From: Treponema sp.
GTDB lineage: Bacteria; Spirochaetota; Spirochaetia; Treponematales; Breznakiellaceae
Direction: 5' to 3'
DNA: 40,447 nucleotides
Assembly: GCA_031254315.1 (NCBI GenBank)
Contig: JAIRUQ010000074.1
Location: 1 to 40,447 of the forward strand
The position numbers and the translations under genes were made by a program. The notes beneath the pieces are model-generated. The model did no database searches. It was not told the DNA's origin and saw only the letters and a list, made by a program, of their open reading frames with translations. Positions 1-40,447 of the stretch are shown piece by piece (position 1 is the stretch's first letter; the number at the start of each line of letters is the position of its first letter).

Positions 1-2
1 CT

Positions 3-1871
3 GCCTCAAATGCGCGTACCGCCCAGGCATCATCGGAAAGCCTGAATAAGGGTCTGCGCGTCGCCTTTTCGTCCGGTACGGTCATGGGCTTCGTAGTCGT
101 AGGGCTTGGTTTGATCGACATATCAATATGGTTCTTCCTGCTGAAATATGTGTTTTTAACGGAGACTTCATCCAGTCTTATTGCACATGCCAACGAGATG
201 GGAATGACGGTGAAAGATGCACAGATTCAACTAATTTCCTCCGCAATGCTTACCTTTGGCATGGGCGCATCCTGTATGGCGCTTTTCGCCCGTGTCGGCG
301 GCGGTATCTTTACCAAAGCGGCGGATGTCGGCGCTGACCTGGTCGGCAAAGTTGAAGCCGGTATTCCCGAAGACGATCCCCGCAACCCGGCGGTTATCGC
401 CGATAACGTTGGCGACAATGTTGGCGACGTTGCCGGTATGGGCGCTGACTTGTACGAGTCATACGTTGTAGCCATTGTGGCGACCATGGCCCTTGCCGTT
501 TCGGCAGGTTACGGCTTTGGCGGCGCGGCGGTTCCCATGACCATGGCATCGGTTGGCATCCTGGCGTCAATTATCGCCACGTTCTTTGTGCGGACAAAGG
601 AAGACGCCAGCCAGAAAAGTCTGCTTGCGGCGCTCCGCAAAGGCACCTTTATCGCATCGGGGCTTATCGTACTCCTTTCCATTCCCGTGGTATATTACAG
701 CCTTGATTGCGCCGCCAATCCCGAACGCTTTAGCATTTATTGGGCGATTGTTTCAGGCTTGCTTGCCGGTATGCTCATCGGGTTCTTTACCGAGTACTTT
801 ACCTCGGATAATTACAAACCCACCAAAGAGTTGGCCGGAACCAGCCTTACCGGGCCTGCCACGATTATCATTGGCGGTCTCTCGCTGGGTATGTTTTCGA
901 CCCTTGTTCCCGTTGTCATCGTGTCAATTTCCGTTCTGGCGAGTTTTTTGGTGTCAGGCGGGTTTGACTTTATTATGTCGGTCGGTAGCCCGGAACAGAT
1001 AAACGCAAGTTATCAAAGAGGTTTGTACGGCGTGGCTATTTCCGCCGTTGGTATGCTTTCCACGCTCGGTATAACCCTCGCCACCGACGCTGACGGCCCG
1101 GTTGCGGATAATGCGGGCGGTATCGCTGAAAGGAGCCATCTGCCTCCGGAAGTACGCAAGCGCACCGATGCCCTCGATTCTCTGGGCAACACCACCGCGG
1201 CAACGGGCAAAGGCTACGCCATCGGCTCCGCGGCTCTTTCCGCTCTCGCGCTCATTGTCGCTTACCTTGATGAAATTAAACTCATCAAACCCGATTTTCA
1301 ATTCAGGCTGGAAGTAAGAGATCCACTGGTACTCATTGGTCTGATGATAGGCGTTATGTTGCCGTTCCTGTTCTCTTCACTCACCATGAAAGCCGTTGGT
1401 CGTGCCGCACAAAACATTGTTATTGAGGTACGCCGCCAATTCAAGGAAATTGCCGGGCTTATGGAAGGCAAAGCCGATCCCGATTACGCCAAGTGCGTAG
1501 ACCTTTGTACCAGGGGCGCCCAGAAAGAAATGGTTGCCCCCGCGCTTTTGGGTATATTAAGCCCGATTGTGGTCGGTCTGTTACTCGGCCCGAACGGCGT
1601 TACCGGAATGTTAGCCGGCGCGCTCGGTTCAGGTTTCGTACTGGCGATCATGATGGCCAATGCCGGCGGCGCTTGGGACAATGCGAAAAAACACATTGAA
1701 GGCGGCGCTCACGGCGGAAAAGGCTCAGACCCGCACAAAGCCGCGGTTGTCGGCGACACCGTTGGCGATCCCTTCAAAGATACCTCCGGCCCTGCCATCA
1801 ACAACTTCATCAAATTGCTTTCGATGGTCTCCATCGTTTTCGCCGGACTTATTTTGACTGTTTGGGGCTAA
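3..1871 (+). CDS. hppA: Membrane-bound K+-dependent ion-pumping pyrophosphatase, 5' end outside window
   Basis: Integral-membrane pyrophosphatase that couples hydrolysis of PPi to Na+ and/or H+ export. The frame is open from base 3 and reads ASNARTAQASSESLNKGLRV before the first internal ATG at 84, so the true start lies upstream and the gene is cut by the window edge. Diagnostic stretches are GGGIFTKAADVGADLVGKVE, the acidic pyrophosphate/Mg site DNVGDNVGDVAGMGADL, DNAGGIAE, and a C-terminal GDTVGDPFKDTSGPAIN. At the K+-specificity site the protein reads GNTTAATGKG; an Ala where K+-independent enzymes have Lys marks the K+-dependent subfamily (family knowledge), which contains Na+ pumps and Na+/H+ pumps. 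Many hydrophobic segments fit the 16-helix fold. Family assignment is very secure; the pumped ion is inferred only. Confidence 0.96.
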   Translation, partial: ASNARTAQASSESLNKGLRVAFSSGTVMGFVVVGLGLIDISIWFFLLKYVFLTETSSSLIAHANEMGMTVKDAQIQLISSAMLTFGMGASCMALFARVGGGIFTKAADVGADLVGKVEAGIPEDDPRNPAVIADNVGDNVGDVAGMGADLYESYVVAIVATMALAVSAGYGFGGAAVPMTMASVGILASIIATFFVRTKEDASQKSLLAALRKGTFIASGLIVLLSIPVVYYSLDCAANPERFSIYWAIVSGLLAGMLIGFFTEYFTSDNYKPTKELAGTSLTGPATIIIGGLSLGMFSTLVPVVIVSISVLASFLVSGGFDFIMSVGSPEQINASYQRGLYGVAISAVGMLSTLGITLATDADGPVADNAGGIAERSHLPPEVRKRTDALDSLGNTTAATGKGYAIGSAALSALALIVAYLDEIKLIKPDFQFRLEVRDPLVLIGLMIGVMLPFLFSSLTMKAVGRAAQNIVIEVRRQFKEIAGLMEGKADPDYAKCVDLCTRGAQKEMVAPALLGILSPIVVGLLLGPNGVTGMLAGALGSGFVLAIMMANAGGAWDNAKKHIEGGAHGGKGSDPHKAAVVGDTVGDPFKDTSGPAINNFIKLLSMVSIVFAGLILTVWG

Positions 1872-1895
1872 TTGAAAAGTGAATAGTGATTAGAA

Positions 1896-1924
1896 AAGGC
1901 CCCGCTTTACGGCGGGGTTTTTTA
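1896..1924 (+). terminator. Rho-independent terminator of hppA
   Basis: Stem ccccgc (1900-1905) pairs with gcgggg (1912-1917) around a 6-nt loop and is followed by a run of T. It sits 25 bases after the pyrophosphatase stop and before the pgi ribosome site. Confidence 0.85.
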
Positions 1925-1950
1925 TAGTTTCTATAGTTAAGGAGTAAGCT

Positions 1951-3528
1951 ATGCAATATACCAATTTTGATAGTACTGCCGCATACCGGCAGATGGCGGA
2001 TTATGCCGCGCGCTTCGGCTTTGATTTTAAAACGGCCCTTGACGCGGAACGAGTGCAGCAGTGCCAGGCGCCTATGGCCGGGGGCTTATGTTATTCATGG
2101 GCCGCCAAGGCGGTGGATTCAGAAGCGATAAAATTGCTTCAGGCGCTTGCCGATGAACAGGAACTTATCGCCAAATACAAAGCCCTGCTTGACGGCGAAG
2201 TTATTAACACCGGCGAAAAACGCAAAGTACTACACCAACTACTGCGGGGAGAGCAGGGACAGCCGGTTATCGAAGACGGCAAAAATATCGGGGAATTTTA
2301 CCGGAAGGAATTACAGCGTTTTTGCGATTTTGCCGGCGATGTCCATGCGGGTAAATTCAAGGGCAGTACCGGAAGGCCGTTTAGTACGGTGGTGCAAATC
2401 GGCATTGGCGGTTCTGACCTGGGACCGCGGGCGTTGTATCTCGCGCTGGAAAATTGGGCGGTAGCGGAAGGCAAAAAAAAGCTTGACGCGAAGTTTATTT
2501 CCAATGTAGACCCCGATGATGCCTCTGCGATAATGACTGCGGCGCCGCTGGAACAGAGCCTTTTTGTGCTAGTTTCAAAAAGCGGCACAACCCAGGAAAC
2601 GCTGGCAAATGAACTTTTTGTCAAGGAAAAACTGAAAAGGGCGGGCTTGGATAGCTCTAAGCACATGGTTGCCGTTACCAGCGAGACCAGCCCGCTTGCC
2701 CGCAATCCGGCATATCTTGATTCTTTTTATATTGACGATTATATCGGCGGACGTTATTCGTCATCATCGGCAGTTGGCGGCTGTATACTGAGTCTTGCCT
2801 TTGGACCGCAGGTGTTCAAGGATTTTCTTTCCGGCGCGGCGGAAGCGGACAAAATGGCCCTTGACATGGATATTCTAAAAAACGCCGCCCTGCTGGATGC
2901 CTTAATCGGCGTATGGGAACGGAATTTTCTGAATTATCCCTATACGGCGGTTCTGCCCTACAGTCAGGCGCTTTCCCGCTTTCCCGCCCATCTGCAGCAG
3001 TTAGACATGGAATCCAACGGCAAGCGGGTAAACCGCGACGGCCAGCCGATTGCGTATAACACGGGGCCGGTGGTATTCGGCGAACCGGGAACCAACGGGC
3101 AGCACTCGTTTTACCAGTTGCTCCATCAGGGAACCAGCCCCGTCCCCCTGCAATTTATCGGTTTTACCGAAAGCCAAAAGGGCGATGATGTAACCGTGGA
3201 CAGATCGGTCAGCCAGACCAAACTCAAGGCGAATCTTGTCGCGCAGATTGTCGCCTTTGCCAAAGGCCAAAGCGATTCCAACCCGAACAAAGATTTTCCC
3301 GGCGGACGGCCTTCCAGCCTTATCTACGGGAAACAGCTTACCCCCGCCGCGCTGGGCAGCCTTCTTGCCCACTTTGAAAACAAGGTGATGTTTCAGGGGT
3401 TTGTGTGGAATGTCAACAGTTTTGATCAGGAAGGCGTGCAGTTGGGAAAAATACTGACCAAAAAGGTACTTTCAGGCGATTCAGGGGATTCCGCACTGGA
3501 CGCATACAGCAAACTGCTGGGGATATAG
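1951..3528 (+). CDS. pgi: Glucose-6-phosphate isomerase
   Basis: Cytosolic enzyme interconverting glucose-6-phosphate and fructose-6-phosphate in glycolysis/gluconeogenesis. The 525-residue protein has the sugar-phosphate (SIS) signatures IGIGGSDLGPRAL and LVSKSGTTQETLANE, then GGRYSSSSAVG, MESNGKRV, the catalytic-site block GEPGTNGQHSFYQLLHQGT and the C-terminal family signature around SFDQEGVQLGK. Length and motif order match the full-length bacterial enzyme. The start is set by AAGGAG about six bases upstream of the ATG. It follows a terminator, so it is likely transcribed separately from hppA, and runs 8 bases short of the ThuA-like gene, with which it probably shares a transcript. Confidence 0.97.
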   Translation: MQYTNFDSTAAYRQMADYAARFGFDFKTALDAERVQQCQAPMAGGLCYSWAAKAVDSEAIKLLQALADEQELIAKYKALLDGEVINTGEKRKVLHQLLRGEQGQPVIEDGKNIGEFYRKELQRFCDFAGDVHAGKFKGSTGRPFSTVVQIGIGGSDLGPRALYLALENWAVAEGKKKLDAKFISNVDPDDASAIMTAAPLEQSLFVLVSKSGTTQETLANELFVKEKLKRAGLDSSKHMVAVTSETSPLARNPAYLDSFYIDDYIGGRYSSSSAVGGCILSLAFGPQVFKDFLSGAAEADKMALDMDILKNAALLDALIGVWERNFLNYPYTAVLPYSQALSRFPAHLQQLDMESNGKRVNRDGQPIAYNTGPVVFGEPGTNGQHSFYQLLHQGTSPVPLQFIGFTESQKGDDVTVDRSVSQTKLKANLVAQIVAFAKGQSDSNPNKDFPGGRPSSLIYGKQLTPAALGSLLAHFENKVMFQGFVWNVNSFDQEGVQLGKILTKKVLSGDSGDSALDAYSKLLGI

Positions 3529-3536
3529 GGAACGCC

Positions 3537-4220
3537 GTGCGCGTACTATTACTTTGTGATGATTATTGGCATCCGGGGAAAGTTCCCATTGACGGCGTTG
3601 CCCCGCTGGCAGAAAAAGGTTTTCAGTTCGACATTATCACCAATGCAAACGATTTTACGCAGGATATATTAACGCAATACCCGGTTGTCCTTCTGGTAAA
3701 ATGCGATGAGGTTTCGCAAACCGACAAACAAAGCTGGAAAACGGAAGCGGTGCAGCAGGCGTTTGTCGCATATGTGACACACGGCGGCGGGTTATTGGCG
3801 GTTCACAGCGCAACCGTCCCCGGCACGCACACCGAATCCCTTGACCAGTTGCTGGGGTGCCGGTTCAAGGGCCATCCCAACGAATGTCCGGTTACCGTAC
3901 AGCCCATAAAACCGCATCCGGTAACCGAAGGCGTGGAAATGTTCTGCGAAACAGATGAACATTACCGGCTCGACGTGTTTGCGCCCGATGCCGATATTAT
4001 CATCGCGTCGTATTCTCCGCCGCAGGGCGAGGAAAGCAAGTATCAGGAAGACCCGTATCACAATACCCAGGCCGCGGTCTGCCCTGCCGGGTATGTGCGG
4101 ACGCAGGGCGAGGGACGGGTTTGCGTTCTTACGCCGGGGCATCATCTGGCCGTGTGGCATAATCCGCAGTTTCAACTAACGCTTTCAAACGCCCTGCGTT
4201 GGTGTGCTCGTGTTCTGTAA
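3537..4220 (+). CDS. ThuA-like domain protein
   Basis: A 227-residue soluble protein of the ThuA (trehalose-utilisation) family, a class I glutamine-amidotransferase-like fold often linked to sugar catabolism; no reaction can be assigned. Visible family features are the N-terminal strand VLLLCDDYWHPG, the central GGGLLAVHSA turn, HPVTEGVEMF followed by TDEHYRLD, and the C-terminal GEGRVCVLTPGHH...ALRWC pattern. It starts with GTG just 8 bases after pgi, with AGGGA in front, suggesting co-transcription with pgi. Its last four codons lie inside a perfect 13-bp inverted repeat. ThuA family membership is fairly secure; the substrate is unknown. Confidence 0.85.
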   Translation: MRVLLLCDDYWHPGKVPIDGVAPLAEKGFQFDIITNANDFTQDILTQYPVVLLVKCDEVSQTDKQSWKTEAVQQAFVAYVTHGGGLLAVHSATVPGTHTESLDQLLGCRFKGHPNECPVTVQPIKPHPVTEGVEMFCETDEHYRLDVFAPDADIIIASYSPPQGEESKYQEDPYHNTQAAVCPAGYVRTQGEGRVCVLTPGHHLAVWHNPQFQLTLSNALRWCARVL

Positions 4221-4237
4221 ACAGAACACGAGCTTTT
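4206..4237. terminator. Perfect hairpin between convergent genes, overlapping a stop codon
   Basis: A 13-bp perfect inverted repeat (4206-4218 with 4221-4233) spans the last codons and stop of the ThuA-like gene and is followed by TTTT. It separates convergent genes and probably ends transcription, at least on the plus strand. Confidence 0.75.
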
Positions 4238-5168
4238 AATCCCGGCAGAGTTCTACCGCAAAACGGATAACACGATCGTAATATTCGGGTGTCAGGCGCA
4301 CAGGGATGTCCGATTCGCTGTTAAGGTAGCGCCAAGTCGCGGGGATAAGATGGCGGACGGATTCATCCTTTATTGAACCGGAAATAAGCGTATCGGCGAA
4401 ATTGGGCTGATTGCGCAGCAGCAAGGCAAAAGGATCCGCCTCGGCGGAAGGGAGTATGGTTATCGTCTGGACGGGAATTCCTCCCTGCAAAAATCCGGCG
4501 TCATCGGAAAAAGGAGTGGGAGCCTGCAATAGCTTGTTAAACCGAAGATAGCGGGCAACGCCCAAAGCCTTTTCTCGCAGATGGTTGATCGTTTCGCTTG
4601 CATGGTTAAATCCCGGTCGTTCATTTTTTTTTAGCAAATAGTCAACCGTACTGGAAATTATAAATGTATCGCCGGTTCCGCAGGCGTCAAAATTAAAAAT
4701 CCGCGCGTTACTCAATTCCAGTTCCAGAAGTTTTTTTGCCAGGCTGTACGACCCCTGATTCTGAATCCCCTCGCCGGTTTTCAATTCTTCCTTGTCGGTA
4801 AAAATAATAATCCAGTTATCGAGTCTCTGGTCGCCAAGCCGGAGCGCTGTTTTAAGCAGTTGAAAAACCGCCGCGCTATTGTCATTTGCGCCGGGACTGC
4901 CTGGTGCCCGGTCATAATGGGCGTTCAAAATAACCGGACTTTGTTTTTTGAACGGGAACGCCCCCCCGGCGGAAGGTCTTATATTTTTCCCTTTTGGGAA
5001 AATAAAAAAATGCTTGTTCCCTTCAATGGGAATAACCACGGAATTAAGTCCGAGTTTTTCAATATGTTCAGAGAGTATGGTAAAGCGGTCGGCATCCAGC
5101 TTGATAAAATCAAAAAACCGTTCATACGGACTTTCTTTCGCCCATGTGTGGCTGGTTTGCGGTTTCAT
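4236..5168 (-). CDS. M28-family (Zn aminopeptidase-like) peptidase
   Basis: A 310-residue putative metallopeptidase. The M28 metal-ligand pattern is visible: LNAHYDRAPGSPGANDNSAAV supplies the first His/Asp and the bridging Asp, TDKEELKTGEG the Glu pair, and FNFDACGTGD a further Asp. The last His ligand could not be placed with confidence. No signal peptide is visible, so it is probably cytoplasmic. I chose ATG at 5168 because AAGGAAG lies about 10 bases upstream; the longer reading to 5273 lacks such a site and would run into the preceding gene. It follows the ParB-like gene by only four bases, so the two are probably translated from one message. Substrate unknown; an inactive homologue is possible. 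Confidence 0.75.
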   Translation of the reverse strand: MKPQTSHTWAKESPYERFFDFIKLDADRFTILSEHIEKLGLNSVVIPIEGNKHFFIFPKGKNIRPSAGGAFPFKKQSPVILNAHYDRAPGSPGANDNSAAVFQLLKTALRLGDQRLDNWIIIFTDKEELKTGEGIQNQGSYSLAKKLLELELSNARIFNFDACGTGDTFIISSTVDYLLKKNERPGFNHASETINHLREKALGVARYLRFNKLLQAPTPFSDDAGFLQGGIPVQTITILPSAEADPFALLLRNQPNFADTLISGSIKDESVRHLIPATWRYLNSESDIPVRLTPEYYDRVIRFAVELCRD

Positions 5169-5172
5169 GTAT

Positions 5173-6093
5173 TTACCGCTTCCTTTTAAAAATACGATCC
5201 AGCAGCAGCGAGAAGAACCGAAAATGCTTCCCTTTATTTTCGCCATACTTCCGTGAAAAATCACCTGCCGCATCGGCCATGGAATAACCGCCGTATTTCT
5301 TTTTCAAAAAATCCCAATGCTTCATAATCCAGACATACAGGTCACCTTCGGTTCTGCCGGGAAATTGCGTCAAAAGCCACTGTTCCCGGATAATGGTTAC
5401 CGCCGGGCTATACACATTGCGGTGCCATGAAACCAACGCCTGCGAAAAAGGTATTTCTTCTTCTACGGTTTCATTTAAGAAGTACTTATGCCCCAGAATA
5501 TGATTGTAAATCTCATCGTAGCGGCCCGGTGAACTAAAATTGAGTGACATATCGCCGGTCAGTTCCCCAAATTGGGTTTTTTCGTAAAACACCTTTTTCT
5601 CATAGTCGATAATGGCTTCCCGCAGTTGATCAGGAGTCATGCCGGGCTGTATCTTTATTTCCGAAGCAAGACTGATTACTTCCGCGTCTATAAATTCAAC
5701 CTTTTGCGTTTTCGCTACCGAAACGCGGTGGTTGCCGTCACGGACAAAGTACACTCCCCCAATTTCGTAGAGCAGGATTGATGGCAGAATAATATCTTTG
5801 ATATGGGCTTCGTCCACCCGTATCCAGCGGCTGCGCAAATGTTCCGCACGGGGAAGGAAGTACCGGTTAAAATCACGATAGCGGCCTTCGCTGCCAACAA
5901 TAAGCTTAATCGGCACTGTCTGGAGTCCCATGTATACCTGATTTTTCGGCTTGAGCATTTCTTTTACATCATAGAATGAAAGCAGTTTGTCCCGATCAGA
6001 GTTCATTAAATTCAGAATTTTAGAGAGCGCCGCACGGCTTCTGGCCTTGCTAAAATCACTTGCGGCCAGATTGGTAATTCCCCCGTATTCCAT
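5173..6093 (-). CDS. Conserved protein with ParB/sulfiredoxin-like 'DGNHR' motif
   Basis: A 306-residue soluble protein that I cannot name. The N-terminal half contains VPIKLIVGSEGRYRDF and then a segment VYFVRDGNHRVSVAKTQ followed by VEFIDAEVI; this resembles the ParB/Srx nucleotide-binding fold (GxxR-type loop followed by a beta strand), which is inference from pattern. The C-terminal half is helical and rich in aromatic residues (FSQALVSWHRNVYSPAV, LYVWIMKHW). ATG 6093 follows GGGGGAA and lies two bases after the stop of the metallophosphoesterase gene, so the genes form a tight minus-strand operon with the downstream M28-like peptidase. Confidence 0.7.
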   Translation of the reverse strand: MEYGGITNLAASDFSKARSRAALSKILNLMNSDRDKLLSFYDVKEMLKPKNQVYMGLQTVPIKLIVGSEGRYRDFNRYFLPRAEHLRSRWIRVDEAHIKDIILPSILLYEIGGVYFVRDGNHRVSVAKTQKVEFIDAEVISLASEIKIQPGMTPDQLREAIIDYEKKVFYEKTQFGELTGDMSLNFSSPGRYDEIYNHILGHKYFLNETVEEEIPFSQALVSWHRNVYSPAVTIIREQWLLTQFPGRTEGDLYVWIMKHWDFLKKKYGGYSMADAAGDFSRKYGENKGKHFRFFSLLLDRIFKRKR

Positions 6094-6095
6094 TG

Positions 6096-6713
6096 TTATT
6101 CCCCCGTGTCAATGACATAATGACTGTAGGCATTAATTACATCGGTTCCCATCCATCGAGTCCGGCGGACATCCGACAGATCATACAAATGAATATGCCC
6201 ATGAACCAAATATTTTGGTTTGAAATTTTTTATAAACCAACGAAACGCATTAAAACCCCAATGACATTTATCCGCCTTGTCGTGTATGCCCTTCGGCGGC
6301 GCATGAGTCAGCAGGACATCAAGGAAGCGCCCATACACAAGCCGGTTAAAGAGCAGGGTGGGGACAAGTTTCGCAATTTCAAAATACATTTGCGCCTCGG
6401 TGAACTGGTTTGGCCCCTTATTATAACGCATACAGCCGCCCAGTCCGGCGATAATCAACCCTTCCTCTTTTCGTATTTTTGAACCAAGATGGGTAGAACC
6501 AAAATCGTCCAAAATATCAGCATTACAGTCCTCAGTATGATGATTCCCGAAAATGAACAACAGCGGCTTATTCAGATTGGTAACGATATAATCCAGATAA
6601 TCCAGGGGGAGATCTCCCGCGCCAAGGATCAAGTCCACATCGGCAAAACGTTTCTTTATCGAATTTGAGTATACCAAGGGATCAATCTGGTCGGAAACGC
6701 AGAGAATCTTCAT
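6096..6713 (-). CDS. Calcineurin-like metallophosphoesterase
   Basis: A 205-residue predicted cytosolic phosphoesterase. Expected metal-site motifs appear in order: an N-terminal SDQID in place of the common D-x-H, GAGDLPLDY (GD), FGNHHTED (GNHE variant with His for Glu), LLTHAPPKG and VHGHIHLYD. The first motif, SDQID, is not the usual DxH, so the first metal site may be modified. It is the first gene of a three-gene minus-strand operon and is divergent from the AI-2E-type transporter. Substrate cannot be told from sequence. Confidence 0.85.
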   Translation of the reverse strand: MKILCVSDQIDPLVYSNSIKKRFADVDLILGAGDLPLDYLDYIVTNLNKPLLFIFGNHHTEDCNADILDDFGSTHLGSKIRKEEGLIIAGLGGCMRYNKGPNQFTEAQMYFEIAKLVPTLLFNRLVYGRFLDVLLTHAPPKGIHDKADKCHWGFNAFRWFIKNFKPKYLVHGHIHLYDLSDVRRTRWMGTDVINAYSHYVIDTGE

Positions 6714-6716
6714 GCC

Positions 6717-6745
6717 TTGCCTTACTTCTTGTTTTATTCTATGAT
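6717..6745 (+). promoter_or_regulatory. Sigma-70-like promoter for the AI-2E-type transporter
   Basis: TTGCCT (6717-6722) and TATGAT (6740-6745) with a 17-base spacer, in the intergenic gap 25 bases before the transporter start. Confidence 0.45.
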
Positions 6746-6769
6746 ATTACGGAAGAAAAGGGAAGAGAT

Positions 6770-7876
6770 ATGAAAGAACAACCCTCACTAACGCCCCCGC
6801 ACTGGCCGGTTCAAAGCTATGTTTTTGGGGCGATTCTCATCTTTCTGTTTGTCATGGTGTGCAGGCTTCTTGCCCCGTTTTTTACGGCCCTGCTCTGGTC
6901 AACCCTGCTGTACATTATGTTCAGCCCCCTGCACCGCCGTCTGGTACGGGACCTTAATTTTAACACCATAAAAGGGAAAATACTGCGTAATCTATGGGCC
7001 GTAATCTTTACGCTGGGAACAATGGTGCTTATCCTTATCCCGCTTTCTTTGGTAATTTCGATATTTTTCAAGCAGATTTTGGAACTGGGACGATACGGGC
7101 ACGAAATCTTAAATCAGCGGCCTGAGTACCTGCGTGATATTTTTGAAAAAGTATCGGAGTTGATCAATGATGTTTCCGCCGGTATGGTATCCGTAACCGC
7201 CGACAGCATTGAATTGCAGGCAAAAACCGCCATTTCCAATCAAATGCAGCGCGCGGTATATCTGAGCAGCAACATAGCCAAAAATATCGGCAGTTTTTCA
7301 CTAACCATGCTGCTCATCATGTTTTCACTGTTTTTCTTTTATATTGACGGCTCCTACCTTTCCCGGCTGGTATTGCGCGCCATTCCGATAAAAAAAGAAT
7401 ACATCAGCGCCCTTACCTCAAAATTTATCGACATAACCCGCAACCTTTTCTTCGGTTACATTATAGTCGCATTGCTGCAATCAACGGTGGCGTTTGGCAT
7501 TTATACTCTTTTCGGCGTAAAAGGATCGCTGGTACTTTCAGTCCTTACTTTTATCATCGTATTCATTCCGATGTTTGGCGCTACATTGATATACATACCT
7601 GTAACCATTCTTAAAATTGCCAGCGGCGATGTGGCGGGCGGTGTCCTTTTTCTGATTGTCTCAATAATTTTTATTTCGGGCATCGATAATATCCTGCGGC
7701 CGTTCTTCCTGCGCGACCGGATTCACCTTCATCCGCTGATAATATTCTTTGCCATTATGGGCGGGTTATTTGTTTTTGGGTTCAACGGATTTATTCTTGG
7801 CCCGGTGCTGGTTATTTTATTCCTTACCGTACTGGATTTATTCTTAACCGAACATAAAATCGGCCATCAGGAGTGA
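6770..7876 (+). CDS. AI-2E family transporter (PerM/YdiK-like)
   Basis: A 368-residue polytopic inner-membrane protein of the AI-2E transporter family (PF01594-type), whose members export small molecules or act as Na+(Li+)/H+ antiporters. Seven or eight hydrophobic segments are visible: two near the N terminus, then a soluble helical stretch with the family-like block ISNQMQRAVYLSSNIAK, then a C-terminal membrane cluster containing VFIPMFGATLIYIPV and ILRPFFLRDRIHLHP, the best-conserved part of the family. ATG 6770 is preferred because GGAAGAG precedes it at a suitable distance; an upstream reading to 6665 would overlap the divergent gene. The ACT-domain gene begins three bases after its stop. 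Transported substrate unknown. Confidence 0.88.
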   Translation: MKEQPSLTPPHWPVQSYVFGAILIFLFVMVCRLLAPFFTALLWSTLLYIMFSPLHRRLVRDLNFNTIKGKILRNLWAVIFTLGTMVLILIPLSLVISIFFKQILELGRYGHEILNQRPEYLRDIFEKVSELINDVSAGMVSVTADSIELQAKTAISNQMQRAVYLSSNIAKNIGSFSLTMLLIMFSLFFFYIDGSYLSRLVLRAIPIKKEYISALTSKFIDITRNLFFGYIIVALLQSTVAFGIYTLFGVKGSLVLSVLTFIIVFIPMFGATLIYIPVTILKIASGDVAGGVLFLIVSIIFISGIDNILRPFFLRDRIHLHPLIIFFAIMGGLFVFGFNGFILGPVLVILFLTVLDLFLTEHKIGHQE

Positions 7877-7879
7877 TTA

Positions 7880-8149
7880 ATGAACGCGATTATTACCGTA
7901 GTAGGTTCCGACAAAGTAGGCATTATCGCCAAAGTATCGGTATATCTCGCCGAGAGAAATATTAATATTATTGACATTAGCCAAACAGTCCTGAGCGGCA
8001 ATTTTGTGATGATGATGGTGGTCGATCTTTCGTCCAGCGCCAGAGCACTTGAGGAAGTAAAAAAAGAACTTGCCGACATGGGGGATTCTTTTAATGTTTC
8101 TATCAGCATGATGCACGAAAAAGTTTTTAGCGAGATGCATCGCGTTTAA
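7880..8149 (+). CDS. ACT-domain protein (UPF0237 family)
   Basis: An 89-residue single ACT domain. The N-terminal IITVVGSDKVGIIAKVSVYL is the typical beta-alpha entry with the DKVGI ligand loop, followed by NINIIDISQTVL and a hydrophobic MMMVVDL strand. Stand-alone ACT proteins of this family are thought to sense amino acids or similar ligands. The ribosome site GGAG overlaps the end of the transporter gene. It lies directly upstream of the UPF0210 gene; this ACT/UPF0210 pairing recurs in bacteria and archaea, so the two proteins probably act together. The last codons are inside a long palindrome. Confidence 0.92.
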   Translation: MNAIITVVGSDKVGIIAKVSVYLAERNINIIDISQTVLSGNFVMMMVVDLSSSARALEEVKKELADMGDSFNVSISMMHEKVFSEMHRV

Positions 8150-8202
8150 TAAAATACGAAGTATTTTATTAAACGCGGGGGAGAAAAGCGGTGCTTTTCT
8201 CC
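8141..8202. repeat. Two tandem perfect hairpins between the ACT and UPF0210 genes
   Basis: Hairpin one pairs 8141-8157 with 8161-8177, 17 bp without mismatch around a GAA loop, and includes the last two codons and stop of the ACT gene. Hairpin two pairs 8180-8189 with 8193-8202, 10 bp around GGT. Neither is followed by a T run, so they could stabilise or process the mRNA between two cotranscribed genes rather than terminate it. Confidence 0.8.
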
Positions 8203-8226
8203 ATCACTTTAATTGTGGGGAAATTG

Positions 8227-9588
8227 ATGTTATTTACGGCGCAGGAAATTAAAGAGACCGTGGATATGTTTCTGCGGTACAAGCTGGATATTCGGGCTAT
8301 TACGTTGGGGGTGTCCCTGCTGGATTGCGCTTCATCGAGCGGTGAGGAAACCCGCAAAAGAATCCGCGAAAAATTGATGCGCATTGCCGGACCATTGCTC
8401 AAAACAGGACGCGACATAGAGACCGAATACGGCATACCCATTATAAACAAACGTATAGCGGTAACGCCCATCGCCATAGTTGCGGCGAGTTGTGGCGATG
8501 ATGATTTTACTCCCTTTGCCCAAACGCTGGATAAAACCGCCGTTGATTTGGGCGTTGATTTTGTCGGAGGTTTTTCCGCCCTGGTACAGAAAGGTTTTTC
8601 AGGCGGCGATAAACGGCTCATTACCTCGCTGCCGGACGCGCTTTCCCAAACCGAAAGAGTCTGCGCGTCAGTAAATCTTGCCGCCACCAAAAGCGGGATC
8701 AATATGGATGCGGTAAAACTGATGGGCGGAATTATCAAACAAATTGCGGAAAAAACCGCGCACAAGGACGGCATTGGCTGCGCAAAACTGGTCGTGTTTT
8801 GCAATGCGCCGGAAGACAATCCGTTTATGGCGGGGGCATTTCACGGTGTTGGCGAAGCGGAAAGCTGCCTGAACGTGGGGGTTTCCGGTCCCGGCGTTAT
8901 AAAAGCCGCGCTGGAAAATGCAAAAGGCGCCAGTTTTGACGAGCTTGCCGATGTTATTAAAAAGACAGCCTTCAAAATTACCCGCATGGGACAATTGGTA
9001 GGCATGGAAGCGGCGCGGCGGCTGAATGTTCCCTTTGGCATTTTAGACCTTTCTCTCGCGCCAACTCCGGCAGTAGGCGATTCAGTCGCCCGCATCCTTG
9101 AAGAAATGGGCCTTGAAACCGCCGGAACCCATGGAACTACCGCCGCGCTTGCCATGTTAACTGACATGGTAAAAAAAGGCGGCGTAATGGCATCTACCCA
9201 TGTAGGCGGTTTCTCGGGGGCCTTTATCCCCGTTTCAGAGGACGAGGGCATGGTAGCCGCGGTAAAAAGCGGCTCCATCAGCCTGGACAAGCTGGAAGCG
9301 ATGACATCGGTTTGTTCTGTCGGCCTGGACATGATCGCCCTGCCCGGCGACACCAGCGCAGCCACCCTTTCCGCGATCATTGCCGATGAAATGGCAATTG
9401 GCATGGTAAACCACAAAACCACTGCCGTACGCATTATCCCCGTCCCCGGCAAAAAAACCGGTGACTGGGCCGAATTCGGCGGCTTGCTCGGCGGCGCCCC
9501 GGTCATGGCGGTAAACAAAGCGCAAAGCGATGCCTTCATCAACCGCGGAGGCAGAATCCCCGCGCCGCTCCACTCGTTCAAGAATTGA
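8227..9588 (+). CDS. UPF0210 (DUF711) family protein
   Basis: A 453-residue protein of the UPF0210/DUF711 family, related in fold to glycyl-radical-like barrels but without a proven reaction. Family features are the N-terminal [20 protein letters not shown] leading to [10 protein letters not shown], the [10 protein letters not shown] and [10 protein letters not shown] blocks, and a Gly-rich C terminus with [16 protein letters not shown] and [14 protein letters not shown]. The ATG at 8227 has GGGGAA in front and gives the usual family length; an upstream reading from 8191 starts inside a hairpin and is unlikely. It pairs with the ACT-domain gene just upstream and ends shortly before a convergent hairpin. 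Confidence 0.93.
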
Positions 9589-9609
9589 ATCGTTGTTCGA
9601 AAGCTGCAA

Positions 9610-9646
9610 GTCATTCCAGAAACCCCGGTTGGGTTTCTGGAATGAC
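9610..9646. terminator. Convergent-gene hairpin
   Basis: A 16-bp perfect stem (9610-9625 with 9631-9646) with a 5-base loop lies between the convergent UPF0210 gene and the small membrane-protein gene. The flanks are T-rich but without a strong uniform T run, so a bidirectional terminator is likely but not certain. Confidence 0.65.
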
Positions 9647-9648
9647 TA

Positions 9649-10035
9649 TTATTCCCGGTTTATCTTTGAAATAACCTGAGATGCCATCGCAATAATCCAT
9701 CCGGCAAGTATCATATATGCGCCGGTCTGCAAATCAGGGCCTTCATCAAACTGGCGGACATACACTATCACCCCGCTTGCTATACAGACAATAATGGCAA
9801 ACCAATCAACAGTGGAATTTATTTTTTTTCTCATCAACAGAAAAATTCCCACAATAACTCCGATAGCGGCGGATACGATTACCAGATACATCAACAATCC
9901 ATCCAGGGTACGATCATGGTTCATCATGTAGTCCGCAATCTCAAAACCGTTTTTGTCGCACGCTACCGGCATAAAAAGACCAATAATTACCAACAGCAGT
10001 CCAACTTTCGCAATAAGCCTAAAATTAATTACCAT
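9649..10035 (-). CDS. Small four-helix membrane protein, unknown function
   Basis: A 128-residue hydrophobic protein with four likely membrane segments, approximately 8-26, 46-67, 75-94 and 104-121. A short polar loop after the first helix carries CDKNGFEIADYMM, and a second loop carries RQFDEGPDL. I recognise no named family. AAGGAG eight bases before the ATG makes the start good. It stands alone on the minus strand, convergent with UPF0210 and downstream of the tRNA region. Confidence 0.75.
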   Translation of the reverse strand: MVINFRLIAKVGLLLVIIGLFMPVACDKNGFEIADYMMNHDRTLDGLLMYLVIVSAAIGVIVGIFLLMRKKINSTVDWFAIIVCIASGVIVYVRQFDEGPDLQTGAYMILAGWIIAMASQVISKINRE

Positions 10036-10171
10036 ACTACATTCTCCTTCTGCATCCTCAAATTAAGGAAGCAGCAGGATTCATTGTATTCGTTATACCG
10101 CAGAAATTGCAAACTATTTTAGTCAGGAAATACAGATGTCGCAATGATTTTCTTCGTTTGGTACTATAATA

Positions 10172-10315
10172 CTAAAGAAAGTGATAATTTGAGTTATTTA
10201 TATTTGTTTTCTTCTGATGCCTTATAATTATTACTCCCGTCACGCATATTAAATAGACAAGGCCTTGTGGAACATCGGTTATATTTATTTGCCTCCATGC
10301 TTCTTCGATAGTCAT
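10172..10315 (-). CDS. Possible 47-residue single-pass membrane protein
   Basis: Starts at an ATG preceded by GAGGGA with six bases between, about 57 bases beyond the initiator tRNA on the same strand. The product begins MTIEEAWRQINITDVPQG and contains one hydrophobic segment, LVYLICVTGVIII, then a basic tail. The good ribosome site and position support it; the short length and lack of a known family argue for caution. The same frame also runs back through the tRNA but that part is not coding. Confidence 0.35.
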   Translation of the reverse strand: MTIEEAWRQINITDVPQGLVYLICVTGVIIIRHQKKTNINNSNYHFL

Positions 10316-10371
10316 GGCGCTTCCCTCGACAAAAGACTGATTACAAAGCCCCTCAATTTTTAGATCTATAA

Positions 10372-10444
<73 letters not shown>

Positions 10445-10455
10445 GCGTATTTTTC

Positions 10456-10484
10456 AACCTACTATTTTTGACCAATCTTGTCAA
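10456..10484 (-). promoter_or_regulatory. Promoter of the initiator tRNA
   Basis: On the minus strand TTGACA (10479-10484) is followed after 17 bases by TAGGTT (10456-10461). The predicted start is a few bases before the mature tRNA 5' end at 10444. The -35 lies inside the 3' end of the PrsW-like gene. Confidence 0.55.
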
Positions 10485-11199
10485 GCGTTACGCCGCTATC
10501 AAGTTCGGCTGGTTCTTCTGAACTCCAACCGTCGCGGATGGATAAAATCACTGTTGTCAGAGTTAGAACAGCGATTAAGACTGCCACTATTGACCACAAA
10601 CCCGGAACCATTACCATGAAATTATAAATGCCGTGAATTACTACGGCGGTAAAGAGGCGAAGAAGCGCCTGTACGGGATTTGTGCGGAACATTACTGCGG
10701 CGGCTCCTACGCGCGAACCGCAGGCGGCATGCAGTGCGGCGGTAAAAATACGCAATAAAGCGATGCCGATGGACATATTTGAAGCGGCGTATCTCGCGCT
10801 CTCAAGGATTGAGAAACCAAGCCCCGCGATAAGACCGGTCGCGGTTCCTTTTTTGATTGTGTTGGAAGTTACCGGTTTGTCCAATCCTTCTGCGGGCTTG
10901 ACTAAGCTGTTTATCCAAAAGAAAACGAATAACAGTAACAAACGGCTAAATTCTTCTGTAAAAGCGACCCGGATGAAAAATTCATAGAAAAGAGCCATTC
11001 TGCCCTGAGTGAAAATTGAAAGATTTAAAAGGTCTTGCATGACAAGAGCCGGAAAAAAAGCCGCCGCGCCTGCAAGTAGCGCGAATAAAAACCGTACGAT
11101 AGAAAATTGATACTTTGCGGCGCGAAACCAAATGAAAACGGCAACCATAGGAAGCGAGGAAATTAAGATTAACGCCAGCAAAACCCATAAACCGGACAT
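10462..11199 (-). CDS. PrsW-like intramembrane protease family protein
   Basis: A 245-residue polytopic protein with about eight hydrophobic segments. The PrsW/RsiW-degrading family pattern is visible: VAFTEEFSRLLLLF with the paired glutamates, then GLGFSILESARYA, TAALHAACG and VIHGIYNF, giving the expected Glu/His set inside membrane helices. Family members cleave membrane-bound anti-sigma factors or act on other membrane proteins; the target here is unknown. It is divergent from the F-ATPase operon and upstream of the initiator tRNA. The ATG at 11199 lacks a strong ribosome site, so the exact start is moderately sure. Confidence 0.82.
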   Translation of the reverse strand: MSGLWVLLALILISSLPMVAVFIWFRAAKYQFSIVRFLFALLAGAAAFFPALVMQDLLNLSIFTQGRMALFYEFFIRVAFTEEFSRLLLLFVFFWINSLVKPAEGLDKPVTSNTIKKGTATGLIAGLGFSILESARYAASNMSIGIALLRIFTAALHAACGSRVGAAAVMFRTNPVQALLRLFTAVVIHGIYNFMVMVPGLWSIVAVLIAVLTLTTVILSIRDGWSSEEPAELDSGVTLDKIGQK

Positions 11200-11262
11200 T
11201 GTATTATTTTATCAAATTTTCATAAAAATTAAAACCCGTAGTAGATATATTTTAAATATCTG

Positions 11263-11291
11263 TTGGACTATCGGGACATATATTGTATTAA
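11263..11291 (+). promoter_or_regulatory. Likely promoter of the ATP synthase operon
   Basis: TTGGAC (11263-11268), 17-base spacer, TATTAA (11286-11291), about 60 bases before atpB. It is the best sigma-70-like pair in the gap. Confidence 0.5.
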
Positions 11292-11352
11292 TAATTATAG
11301 AGGGATATACTTGTAATTAGGGCTGTTGATTGATCTTTCAAATTGAGGAGTT

Positions 11353-12075
11353 ATGGAAGAGCTTGAAATAAAAACGATTTTCACTATTGCCTTTTCCGGT
11401 GTTGAAATACCCATAACCGAAACTGTAATTGTCTCGTGGATTGTAATGGCTATCCTCATCATTGCGTCCGTTATTCTTACCAGAAAGCTAAAGGAAATAC
11501 CCAAAGGTTCACAGACATTTCTTGAAGCCGCCGTGGAGTTTCTAAACAATTTTTCCAAAAATCAATTTGGCTCTTTTTCAAAACATCTGGGACCGTACAT
11601 GGGAGCGCTCTTTTTGTTTTTGCTCCTCGCAAACATCATCCCTGTTTTATCGCCGCTTTCATTTAAGGCTTTTGGGTTTGAGTTTGCTCCGCCGTTTCCA
11701 ATCCGCCCCCCAACAAGGGACATCAATGTTACAGCGGCTCTTGCCGTAATTTCAATTTTACTGCTGATTGTTTGCGGTTTTGCGGCTCGCGGATTTAAGG
11801 GATGGTTTAAGCGGCTGTTGTACCCTGTTCCATTTATGTTGCCTTTCAATATTATGGAATATGGGACGCGCCTTATTTCCCTGTCGTTGCGGTTATTCGG
11901 AAATATACTTGGCGCTTTTGTTCTGATGAGCATGATCGAGAAACTATTTCCTGCCGTGCTTCCGGCGGTATTTTCGCTTTATTTTGATTTCTTCGATGGG
12001 CTGATTCAAGCGATGATTTTTGTGTTTTTAACAAGTCTTTATATTTCGGAGGCTGTTAAACTACATGAGGAATAA
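11353..12075 (+). CDS. atpB: F-type ATP synthase subunit a
   Basis: A 240-residue membrane subunit forming the two ion half-channels against the c-ring. The essential arginine is R180 in SLSLRLFGNILGAF, and the last helix carries FDGLIQAMIFVFLTSLYI, both standard for subunit a. Five to six membrane helices are visible. GAGG precedes the ATG. It is the first gene of the operon; no atpI-like gene is seen upstream. This arrangement (a-c-b-delta-alpha-gamma-beta-epsilon) is the usual bacterial order. Confidence 0.96.
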   Translation: MEELEIKTIFTIAFSGVEIPITETVIVSWIVMAILIIASVILTRKLKEIPKGSQTFLEAAVEFLNNFSKNQFGSFSKHLGPYMGALFLFLLLANIIPVLSPLSFKAFGFEFAPPFPIRPPTRDINVTAALAVISILLLIVCGFAARGFKGWFKRLLYPVPFMLPFNIMEYGTRLISLSLRLFGNILGAFVLMSMIEKLFPAVLPAVFSLYFDFFDGLIQAMIFVFLTSLYISEAVKLHEE

Positions 12076-12159
12076 CATTAAATATAATAAAGGAATTATC
12101 ATGAGACTTTGTTTCATGTTTGAATAAAACAACGGGTACACCGTAAAAAGGAGTAAAGT

Positions 12160-12390
12160 ATGGAATTAAATGTGTTGATTGCGATTGGAGCGGGCATTGC
12201 GGTAGTTACAGGTCTTGGAGCCGGTATCGGTATTGGTATTGCGACATCGGGATTTTTGCAGGCTATATCCCGTCAGCCTGAAGTAATGGGAAAAATGACG
12301 CCCATGTTTTTTGTCGGTGTCGCGCTTGCGGAATCGACAGCTATTTACGGACTGGTCATTTCAATCATTCTTATTACAAGGCTTGGTTAA
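12160..12390 (+). CDS. atpE: F-type ATP synthase subunit c
   Basis: A 76-residue hairpin of two membrane helices joined by the SRQPE loop; it forms the rotating ring. The ion-carrying carboxylate is E58 in ALAESTAIYG. E58, S59, T60 and Y63 match the Na+-coordinating pattern of Na+-type rings, but the first-helix glutamine that completes that site in Ilyobacter and Propionigenium is replaced by I25 (aligned through RQPE). The coupling ion is therefore ambiguous. A strong AAAGGAG precedes the ATG, suited to the high copy number of this subunit. Confidence 0.96.
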   Translation: MELNVLIAIGAGIAVVTGLGAGIGIGIATSGFLQAISRQPEVMGKMTPMFFVGVALAESTAIYGLVISIILITRLG

Positions 12391-12396
12391 TAAATT

Positions 12397-12891
12397 ATGC
12401 TTGATTTTTCCGTTACATTTATTATTACCATCATCAATATTACTGTTCTGTATTTTATACTAAGAAAAGTATTATTCAAACCGGTAACAAAATTCATGGC
12501 GGACAGAACAAAGCGTGTTCAGGACTCGATTGATCAGGCGGAAAGCGACAAGACGAAGGCGCAGGAACTTCTTGCTCAATACGAAGACAAGTTAAAAACA
12601 GCCGAAGCCGAAGCGAAAATTATTTTGAAAAATGCCGTTGAAAATGCCGAGTATAAGGCGCAGAAGATTGTTGACGAAGGGAAACAAGAAGCAGAAAACA
12701 CTTCCGCAAGTTTGCGCAAACAGATTGATACGGAACGTCAGGCGGCATTGGCTAAGTTTAAGCTGGAAGCCGCTACTCTGGTGGTTGCCGCCTCCGGTAA
12801 ACTCGCGGCAAAAGATTTTTCCGGCGATGATAACAAATACTACGCGAACATGCTGATAGAAGAACTTTCTGCGCAAAAAGGAAGTAACTAA
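12397..12891 (+). CDS. atpF: F-type ATP synthase subunit b
   Basis: A 164-residue peripheral-stalk subunit: one N-terminal membrane helix (about residues 4-24), then the conserved VLFKPVTKFMADRTKRVQDS, followed by a long charged, Ala-rich coiled coil (roughly 40-140). It bridges subunit a and the delta/alpha head. It begins six bases after atpE and its stop abuts the start of atpH. Confidence 0.95.
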   Translation: MLDFSVTFIITIINITVLYFILRKVLFKPVTKFMADRTKRVQDSIDQAESDKTKAQELLAQYEDKLKTAEAEAKIILKNAVENAEYKAQKIVDEGKQEAENTSASLRKQIDTERQAALAKFKLEAATLVVAASGKLAAKDFSGDDNKYYANMLIEELSAQKGSN

Positions 12892-13461
12892 ATGTATTCA
12901 AGGGCTTTTCATACGAGGAGATGGTCTCAGGCGTTTCTCTCTGTTTCGGGAGAGAACGCGCAGGAAGCGTTTTTGTACTTCAAGGCGCTTGTTTCTCCTG
13001 TAAAGTCCATGCACGGCGTTCTTTCGGGACATAGCGCGGCTCTAATGCTTGAAAAAATTTTAAGGGAAAGCGCCGGAGGCAATTCCGGCGATAAATCCCC
13101 GGCTCTTGAATATGCGATATGTTTTATTTGTTTGTTAGTTGAAAAAAAATGTTTTAAATATGCCGATGCGCTTATGGAAAATATCGAACAGAAGCTGGAT
13201 GAACAAAACGGAATACTCGATATTACTTTAGAAGCGGCATCTCCGTTAACTGCGGAGCTTGAAAAAGAGCTGACACGGATGATTAAAGAGAAAACAAACG
13301 CGGCTGGTATCAAAATGAAGACGCATGTAAAACCTGAATTGCTTGGCGGTTTTTTGCTGAGAACGCACGGGTTTTATATTGACGCAAGCCTTAAAGGGCA
13401 ACTGCAAAAAATGTCAGATGAATTGACTGCGACGATATGGACGGGAGGAAGTAATGGCTAA
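12892..13461 (+). CDS. atpH: F-type ATP synthase subunit delta
   Basis: A 189-residue OSCP/delta subunit linking the peripheral stalk to the alpha3beta3 head. The N terminus has the helical [13 protein letters not shown]-type start and the C-terminal family signature appears as [23 protein letters not shown]. The N-terminal domain is divergent compared with typical delta, as usual for this subunit. The ATG follows the atpF stop directly and the end overlaps the first codons of atpA by eight bases, so translation is probably coupled. Confidence 0.92.
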
Positions 13462-14959
13462 TTACGATGACCTCGCAAGAGTTTTACAGGAGCGTATCAC
13501 AAATTGGAAGGGTAAAGCCACTTCCGGCAGTTCCGGTTTTGTTATACAGGTGGGCGATTCGGTTGCCACTGTTTTCGGTCTTAACAGCGCGGTTTACGGC
13601 GAGTTAGTTGAATTTGCATCGGGCGCGACAGGGATCGTTTTCAATCTTGAAGAAGAAACTGTAGGCTGTGTAATTCTGGAAGGTGAATCGCTTGTTAGAG
13701 ACGGCGAGGAAGTGAAGGGGACGGGCAAGGTTGTGTCTGTTCCATCAGGAGACACGCTCTTTGGCAGGGTGTTAAATCCGTTAGGTGAACCTGTTGATGG
13801 CAAGGGTCCTATAACAGCCGAGGCGTATTTGCCGATGGAGAGTCCTGCCGCGCCTGTAATTGACCGTGGAGCTGTAGACACTCCGCTTCAAACAGGAATT
13901 ATTTCCATAGACGCTATGATCCCTATTGGACGCGGTCAGCGTGAGCTGATAATCGGCGACCGTCAGACAGGAAAAACAGCAATCGCTATCGACACGATGA
14001 TCAATCAGAAAGGGAAGAATGTTATTTGCGTGTACTGCGCGATAGGGCAGAAGTCATCTTCGGTAGCGGCAATTCTTAAAAACCTTGAAAAACACGGTGC
14101 GATGGATCACTCGTTTGTGGTGCTTGCTTCCGCTTCTGATTCAGCCGCTCTTCAGTACATCGCCCCTTATTCTGCAGTCGCTATGGCGGAACATTTTATG
14201 CAGAAGGGAAAAGACGTGCTGATTGTTTACGATGATCTTTCAAAACACGCCGTCGCTTATCGCACAATTAGTTTGCTCTTGCGCCGCCCTCCGGGACGTG
14301 AAGCATTTCCGGGCGATGTGTTTTATCTGCACTCGCGGCTTTTAGAACGTGCGGCAAAACTTTCAGGCGCAAGGGGCGGCGGCTCTATCACTGCGCTTCC
14401 AATTGTTGAAACGCAAGCAGGAGACATTTCTTCCTACATTCCGACAAATGTTATCTCAATTACAGACGGGCAAATTTTTCTTGATACGGAATTGTTTAAC
14501 TCCGGTTTTCGCCCTGCGGTAAATGTCGGTCTTTCAGTCAGCCGTGTCGGAGGTGCGGCGCAGACAAAAGCGATACGAAAAATTTCAGGACGCATCAGAC
14601 TTGACCTTGCCCAGTACCGGGAGATGGCGGCGTTTGCCCAATTCGGCAGTGATTTGGATAAAGAAACACGCGATAAACTTATTCAGGGCGTACGGCTGTT
14701 GGAAGTGTTGAAACAACCTCAGCTTTCACCTTATGATCTGGAAGAACAAGTTGCGATTCTTTTTCTTGCAGTAAACGGCTATCTTCTTAATGTTTATGTA
14801 GAAAATATTTCTTCGTTTGTAAAAGAATATCTTGAATACTTAAAAAGTCAAAAGGCGGAATTAATGAAGAGCATTGCGGAGACAGGCGTTGTTTCCGAAG
14901 AGCAGGAAGAAGAAATGCGTTCTGCCGCGAAAGCCTTTAAGGAGACAAAAACCAAATGA
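13454..14959 (+). CDS. atpA: F-type ATP synthase subunit alpha
   Basis: A 501-residue non-catalytic nucleotide-binding subunit of F1. The P-loop reads [12 protein letters not shown], the Walker B region [15 protein letters not shown], followed by [20 protein letters not shown] and the alpha signature [19 protein letters not shown]. The arginine-finger region, [15 protein letters not shown], is intact. Length matches the family. GGAGG lies a few bases before the ATG, inside atpH. Confidence 0.97.
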
Positions 14960-15840
14960 TGAATTTGCGCGATGTGCGCCAAAGAATGCGTGCAATTGCA
15001 CAGACATTGCAGGTAACAAAAGCAATGAAGCTCATCTCTACCGCAAAATTGCGAAAAGGCAGAAGTATGCTTGAAAATACCGAGCCTTACTATAAGCGAA
15101 TTCAAAAATCAATGTTTGATATTCTTTCCAGAGAGAACAACATCCGAAGCGAATTCTTCCGCAAAAGCAATACATCTTCACCTCACACTGCGATTATGGT
15201 AATAACAAGCGATAAGGGGCTTGCCGGCGGTTATAACATGAATGTTTTTAGGCGCGTAAACGATCTTTGCTCAAAAGTAAAAAATCCTCTGCTAATACTT
15301 GTTGGCTCTGTCGGCTACCGCTATTTTATACATACGCAATATGTCATCTTGGAAAATTTCTCTTTTAATTCACAGATACCCACTTTGGATCATGCCGGAG
15401 AAATTGCGGATTATATGATTTCACAGTATCTTTGGGAATTATTTGATGAAATCCACATCGTATATACCCACATGTTCAGTACAGTTAAATTAACAGCGAC
15501 GGAGCATCAGATTCTTCCTCTGGTAAAAGAAAAAATTCAAAAAGAGTTGTTTGAAATCGACGACAAAAAAAGAGAAGATTTAAGGTTTGAATTTATGCCG
15601 TCGGCAGGAGAGGTTTTTGATATGCTGGTTCCTCAGTATATCAAAGGCGTAATTTACGGGGCAATGGTCGAGGCTTATGCAAGCGAACAAAGCGCGCGCA
15701 TGACTGCAATGGACGAAGCGTCAAAAAATGCTGAAGATATGCTTGCTACGCTTAAAATAAGTTACAATCGCGCACGGCAGGCGGGCATTACGCAGGAAAT
15801 TTCGGAAATTATCGGCGGCTCTTCAGCGTTAGCTGATTAA
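14956..15840 (+). CDS. atpG: F-type ATP synthase subunit gamma
   Basis: A 294-residue central-stalk subunit. The N-terminal helix [20 protein letters not shown] and the C-terminal helix with [20 protein letters not shown] form the coiled coil that rotates in the head; the middle contains [12 protein letters not shown], the conserved gamma block. The start overlaps the atpA stop by four bases (ATGA). The shortest acceptable start is used, though a neighbouring Met codon (MM) exists. Confidence 0.96.
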
Positions 15841-17234
<1,394 letters not shown>

Positions 17235-17235
<1 letters not shown>

Positions 17236-17642
17236 TGGCAGGTTTATTTAACTTTGAGGTACACACTCCTTTTAGGCTTTTCTACATCAATCAGGTTCAG
17301 TCTGTTACACTTACTTTGGCGGACGGCGAAATCGAAGTATACGCAAATCATTCTCCTTTTACCGCCGTAACGGTTACAGGCATTCTCCGTATCAAAGAGG
17401 GGGAGGGACGATGGCGGTCGGCATTTATCTCCGAGGGCATTTTGGAAGTGAAGAGTGAAAAAAATGTGCTAATGGTTGAATACGCCGAATGGCCAGAAGA
17501 AATTGACAGAGAACGCGCCCTTGCTTCCAAAACAGAAGCGGAAAAAACACTGGCAGATTCAACGTTTAAATTTTATGTTGACAAGGCTAAGTTAGATAAA
17601 CGCCGCGCCGAATACAGATTGAAGATTTCAGAAGAAAACTGA
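17235..17642 (+). CDS. atpC: F-type ATP synthase subunit epsilon
   Basis: A 135-residue regulatory central-stalk subunit. The N-terminal beta barrel is recognisable from ADGEIEVYANHSPFTAVTVT (usual GxxGxxpgHxp region, here modified to YANHSP) and the C-terminal helical hairpin by the charged segment after EWPEEIDRERALASKTEAEK. It overlaps the atpD stop by one base (TAATG). It closes the operon. A missing glycine motif suggests some divergence, but position and length make the call secure. Confidence 0.92.
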
Positions 17643-17654
17643 ACTCTCGTTGTT

Positions 17655-17696
17655 GACAAAGTTCGATATATTAACGTATATCATTTCTTCTTTGTC
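17655..17696. repeat. Nested inverted repeat after the ATP synthase operon
   Basis: GACAAAG (17655-17661) pairs with CTTTGTC (17690-17696), enclosing GATATA (17665-17670) paired with TATATC (17677-17682). It lies 12 bases after the atpC stop and may serve as a 3'-end structure. No T run follows. The remaining bases to 17845 hold nothing I can identify. Confidence 0.35.
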
Positions 17697-17845
17697 GTTC
17701 TGTGTCATCCGGAGTTATTTGAAATATTTTAATGATAGCCATTATTAACATTATATCAGCGTTTAAACTAAAATAAAACTGATGATTGTTAGTTCCATAA
17801 TTATTGTATCTATATCCTAAAACAAGTCTCTTCTGTAAATCTTAT

Positions 17846-18313
17846 TTACATATTTTCTAAACCTAAGAGACTTCTACTAAACCCTATAAGAGTTTCTATA
17901 GAACCATTATTAAGTCTTCTTGGACTTTCAATAATTGCAGACAAGTCATCTTTCTTATAAATTTCTGCTCCCCTAGATGATCTGTGAAAAAATTCCCAAT
18001 TGTTTCTTTCAAGGTAACGAGAAAATGAAGCTCTATGCTTATTTACTTCATTATCTGAACTAAATGTATTATGTACAGAACTTACAGTGACTATTCCATT
18101 ATGAACAAGCAGGAGTATACCTTCATCACTATAGAATACTTGCGTATTTGGTCCGGGTGCATCACCCATATATCGAAATCCGGCAGGAACAGGTTGATCT
18201 AATAAAGAAATACATCTATTTACCAGCAAAGCAACACGATCATTTTGTCCATTTCCATGGACTTGTAAAACCAATGAAAAGAAGATAAGTAAAAAAAACA
18301 AATGTTTTTTCAT
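17846..18313 (-). CDS. Small exported protein, unknown function
   Basis: A 155-residue protein with a clear N-terminal signal peptide (MKKHLFFLLIFFSLVLQVHG), probably cleaved near residue 20, giving a mature domain of about 135 residues with VPAGFRYMGDAPGPNTQVFY and NNWEFFHRSSRGAEIYKK. No cysteine follows the hydrophobic core, so it is more likely secreted or periplasmic than a lipoprotein. No known family recognised. The base composition is much more AT-rich than the ATPase genes next to it. A perfect consensus promoter is found upstream, which supports expression as a single gene. ATG 18313 is preferred to TTG 18325 because GGGGG lies in front. Confidence 0.75.
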   Translation of the reverse strand: MKKHLFFLLIFFSLVLQVHGNGQNDRVALLVNRCISLLDQPVPAGFRYMGDAPGPNTQVFYSDEGILLLVHNGIVTVSSVHNTFSSDNEVNKHRASFSRYLERNNWEFFHRSSRGAEIYKKDDLSAIIESPRRLNNGSIETLIGFSRSLLGLENM

Positions 18314-18332
18314 ATATGCCCCCAATAATTAC

Positions 18333-18361
18333 ATTATATCTCACCATTTATGGTTTGTCAA
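18333..18361 (-). promoter_or_regulatory. Perfect consensus sigma-70 promoter
   Basis: On the minus strand TTGACA (18356-18361), exactly 17 bases, TATAAT (18333-18338), 20 bases before the small exported protein's start. All 12 consensus bases match. Confidence 0.85.
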
Positions 18362-18398
18362 GTTAATTTTTGACTCCTAACGGATTGAGGAGAAGTAA

Positions 18399-18493
18399 TT
18401 ATTTGACGGCTCACAATATGGTATCAAAGGGGCATTGCAAAACATTGTAGCGAAGGTACATAATCCAGCCGATAAAGCATCGCATAACTCCAG
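18399..18493 (+). other. Possible remnant of a coding region
   Basis: The plus strand is open from 18399 and reads in one frame DGSQYGIKGALQNIVAKVHN followed by PADKASHNSSYMPL, with protein-like composition, before running into the 3' end of the next minus gene. There is no start codon with a ribosome site. It could be the tail of a decayed gene. The parent family is not recognised. Confidence 0.25.
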
Positions 18494-18501
18494 TTATATG
18501 C
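18482..18501 (-). repeat. Short palindrome over a stop codon, possible collapsed attC-like site
   Basis: ATAACT (18484-18489) and AGTTAT (18492-18497) face each other around CC, flanked by GC and GC. On the minus strand it reads GCATATAAC then GTTATGC, which resembles the R'' and R' boxes of integron attC sites with the central stem missing. The stop codon of the TPR lipoprotein lies inside it, as is common for cassette genes. Confidence 0.35.
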
Positions 18502-19606
18502 CGTTGCTTTTTTTTATTACTTCCAACATTAATTCGTTATTGCTATATTCCAGTAATAATTCATTGATCAGTTCATTTAATTGATCATTATATGATTTAT
18601 AATTCTCGAAAAAATAAGCAAGCGTATCTATTTGCTCATTTAGATATCTTTCTTTATTATGTTCTTTTTCAGATTCATAATATGCCGATATATGTTCATA
18701 TATATAATAGACATATTTCTTAGCCTCTTCTTTTGACTTTTCAAATTCGCCAATACTTAAAAATGCAAAATTTTTTAATGAAAATAAACCATATGACGCT
18801 CTTTCAATTTGTTCAGCCTTATTAATATATTCATATAATTTATCATAATCTTTCAACTTTATATAATTATAAACCAGTATCCTGTAATAATAGAATAATA
18901 AGTATGAATAAACATGATTCTGTGATAAATAATCATTTACTGTCTCTATGGATTTTTCATACTCATTATTTTTATAATAAACTTCGGCAAGCCTCTGGTA
19001 ATCAATGTCAGACGATTTATCAAAAGCTATAGCTTGTTTATAATATTCTATACTCATATCATAGTTTCCCATCCTGAAATTTAAATCCGCATAATTTCTG
19101 CATAAATCATGATCGGAATATCCCATTGATATAGCAATGGAATAAGAATCAAACATTTTTTCATTTATATCATCTTCATCCATTATCGCTTCCTTATACT
19201 CACGGCTATAGATATATAACTTATGGTAATAATGCCCCGCATATAATTGAAGTATGCCCGATATGCCGTTTTTCCTTTGGTATCTATTGATTTCTTTGAT
19301 TATATCAAAAACAATCATTTTCTTATTTTCATCTATTGAAAAATAGCTATCGACAATAATAAAATAATGAAATCTGTAATTCTCTTTGCTATTCTCCAAA
19401 AGGATTTGGATTTTTTTGGCTAATATATATTCATCTTCTTTTGATTCACAGAGCATTTCATAAGCTGAACTATATTTGTGATCCTCAATTAGTTTTTCAC
19501 ATTCCAATAATATCTCACTGGAAGAGTTGGCGGCATTTTTATTAGCATTTTGTGAGCATGTGTTGAGACTTAAAATAATTAATACAAAACTTACAATTCT
19601 TACCAT
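18494..19606 (-). CDS. TPR-repeat lipoprotein, unknown function
   Basis: A 370-residue exported protein. The N terminus has a basic start, hydrophobic core and a plausible lipobox LSLNTC ending at about residue 17, so it is probably anchored to a membrane by lipid. The mature part is nearly all helical, with TPR-like repeats: AGHYYHKLYIYSREYKEAI, YADLNFRMGNYDMSIEYYKQ, and LAEVYYKNNEYEKSIETV are spaced about 34 residues apart. TPR proteins generally scaffold protein contacts; no partner is apparent. ATG 19606 is preceded by AGAGGTG. It has its own TTGACA/CATTAT promoter. The composition is AT-rich and Tyr/Lys/Glu/Asn-rich, unlike the flanking housekeeping genes. Confidence 0.78.
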   Translation of the reverse strand: MVRIVSFVLIILSLNTCSQNANKNAANSSSEILLECEKLIEDHKYSSAYEMLCESKEDEYILAKKIQILLENSKENYRFHYFIIVDSYFSIDENKKMIVFDIIKEINRYQRKNGISGILQLYAGHYYHKLYIYSREYKEAIMDEDDINEKMFDSYSIAISMGYSDHDLCRNYADLNFRMGNYDMSIEYYKQAIAFDKSSDIDYQRLAEVYYKNNEYEKSIETVNDYLSQNHVYSYLLFYYYRILVYNYIKLKDYDKLYEYINKAEQIERASYGLFSLKNFAFLSIGEFEKSKEEAKKYVYYIYEHISAYYESEKEHNKERYLNEQIDTLAYFFENYKSYNDQLNELINELLLEYSNNELMLEVIKKSNGI

Positions 19607-19656
19607 TCTCACACCTCTATAATAAAGAAAACCATAAAAATACCCAAGCTAACTTA

Positions 19657-19685
19657 ATAATGCTATTCTTTTGTACTATTGTCAA
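19657..19685 (-). promoter_or_regulatory. Promoter of the TPR lipoprotein gene
   Basis: Minus-strand TTGACA (19680-19685), 17-base spacer, CATTAT (19657-19662). It lies about 50 bases before the start codon. Confidence 0.5.
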
Positions 19686-19714
19686 TAGGAGAATCCCTTT
19701 TTTCCTAAAGATTC

Positions 19715-19764
19715 CCGTAACAGGAGATAAGCGACATTAAAACGTCGTCTATCTCCTGTTAGGC
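19715..19764 (-). repeat. Candidate integron attC site (59-base-element-like)
   Basis: On the minus strand the 50-base element begins with GCCTAAC, matching the R'' consensus RYYYAAC, and ends with GTTACGG near the R' position. Between them is a hairpin of 17 paired positions (15 Watson-Crick, one wobble, one mismatch; plus-strand arms 19719-19735 and 19744-19760) with an 8-base loop reading GTTTTAAT. It starts 11 bases after the stop of the Cys-rich gene, in the orientation expected for a gene cassette. The stretch GTTTTAATGTCGCTTATC recurs with one change at 40252-40269. No T run follows, so a terminator is less likely. Confidence 0.5.
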
Positions 19765-19775
19765 GAAGTGACAAT

Positions 19776-20137
19776 TCATTTTGGACTATTTTTCAAATTA
19801 TATTCACAATTTGAATTGCAATATACCAATTTTCCATCATAATTTGATTCCTTATTACTACAAATACCATAATCGGAAAAATATGCACCACCATAAATCG
19901 GTATATAATAAATGCAACTTTTACAATACTCTATTCTTGATATTTCAGAAATTACAGGTACTATTTTCCCCCATCTCTCATGACATTCCTTAGAATGAAT
20001 AGATATTAATTCGTCAAATTTATTAGATTCATTAAAATCATCTTTATACCATTTTTTATTTTTACTATATAAATAACTATCATCCGCATTTGCTATACAG
20101 ATTACGGCTTCCGATTCTATTGTACATAAAATTTCAT
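19776..20137 (-). pseudogene. Frameshifted small Cys-rich protein gene
   Basis: An ATG at 20137 with GAGG in front reads only six codons to a stop, but shifting by one base in the TTTT run just after it opens about 118 codons to a TGA at 19776. The product has paired cysteines typical of a small metal site, in the segments EYCKSCIYYIPIYGGAY, SDYGICSNKESNYDGK and VYCNSNCEYN. A C-x2-C...GxC...C pattern of this shape occurs in immunity-like and cassette-borne proteins, but I cannot name the family. Either one T was lost (real pseudogene or phase-variable switch) or this is a sequencing error. An attC-like element follows directly. Confidence 0.55.
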
Positions 20138-20220
20138 ATTAATCCTCAAAAACAGGTATTATCACACCGTTGACTAATCATCTGACAAATTGCAACATTA
20201 TGCAAAACGCTCATTGATAT

Positions 20221-21591
20221 TTATGCTCCCCTGAATACAAACGGAAATATAAACACTACAACAAATGCCCACACAAAATATAAAGGCAGATATGTAGTAA
20301 CTTCTAAAACCACTGGCTGATTCTTTTGAGGTTCTTTGTCATATAATGAATTGCGCAAATGTAATTTTACCATGAGGGTACTAAAACAGCTAAGAACTAA
20401 AGTTTTTAGACATTCCCATATTATATTTTTTTCTATCTTTTGCCTGAATTTTAGATAAACCATAAATACTAAATGTCCTAACATTACTATATTTGTCCCA
20501 AGTAAGGTTATTTTATTTGCCGTTATGCCATATTTATTTAGCCTGTAAATAACAGCAGATAGAGTAATAATATCCAAAATTATAGTAACTACCGGCAGAA
20601 TATAAGAACACACATTAATAAATTTATTTTTAATTCCGTTTATGCTCGTAAATATTAGAATACAAATAACAAGAACAATCATAATATTATATGTAATAAA
20701 AATGTCTCTGTCTTCGTATGGTTTTGTTTCGGTAAATATTGATACTATTCCAAAAGCAACTAAGGAAACCAGAATTATTGGCAGAAAGATATTCGCAATT
20801 ATTACGGATAATTTAATTCTGGAATTATTCTCAATAACCAGTAATGAAACGAATGGGGCGGCGGCGAGTCCAAGCGCTATAATATTTTTGAAATAGAAGT
20901 CCTTCGCGTCTATACCGATAGCGTTAAATAAAGCTAATGACAATCCAACAATAACAGCGCCCCCTATGATAAATATTGTTGACCAAACTATTGTTTCTCC
21001 GCATTTTTCAAGAAAAATAGTGTAATTTAATTTTTTAAAATTATAATTTGACTGGGAAAACAATATAAAAAACCACAACAGTACAAAAATAAAATAATAT
21101 GCATTATTAATTGATTGTGAAGTAATAATATTATTTATATTTGCCAGTGGACGCAATAATATAAATCTTAGCAATAATATATAATAGCCGTAAAAGACAA
21201 CGCCGGGAATAATACTCAATAATACATTCTTTAACTTCATAAAATTAAATACAAAAAACATAGATAATGTCATGAAAAAAATTATTGGAACAGCTTTTTT
21301 GAGATAAAAATATATATTGGCATAGTAATTATCCTCTGCAATTAAAAGCCGTATTGGTATCCATGTAAGAACAATTAAAAAAGCTGTAAAAATATATTTC
21401 TTTATGTTTCCTTTTTTGTTCGGGGATTTATAAAATAAACGTGTATACCAATATTTTATTATCAAAACAGAGTCATCGTTATGCATGGTTTTAATAATTT
21501 CAGAAAATGCCTTTTTGTCAGATTGGTATAAATCTTCCAAAACGTTTGGAGCTTCAATATTTTCCAATATTATTTCTTTTGTGATTTCCAT
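20221..21591 (-). CDS. Polytopic membrane protein, DUF4153-like
   Basis: A 456-residue protein with about eleven hydrophobic helices after a soluble N-terminal region of about 65 residues. Near the C terminus LPVVTIILDIITLSAVIYRL followed by NKYGITANK resembles the conserved 'YGlTenR' block of DUF4153 membrane proteins; this is pattern recognition, not a search. The last segment YLPLYFVWAFVVVFIFPFVF is a terminal helix. AAGGAG precedes the ATG, which lies inside the 3' end of the YcxB-like gene (22-base overlap), so the two are translated as a pair. AT-rich composition. Function unknown. Confidence 0.7.
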   Translation of the reverse strand: MEITKEIILENIEAPNVLEDLYQSDKKAFSEIIKTMHNDDSVLIIKYWYTRLFYKSPNKKGNIKKYIFTAFLIVLTWIPIRLLIAEDNYYANIYFYLKKAVPIIFFMTLSMFFVFNFMKLKNVLLSIIPGVVFYGYYILLLRFILLRPLANINNIITSQSINNAYYFIFVLLWFFILFSQSNYNFKKLNYTIFLEKCGETIVWSTIFIIGGAVIVGLSLALFNAIGIDAKDFYFKNIIALGLAAAPFVSLLVIENNSRIKLSVIIANIFLPIILVSLVAFGIVSIFTETKPYEDRDIFITYNIMIVLVICILIFTSINGIKNKFINVCSYILPVVTIILDIITLSAVIYRLNKYGITANKITLLGTNIVMLGHLVFMVYLKFRQKIEKNIIWECLKTLVLSCFSTLMVKLHLRNSLYDKEPQKNQPVVLEVTTYLPLYFVWAFVVVFIFPFVFRGA

Positions 21592-22133
21592 AGAGACTCC
21601 TTTGGCTTATTCTCATAATTATCTTTGATGAATTCAACAAATTCATCAAAATCATTTTCGTTTTCAAGGAATCGTTTTTTTATAATGATCGCCGCATTTA
21701 ATGCCAAATAAATATAAACTGAATCTTTATCATAAATAATTTTATTTATATGCTCTTTTGTTAAAGTGCTGTTAGAGGCATCTGTTTCAGTTATTATATT
21801 TGTTTCATTAATTGTTATTTTTTGATGCATTTGTAATAATTTATTTTTATTATAATTTCTTTTATATATCAATGGCATTATAATTTTATTAAGTAATATA
21901 AGAAATATTATTAATATTATCAGTGGATACCATATTTTTATAAATTCTAACGGCGCTTCTTTAAGCAAATATATAAAAGATTGAAAATCATAAATAAACA
22001 TGGAAATAAAAATAATTACTATTATGGGGTAGAAAATCAGCCTAAATACTTTAATAGCTCCATGATTTCCATGTGCTCTATTAAATTGAATATAATCATC
22101 CAAACTAATTTTTCCACTCAAAATGTATTCCAT
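21570..22133 (-). CDS. YcxB-like domain membrane protein
   Basis: A 187-residue protein: a short cytosolic N terminus (ILSGKISLDDYIQFNRAHG), two membrane helices (about 26-48 and 66-88), then a cytosolic beta-rich domain with INETNIITETDAS, the YDKDSVYIYLALNAAIIIKK segment and a helical FVEFIKDNY tail. This topology and the IIIKKRF strand match the YcxB-like family (PF14317 type). AGGAGA six bases before the ATG supports the start. It is the first gene of a two-gene unit with the DUF4153-like protein; the AT-rich composition is shared. Function unknown. Confidence 0.72.
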   Translation of the reverse strand: MEYILSGKISLDDYIQFNRAHGNHGAIKVFRLIFYPIIVIIFISMFIYDFQSFIYLLKEAPLEFIKIWYPLIILIIFLILLNKIIMPLIYKRNYNKNKLLQMHQKITINETNIITETDASNSTLTKEHINKIIYDKDSVYIYLALNAAIIIKKRFLENENDFDEFVEFIKDNYENKPKESLWKSQKK

Positions 22134-22154
22134 TACGGCTCTCCTAAAATAATT

Positions 22155-23300
22155 TTAATGTTCTATCGCTTTTGCAAGCGCAGAACAGACAATATCAACT
22201 TCTTCTTTGGTCATCGTTGGGAAAAGTGGCAATGTCAATTCGTGAGCGCTCACATATTCTGCCTTGGGTGTTGAATTGATTTTATCTTTGTACGCGCTGA
22301 AATTTTGAATCATCGGATAGTGAATGCTGGTTTGAACTCCGTCCTGTTTCATTGATTCAATAACTGCCGTCCTGTCTGTCGATTCTGAAAGCAAAATGGG
22401 CATTATGTGATAATTTGGTTTCCCACGGGAAAAATTTCTGTAGGGGATTGAAACAGAAGATAAGTTATCAAGGCGGCTGTAATAATGTTCAACCAAATTT
22501 TTTCGCTTTTCATTTGCGTTTTGTAGTTTTTTCAGCTGTACAAGTCCAAGGGCGGAGCTTATTTCGTTAATACGGTAATTTAAGCCCGGAAACTCAACAT
22601 CATAGGATAACGCTCTTCCCTTGTAACGGTCAAACGACATGACAGACATCCCATGAGAACGCAGAAGCCTCAGCTTTTCAAATAACTGTTCGTTGCGCGT
22701 AACAACCATGCCGCCCTCGCCTGCCGCGATATTTTTATTAGCGAAAAAACTGAAAGCCGCCATGTCGCCAAAAGTTCCGAGAGGCTGTTCTCCGCCGTCC
22801 GCATTACGGTAAACCGCTCCGGGGGTGTGGGCGCAGTCTTCTATAAGAAGAAGTCCGTGCTTTTTACACAGGGAAGTAATTCGCTCCATATCACAGGCGA
22901 AACCTGCGTAATGTACAATCATCACCGCTTTTGTTTTTGGAGTAATTCGCGCAGAAATGTCGCTTGGGTCAGCCGACCAGTCTTCCATTGAGGTAATATC
23001 CGCAAGAACATTTTTCGCGCCGCACATCATGCTTACATTTTGATCGGCGATAAAAGTAAGCGCTGGGGTGATTACTTCATCGTCCCTGCCGATACCGCAC
23101 GCAAGGAGAGCCATGTGCAGGGCGGCGGTTCCGCTTGAAACGGCGAGGCTCTTTGTATCACGCCCAAGAAATTGGGAAAAAGCAGCTTCAAACGCGCGAG
23201 TTTTTTCGCTGATGGTAAGCCAGCCGGAATCGAGTACCTCTTTGACCGCTTGGTACTCTTTTTCATCATAGTCTATTTTATGAAGTTGGACACGCCACAT
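22155..23300 (-). CDS. DegT/DnrJ/EryC1/StrS-type PLP aminotransferase
   Basis: A 381-residue fold-type I PLP enzyme of the sugar-nucleotide aminotransferase family. Motifs: VSSGTAALHMALLA (phosphate cup), DDEVITPALTFIA, LLIEDCAHTPGA with the PLP-contacting Asp, and the Schiff-base lysine in AFSFFANKNIAAGEGGM. The tail contains GLNYRINEISSALGLVQLKK. It would aminate a keto sugar for a surface glycan or similar product, but no polysaccharide cluster surrounds it. I prefer ATG 23300 because MWRVQLHKIDYDEKE matches the usual family N terminus; no clear ribosome site is present for it or for ATG 23321. It is divergent from the aldolase gene. Confidence 0.92.
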   Translation of the reverse strand: MWRVQLHKIDYDEKEYQAVKEVLDSGWLTISEKTRAFEAAFSQFLGRDTKSLAVSSGTAALHMALLACGIGRDDEVITPALTFIADQNVSMMCGAKNVLADITSMEDWSADPSDISARITPKTKAVMIVHYAGFACDMERITSLCKKHGLLLIEDCAHTPGAVYRNADGGEQPLGTFGDMAAFSFFANKNIAAGEGGMVVTRNEQLFEKLRLLRSHGMSVMSFDRYKGRALSYDVEFPGLNYRINEISSALGLVQLKKLQNANEKRKNLVEHYYSRLDNLSSVSIPYRNFSRGKPNYHIMPILLSESTDRTAVIESMKQDGVQTSIHYPMIQNFSAYKDKINSTPKAEYVSAHELTLPLFPTMTKEEVDIVCSALAKAIEH

Positions 23301-23351
23301 AGATTTAATTAAACATATCATATATAATGAGCAATGTTAAGGGGAAATTAT

Positions 23352-24014
23352 ATGAAACTTGTTATGCCAAAAGAAACACAGGACGAAATCGGGAAGGAAG
23401 GAATTATCGCGGTTTTGGAAATTGAAGACGAAAAAAACGCGGTTCCGCTGGCGAATGCCCTTCTTGAGGGAGGGATTACCGTTATTGAGCTTGCCCTGCG
23501 CACTCAGGCGGCTATTCCTTCAATTTCGCTGATTGCGAAAGAAGTTCCGCAAATGTACATCGGTATTGGAACAATCATTGAGTCGGGACAGGCGGCGGCA
23601 GTAAAAAAAGAAAACGGTGTGCGCTTTGGTGTCTCTCCGGGCATTAATCCTGAAATTGTAAAAGAGGCAATCGTAGCGGAGCTACCCTTCGCTCCCGGAA
23701 TAGCGACTCCAAGCGAGTTGGAGCAGGCAATTTCTCTTGGCTGTCGTGTGGTTAAATTTTTCCCTGCCGAAGGCATGGGCGGCTTGAGTTATCTTAAAAG
23801 CATTAATGCCCCGTACAATCATCTGGGAATAAAATATATTCCTCTTGGGGGCGTAACACCGGACAATCTTACAAGTTATGCGCAATTCGGCTCTGTGCTT
23901 GCGATTGGCGGAAGCTGGATAGCGAGCAAGGACTTAATCAATGCTCAGAATTGGAAAGAGATTACAAAGAGGGCGAGGGAAGCGAAAGCGGTTTTTTGGC
24001 AGGCGCGGGGGTAG
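23352..24014 (+). CDS. eda: KDPG/KHG aldolase (2-keto-3-deoxy-6-phosphogluconate aldolase)
   Basis: A 220-residue (beta/alpha)8-barrel class I aldolase that cleaves KDPG to pyruvate and glyceraldehyde-3-phosphate (Entner-Doudoroff or hexuronate route) or hydroxyketoglutarate. Motifs: EGIIAVLEIEDE with the general-acid/base Glu, GIGTIIESGQAAA, FGVSPGINPEI and the Schiff-base lysine in RVVKFFPAEGMGG, then IPLGGVTPDNL. The ATG at 23352 has GGGGAA in front. No kinase or dehydratase of the same pathway is adjacent, so its substrate context is open. It is divergent from the aminotransferase. Confidence 0.93.
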   Translation: MKLVMPKETQDEIGKEGIIAVLEIEDEKNAVPLANALLEGGITVIELALRTQAAIPSISLIAKEVPQMYIGIGTIIESGQAAAVKKENGVRFGVSPGINPEIVKEAIVAELPFAPGIATPSELEQAISLGCRVVKFFPAEGMGGLSYLKSINAPYNHLGIKYIPLGGVTPDNLTSYAQFGSVLAIGGSWIASKDLINAQNWKEITKRAREAKAVFWQARG

Positions 24015-24058
24015 GTTATTAGGATGAACACTCAAGTTTCGATAATGCCGGGGAACTG

Positions 24059-24295
24059 CTAAATTTCCAGTTGCACAAGATGACCGTGTTTTTTTTCTAT
24101 TTTATAGAGGTCATAGACATAGCCGCCGCTTTCACGGTAAAGACCGGTTTCAACATCGCAAAGCCGAGCAAAGACTTGAGAATTATAAAAGGCTTTCATG
24201 GCATCACTTGCGGAAAAACTTTCATTCTCCATAATGCAGGTTATCACTGAGGAAGTAACATAGTCCATCATTACGATAATTTTTGGGTTAACCAC
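24059..24295 (-). CDS. Small third protein of a DUF3990 module
   Basis: A 78-residue helical protein that I do not recognise by name; the pattern SSVITCIMENESFSASDAMK followed by AFYNSQVFARLCDVETG recalls DUF3791-type helical domains (inference). GTG at 24295 is chosen because GGAG lies six bases in front and the start overlaps the DUF3990 stop by eight bases (GTGGTTAA), the usual sign of coupled translation. It is the last gene of a three-gene minus-strand set. It may act as an antitoxin or accessory factor for the DUF3990 protein. Confidence 0.6.
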   Translation of the reverse strand: MVNPKIIVMMDYVTSSVITCIMENESFSASDAMKAFYNSQVFARLCDVETGLYRESGGYVYDLYKIEKKHGHLVQLEI

Positions 24296-24800
24296 GATGT
24301 ACTCCGGTTTTTTGCAGACAGGCAACTGCGCTTTCTGAGTGAAAAGATACCTGCTCGCTTAATTCGCGGAATGTCAGCTCTTTTGTCAACGCTTCAACTG
24401 ACAGAATCCCCGCCAGATATACATTCATCAAAGCGGTAATATCATCGTTTGCCACAGGACCGGTTACTATATCGTATTTGCCATCAACATTACATTCAAT
24501 GCTGGCAATGTCCCGAAAACTTGAATTGCGGTTGTTTATCACAAACCTAGCCCATTCAATATCCGGTTCATTAAACCTTTTTATTTTGAACCGGGCATCT
24601 TTCAATATAGTATCATCAAAGAAAAATTCTGTTATATAAGGTGTTCCCTCTTCGTATATTCTTGTCGTCCGTTTTGCCATTGTCCATGCCTGTTCTTTTA
24701 GAGTGGTTGTATAAAAACCTTTTTCAAAATCCTTGAAAGGTCTGCATCGAGTAAGGTCTATTTCTTCTATTTCTATGTTTGAACCGTGATAAAGAATCAC
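24288..24800 (-). CDS. DUF3990 protein, putative ADP-ribosyltransferase-like toxin
   Basis: A 170-residue protein with DUF3990 hallmarks: LYHGSNIEIEEIDLTRCRPF, DFEKGFYTTTLKEQAWTMAK, YDIVTGPVANDDITALMNVY and a final EQVSFHSESAVACLQ. DUF3990 belongs to the ADP-ribosyltransferase-like superfamily; H5 and Y30 are the probable equivalents of the H and Y in the H-Y-x NAD pocket (inference). GTG 24800 follows GGGAGG by eight bases. It lies between a DUF3791 gene upstream and a small third gene downstream, an arrangement typical of toxin-antitoxin modules. No target can be inferred. Confidence 0.82.
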   Translation of the reverse strand: MILYHGSNIEIEEIDLTRCRPFKDFEKGFYTTTLKEQAWTMAKRTTRIYEEGTPYITEFFFDDTILKDARFKIKRFNEPDIEWARFVINNRNSSFRDIASIECNVDGKYDIVTGPVANDDITALMNVYLAGILSVEALTKELTFRELSEQVSFHSESAVACLQKTGVHRG

Positions 24801-24840
24801 GAGGGGAACCTCCCTTCACTATGTTCCGGTCGGGTGAGTT

Positions 24841-25059
24841 TCATTCAATGGTTCCCCCGTTATTTTTACAAACTAGGGTTAAATCATCTACGGCATCATT
24901 CAGAGAGAGGGTATGTTCAGCTTCATAACAATCTACAAGAAACTCTATGCCGCTATGATTATAAAGATAATTAAAGGCATCCCGTCTGTCCAAGCCTTTT
25001 CTGTCTGAAAAAGCCGAGACGCACATTGTGAAATAGTGAATTCGACTAGAATCGTTCAT
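24841..25059 (-). CDS. DUF3791 protein, probable antitoxin partner
   Basis: A 72-residue all-helical protein matching the DUF3791 pattern: HYFTMCVSAFSDRKGLDRRD, then AFNYLYNHSGIEFLVDCYEA and EHTLSLNDAVDDL. DUF3791 genes are commonly found next to DUF3990 genes and are presumed to neutralise them (established association; the activity here is inference). The ATG has GGAG about ten bases upstream. It begins the three-gene module on the minus strand, 40 bases before the DUF3990 gene. Confidence 0.78.
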   Translation of the reverse strand: MNDSSRIHYFTMCVSAFSDRKGLDRRDAFNYLYNHSGIEFLVDCYEAEHTLSLNDAVDDLTLVCKNNGGTIE

Positions 25060-25162
25060 GTTTTCTTGTCTCCAACATACTCAGAGATTCATTAATCATA
25101 CATTATACCAATACGGATGTCAATTCTGCAGTACATGGGTACTTATACAGACATCAAAAAAA

Positions 25163-26245
25163 CTACTTATGCTTTTGCGAAATTTCCTTAAACTGTTCTT
25201 GAATTTGCACAAAAGCATCGACCACAACAGGATCAAATTGAGTCCCTCGCCCCTCAGAGATTATTCTGATCGCTTCTTCGCAAGGCATGGCGGCTTTATA
25301 GACACGCGGGCAAATAAGCGCATCGTATACATCAGCCACTGCCGCCAAGCGTGCCGCCAGGGGAATTGCATCTCCCTTTAATTGCTGAGGATAACCCTTG
25401 CCGTCCCAGCGTTCGTGATGACTGTAACAGATATCTTCGCAATGCTTCAGATAGATAGATGAATTAACATCGCCCAGTTCATGAATAATGTCCCTGCCGC
25501 GTATAGTGTGGGATTTCATTATTTCATATTCATCGGGATCGAGTTTCCCGGGTTTTAGAAGAACTTTATCGGGAATTGCTATTTTCCCGACATCATGGAG
25601 AGCCATGGATCTTATGATTATTTCAGGATCGAGCCTTTTTAATTCTTTGGCATAAACAGAGTTGGTATCTATAAGATAGTTGATTAATGCTTCTACATAC
25701 AATTGGGTTCTTTTAACATGTTCACCGGATTCTTTATCGCGATGTTCAATTATGTTTGCAAGTCCCTGTAGAGCGCTGTTCAGAACATGGGCGAGCATTC
25801 TTGTTGTTTTATCGTAACGGCTCAATTTTAAAACACGCAGAAGTCTGACCATGCGCAAAGCCCGTAAAAAACGAAGGTCAATTGGTATGAAGAACGGAAG
25901 ATAAAACGGTACAATGACCAGAAGGTCAATCAGTCCTGCGGGAGAAAAAACATAACGTAAATATGGCGGCAATTTCAATTTGTTTTTTGATGAAAGATTG
26001 GGAGGTTTGCAAGGGTCAACCCATAATCTCAGCAAATACTCAACGGTAAAAATCACCATCGAAAATAATTCAAAATACGTAAAAATTTTATTGTACCTGT
26101 CGAAGATATCGTCAAATAAACTTAAAATAACCGCAATTATATTGAGCCAAATCAAAACCAACAGAATACTGTTGACAATACGGCTTACCTTATCTTCTTT
26201 TTTTATTTCTTTTTCAAGAATAACGTAAAGACGTTCTCTCAACAT
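25163..26245 (-). CDS. Voltage-sensor domain fused to HD-GYP c-di-GMP phosphodiesterase
   Basis: A 360-residue membrane protein. Residues 22-143 form an S1-S4 voltage sensor: S2 carries F66 and E69 (F-x2-E of the charge-transfer centre) and R73, S3 has D107 in GLIDLLVIVPFYL, and S4 has R125, R128, R131, R134, R137, K140 and R143, one basic residue every third position. After a linker of about 20 residues a complete HD-GYP domain follows: H176, H217-D218 in ALHDVGKIAIPD, H246, H276-H277 and the HHERWDGKGYP motif, and D305 in AVADVYDAL. There is no S5, selectivity filter or S6. The predicted role is a phosphodiesterase for cyclic-di-GMP gated by membrane potential. ATG 26245 is chosen because GGTGGG precedes it. 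Confidence 0.88.
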   Translation of the reverse strand: MLRERLYVILEKEIKKEDKVSRIVNSILLVLIWLNIIAVILSLFDDIFDRYNKIFTYFELFSMVIFTVEYLLRLWVDPCKPPNLSSKNKLKLPPYLRYVFSPAGLIDLLVIVPFYLPFFIPIDLRFLRALRMVRLLRVLKLSRYDKTTRMLAHVLNSALQGLANIIEHRDKESGEHVKRTQLYVEALINYLIDTNSVYAKELKRLDPEIIIRSMALHDVGKIAIPDKVLLKPGKLDPDEYEIMKSHTIRGRDIIHELGDVNSSIYLKHCEDICYSHHERWDGKGYPQQLKGDAIPLAARLAAVADVYDALICPRVYKAAMPCEEAIRIISEGRGTQFDPVVVDAFVQIQEQFKEISQKHK

Positions 26246-26285
26246 TTTTTTCCCACCTTTTTCATCCTGCTCACATTTTTTTAGA

Positions 26286-26308
26286 GGTACTCTGAAGTAA
26301 AGAGTACC
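26286..26308. promoter_or_regulatory. Palindrome in the leader of the voltage-sensor/HD-GYP gene
   Basis: GGTACTCT (26286-26293) and AGAGTACC (26301-26308) form a perfect 8-bp inverted repeat with a 7-base loop, 41 bases before the start codon. It could be an operator or an RNA hairpin in the leader. Confidence 0.45.
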
Positions 26309-26373
26309 ATATAAAACACTAAAATGTAAGGTCATCACAAAAACAATCAGTCATTTTCCCGTAAAATCAAATG

Positions 26374-26421
26374 ATTTTCAAAATTCTTTCCCTCTCAGGC
26401 AAGCGCCACGCATCTACACGG
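26374..26421. repeat. Copy 1 of a 48-base dispersed repeat
   Basis: Contains CTCAGGCAAGCGCCACGCAT and recurs at 26701-26748 with a few changes, including the flanking ATTTTCAAAATT. The stretch between the HD-GYP leader and comM (26309-26832) holds no gene and is built almost entirely from repeats. Confidence 0.8.
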
Positions 26422-26536
26422 CGCGCTACTCAGGCTAAAGCCTTCGCGCAATTTCCATCTTAGTTACGTTTTTTGTGCGGCGCACTGCTCAGGCTAAAGC
26501 CTTCGCAACCTTTTCATCTTAGTTACATTTATTTAG
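26419..26536. repeat. Two tandem 59-base repeats
   Basis: Units 26419-26477 and 26478-26536 align with no gap. Both contain CTCAGGCTAAAGCCTTCGC (19 identical bases, offset exactly 59), whose centre AGGCTAAAGCCT is itself palindromic, followed by a shared TTTTCATCTTAGTTAC-like segment. Confidence 0.85.
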
Positions 26537-26645
26537 CGCCACGCCGTGTGGAATAATTCATCCACACGACTTTGCCGTGCATACTTTGGCGGACGCCGTG
26601 TTGACTTATTCATCCGCACAGCTTAACGCTGTGCATGCTTGAGCG
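26536..26645. repeat. Two tandem repeats of about 55 bases, each with hairpins
   Basis: The units share ACGCCGTGT, ATTCATCC and GTGCAT in the same order. Unit one holds CGTGTGGA (26545-26552) paired with TCCACACG (26561-26568); unit two holds GCACAGC (26616-26622) paired with GCTGTGC (26628-26634). The matching stems differ in sequence but both fold, suggesting selection for structure. Confidence 0.7.
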
Positions 26646-26677
26646 CCATATATATGAAACTTTTGTTTCATATTCAA
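26645..26677. repeat. Copy 1 of an AT-rich palindromic repeat
   Basis: Carries ATGAAACTTTTGTTTCAT, a perfect 7-bp palindrome with a TTTT loop. It recurs, with two extra bases, at 26747-26781 next to the second copy of the 48-base repeat. Confidence 0.75.
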
Positions 26678-26700
26678 CATAAGGTCTTCCCATCAATTAA

Positions 26701-26781
26701 ATTTTCAAAATTTTTCATCCCTCAGGCAAGCGCCACGCATCTTCACGCCATATATACATGAAACTTTTGTTTCATATTCAA
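26701..26781. repeat. Second copies of the 48-base and palindromic repeats
   Basis: 26701-26748 repeats 26374-26421 and 26747-26781 repeats 26645-26677. The two repeat types are adjacent here but separated in the first copies, indicating that the block has been assembled by duplication and insertion. Confidence 0.75.
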
Positions 26782-26832
26782 TTGACCACCGTCTGAGGGC
26801 GGTGCGATTAAAAAGTAAGGCAGGAGAAGAAA

Positions 26833-28422
26833 ATGAGTGTAATGGCTTATATGCCCTTTGGGGCGGGAGGAATCATCATCCGGGTTGAGTCGGATATTCG
26901 CAGGGGAATTCCCGGCATTGATATTTCAGGGCTTGCTGAAGGAGCGGTCAGAGAGGCGAGGGACAGAGTTCGGGCGGCGTTCAGGAATTCGGGGTTTAGT
27001 TTTCCGCTGGACAGGATTTTGATCAATCTTGCTCCGGCAGGGTTGAAAAAATACGGAGCCGCCCTTGATCTGCCAATAGCGCTCTCAGTTATGGCGGCGG
27101 CAAATATCGCGCCGGTTTCGGGGAATTTGCTCGTAATGGGGGAACTTGAGCTTTCAGGCAACATACGCCCTGTGCGCGGTGTGCTTGCGGCGATTGCTGA
27201 AGGGCTGTCCGAAGGAATTACCGAGTTCATCGTGCCTGCGGAGAACGCAGGAGAGGCGGCTATTCTTTCGGAAAAAGGCGCGAAGTTTACAGCGGCGAAA
27301 AATTTGCAGGACGCAGTTCACGCGCTGTTTATACGGGAGGAAACAGGCGAGCTTCCTTTATCTTTGGTTTCATCTCCGACTGCAAAAGTTGCGGCTAACA
27401 CGGCGGCGGATATGTCGGAAATAGGCGGAGACTTCGCCGATGTTCGCGGACAGGCTGTTTATAAACGCGCAATGGAAATCGCCGCCGCAGGTGGACACAA
27501 TGTTTTAGTCTTCGGACCGCCGGGCGCAGGAAAGACAATGCTCGCCCGGCGGCTCCCTTCAATAATGGCTCCGCTTACTCCCGATGAGGCGGTAGAAGTA
27601 ACACGCCTTTACAGCCTCGCGGGACCTCATCATGACGGCGGTTTTATTGACCGCCTCATCACAAGTCCGCCTTTTCGTGCGCCGCACCATTCAGCCAGCG
27701 CGGAGGGAATACTCGGCGGCGGCAGAATACCGCGCCCCGGAGAAATCAGTCTCGCTCACTTTGGCGTTCTTTTTTTAGACGAAGCCCCGGAGTTTCGGGT
27801 CAATGTCCTACAGGCTCTGCGTGAACCGCTGGAGGACAGGGTGATAAGCATCGTCAGGGCGGAAGGACCGGTGCGTCTTCCGGCGGAATTTCAATTGTTG
27901 ATGACGGCAAATTCCTGTCCCTGTGGACGGCTCGGCATACGCGAAAGTAGCAACGCTTGTTTTTGTTCGCCCGAAGAAATCAACCGCTACTGGCGCAAGT
28001 TCGGCGGCGCGCTTCTCGACCGTGTAGAAATAAGAGCCGCTATCCTGCCGCCAAAAATCGAAGAAATGGGACGGCGAAATCCTTCCTGCGCTGAGGAAAA
28101 AAGTTCGGTCATTGCCGCCAGAGTCAGGGCGGCAGTTGAGATTCAACGCCGCCGCTTCAAAGGGACGGGAATCCGCCGAAACGCACTGCTCCCCGCCGGA
28201 AAAGCAGACGACTTTTGCCCCATGAGCGAAAAGGCGGAAAGCGCGTTTCACTTAGCTGTCTCAAAATTGGGGCTTTCCGGCAGGGCTTACCACGGGATTT
28301 TACGGGTCGCCAGAACCATCGCCGACCTTGACGGCAAGGACACCATCGAAACAGAGCACATTTTGGAAGCCGTCCAGCACCGGCGGCTTGGGGAAGACCC
28401 GTGGGAAATTCTGTCTTTTTAA
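26833..28422 (+). CDS. comM: ComM/YifB-family Mg-chelatase-like AAA+ ATPase
   Basis: A 529-residue cytosolic AAA+ protein. The N-terminal Lon-protease-like domain is marked by GADL-type features (GIPGIDISGLAEGAVREARD, NLAPAGLKKYGAALDLPIAL), followed by DVRGQAVYKRAMEIAAAG, the P-loop FGPPGAGKTMLARR, Walker B VLFLDEAPEF and a Zn-like CPCGRLG...CFC segment, and a C-terminal Mg-chelatase lid with ISGRAYHGILRVARTIADL-like sequence. ComM proteins are hexameric helicases that aid branch migration during natural transformation in some bacteria. GGAGAAG precedes the ATG. The gene is isolated on the plus strand between the repeat block and the brnTA pair. Confidence 0.94.
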   Translation: MSVMAYMPFGAGGIIIRVESDIRRGIPGIDISGLAEGAVREARDRVRAAFRNSGFSFPLDRILINLAPAGLKKYGAALDLPIALSVMAAANIAPVSGNLLVMGELELSGNIRPVRGVLAAIAEGLSEGITEFIVPAENAGEAAILSEKGAKFTAAKNLQDAVHALFIREETGELPLSLVSSPTAKVAANTAADMSEIGGDFADVRGQAVYKRAMEIAAAGGHNVLVFGPPGAGKTMLARRLPSIMAPLTPDEAVEVTRLYSLAGPHHDGGFIDRLITSPPFRAPHHSASAEGILGGGRIPRPGEISLAHFGVLFLDEAPEFRVNVLQALREPLEDRVISIVRAEGPVRLPAEFQLLMTANSCPCGRLGIRESSNACFCSPEEINRYWRKFGGALLDRVEIRAAILPPKIEEMGRRNPSCAEEKSSVIAARVRAAVEIQRRRFKGTGIRRNALLPAGKADDFCPMSEKAESAFHLAVSKLGLSGRAYHGILRVARTIADLDGKDTIETEHILEAVQHRRLGEDPWEILSF

Positions 28423-28449
28423 CATTTTTAAACGTAAAGACAAAATGTA

Positions 28450-28490
28450 TTGACAAACGTATTGACAAATATTTATTAGGAGGCTATAAT
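28450..28490 (+). promoter_or_regulatory. Consensus promoter and direct-repeat operator at brnT
   Basis: GTATTGACAAA occurs twice in tandem with a 12-base period. The second TTGACA (28462-28467) has TATAAT (28485-28490) exactly 17 bases on, all 12 bases consensus, yet the -10 overlaps the brnT ATG at 28489. A start from it would fall inside the gene. The first copy (28450-28455) would give a -10 TATTAG with an 18-base spacer. The repeat may be the site where the BrnA antitoxin represses. Confidence 0.6.
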
Positions 28491-28788
28491 GGATACAGAG
28501 TTTAGTTTTGAATGGGATGAAGAAAAAGACCGGGATAACCAAATGAAGCATGGGGTTTCGTTTGAAGAAGCGATGGCGATTTTTTCAGATTCCAGACGGG
28601 TAGAGTTTTTTGACAGTAAACACAGCTTTTTGGAAGAACGGTGGAAAATATTTGGAATGTCCGGTTCAATCGTCTATATGGTTATTTGTACAGAAAGGAA
28701 CGGAAATATCAGAATAATTTCTGCCAGAGAAGCAAGTAAATTTGAAGAGGAGGATTATTTTTATGGGTATAGTTCGAAGAGTAGTTGA
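28489..28788 (+). CDS. brnT: BrnT-family toxin
   Basis: A 99-residue RelE/BrnT-fold ribonuclease toxin. The family pattern FEWDEEKDRDNQMKHGVSFE followed by EAMAIFSDSRRVEFFDS and the C-terminal IRIISAREASKFEEEDYF is clear; BrnT toxins cleave RNA to stop growth (family knowledge). AGGAGG lies in front of the ATG. The brnA start lies inside its last codons, giving the toxin-first order usual for this system. The gene is small, intact and not obviously decayed. Confidence 0.9.
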   Translation: MDTEFSFEWDEEKDRDNQMKHGVSFEEAMAIFSDSRRVEFFDSKHSFLEERWKIFGMSGSIVYMVICTERNGNIRIISAREASKFEEEDYFYGYSSKSS

Positions 28789-29071
28789 TTTTAATAACTT
28801 TCAGCTCTCAGAAGAATCTCTTAAGCGGATGGCGGCACTCAAGGACAGACCAATAGACTTTAGCGACATTCCTGAGTTAACTCCCGAAGAAATAACGGAG
28901 ATCAGGGCGCAAAGAAAGGACGATCAAAAAAAGCAGATGTTCTCTCTGCGCCTGCAAAAAGGAACAATTAAAGGATGGCGAAGAACTATTGGAGAAGGAT
29001 ATACAACCGTCATGGCAAAATTACTGGAAAAAGCGCTAAGACATCCCGACTGGCTCAAAGAATGTCTTTAG
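28763..29071 (+). CDS. brnA: BrnA-family antitoxin
   Basis: A 102-residue partner of BrnT. A central helical ELTPEEITEIRAQRKDDQKK stretch binds the toxin and the C-terminal half, MFSLRLQKGTIKGWRRTIGE with GYTTVMAKLLEKAL, is the ribbon-helix-helix DNA-binding domain. It probably represses the promoter of its own operon. ATG 28763 is chosen because GAGGAGGA precedes it by eight bases; it overlaps the brnT coding region by 26 bases. The reading to 28742 lacks such a site. Confidence 0.88.
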   Translation: MGIVRRVVDFNNFQLSEESLKRMAALKDRPIDFSDIPELTPEEITEIRAQRKDDQKKQMFSLRLQKGTIKGWRRTIGEGYTTVMAKLLEKALRHPDWLKECL

Positions 29072-29120
29072 TTTGGAGTTAGGTGAAATGCTATATAAAA
29101 TTATATATTAGGCTTTCTCT

Positions 29121-29615
29121 ATGAAAAATATTTCATTAGTGAAAATAATTGTAAATGATAGTTATATCCCAAGATACTTTATTGCTATTTTAATATTCAT
29201 TATACTTGCATTAGGTATTTATTTTACAGGTTTCACTATTTCAAGATATGGATCAAATTTTGTCGGGAAAGGTTTATCAAAAGAATGTCTTGTATGGATT
29301 TTAGCGTCATTTATTACGTTAATAATAATTGTTATTCGTATAATTAAAATAGTAAAATTATTAGTATATGGAACTTGCTGTGATGGAAATATATGTAAAA
29401 TGGAATTAGTAAATATATTCATTGGATGGGAAATAGAATTTAGTTACAGTTATATGAATAACTATTATTATCATAAAACTCGTTTGTTTATAAATAAAAG
29501 GACACAAAAATTTAATGTCGGGGACAAAATTGAAGTATTAATTAACCCTAATGATCCTACCGAATGTATTGTAATAGAATTCTATAAAAAGTCTAAAAGT
29601 CTGCAAAAAGTATAG
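29121..29615 (+). CDS. DUF3592-like membrane protein
   Basis: A 164-residue protein with two membrane helices (about 19-41 and 58-80) and a C-terminal soluble domain containing FNVGDKIEVLINPNDPTECI. That 'vGd.v.V.ynP.dP.e' block is typical of DUF3592 domains (inference from pattern). The AT-rich composition (Ile, Asn, Tyr and Lys rich) contrasts with comM and with the amidohydrolase series, suggesting acquired DNA. No strong ribosome site is visible; AGG about ten bases upstream is the best. Function unknown. Confidence 0.65.
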   Translation: MKNISLVKIIVNDSYIPRYFIAILIFIILALGIYFTGFTISRYGSNFVGKGLSKECLVWILASFITLIIIVIRIIKIVKLLVYGTCCDGNICKMELVNIFIGWEIEFSYSYMNNYYYHKTRLFINKRTQKFNVGDKIEVLINPNDPTECIVIEFYKKSKSLQKV

Positions 29616-29650
29616 TAATTACCTGACACCATAAACAAACTTCCTCAAAA

Positions 29651-30544
29651 TTACTGCATAGCCAGTTCGGGGATTGCTGTAAGGACAGAATCCTCTATCT
29701 TTCTACCTTTGTTGGAGTAGCCAAGTCTGCGTTCAGGGCGGATTGCGCCGTGGAAATCACTGCCTTCGGTGATGTAAAGCCCAAGGGTCTGCGCTAAGGC
29801 TTCGAGCCGGCGGCAGGAGCCTGCTTTTGCTGTGGGATGCCATGCTTCAAGACCCTTTAAACCCATATCTTTTAAGATTTTGACGAGATCGGGGAGGTGT
29901 CCCCACGCGACATAGAGAGAGATTGGGTGAGCAAGAACCGGTATGCCGCCGGATTCGCGTATTAAAGCGACAGCCTGTTCAAAGTCCAGCCCCTCTTTGG
30001 GAACGTACAAGGGCTTTCCCGCGCCAAGATAGCGGCTAAACGCCTGTTCTGTATTTTTTACGATCTTTTGCTTTATAAGATACGCCGCAAAATGAGGGCG
30101 ACCTATCGTATTGCCGCTTTTTGACATCGCCAAAATGTCTTCCCACGCCGCATCTATGCTCAATTCGTGCATTCTATCGAGAATTTCACGGTTTCTGGCT
30201 TCTCGGCGGCGTCCCAATTCGCCAACAGCGGCAAGAAACGCCGGAGTTGGCGAATTTATCCCTAGCCCAAGCAGGTGAAACTCGCCGCCGGGACCAAGAC
30301 CGGGGGCTCCACGCACGGATTTATTGCCGCCCCAGTTGATATTTACCTCAATTCCCGGAATAAACTTAAAATCGGTCTTATTTTTATGCTGTTTTGCGGC
30401 GTTTTTTGCTATTTCCAGCCCTTGGACGGTATCGTGATCGGTAAGGGCAAGGGCGCAAAGCCCCTGTTTGACTGCCTCTTCGATAAGCACATCAGGGGGT
30501 AAATCCCCGTCTGAAGTGCTGGAATGAGTATGAAAATCAACCAT
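29651..30544 (-). CDS. PHP-domain phosphoesterase (RNase AM/TrpH-like)
   Basis: A 297-residue PHP-family metallohydrolase. Metal-binding motifs: VDFHTHSSTSDGD, ALALTDHDTVQG, FIPGIEVNINWGG, a central RPHFAAYLI, GIPVLAHPISLY and TEGSDFHGAIRPE. This order matches YciV/TrpH-type enzymes that remove 3'-phosphate from 3',5'-nucleotide diphosphates or trim RNA ends (family knowledge). ATG 30544 starts directly at VDFHTH, the usual N terminus; an upstream TTG at 30571 is possible but adds only nine residues. It is divergent from the amidohydrolase series. Confidence 0.88.
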   Translation of the reverse strand: MVDFHTHSSTSDGDLPPDVLIEEAVKQGLCALALTDHDTVQGLEIAKNAAKQHKNKTDFKFIPGIEVNINWGGNKSVRGAPGLGPGGEFHLLGLGINSPTPAFLAAVGELGRRREARNREILDRMHELSIDAAWEDILAMSKSGNTIGRPHFAAYLIKQKIVKNTEQAFSRYLGAGKPLYVPKEGLDFEQAVALIRESGGIPVLAHPISLYVAWGHLPDLVKILKDMGLKGLEAWHPTAKAGSCRRLEALAQTLGLYITEGSDFHGAIRPERRLGYSNKGRKIEDSVLTAIPELAMQ

Positions 30545-30606
30545 TTTTTCACTATACCATTTATTTCCCAATTTTTATATATTATAAGAGGAAAGTCTCA
30601 AGAGCG

Positions 30607-30635
30607 TTGATTTATAGGGCGATTTGTAATAAAAT
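30607..30635 (+). promoter_or_regulatory. Promoter of the amidohydrolase series
   Basis: TTGATT (30607-30612), 17-base spacer, TAAAAT (30630-30635), about 70 bases before the GTG start at 30703. Confidence 0.55.
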
Positions 30636-30702
30636 ATATAGTATCTGCGTAAGATCGTAGACAAATAAAATGTAGGGGTTTCTCATTAAGGATGGTCCAT
30701 AA

Positions 30703-31941
30703 GTGTTTGAATATGCCTTGTCAAACGGGGTGATTGTTTCCCCGGGTAAAGAACCGTATACAGGTGATTTGGGAGTTAATGGAGAAAAAATTGCTTCTGT
30801 GGGCGGCGCTGTAAAAATCGATTTGAAGGAAAAATCCTTCGTTTATCCTTCTCTCATAAATACACACGATCACTTGCAGGGAAATTACCGTCCGCCTGTA
30901 GGTCCTCAAAACGGAAATTTTTACCTTACATGGCTACCTTGGGATCAGGATTTAAAAGCGTCAAAAACATTCGAGGAACGCTCAAAATTGAGCAAAGAAA
31001 ATCTTTATGCTCTTTCAGGCTACAAGTGCCTGTTTTCCGGCGTAACAACAGTGAACGATCATTTTCCGCATAGTTTGAACAGCCAGTTACTGCCGACTCT
31101 GCCAATCAGAGCGATTAGCGAATACGGAATCGCGCATGAATGTACTTCGTACGATCTTAAATGGGGCGACGGCATAGAGATCGAACATGAAAAAGCGGTA
31201 AAAAACAACTGGCCATTTATCACACATCTTTGTGAAGGTTTTGATAATGAAGCGATGCACAGTATTTCAGCGCTGGAAAAATTAAAAATTCTGAACAACC
31301 ACTGCCTGTTTATTCATTGCATTTCTTTTAGCGATGAAGATATAGAAAAAGTCGCTAAGGCGGGAGCAAGCGTTTCATGGTGCGGTTTTTCAAATATGTT
31401 TATGTTTAACGTAACCGCTAAAGTCCGCAAAATGTTAAAAGCGGGAGTTAATCTTACAATCGGGACAGATTCTTCGGCGACAGGTTCCGCTAACCTTCTT
31501 GCGGAAATTAAATTTGACAGGGAATTGTATCGCAAACTCTACGGCAATGATCTTCCGGCAAAAAAAATCTTCGAGATGGTTACGATTAACGCCGCAAAGG
31601 CGTTTTGGATGCAGGATCGTACCGGCAGTTTGGAGAAAGGTAAGTTAGGCGACATTCTTGTATTAAAAGCGAAAAACAGCGATCCGTATGAAAATCTTGT
31701 CAACGCAGAAATGAAAGACATCGAACTGCTTGTATTGGCAGGAAAACCAATATACGGACAGACGCGCTTTCTTGACATTTTTAACGGAGAGATGCCAAAA
31801 GATTACACGAAAATAAAAGTTGATAAAAAGGAAATGTTTGTATTAGGAGACCCTGCGGGTCTTTATAAAGAGGTCAGAAATAAAGTGGGCTTTAACAAAG
31901 TACTGGATTATCTGCCCTTTGAACCAGAGGAAGAAGCATAA
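30703..31941 (+). CDS. Amidohydrolase/TRZ-ATZ family hydrolase
   Basis: A 412-residue metal-dependent hydrolase of the amidohydrolase superfamily. Metal ligands are visible: the HxH pair in LINTHDHLQGN, a His in PFITHLCEGF, a His in CLFIHCISFSD and the catalytic Asp in LTIGTDSSATGS. A C-terminal NAAKAFWMQDRTGSLEKGKL and GDILVL returns to the small beta domain. Members deaminate or dechlorinate N-heterocycles; no specific substrate can be given, and SsnA- or guanine-deaminase-like activity are alternatives. The start is GTG with AAGGATGG in front. It overlaps the next gene by one base (TAATG), so it heads an operon with the regulator genes. Confidence 0.85.
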   Translation: MFEYALSNGVIVSPGKEPYTGDLGVNGEKIASVGGAVKIDLKEKSFVYPSLINTHDHLQGNYRPPVGPQNGNFYLTWLPWDQDLKASKTFEERSKLSKENLYALSGYKCLFSGVTTVNDHFPHSLNSQLLPTLPIRAISEYGIAHECTSYDLKWGDGIEIEHEKAVKNNWPFITHLCEGFDNEAMHSISALEKLKILNNHCLFIHCISFSDEDIEKVAKAGASVSWCGFSNMFMFNVTAKVRKMLKAGVNLTIGTDSSATGSANLLAEIKFDRELYRKLYGNDLPAKKIFEMVTINAAKAFWMQDRTGSLEKGKLGDILVLKAKNSDPYENLVNAEMKDIELLVLAGKPIYGQTRFLDIFNGEMPKDYTKIKVDKKEMFVLGDPAGLYKEVRNKVGFNKVLDYLPFEPEEEA

Positions 31942-32963
31942 TGCCAAAACCGGCTCAATATCGTGCAGGTTCTCTTATTTATTTTAAGGGCGACCCTGCG
32001 GACAAAATATATATTCTCCAGAAAGGAGTGATAAGCTTAGTTTATCAGGACATAGAGACAGGCGGAGATGTAAAAGATGCCGTAAAGCCGGGTGAATTCT
32101 TCGGAGTAAAATCCGCGCTGGGGCGTTACACCAGAGAAGAAAATGCCGTCGCTCTTTCAGAAACAACCGTTATGAGTTTTACCGTCCCCGAATTTGAAGC
32201 TCTGGCAATGGCGAACTCAAGAATAATAATGCAGATGCTCACAGTTTTTTCCAACCAAATGAGACGTGTCCACAAACAGGTATCTAAGGTAATGGCAAAG
32301 GAAGAACAGCCGCCTGCGGACGGTCTTTTTAATGTAGGCGAGTTTTATTTAAAGAACAAACGTTTTTCTCACGCGAAGCATGTATTTGGGCGTTATTTGA
32401 CATTTTATCCTTCCGGGAAAAACGCAATTCAGGCGGCAAAAAATCTTGAGACTGCGGAAAATTCCCTAGCCCGTTACGGAGACGGCAAAGGACCCGGAGT
32501 TGCCGTAAGTGCCGCTCCTGCCGCCGCCGCCCCTTCCACCCCTGCGGCATCTCCATCTCCTGACAGCGGCAGTAGTAGCGGTGGCGGTAAAACAAGCAAG
32601 GCGTACTATGACGCTGTAGGTTTGCTTTCTCAGGGAAAATACCAAGAAGCGTTCATGTCATTTAAATTGATAGTGGATGCCAACGCCGATCCTGAATTAA
32701 CGGCAAAAGCTTCCTTCGAGATCGGACGCTGTATGTTCCTATTAAATAAATTTGAAGAGAGCCTAAAGTATTATACAGGTATGCTGACAAAATTCCCAAA
32801 ACATCCTGAGTTAAAAGAAACCATGTTCATCATGGGGCAGTGCAATGAAAAAGTCGGCAGAAAAGAGCAGGCGGTAGCTTTCTACAAGAAGATAGTCTCC
32901 ATGGGCGGAGACGATGACGCGGTTGAGAAAGCAAGACGGGCGTTAAGCGCCTTGGGAGCGTAA
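31941..32963 (+). CDS. Cyclic-nucleotide-binding-domain protein with TPR repeats
   Basis: A 340-residue protein of two parts. Residues 1-115 form a Crp-like cNMP-binding barrel (RAGSLIYFKGDPADKIYILQ, VKPGEFFGVKSALG), though the phosphate-cassette arginine typical of cAMP receptors is not clear. After a Pro/Ala/Ser-rich linker (about 190-215) come TPR repeats: AYYDAVGLLSQGKYQEAFMS and ASFEIGRCMFLLNKFEESLK, then TMFIMGQCNEKVGRKEQAVA. No HTH is present, so it should not bind DNA. It starts at the amidohydrolase stop and ends one base before the next regulator. A paired cNMP/TPR and Crp-like gene set suggests a sensing complex. Confidence 0.82.
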   Translation: MPKPAQYRAGSLIYFKGDPADKIYILQKGVISLVYQDIETGGDVKDAVKPGEFFGVKSALGRYTREENAVALSETTVMSFTVPEFEALAMANSRIIMQMLTVFSNQMRRVHKQVSKVMAKEEQPPADGLFNVGEFYLKNKRFSHAKHVFGRYLTFYPSGKNAIQAAKNLETAENSLARYGDGKGPGVAVSAAPAAAAPSTPAASPSPDSGSSSGGGKTSKAYYDAVGLLSQGKYQEAFMSFKLIVDANADPELTAKASFEIGRCMFLLNKFEESLKYYTGMLTKFPKHPELKETMFIMGQCNEKVGRKEQAVAFYKKIVSMGGDDDAVEKARRALSALGA

Positions 32964-32964
32964 A

Positions 32965-33615
32965 ATGGCTATGGATTTGGCGGCATTTGGCCGTTTTTCA
33001 AGAACATTTCGTCAGGGAGAAATAATTTTCTCCGAGTTTGAAATAGGCGACAATTTTTATCTTATTCAGTCAGGCAGAGTTCAGCTTGTCAAACTTGTAG
33101 GAGATATTGAGCGTACTCTCGATATTCTCTATCCTTCCGAAATGTTTGGTGAAATGGCAATTTTGGAAAACTCTCCCCGTTCTGCGACAGCTATCGCGCT
33201 TGATGAAGTAAAAGTGCTTGAATTTAATTCTCAAAACTTTGAAATCCTTTTGGTTGGAAATCCGCAAATCGCTCTTAAACTGCTTAAAATGTTTTGCAAA
33301 CGCATTTATGATTCAAAAAGACGCTTTATGATCCTCACCCTGCCTGAGCCGCAGGCAAAGATCGCGGACGTATTCCTCATGCTTGATGAAACTCAGCCCG
33401 ATATTGACAAAACCACCGAAAAACGTGAATTCAAAACCACTGTTGAAGGCGTGGCTCACTGGGCGGGAATGAGCGCCAACGAAGTAAGGGATATTTTAGG
33501 GCACTTTGTCAATCAAAGACGTGTAGAAATATTCCCGGACAAAATCGCTGTAAAAAACATCAACGATTTTTCTCGTTTTGTTACCTCTAGGAGAAATAAC
33601 TCCAGAGGCGCGTAA
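32965..33615 (+). CDS. Crp/Fnr-family transcriptional regulator
   Basis: A 216-residue regulator: an N-terminal cNMP-type barrel with FSEFEIGDNFYLIQSGRVQL and LYPSEMFGEMAILENSPRSA, then a dimer helix, then a C-terminal winged helix from about 150 with FKTTVEGVAHWAGMSANEVR and DILGHFVNQRRVEI. The 'FGEMAILENSPRSATAIA' phosphate-cassette region, shape GExxxx...RSA, is close to cAMP receptors, so cyclic nucleotide binding is plausible. ATG 32965 follows the previous gene by one base. It is likely cotranscribed with the cNMP/TPR gene. Confidence 0.9.
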   Translation: MAMDLAAFGRFSRTFRQGEIIFSEFEIGDNFYLIQSGRVQLVKLVGDIERTLDILYPSEMFGEMAILENSPRSATAIALDEVKVLEFNSQNFEILLVGNPQIALKLLKMFCKRIYDSKRRFMILTLPEPQAKIADVFLMLDETQPDIDKTTEKREFKTTVEGVAHWAGMSANEVRDILGHFVNQRRVEIFPDKIAVKNINDFSRFVTSRRNNSRGA

Positions 33616-33627
33616 ACTGTCAAGGCT

Positions 33628-34179
33628 ATGGACAGCAAACAGCTCTTAGTGCTTTCCGACACACATGGTCACATTCCGGCTTTAACAACAGTATTAAACT
33701 GGGCAAAAGATCGCTCTCCGCCAAACGGGACTATCTGCGTAGCCGCTTTTCTTGGCGACGGTCTTTCAGACATACGCCCCGCTGTGGATGCGACAGGTTT
33801 TTTATGCGATTGGAAACTTATAAACGGAAATAACGATTTTGGGTTTTCATTACCGGAATCTTCCGTTTTTGACTTTGAAGAACACCGCTTTTTTATTTGC
33901 CACGGACACCGTTACACCCTATACGGCGGTTATAACGCGCTTGTCGCGGCGGCTCGCAATGAAGGAGCGGATGTCGCTTTATCCGGTCATAGCCATGTTC
34001 CCTACAAAAAGACGGTAAGCGGCATACAGCTTATAAACCCCGGAAGCGTCGGTCGCCCTCGAAGCAAAATAGGCGCGACATTTGCGGTTATTGAATGTCC
34101 GCCGGACAAACCGGTAAAAGTAAAATTCTGGGGGATTAACTCACGCGGATATATCCGGGAAACAATGGTTGAAAATTAA
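33628..34179 (+). CDS. YfcE/MJ0936-type metallophosphodiesterase
   Basis: A 183-residue calcineurin-like phosphodiesterase. Metal motifs in order: LLVLSDTHGHIPAL (DxH), AAFLGDGLSDI (GD), LINGNNDFGFSL (GNND), FFICHGHRYTLY (HGH) and VALSGHSHVPY (GHSH) followed by NPGSVGRPR. All expected ligands are present, so an active enzyme is likely. Family members hydrolyse phosphodiesters such as 2',3'-cyclic nucleotides. It lies 12 bases after the Crp-like gene in the same direction. Confidence 0.92.
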   Translation: MDSKQLLVLSDTHGHIPALTTVLNWAKDRSPPNGTICVAAFLGDGLSDIRPAVDATGFLCDWKLINGNNDFGFSLPESSVFDFEEHRFFICHGHRYTLYGGYNALVAAARNEGADVALSGHSHVPYKKTVSGIQLINPGSVGRPRSKIGATFAVIECPPDKPVKVKFWGINSRGYIRETMVEN

Positions 34180-34225
34180 GACTTTCAATATTTCGTCATC
34201 CTTTTCAATTTTCTAACGGGAATCA

Positions 34226-34254
34226 TTGCATGGTATGTAAAATTACACTAAAAT
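34226..34254 (+). promoter_or_regulatory. Possible promoter for hprK
   Basis: TTGCAT (34226-34231), 17-base spacer, TAAAAT (34249-34254). The -10 ends seven bases before the hprK ATG at 34261, so the transcript may begin at or next to the start codon. Confidence 0.4.
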
Positions 34255-34260
34255 TAAAGC

Positions 34261-35250
34261 ATGGCGGACAGGGTTTTTACCGTACTCGATTTAATCGACC
34301 TCGATCTTAGAGAACATAACTCCCTAAATTTGCGCTGTATAGGCGGCAGAAAGGGGCTTGGCAGAGCAATTAATATCCCCGACCTAAACAGACCAATGGG
34401 CGCGATTATGGGCTTTTTTGAAGATTTTGCCTTTCAAAGGATTCAACACTTTGGACGAGGAGAAGTGGCTTTTCTGCGCCAGCTTGAGAACGAGGGTAAA
34501 ACCGAAACAATTAGGGAGATGTTCAATTACGCGATGCCCTGCTGTATTTTTACCCACAACCTGAGTCCGCACAAAGAATTTTTTGAAATAGCCGAAAATG
34601 CCCAATGCCCCATTTTGCAAACCGAGCTAGGGTCTGCGGATTTTTCCGCCAGAATTATGCGAATCCTTTCAAGAATTTTTTCTCCGCGTCAAATTATTCA
34701 CGGCGTGCTTGTAGAAGTTTATGGTTTGGGAATTTTGATACAAGGCGATTCAGGCGTTGGAAAAAGCGAAACAGCTCTGGAGCTTATTCACCGCGGACAC
34801 CGTCTTGTTGCGGATGACGTTGTGGAAATTAACTGCATAAACGGAAATACATTGATGGGCGCGGGGGCAAATAAAATTATCGGGCATCACATGGAAATCC
34901 GCGGTCCGGGAATAATCAATATTACGCATTTATTCGGAGTAAGAGCGATCAGAGACCGTAAGGAAGTTCAGCTTGTAGTAGAATTGGAAGAATGGGATGC
35001 TCACAAAAATTACGACAGGCTTGGAGCGGAAGATCACACAATAGAATTATTGGGTGTAAATATTTCCAAGCTGACAATACCTGTAAAGCCGGGGCGCAAT
35101 ATTCCCATTATCATTGAGACTGCCGCAATGAATGAGCGGTTAAAATCGATGGGTTATCATGCGGCAAGAGAATTCAACAAAAATATTCTAAAGTGGATAG
35201 AAAGTGACACCGCTCGTTCGGTATTCTTTGGTCACGATGATGTAATATAA
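34261..35250 (+). CDS. hprK: HPr kinase/phosphorylase
   Basis: A 329-residue bifunctional enzyme that phosphorylates HPr on Ser46 and removes the phosphate, tying metabolism to regulation. The catalytic loop IIHGVLVEVYGLGILI precedes the P-loop GDSGVGKSETALELI (162-176), followed by VADDVVEIN and GPGIINITHLFGVRAI, then the C-terminal IPVKPGRNIPIIIETAAMN. The N-terminal domain (1-130) has the DRTG-like fold of the family. There is no visible ribosome site before ATG 34261 and a promoter -10 lies very close. The HPr gene follows ten bases on. Confidence 0.95.
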   Translation: MADRVFTVLDLIDLDLREHNSLNLRCIGGRKGLGRAINIPDLNRPMGAIMGFFEDFAFQRIQHFGRGEVAFLRQLENEGKTETIREMFNYAMPCCIFTHNLSPHKEFFEIAENAQCPILQTELGSADFSARIMRILSRIFSPRQIIHGVLVEVYGLGILIQGDSGVGKSETALELIHRGHRLVADDVVEINCINGNTLMGAGANKIIGHHMEIRGPGIINITHLFGVRAIRDRKEVQLVVELEEWDAHKNYDRLGAEDHTIELLGVNISKLTIPVKPGRNIPIIIETAAMNERLKSMGYHAAREFNKNILKWIESDTARSVFFGHDDVI

Positions 35251-35260
35251 GGAAAAAAGG

Positions 35261-35527
35261 ATGACTGAAAAAATTGTAAAAGTATTTAACAGAGCCGGTA
35301 TTCACGCCCGTCCCTCTGCCCTACTGGTTCAAACAACAAAAAATTTCGCGTCAAATATTTATATACAAAAAGGTTCTGACCGCATTAACGCAAAATCAAT
35401 AATGGGTATTATAACTTTGGGGGCGGCTTACGGAACAGAATTAAAAATAATCGCCGAAGGAGAAGATGAGGTTGTTGCGGTAGACACAATAGTAAAACTA
35501 TTCGAATCAAAATTTGAGGAAGAATGA
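35261..35527 (+). CDS. ptsH: HPr phosphocarrier protein
   Basis: An 88-residue HPr-fold protein. H15 in RAGIHARPSALL is the site phosphorylated by enzyme I and S46 in NAKSIMGIITLGA is the target of HprK; both stand at the canonical numbers. No PTS enzyme I or permease is present in the window, so in this organism HPr may serve regulation rather than sugar uptake, as described for other spirochaetes (inference). GGAAAAAAGG lies before the ATG. Confidence 0.95.
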   Translation: MTEKIVKVFNRAGIHARPSALLVQTTKNFASNIYIQKGSDRINAKSIMGIITLGAAYGTELKIIAEGEDEVVAVDTIVKLFESKFEEE

Positions 35528-35534
35528 GGCTCTT

Positions 35535-37274
35535 TTGAAACCTGTTAAAACTCGTCCTGAGTATTTAATTGTAAATGTCCGTATATTAATACTTATTTAT
35601 TCCCTGCTCTGTGTTCTTACCGTTCTTTTTGCCCGTAACTTTTTTATTGATACCCTTCAAAACGGCGAAGTACCTGACAGGCTCACTCTGATCGTATTTT
35701 TTACCATCCCGGCTGTTTTGATGATTGTCCTTGGTATCTCTGTTTTTCAGCTTATAACGGATTTTCTGCACCGCAGACCGGGAAGCAAATTTAATGCAAG
35801 GCTTCTGGTTTATTTCGCTGTCATTGTAATATTTACAATAGCGCCGATAACGTTGATGACAAGCACTGCGTTAAACCAAATCGTTCGTTTCTGGCACAGC
35901 GTAGACTCCAACACGGCAATCAGGGCGGCGAACAGTTTTGTTGCCGAAAATTATTCCCTACACCTTGAACGCTTTGAAAATATTCTGCGAAATAACGATT
36001 TTTCAAACATCGCAGAGCAAGGCAGGCTTCCGCAGAATATCGCATCTGTTCAGGTATTTCGCTTAACAGACGGTAACTGGACAGGAAGATCATTTACAGG
36101 CGATGAAAATTTTTCTCTGCAATCCCCTCCTTCCGTTGAAAACGGCTTTGCAACAAGGGTTTTACCGAGGGATCAGGGAGCCATTCGTTATGTGCAAAGA
36201 GCTTCACGGAATACTTTGCGTGTTATAAGTTACAATCTTGGCTCTGAGTTTGACTATGGAAAAGCCGCTTTGGATAATCAGGCGGAGCGTTTTGAAACAG
36301 TAAATCAGTTAAGGAGCAATATGCGCACGCTCCTTATTTATTATTATGCTGTTTTTTTCCTTCCCACTCTTTTAATGACTGCGATTATAGCAATATCATT
36401 CACGCGGAGAATTAGCCGCCCAATTGTAGAATTAACGGAAGCGACGCAAATTGTCGCCGAAGGGGATTTTTCCATTCAAATTCTTTCGCGCAGAAACGAT
36501 GAGCTTGGCATTCTTGTACACTCCTTTAACTCCATGGTTCAGGATTTGGAAAAATCCCGCGATGCCCTTGTAAGAAGCGAAAAAATCTCTATCTGGCAAA
36601 ACATGGCGCAACAGCTTGCTCACGAGATAAAAAATCCGCTTACTCCGATAAAACTCTCCGCAGAGCGCGTATTGCGAAGATGGCAAAACGCTCCCGAAAA
36701 AATAGGCGAAATTATTGAAAGTTCCATGATGGCGATTATTCAGGAGACAGAAGGGCTTTCAACTTTGCTTAATGAATTCAGAACATTGTCAAAGCCGATG
36801 GAGCCGTCCAATTCATTTACAGATTTACGCGTATCTTTGGAAGAAGTAGTTAATTCATATTCAAGCTCGTATTCAAAAGTAAAATTCAATATTGATCATG
36901 TACAGAACAACATACAGTTAAAAATCGACAAACACCGTCTTTCTCAAATTCTTGCCAATCTTATAATTAACGCAATAGACGCAATGAACGGCACAGGTCT
37001 AATTGAACTGCGCACAGACCTTGTAAAAAAACGGGAAGTTTATTATTGTAGAATAAGCGTCAAAGATTCGGGCAAAGGGATTCGCGCACAGGAGCGTCAT
37101 CTCGTTTTTACTCCGTATTTTACGACAAAAGAATCGGGGACAGGGCTGGGGCTTCCCATCATTGAGCGAATTGTTACGGATCACGGCGGTGCAATATGGT
37201 TTGATTCGGCGGAAGGTATAGGATCGACATTTTATATCGATCTGCCGGTAGAAAAAGAAATGGAAGTTTTATAA
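35535..37274 (+). CDS. NtrY-like sensor histidine kinase
   Basis: A 579-residue membrane sensor kinase. Three N-terminal membrane helices (about 14-36, 52-75, 88-108), an extracytoplasmic sensor segment of about 145 residues and a further helix near 270-290 lead into a HAMP region (RRISRPIVELTEATQIVAEG) and the phospho-acceptor box QQLAHEIKNPLTPIKLSAER, typical of NtrY. The ATPase core has ILANLIINAIDAM (N box), VKDSGKGI (G1) and GTGLGLPIIERIV (G2). TTG at 35535 is chosen because TGAGG lies just in front, overlapping the HPr stop; an upstream TTG at 35514 lacks one. It overlaps the regulator gene by one base. Confidence 0.88.
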   Translation: MKPVKTRPEYLIVNVRILILIYSLLCVLTVLFARNFFIDTLQNGEVPDRLTLIVFFTIPAVLMIVLGISVFQLITDFLHRRPGSKFNARLLVYFAVIVIFTIAPITLMTSTALNQIVRFWHSVDSNTAIRAANSFVAENYSLHLERFENILRNNDFSNIAEQGRLPQNIASVQVFRLTDGNWTGRSFTGDENFSLQSPPSVENGFATRVLPRDQGAIRYVQRASRNTLRVISYNLGSEFDYGKAALDNQAERFETVNQLRSNMRTLLIYYYAVFFLPTLLMTAIIAISFTRRISRPIVELTEATQIVAEGDFSIQILSRRNDELGILVHSFNSMVQDLEKSRDALVRSEKISIWQNMAQQLAHEIKNPLTPIKLSAERVLRRWQNAPEKIGEIIESSMMAIIQETEGLSTLLNEFRTLSKPMEPSNSFTDLRVSLEEVVNSYSSSYSKVKFNIDHVQNNIQLKIDKHRLSQILANLIINAIDAMNGTGLIELRTDLVKKREVYYCRISVKDSGKGIRAQERHLVFTPYFTTKESGTGLGLPIIERIVTDHGGAIWFDSAEGIGSTFYIDLPVEKEMEVL

Positions 37275-38659
37275 TGCCGTCAATATTAATAATCGACGAT
37301 GAGCCGGGTATCAGACTTACACTTGCCTCTATTCTTGAAGATGAAAAGTACAAGGTTTTCACCTCACAAGACGCGCTTGAAGGCATTGAAACGCTCAATA
37401 ACAATGTTATCGATTTAATTTTTCTTGACGTTCTTCTGCCAAAACTTGGCGGAATTGAAGCGCTGGAAAGAATACGCAAAGAATTTCCGGCTGTAGAAAT
37501 TGTGATGATCTCAGGTCACGCGAATATCGACATGGCGGTACGCGCTGTAAAACTTGGCGCTTTTGATTTTCTTGAAAAACCGCTGTCGCTGGAAAAAACA
37601 CTTACGGTCTGCAGAAACGCAATTGCAATCAAAAAACTCCGTGAAGAAAATAAAACCTTAAAAAAGCTCAGCAGTTTTGCCAGTGAGGACATAATCGGGA
37701 CGAGCGCTACAATCAGAAAAATTCGTGAGACGGTAAAACAGGCGGCGGACAGTGACGCGCGAATTTTAATCACGGGAGAAAACGGTTCAGGGAAAGAAGT
37801 AATCGCGCGGGCGGTTCATCTGTGTTCGGCGCGGGCGGAGCGTCCCTTTGTAGACGTAAACTGCGCGGCAATACCGGAGACGCTAATAGAAAGCGAACTC
37901 TTTGGTCACGAAAAAGGCGCTTTTACGGACGCGGTATCAACGCGCAAAGGGCGTTTTGAGCTGGCGGATGGCGGCACTCTCTTCCTTGACGAAATCGGCG
38001 ACATGAGTCTTTCAGCTCAGGCAAAAGTACTGCGCGTCATTCAGGAACAAAAAATCGAACGTGTCGGAGGCGAAAAAACAATTGAGACCGATGTGCGTAT
38101 CATTGCCGCGACCAATCAGGACTTGGAAAAAGCCTGCGAAGAGGGGCGGTTCAGGCGCGACCTTTTTTTCAGACTAAATGTAATTCCCATTCATGTGCCG
38201 CCTCTGCGCGAGCGGATGGAAGACATTCCTCTGCTCCTCTGCCACTTCCTAAAATTAATGGAGAAAGAAATCACGCTGGAAGCAGGGACTGCGGAAATTC
38301 TTGCCGCTCATGACTGGCCCGGAAATGTGCGGGAATTGAAGAATCTTGCAGAACGGATAGCCGTAATGCACCAGGATAATCTTATTACAAGCGAAGAATT
38401 GGGAAAATTGCTCAATAAAAAGGCAAAAAAACCTGCAAATACGGAACAGGGCGGCATGACAGAGCTGTCCTCAAACATTTTGGAGCAAAGTTTCAGTGAA
38501 GCCAGAGACAGCTTTGAAAAATTTTATTTGGAGTTCCAATTTCAGAAAAACAATGGTATAATATCAAGGACAGCGGAGGCTATCGGGATTTATCCGAGCA
38601 ACCTCCATGCCAAACTTAGAAAGTACAATATTACCACAGCAGGTAGTAGTAAGGAATAA
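37274..38659 (+). CDS. NtrX/NtrC-type sigma-54 response regulator
   Basis: A 461-residue response regulator. The receiver domain has ILIIDDEPGIR, the phospho-acceptor D52 in IFLDVLLPKLGG and a K in FDFLEKPL. The AAA+ domain carries the P-loop ITGENGSGKEVIARA (168-175 core), ESELFGHEKGAFTDA (GAFTGA site, 215-220), Walker B TLFLDEIGD and the C-terminal Fis-type helix-turn-helix ISRTAEAIGIYPSNLHAKLR. The GAFTGA loop that contacts sigma-54 is GAFTDA here, so sigma-54 coupling may be altered. Its ATG overlaps the kinase stop by one base, making a two-component pair. Confidence 0.93.
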   Translation: MPSILIIDDEPGIRLTLASILEDEKYKVFTSQDALEGIETLNNNVIDLIFLDVLLPKLGGIEALERIRKEFPAVEIVMISGHANIDMAVRAVKLGAFDFLEKPLSLEKTLTVCRNAIAIKKLREENKTLKKLSSFASEDIIGTSATIRKIRETVKQAADSDARILITGENGSGKEVIARAVHLCSARAERPFVDVNCAAIPETLIESELFGHEKGAFTDAVSTRKGRFELADGGTLFLDEIGDMSLSAQAKVLRVIQEQKIERVGGEKTIETDVRIIAATNQDLEKACEEGRFRRDLFFRLNVIPIHVPPLRERMEDIPLLLCHFLKLMEKEITLEAGTAEILAAHDWPGNVRELKNLAERIAVMHQDNLITSEELGKLLNKKAKKPANTEQGGMTELSSNILEQSFSEARDSFEKFYLEFQFQKNNGIISRTAEAIGIYPSNLHAKLRKYNITTAGSSKE

Positions 38660-38663
38660 TGAG

Positions 38664-39269
38664 ATGAAAGAAATGACAGATCGACAGAAACAACTCTACA
38701 ACTTTATTGCATCCTATATCAAGAAACATTCTTATCCGCCAACAATAAGGGAGATTGCCGAAAACTATTCAATTTCGGTTAAGGGAGCGCACGATCATAT
38801 AACCGCCCTGCGAAAAAAAGGGTTCTTAAAACAAATTGACAAGCGACCGCGGACAATGGGACTTACCCATACCAATCCGGCGGATTCCGAAGATTTAATG
38901 GAAATCCCGATTCTTGGAAGCGTTGCCGCCGGCGTGCCTATTCTTGCGGAAGAAAACTTTGACGGGAACATTGTTCTTCATCGCTCCATGCTAAAGAAAA
39001 GTAAAAAATATTTCGCGCTTAGAGTAAAAGGCGATTCAATGTCGGGGGCAGGTATACTTGAAGGCGACACAGCAATTATCGAAAAACAAAGTACAGTCCG
39101 TAACGGTGAGATTGCCGTAGCGGTAATGGACGAAGCCGTCACCCTCAAGCGTTTTTACAAAGAAAGCTCCAGAATCAGATTACAGGCTGAAAATCCGGCG
39201 TACAAACCAATGTACAGTCAAGATGTAAAAGTACTTGGCAGGCTTTTCACAATAATACGTTCCTATTAA
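38664..39269 (+). CDS. lexA: LexA repressor
   Basis: A 201-residue SOS repressor. The N-terminal winged helix is marked by MTDRQKQLYNFIASYIKKHS, then YPPTIREIAENYSIS and GAHDHITALRKKGFL. The self-cleavage domain contains the A89-G90 site in GSVAAGVPI, the catalytic S125 in KGDSMSGAGI and K162 in VTLKRFYKE. ATG 38664 with AAGGAATAATGAG in front is preferred to an upstream reading to 38607 inside the response-regulator gene. Downstream lies holA, so a damage-response link with DNA replication is plausible. Confidence 0.95.
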   Translation: MKEMTDRQKQLYNFIASYIKKHSYPPTIREIAENYSISVKGAHDHITALRKKGFLKQIDKRPRTMGLTHTNPADSEDLMEIPILGSVAAGVPILAEENFDGNIVLHRSMLKKSKKYFALRVKGDSMSGAGILEGDTAIIEKQSTVRNGEIAVAVMDEAVTLKRFYKESSRIRLQAENPAYKPMYSQDVKVLGRLFTIIRSY

Positions 39270-39270
39270 C

Positions 39271-40224
39271 ATGGCAGTTTATATTTTTCTTGGTCCTGAG
39301 CTGGGCAAAAAACAGGATGCCGTTGACTCAATAAAGAAAAAATTTCAAGGCGCGGAAACATCTGTTTTTTATGCAGGCGAAACTCCCGTAAGTACAATTT
39401 CTGATACTCTATTAAACATAAATCTGTTTGCCGATTTACGAATTGTCATCGTAAAAAATGCGGAACTTATTAAAAAAAAGGACGAGATTGATCTCTTTCT
39501 TTCATGCATAAAAAACATTGAAGAAAATACAACTCTTATTCTGCTCTCCGATGAAATTAAACTTTCTGCCGCTCTTGACGACTCTGTTCCAAAAGCAAAT
39601 CGTCAAGTCTTCTACGAAATGTTTGAAAGAGAAAAAAACGAATGGGTAAGGCAATTTTTTAGCAGAGAAGGTTATAACATTGATAAAGATTGTATTACCG
39701 CGATTCTTGAAATGGTAGAAAACAACACGGAAGCCCTAAAAAGAGAATGTTCGCGTCTTATCTACTTTCTTCCAAAGGATCATCCGGTAAAAATAGAAGA
39801 TATTGAAAAATGGCTCTCCCACAACAGGGAAGAGTCCGCCTTTACGCTCTTTTCCCGCATTGCCGCAGGCGACCTTTCCAAAGCGCTTGAATCGCTGTCC
39901 GTAATGTTAGCCGCAAAAGAAAGCGCGCAGAGTATTCTGGCAGGTCTTGCGTGGTGCTTCAGAAAATTGGGCGACTATTTGTCCCTGCTGGAAACAGGAG
40001 GGGCGAGCAACAGTTTTGAATTAAAAAAAATCGGGCTGTCCTCTCCCAAGGCAAAAGATGATTATGCGGCGGCGGCAAATCGCTACAATACCGGTTCTGT
40101 AGAAGCCTGCCTCGCTCTTACCGCAGAATGTGATGTACTTCTGCGCTCCCCTGTTGCGGCTCTTGAAAAAGTCTTAATGGACAGATACATTCTGGCTCTT
40201 GTAAACGCCGGTATAAAGAAATAA
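39271..40224 (+). CDS. holA: DNA polymerase III delta subunit (HolA-like)
   Basis: A 317-residue clamp-loader subunit. The start VYIFLGPELGKKQDAVDSIK is the usual delta N-terminal strand-helix, followed by VIVKNAELIKKKDEIDLFLS, NTTLILLSDEIKLS and a central TLFSRIAAGDLSKALESLSV, with a C-terminal helix bundle. It opens the beta sliding clamp for replication. Its ATG is one base beyond the lexA stop, so it is cotranscribed with lexA. No strong ribosome site is seen before it. It ends 18 bases before an attC-like element. Confidence 0.9.
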   Translation: MAVYIFLGPELGKKQDAVDSIKKKFQGAETSVFYAGETPVSTISDTLLNINLFADLRIVIVKNAELIKKKDEIDLFLSCIKNIEENTTLILLSDEIKLSAALDDSVPKANRQVFYEMFEREKNEWVRQFFSREGYNIDKDCITAILEMVENNTEALKRECSRLIYFLPKDHPVKIEDIEKWLSHNREESAFTLFSRIAAGDLSKALESLSVMLAAKESAQSILAGLAWCFRKLGDYLSLLETGGASNSFELKKIGLSSPKAKDDYAAAANRYNTGSVEACLALTAECDVLLRSPVAALEKVLMDRYILALVNAGIKK

Positions 40225-40241
40225 TTAATTTTCTTATTGAA

Positions 40242-40282
40242 GATAAGCGGCGTTTTAATGGCGCTTATCGTGAGTTATATGC
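40242..40282 (+). repeat. Candidate attC-like half-site
   Basis: GATAAGCG-G-C (40242-40251) pairs with GCGCTTATC (40261-40269) leaving one bulged G, a feature of attC stems, with loop GTTTTAATG. Downstream is GAGTTATATGCC, resembling an R' box. The left R'' box is not visible, so the site may be incomplete. Eighteen bases (GTTTTAATGGCGCTTATC) match the minus strand of the 19.7 kb element at 17 positions. Confidence 0.4.
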
Positions 40283-40315
40283 CATTTGCCCTAAAAATTA
40301 TTGGAAAATGAAGTA

Positions 40316-40344
40316 TTGACAAGGATAAATAAATACTGTACATT
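40316..40344 (+). promoter_or_regulatory. Promoter of the terminal lipoprotein gene
   Basis: TTGACA (40316-40321), 17-base spacer, TACATT (40339-40344), 20 bases before the ATG; GGAG lies just before the start. Confidence 0.55.
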
Positions 40345-40364
40345 TAAATGTATCGGAGAAAATC

Positions 40365-40447
40365 ATGAAATTTTGGATGTTTCTTTTAATTATCGTATTT
40401 CAATTCACCTCATGCAGAATAGCAGAAAATATGTATCAAGCAGATGC
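40365..40447 (+). CDS. Start of a lipoprotein gene, truncated by the window
   Basis: Begins MKFWMFLLIIVFQFTSCRIA: a hydrophobic signal peptide with lipobox FTSC, so the product is probably lipid-anchored. GGAG precedes the ATG. Only 27 codons are in the window, so no function can be given. The AT-rich composition and the attC-like element upstream suggest it belongs to the same accessory class as the 18-22 kb genes. Confidence 0.6.
   Translation, partial: MKFWMFLLIIVFQFTSCRIAENMYQAD

Follow-up and report, generated by a model that had tools for sequence, protein, structure and literature searches.

A pore-less voltage sensor joined to an HD-GYP domain in Treponema: a candidate voltage-controlled c-di-GMP phosphodiesterase

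Introduction

Voltage sensors occur, according to the accessible part of a review of them, in ion channels and proton channels, in a sperm exchanger and in voltage-sensing phosphatases (PMC13095418). The protein described here is encoded in a window (the whole stretch of DNA that was analysed) of 40,447 nucleotides from Treponema sp. It resembles Ci-VSP and its relatives in having a pore-less sensor of four predicted helices, a short linker and a presumably cytoplasmic signalling hydrolase. A likeness to the animal voltage-sensing phosphatases had been drawn in a preliminary description of this DNA and is well supported. In contrast to Ci-VSP, the fusion protein carries an HD-GYP domain, for which c-di-GMP is the presumed substrate, and not a PTEN-like lipid phosphatase, and its sensor comes from a bacterial K+ channel; it has a separate origin and does not belong to the VSP family. 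Fusions of a voltage-gated-channel-type module with a cyclic-nucleotide enzyme occur in ciliates and apicomplexans, but those proteins are eukaryotic and make cyclic nucleotides.

The two halves can be compared with other known families. To RpfG-type REC-HD-GYP regulators of the same genus, the HD-GYP half shows an identity of up to 76%, and it nests among them; the sensor takes the place of their receiver, and the fusion protein should be membrane-bound and cannot take a phosphoryl signal. Residues 1-155 with their seven S4 charges are like those of prokaryotic six-helix K+ channels (Ion_trans), but S5, filter and S6 are missing from the fusion protein, and its S2-S3 loop is longer than in the aligned channels. 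With Hv1 it shares a voltage sensor without a separate pore, and it differs from it by a large enzyme domain and by its K+ channel ancestry. It is likely that the gene encodes a c-di-GMP phosphodiesterase controlled by the membrane potential, in which hydrolysis is under voltage control.

In the available portion of a 2022 census of c-di-GMP signalling sensors, the word 'voltage' occurs only for LOV domains and 'membrane potential' is absent (PMC8846402). No report of such a fusion was found among the papers listed in open-access full-text searches on voltage sensors with HD-GYP domains or diguanylate cyclases, as judged by title or start of abstract; subscription papers and preprints lay outside this scope and may hold an earlier report.

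Results and Discussion

Gene and domain organization

The fusion gene occupies 25163-26245 on the minus strand and encodes 360 amino acids followed by a stop, with an ATG at 26245; the plus strand is stop-rich there. The coordinates 25163..26245 given for it earlier proved correct, with an open frame of 360 amino acids on the minus strand. An alternative start, a GTG at 26338, would give a protein of 391 amino acids. A purine-rich stretch just 5' of the ATG is a possible ribosome binding site, consistent with the start at 26245. The features of the gene are as follows.

25163..26245 (-): whole fusion gene (intact frame and Pfam)
26251..26258 (-): purine-rich stretch AGGTGGGA, just 5' of the ATG at 26245, read by eye; candidate ribosome binding site
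25781..26245 (-): residues 1-155, derived from a K+ channel, with the N-terminal helix, S1-S4 and the first part of the S4-S5 linker (blastp 54% to the G154 channel, Ion_trans, sensor tree)
26114..26182 (-): S1, about residues 22-44, limits approximate (hydropathy peak 26-44; Ion_trans from 22)
26018..26092 (-): S2, about residues 52-76 with E59, F66, E69 and R73, limits approximate (hydropathy peak 54-72; invariant residues)
25886..25942 (-): S3, about residues 102-120 with D107, limits approximate (hydropathy peak 104-122; invariant D107)
25808..25882 (-): S4, about residues 122-146, seven basic residues at every third position from 125 to 143 (charges invariant in four fusions)
25166..25783 (-): residues 155-360, HD-GYP domain, from a REC-HD-GYP response regulator (gapless blastp 76% to the G153 REC-HD-GYP; Pfam HD_5 and HD; tree)
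25388..25420 (-): HHERWDGKGYP motif, residues 276-286 (sequence; motif and ligands as in the text available of PMC4159591)

Domain matches in Pfam divided the protein in two. Ion_trans matched residues 22-165 (E 1.2e-14) over profile positions 2-132 of 241 only, which is the sensor half without S5, pore and S6. HD_5 matched residues 163-341 (E 1.1e-30) and HD residues 198-309 (E 9.7e-17). The same half-length Ion_trans match and HD domains were found in three orthologues. Pfam gave no Response_reg match in the fusion protein and, among matches up to E 1, no PTEN-like phosphatase domain. The S5-pore-S6 segment is absent after S4; the sole hydrophobic peak past S3 in the hydropathy profile lies at 294-312, inside the HD-GYP part. 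The HD-GYP part starts 12 residues after R143 by the parental splice and 20 by Pfam, in agreement with the preliminary description, which had it follow the sensor within about 20 residues. The anatomy proposed there, a canonical pore-less sensor with a complete HD-GYP domain, is well supported.

Conservation of the voltage-sensor residues

The residues on which the sensor had been called canonical (F66, E69, D107, R125, R128, R131, R134, R137, K140 and R143) are all present, and E59 and R73 in S2 are found in addition. E59, F66, E69, R73, D107 and the seven S4 charges are invariant in 4/4 full-length fusions. In an alignment of 22 sensors (3 fusions and 19 channels), E59, F66, R73, D107, R128, R131, R134, R137 and R143 show no variation, and conservation is at least 90% at E69, R125 and K140. 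A profile of the 22 sensors searched against PDB chains matched Kv4, KCNQ and Kv2, with a best E of 7e-15. An AlphaFold2 model of the fusion protein, built from an alignment of only 4 rows, had a mean pLDDT of 43.2 and a pTM of 0.24.

The sensor part might serve as a mere membrane anchor, perhaps with a dimer contact, for a constitutive phosphodiesterase to which voltage is irrelevant. Localisation alone can maintain a fusion, and the non-charge positions of S4 vary in the G164 protein. Against this, no change is seen across four species in any of the seven S4 charges or in their partner residues of S2 and S3, while the sensor parts as a whole are 62-66% identical to that of the window protein. 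Charges buried in the membrane should be lost from a part that serves for anchoring only, and this explanation is considered unlikely.

Proton conduction in the manner of Hv1 as the main function of the sensor, with local pH regulating the enzyme, is very unlikely. Hv1 demonstrates that a sensor domain by itself is able to conduct protons, according to the available part of the review (PMC13095418). The sensor of the fusions, in turn, nests among K+ channels (in a tree without an Hv1 sequence). The proton selectivity filter of Hv1 is an Asp in S1. By eye this residue matches Asn35 of the fusion protein, which is invariant in the 4 fusions and the 22 sensors, and residues 26-44 of S1 hold no acidic residue at all. 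This difference from Hv1 argues against proton conduction.

Conservation of the HD-GYP residues

PmGH has a tri-iron site with eight metal ligands, of which seven occur in a Y/F subgroup, according to the portion of the structural paper that was available (PMC4159591). The same portion lists the ligands as E185, H189, H221, D222, H250, H276, H277 and D305, and names D183, K225 and D308 as needed besides them. In an alignment to chain 4mcw, all eight ligands have counterparts in the fusion protein (E172, H176, H217, D218, H246, H276, H277 and D305), while D183, K225 and D308 correspond to D170, K221 and D308. The GYP motif is intact (G284-Y285-P286). The earlier claim that all expected metal ligands and the GYP motif are present is thus borne out against the PmGH list, as far as the paper was available, and against 4mcw. 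The carboxylate is followed by S-G in the fusion protein, as against the T-G called consistent in the accessible text of PMC4159591. The nearest solved chain, 4r8z, is named a cyclic di-GMP phosphodiesterase (E 7.2e-46, improving to 3.5e-61 for a profile made from 25 HD-GYP sequences), and a further PDB relative of the enzyme part, 5z7c, is named a 3'3'-cGAMP phosphodiesterase. From the intact ligands, the enzyme part is predicted to hydrolyse c-di-GMP.

Alternatively, the enzyme part could be catalytically idle or serve another cyclic dinucleotide, so that the protein would be a voltage-dependent binding partner or a messenger sink. HD-GYP proteins such as RpfG also act via protein contacts, as stated in the part of PMC4159591 that was available, and the name of 5z7c points to another possible substrate. 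This explanation is opposed by the presence of counterparts for every PmGH ligand and for D183, K225 and D308 (as listed in the text available), and by the best PDB match, 4r8z. The prospects of this explanation are slim, and hydrolysis of c-di-GMP is retained as the presumed activity.

Orthologues and selection

Although 188 of 195 genomes of the family match the fusion protein at E 1e-20, the matches listed run end to end only in G000 (the genome of the window), G153, G162 and G164. These four belong to one genus (4 of its 39 genomes), and the three orthologues are 69-70% identical to the window protein (68-70% in this search). They come from Treponema sp. MAGs (isolates Emb289P3bin52, Co191P1bin45 and Co191P3bin32) and have the same junction, on contigs of 59, 28.5 and 19.5 kb. 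The check on whether the architecture is absent from related genomes, suggested in the preliminary description, therefore found it in three further genomes of the genus, and the finding survived. The three orthologues were also found when 84,980 species' genomes were scanned with two peptide patterns from the sensor of the fusions, a method which reaches close relatives only. Because of the E-values and the three orthologues, chance is excluded.

Finite dS was obtained in 14 of 24 pair-by-region comparisons, and dN/dS in these was 0.04-0.18; they cover both halves and S4 (three of the six pairs for S4). Synonymous sites were near or at saturation, with 10 of 24 comparisons saturated and every finite dS above 1. 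S4 differed most in the G164 protein, with dN of 0.27-0.37 over 25 codons and the differences lying outside the charges. The fusion appears to be under purifying selection, an estimate which is rough because of the saturation, the overlapping regions and the non-charge S4 divergence of G164. An assembly or binning chimera, or the remnant of a dead gene, has hardly any probability left. The genome of the window is an assembly of 127 contigs with 5.85% contamination, which would favour a chimera; the same junction on the contigs of three other genomes speaks against one, as do intact frames and low dN/dS against a dead gene, and the orthologues in effect refute both. As judged from these comparisons, the fusion is a natural, conserved gene and not an artefact.

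Parents and origin of the fusion

The best similarities to two parent types meet at residue 155. On one side, a six-helix K+ channel of the genus (G154; filter TTIGYGD, Ion_trans positions 2-240 of 241) is 54% identical to the fusion over residues 1-155, including the seven S4 charges (blastp). On the other, the REC-HD-GYP of G153 aligns without gaps to residues 155-360 with 76% identity (blastp). Alignments of the G164 and G000 REC-HD-GYP proteins extend back to residues 133 and 122, crossing S4 and the linker with gaps. Because the splice lies at residue 155, the S4-S5 linker of the channel now leads into the enzyme.

Phylogenetic trees were constructed for both halves, with a midpoint root that serves the drawing alone. 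The four fusions formed one clade (99/95) in the HD-GYP tree, which has 49 rows, and this clade was recovered in 99% of 200 bootstrap trees. It lies inside a 100/100 group of 38 rows, the other 34 being REC-HD-GYP proteins from the genus and the family. All 45 REC rows start with receiver-type sequence by reading, and Response_reg was matched by Pfam in the parent-type REC-HD-GYP of G164, the one tested. A first tree of 43 rows, four of them very distant, did not set the fusions apart as one side: they needed 2 label changes, and a single change sufficed in only 26% of bootstrap trees. A long branch (2.4) separated the distant rows from the others, with the fusions at its foot. The 49 rows are these 43 without the four distant rows and the near-duplicates L019 and L024, plus twelve nearer REC-HD-GYP rows. 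In the sensor tree of 30 rows, the fusions again formed one clade (100/99), with the G154 channel as sister (97/88) and the G182 channel next (88/81). That tree leaves out L049, L050, L054 and L055 (broken or fragmentary frames) and the distant L074. It keeps L068, L070, L071 and L073 (4 of 26 channel rows) despite no match to the filter pattern; at the first three of these places, Pfam matches span the whole Ion_trans profile.

A REC-HD-GYP paralogue is retained in all four fusion genomes, and no second Ion_trans match was found in them at E 0.001. Most likely there was a single fusion event, in or close to one Treponema-type genus, by which the receiver domain was in effect exchanged for a voltage sensor. 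An Hpt protein adjoins the REC-HD-GYP regulator in G164 (Pfam) and in G000 (by eye), so that the input of the regulator is plausibly a phosphorelay; that of the fusion would instead be the voltage sensor.

Proposed mechanism

In voltage-gated K+ channels, the S4-S5 linker transmits the movement of S4 to the pore gate. By sequence and trees, S1-S4 and the start of the linker of such a channel replaced the receiver and its linker in a REC-HD-GYP regulator. The resulting protein would sit in the cytoplasmic membrane with its enzyme inside, and S4 would move with voltage. As the linker stretch now passes directly into the beginning of the enzyme domain, this movement should reach the enzyme, which would hydrolyse c-di-GMP made by the GGDEF proteins of the cell and read by its PilZ proteins. 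G000, G153, G162 and G164 have 7, 14, 11 and 7 GGDEF matches and 4, 5, 5 and 5 PilZ matches, respectively, and because of these domains c-di-GMP signalling is taken to be present in the four fusion genomes. By analogy with Ci-VSP, we lean weakly towards depolarisation as the change that would switch hydrolysis on. We narrowly favour the view that one splice at the S4-S5 linker made a voltage-operated messenger enzyme, a separate prokaryotic invention of the principle of the voltage-sensing phosphatases with both parent types still in the genus.

If voltage does drive the enzyme, the membrane potential would feed directly into a main bacterial lifestyle messenger without a channel, kinase or transcription step, and the question of how bacterial electrical signals turn biochemical could be put to a single testable protein. 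It would also illustrate a route to a voltage-gated enzyme in which a gate-moving linker is rewired to another output, with both parent types available for swaps. The soluble, easily measured product would make the protein a practical tool for studies of sensor-to-enzyme coupling.

Genomic neighbourhood

The neighbours of the fusion gene differ in all four genomes and give no hint of function. In G000 it is flanked by a divergent gene of Mg-chelatase/comM type on one side and a DUF3791/DUF3990 pair on the other, and in G162 it adjoins genes which by eye resemble a branched-chain amino-acid transporter. The gene stands behind one large hybrid histidine kinase in G164 and ahead of two in G153. 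These kinases are possibly a relic of the setting of the regulator, though the fusion has no receiver domain.

24291-25059 (-), window: genes for DUF3791 and DUF3990, a pair immediately downstream of the fusion gene
L060 9671-16552 (+); L059 15031-18030 (-): hybrid histidine kinases adjacent to the fusion gene in G153/G164

Some minor features of the window were also recorded. A promoter-like match (11/12) lies at 25123-25095, where such sites are no commoner than in shuffled sequence. The intergenic region upstream of the fusion gene (26374-26781) contains imperfect direct repeats of 59, 47, 32 and 30 nt; the 30-nt repeat, present in two copies, holds ATGAAACTTTTGTTTCAT, which is almost identical to its reverse complement. 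At 28489-29071 (+), a gene of the BrnT toxin family is overlapped by one whose match to the BrnA antitoxin lies below threshold.

Distribution of the fusion and related proteins

The sensor profile matched 23 of 195 genomes of the family (24 places) and 30 of 291 of the order (31 places). Fusions among these matches were the same four only, the others being channels with a pore or fragments, as judged by reading, filter pattern and Pfam span. When 394 genomes of the class were searched with the full profile, only G153 and G000 matched end to end among the matches listed (G162 and G164 lay outside the sample). Of the partial matches, which include some starting near S4 (query 101-119), the reading covered three, the HD-GYP matches L136-L138; these seemingly reach into the sensor part and are other proteins with hydrophobic N-terminal parts, not sensors. 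The search of the phylum (392 genomes) gave best places only and is not a census. Ion_trans was found at 108 places in 91 of the 291 genomes of the order, 11 non-fusion places having the sensor half only. The reading was confined to these sensor-half-only places; nine of the 11 proteins were read and had no enzyme domain in Pfam, and two were short fragments with stops.

Among mobile elements and viruses, 508 plasmid records and 27 phage records matched, none covering 80% of the query. In viral contigs, all 23 of the 25 sensor loci that were examined continue as pore-type proteins, and the 34 of 71 HD-GYP loci tested with the sensor profile gave no match. No second case of a sensor joined to HD-GYP was thus found in the sampled spirochaete genomes, plasmids, phages and checked viral contigs.

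A second kind of pore-less sensor-like protein, of 336-477 amino acids, was seen in the order (L236, L237, L238, L240 and L242, and more loosely L239, L241, L243 and L244). These proteins have the Ion_trans half followed, by eye, by more membrane segments and a cytoplasmic-looking tail with no convincing Pfam domain; L242 is from the family of the window. Among the channels, L042, L048, L051 and L052 have the filter TTxWYGD or TTIWLGD and L214 has TSVWLGD, in which Trp replaces the first glycine of TTVGYGD.
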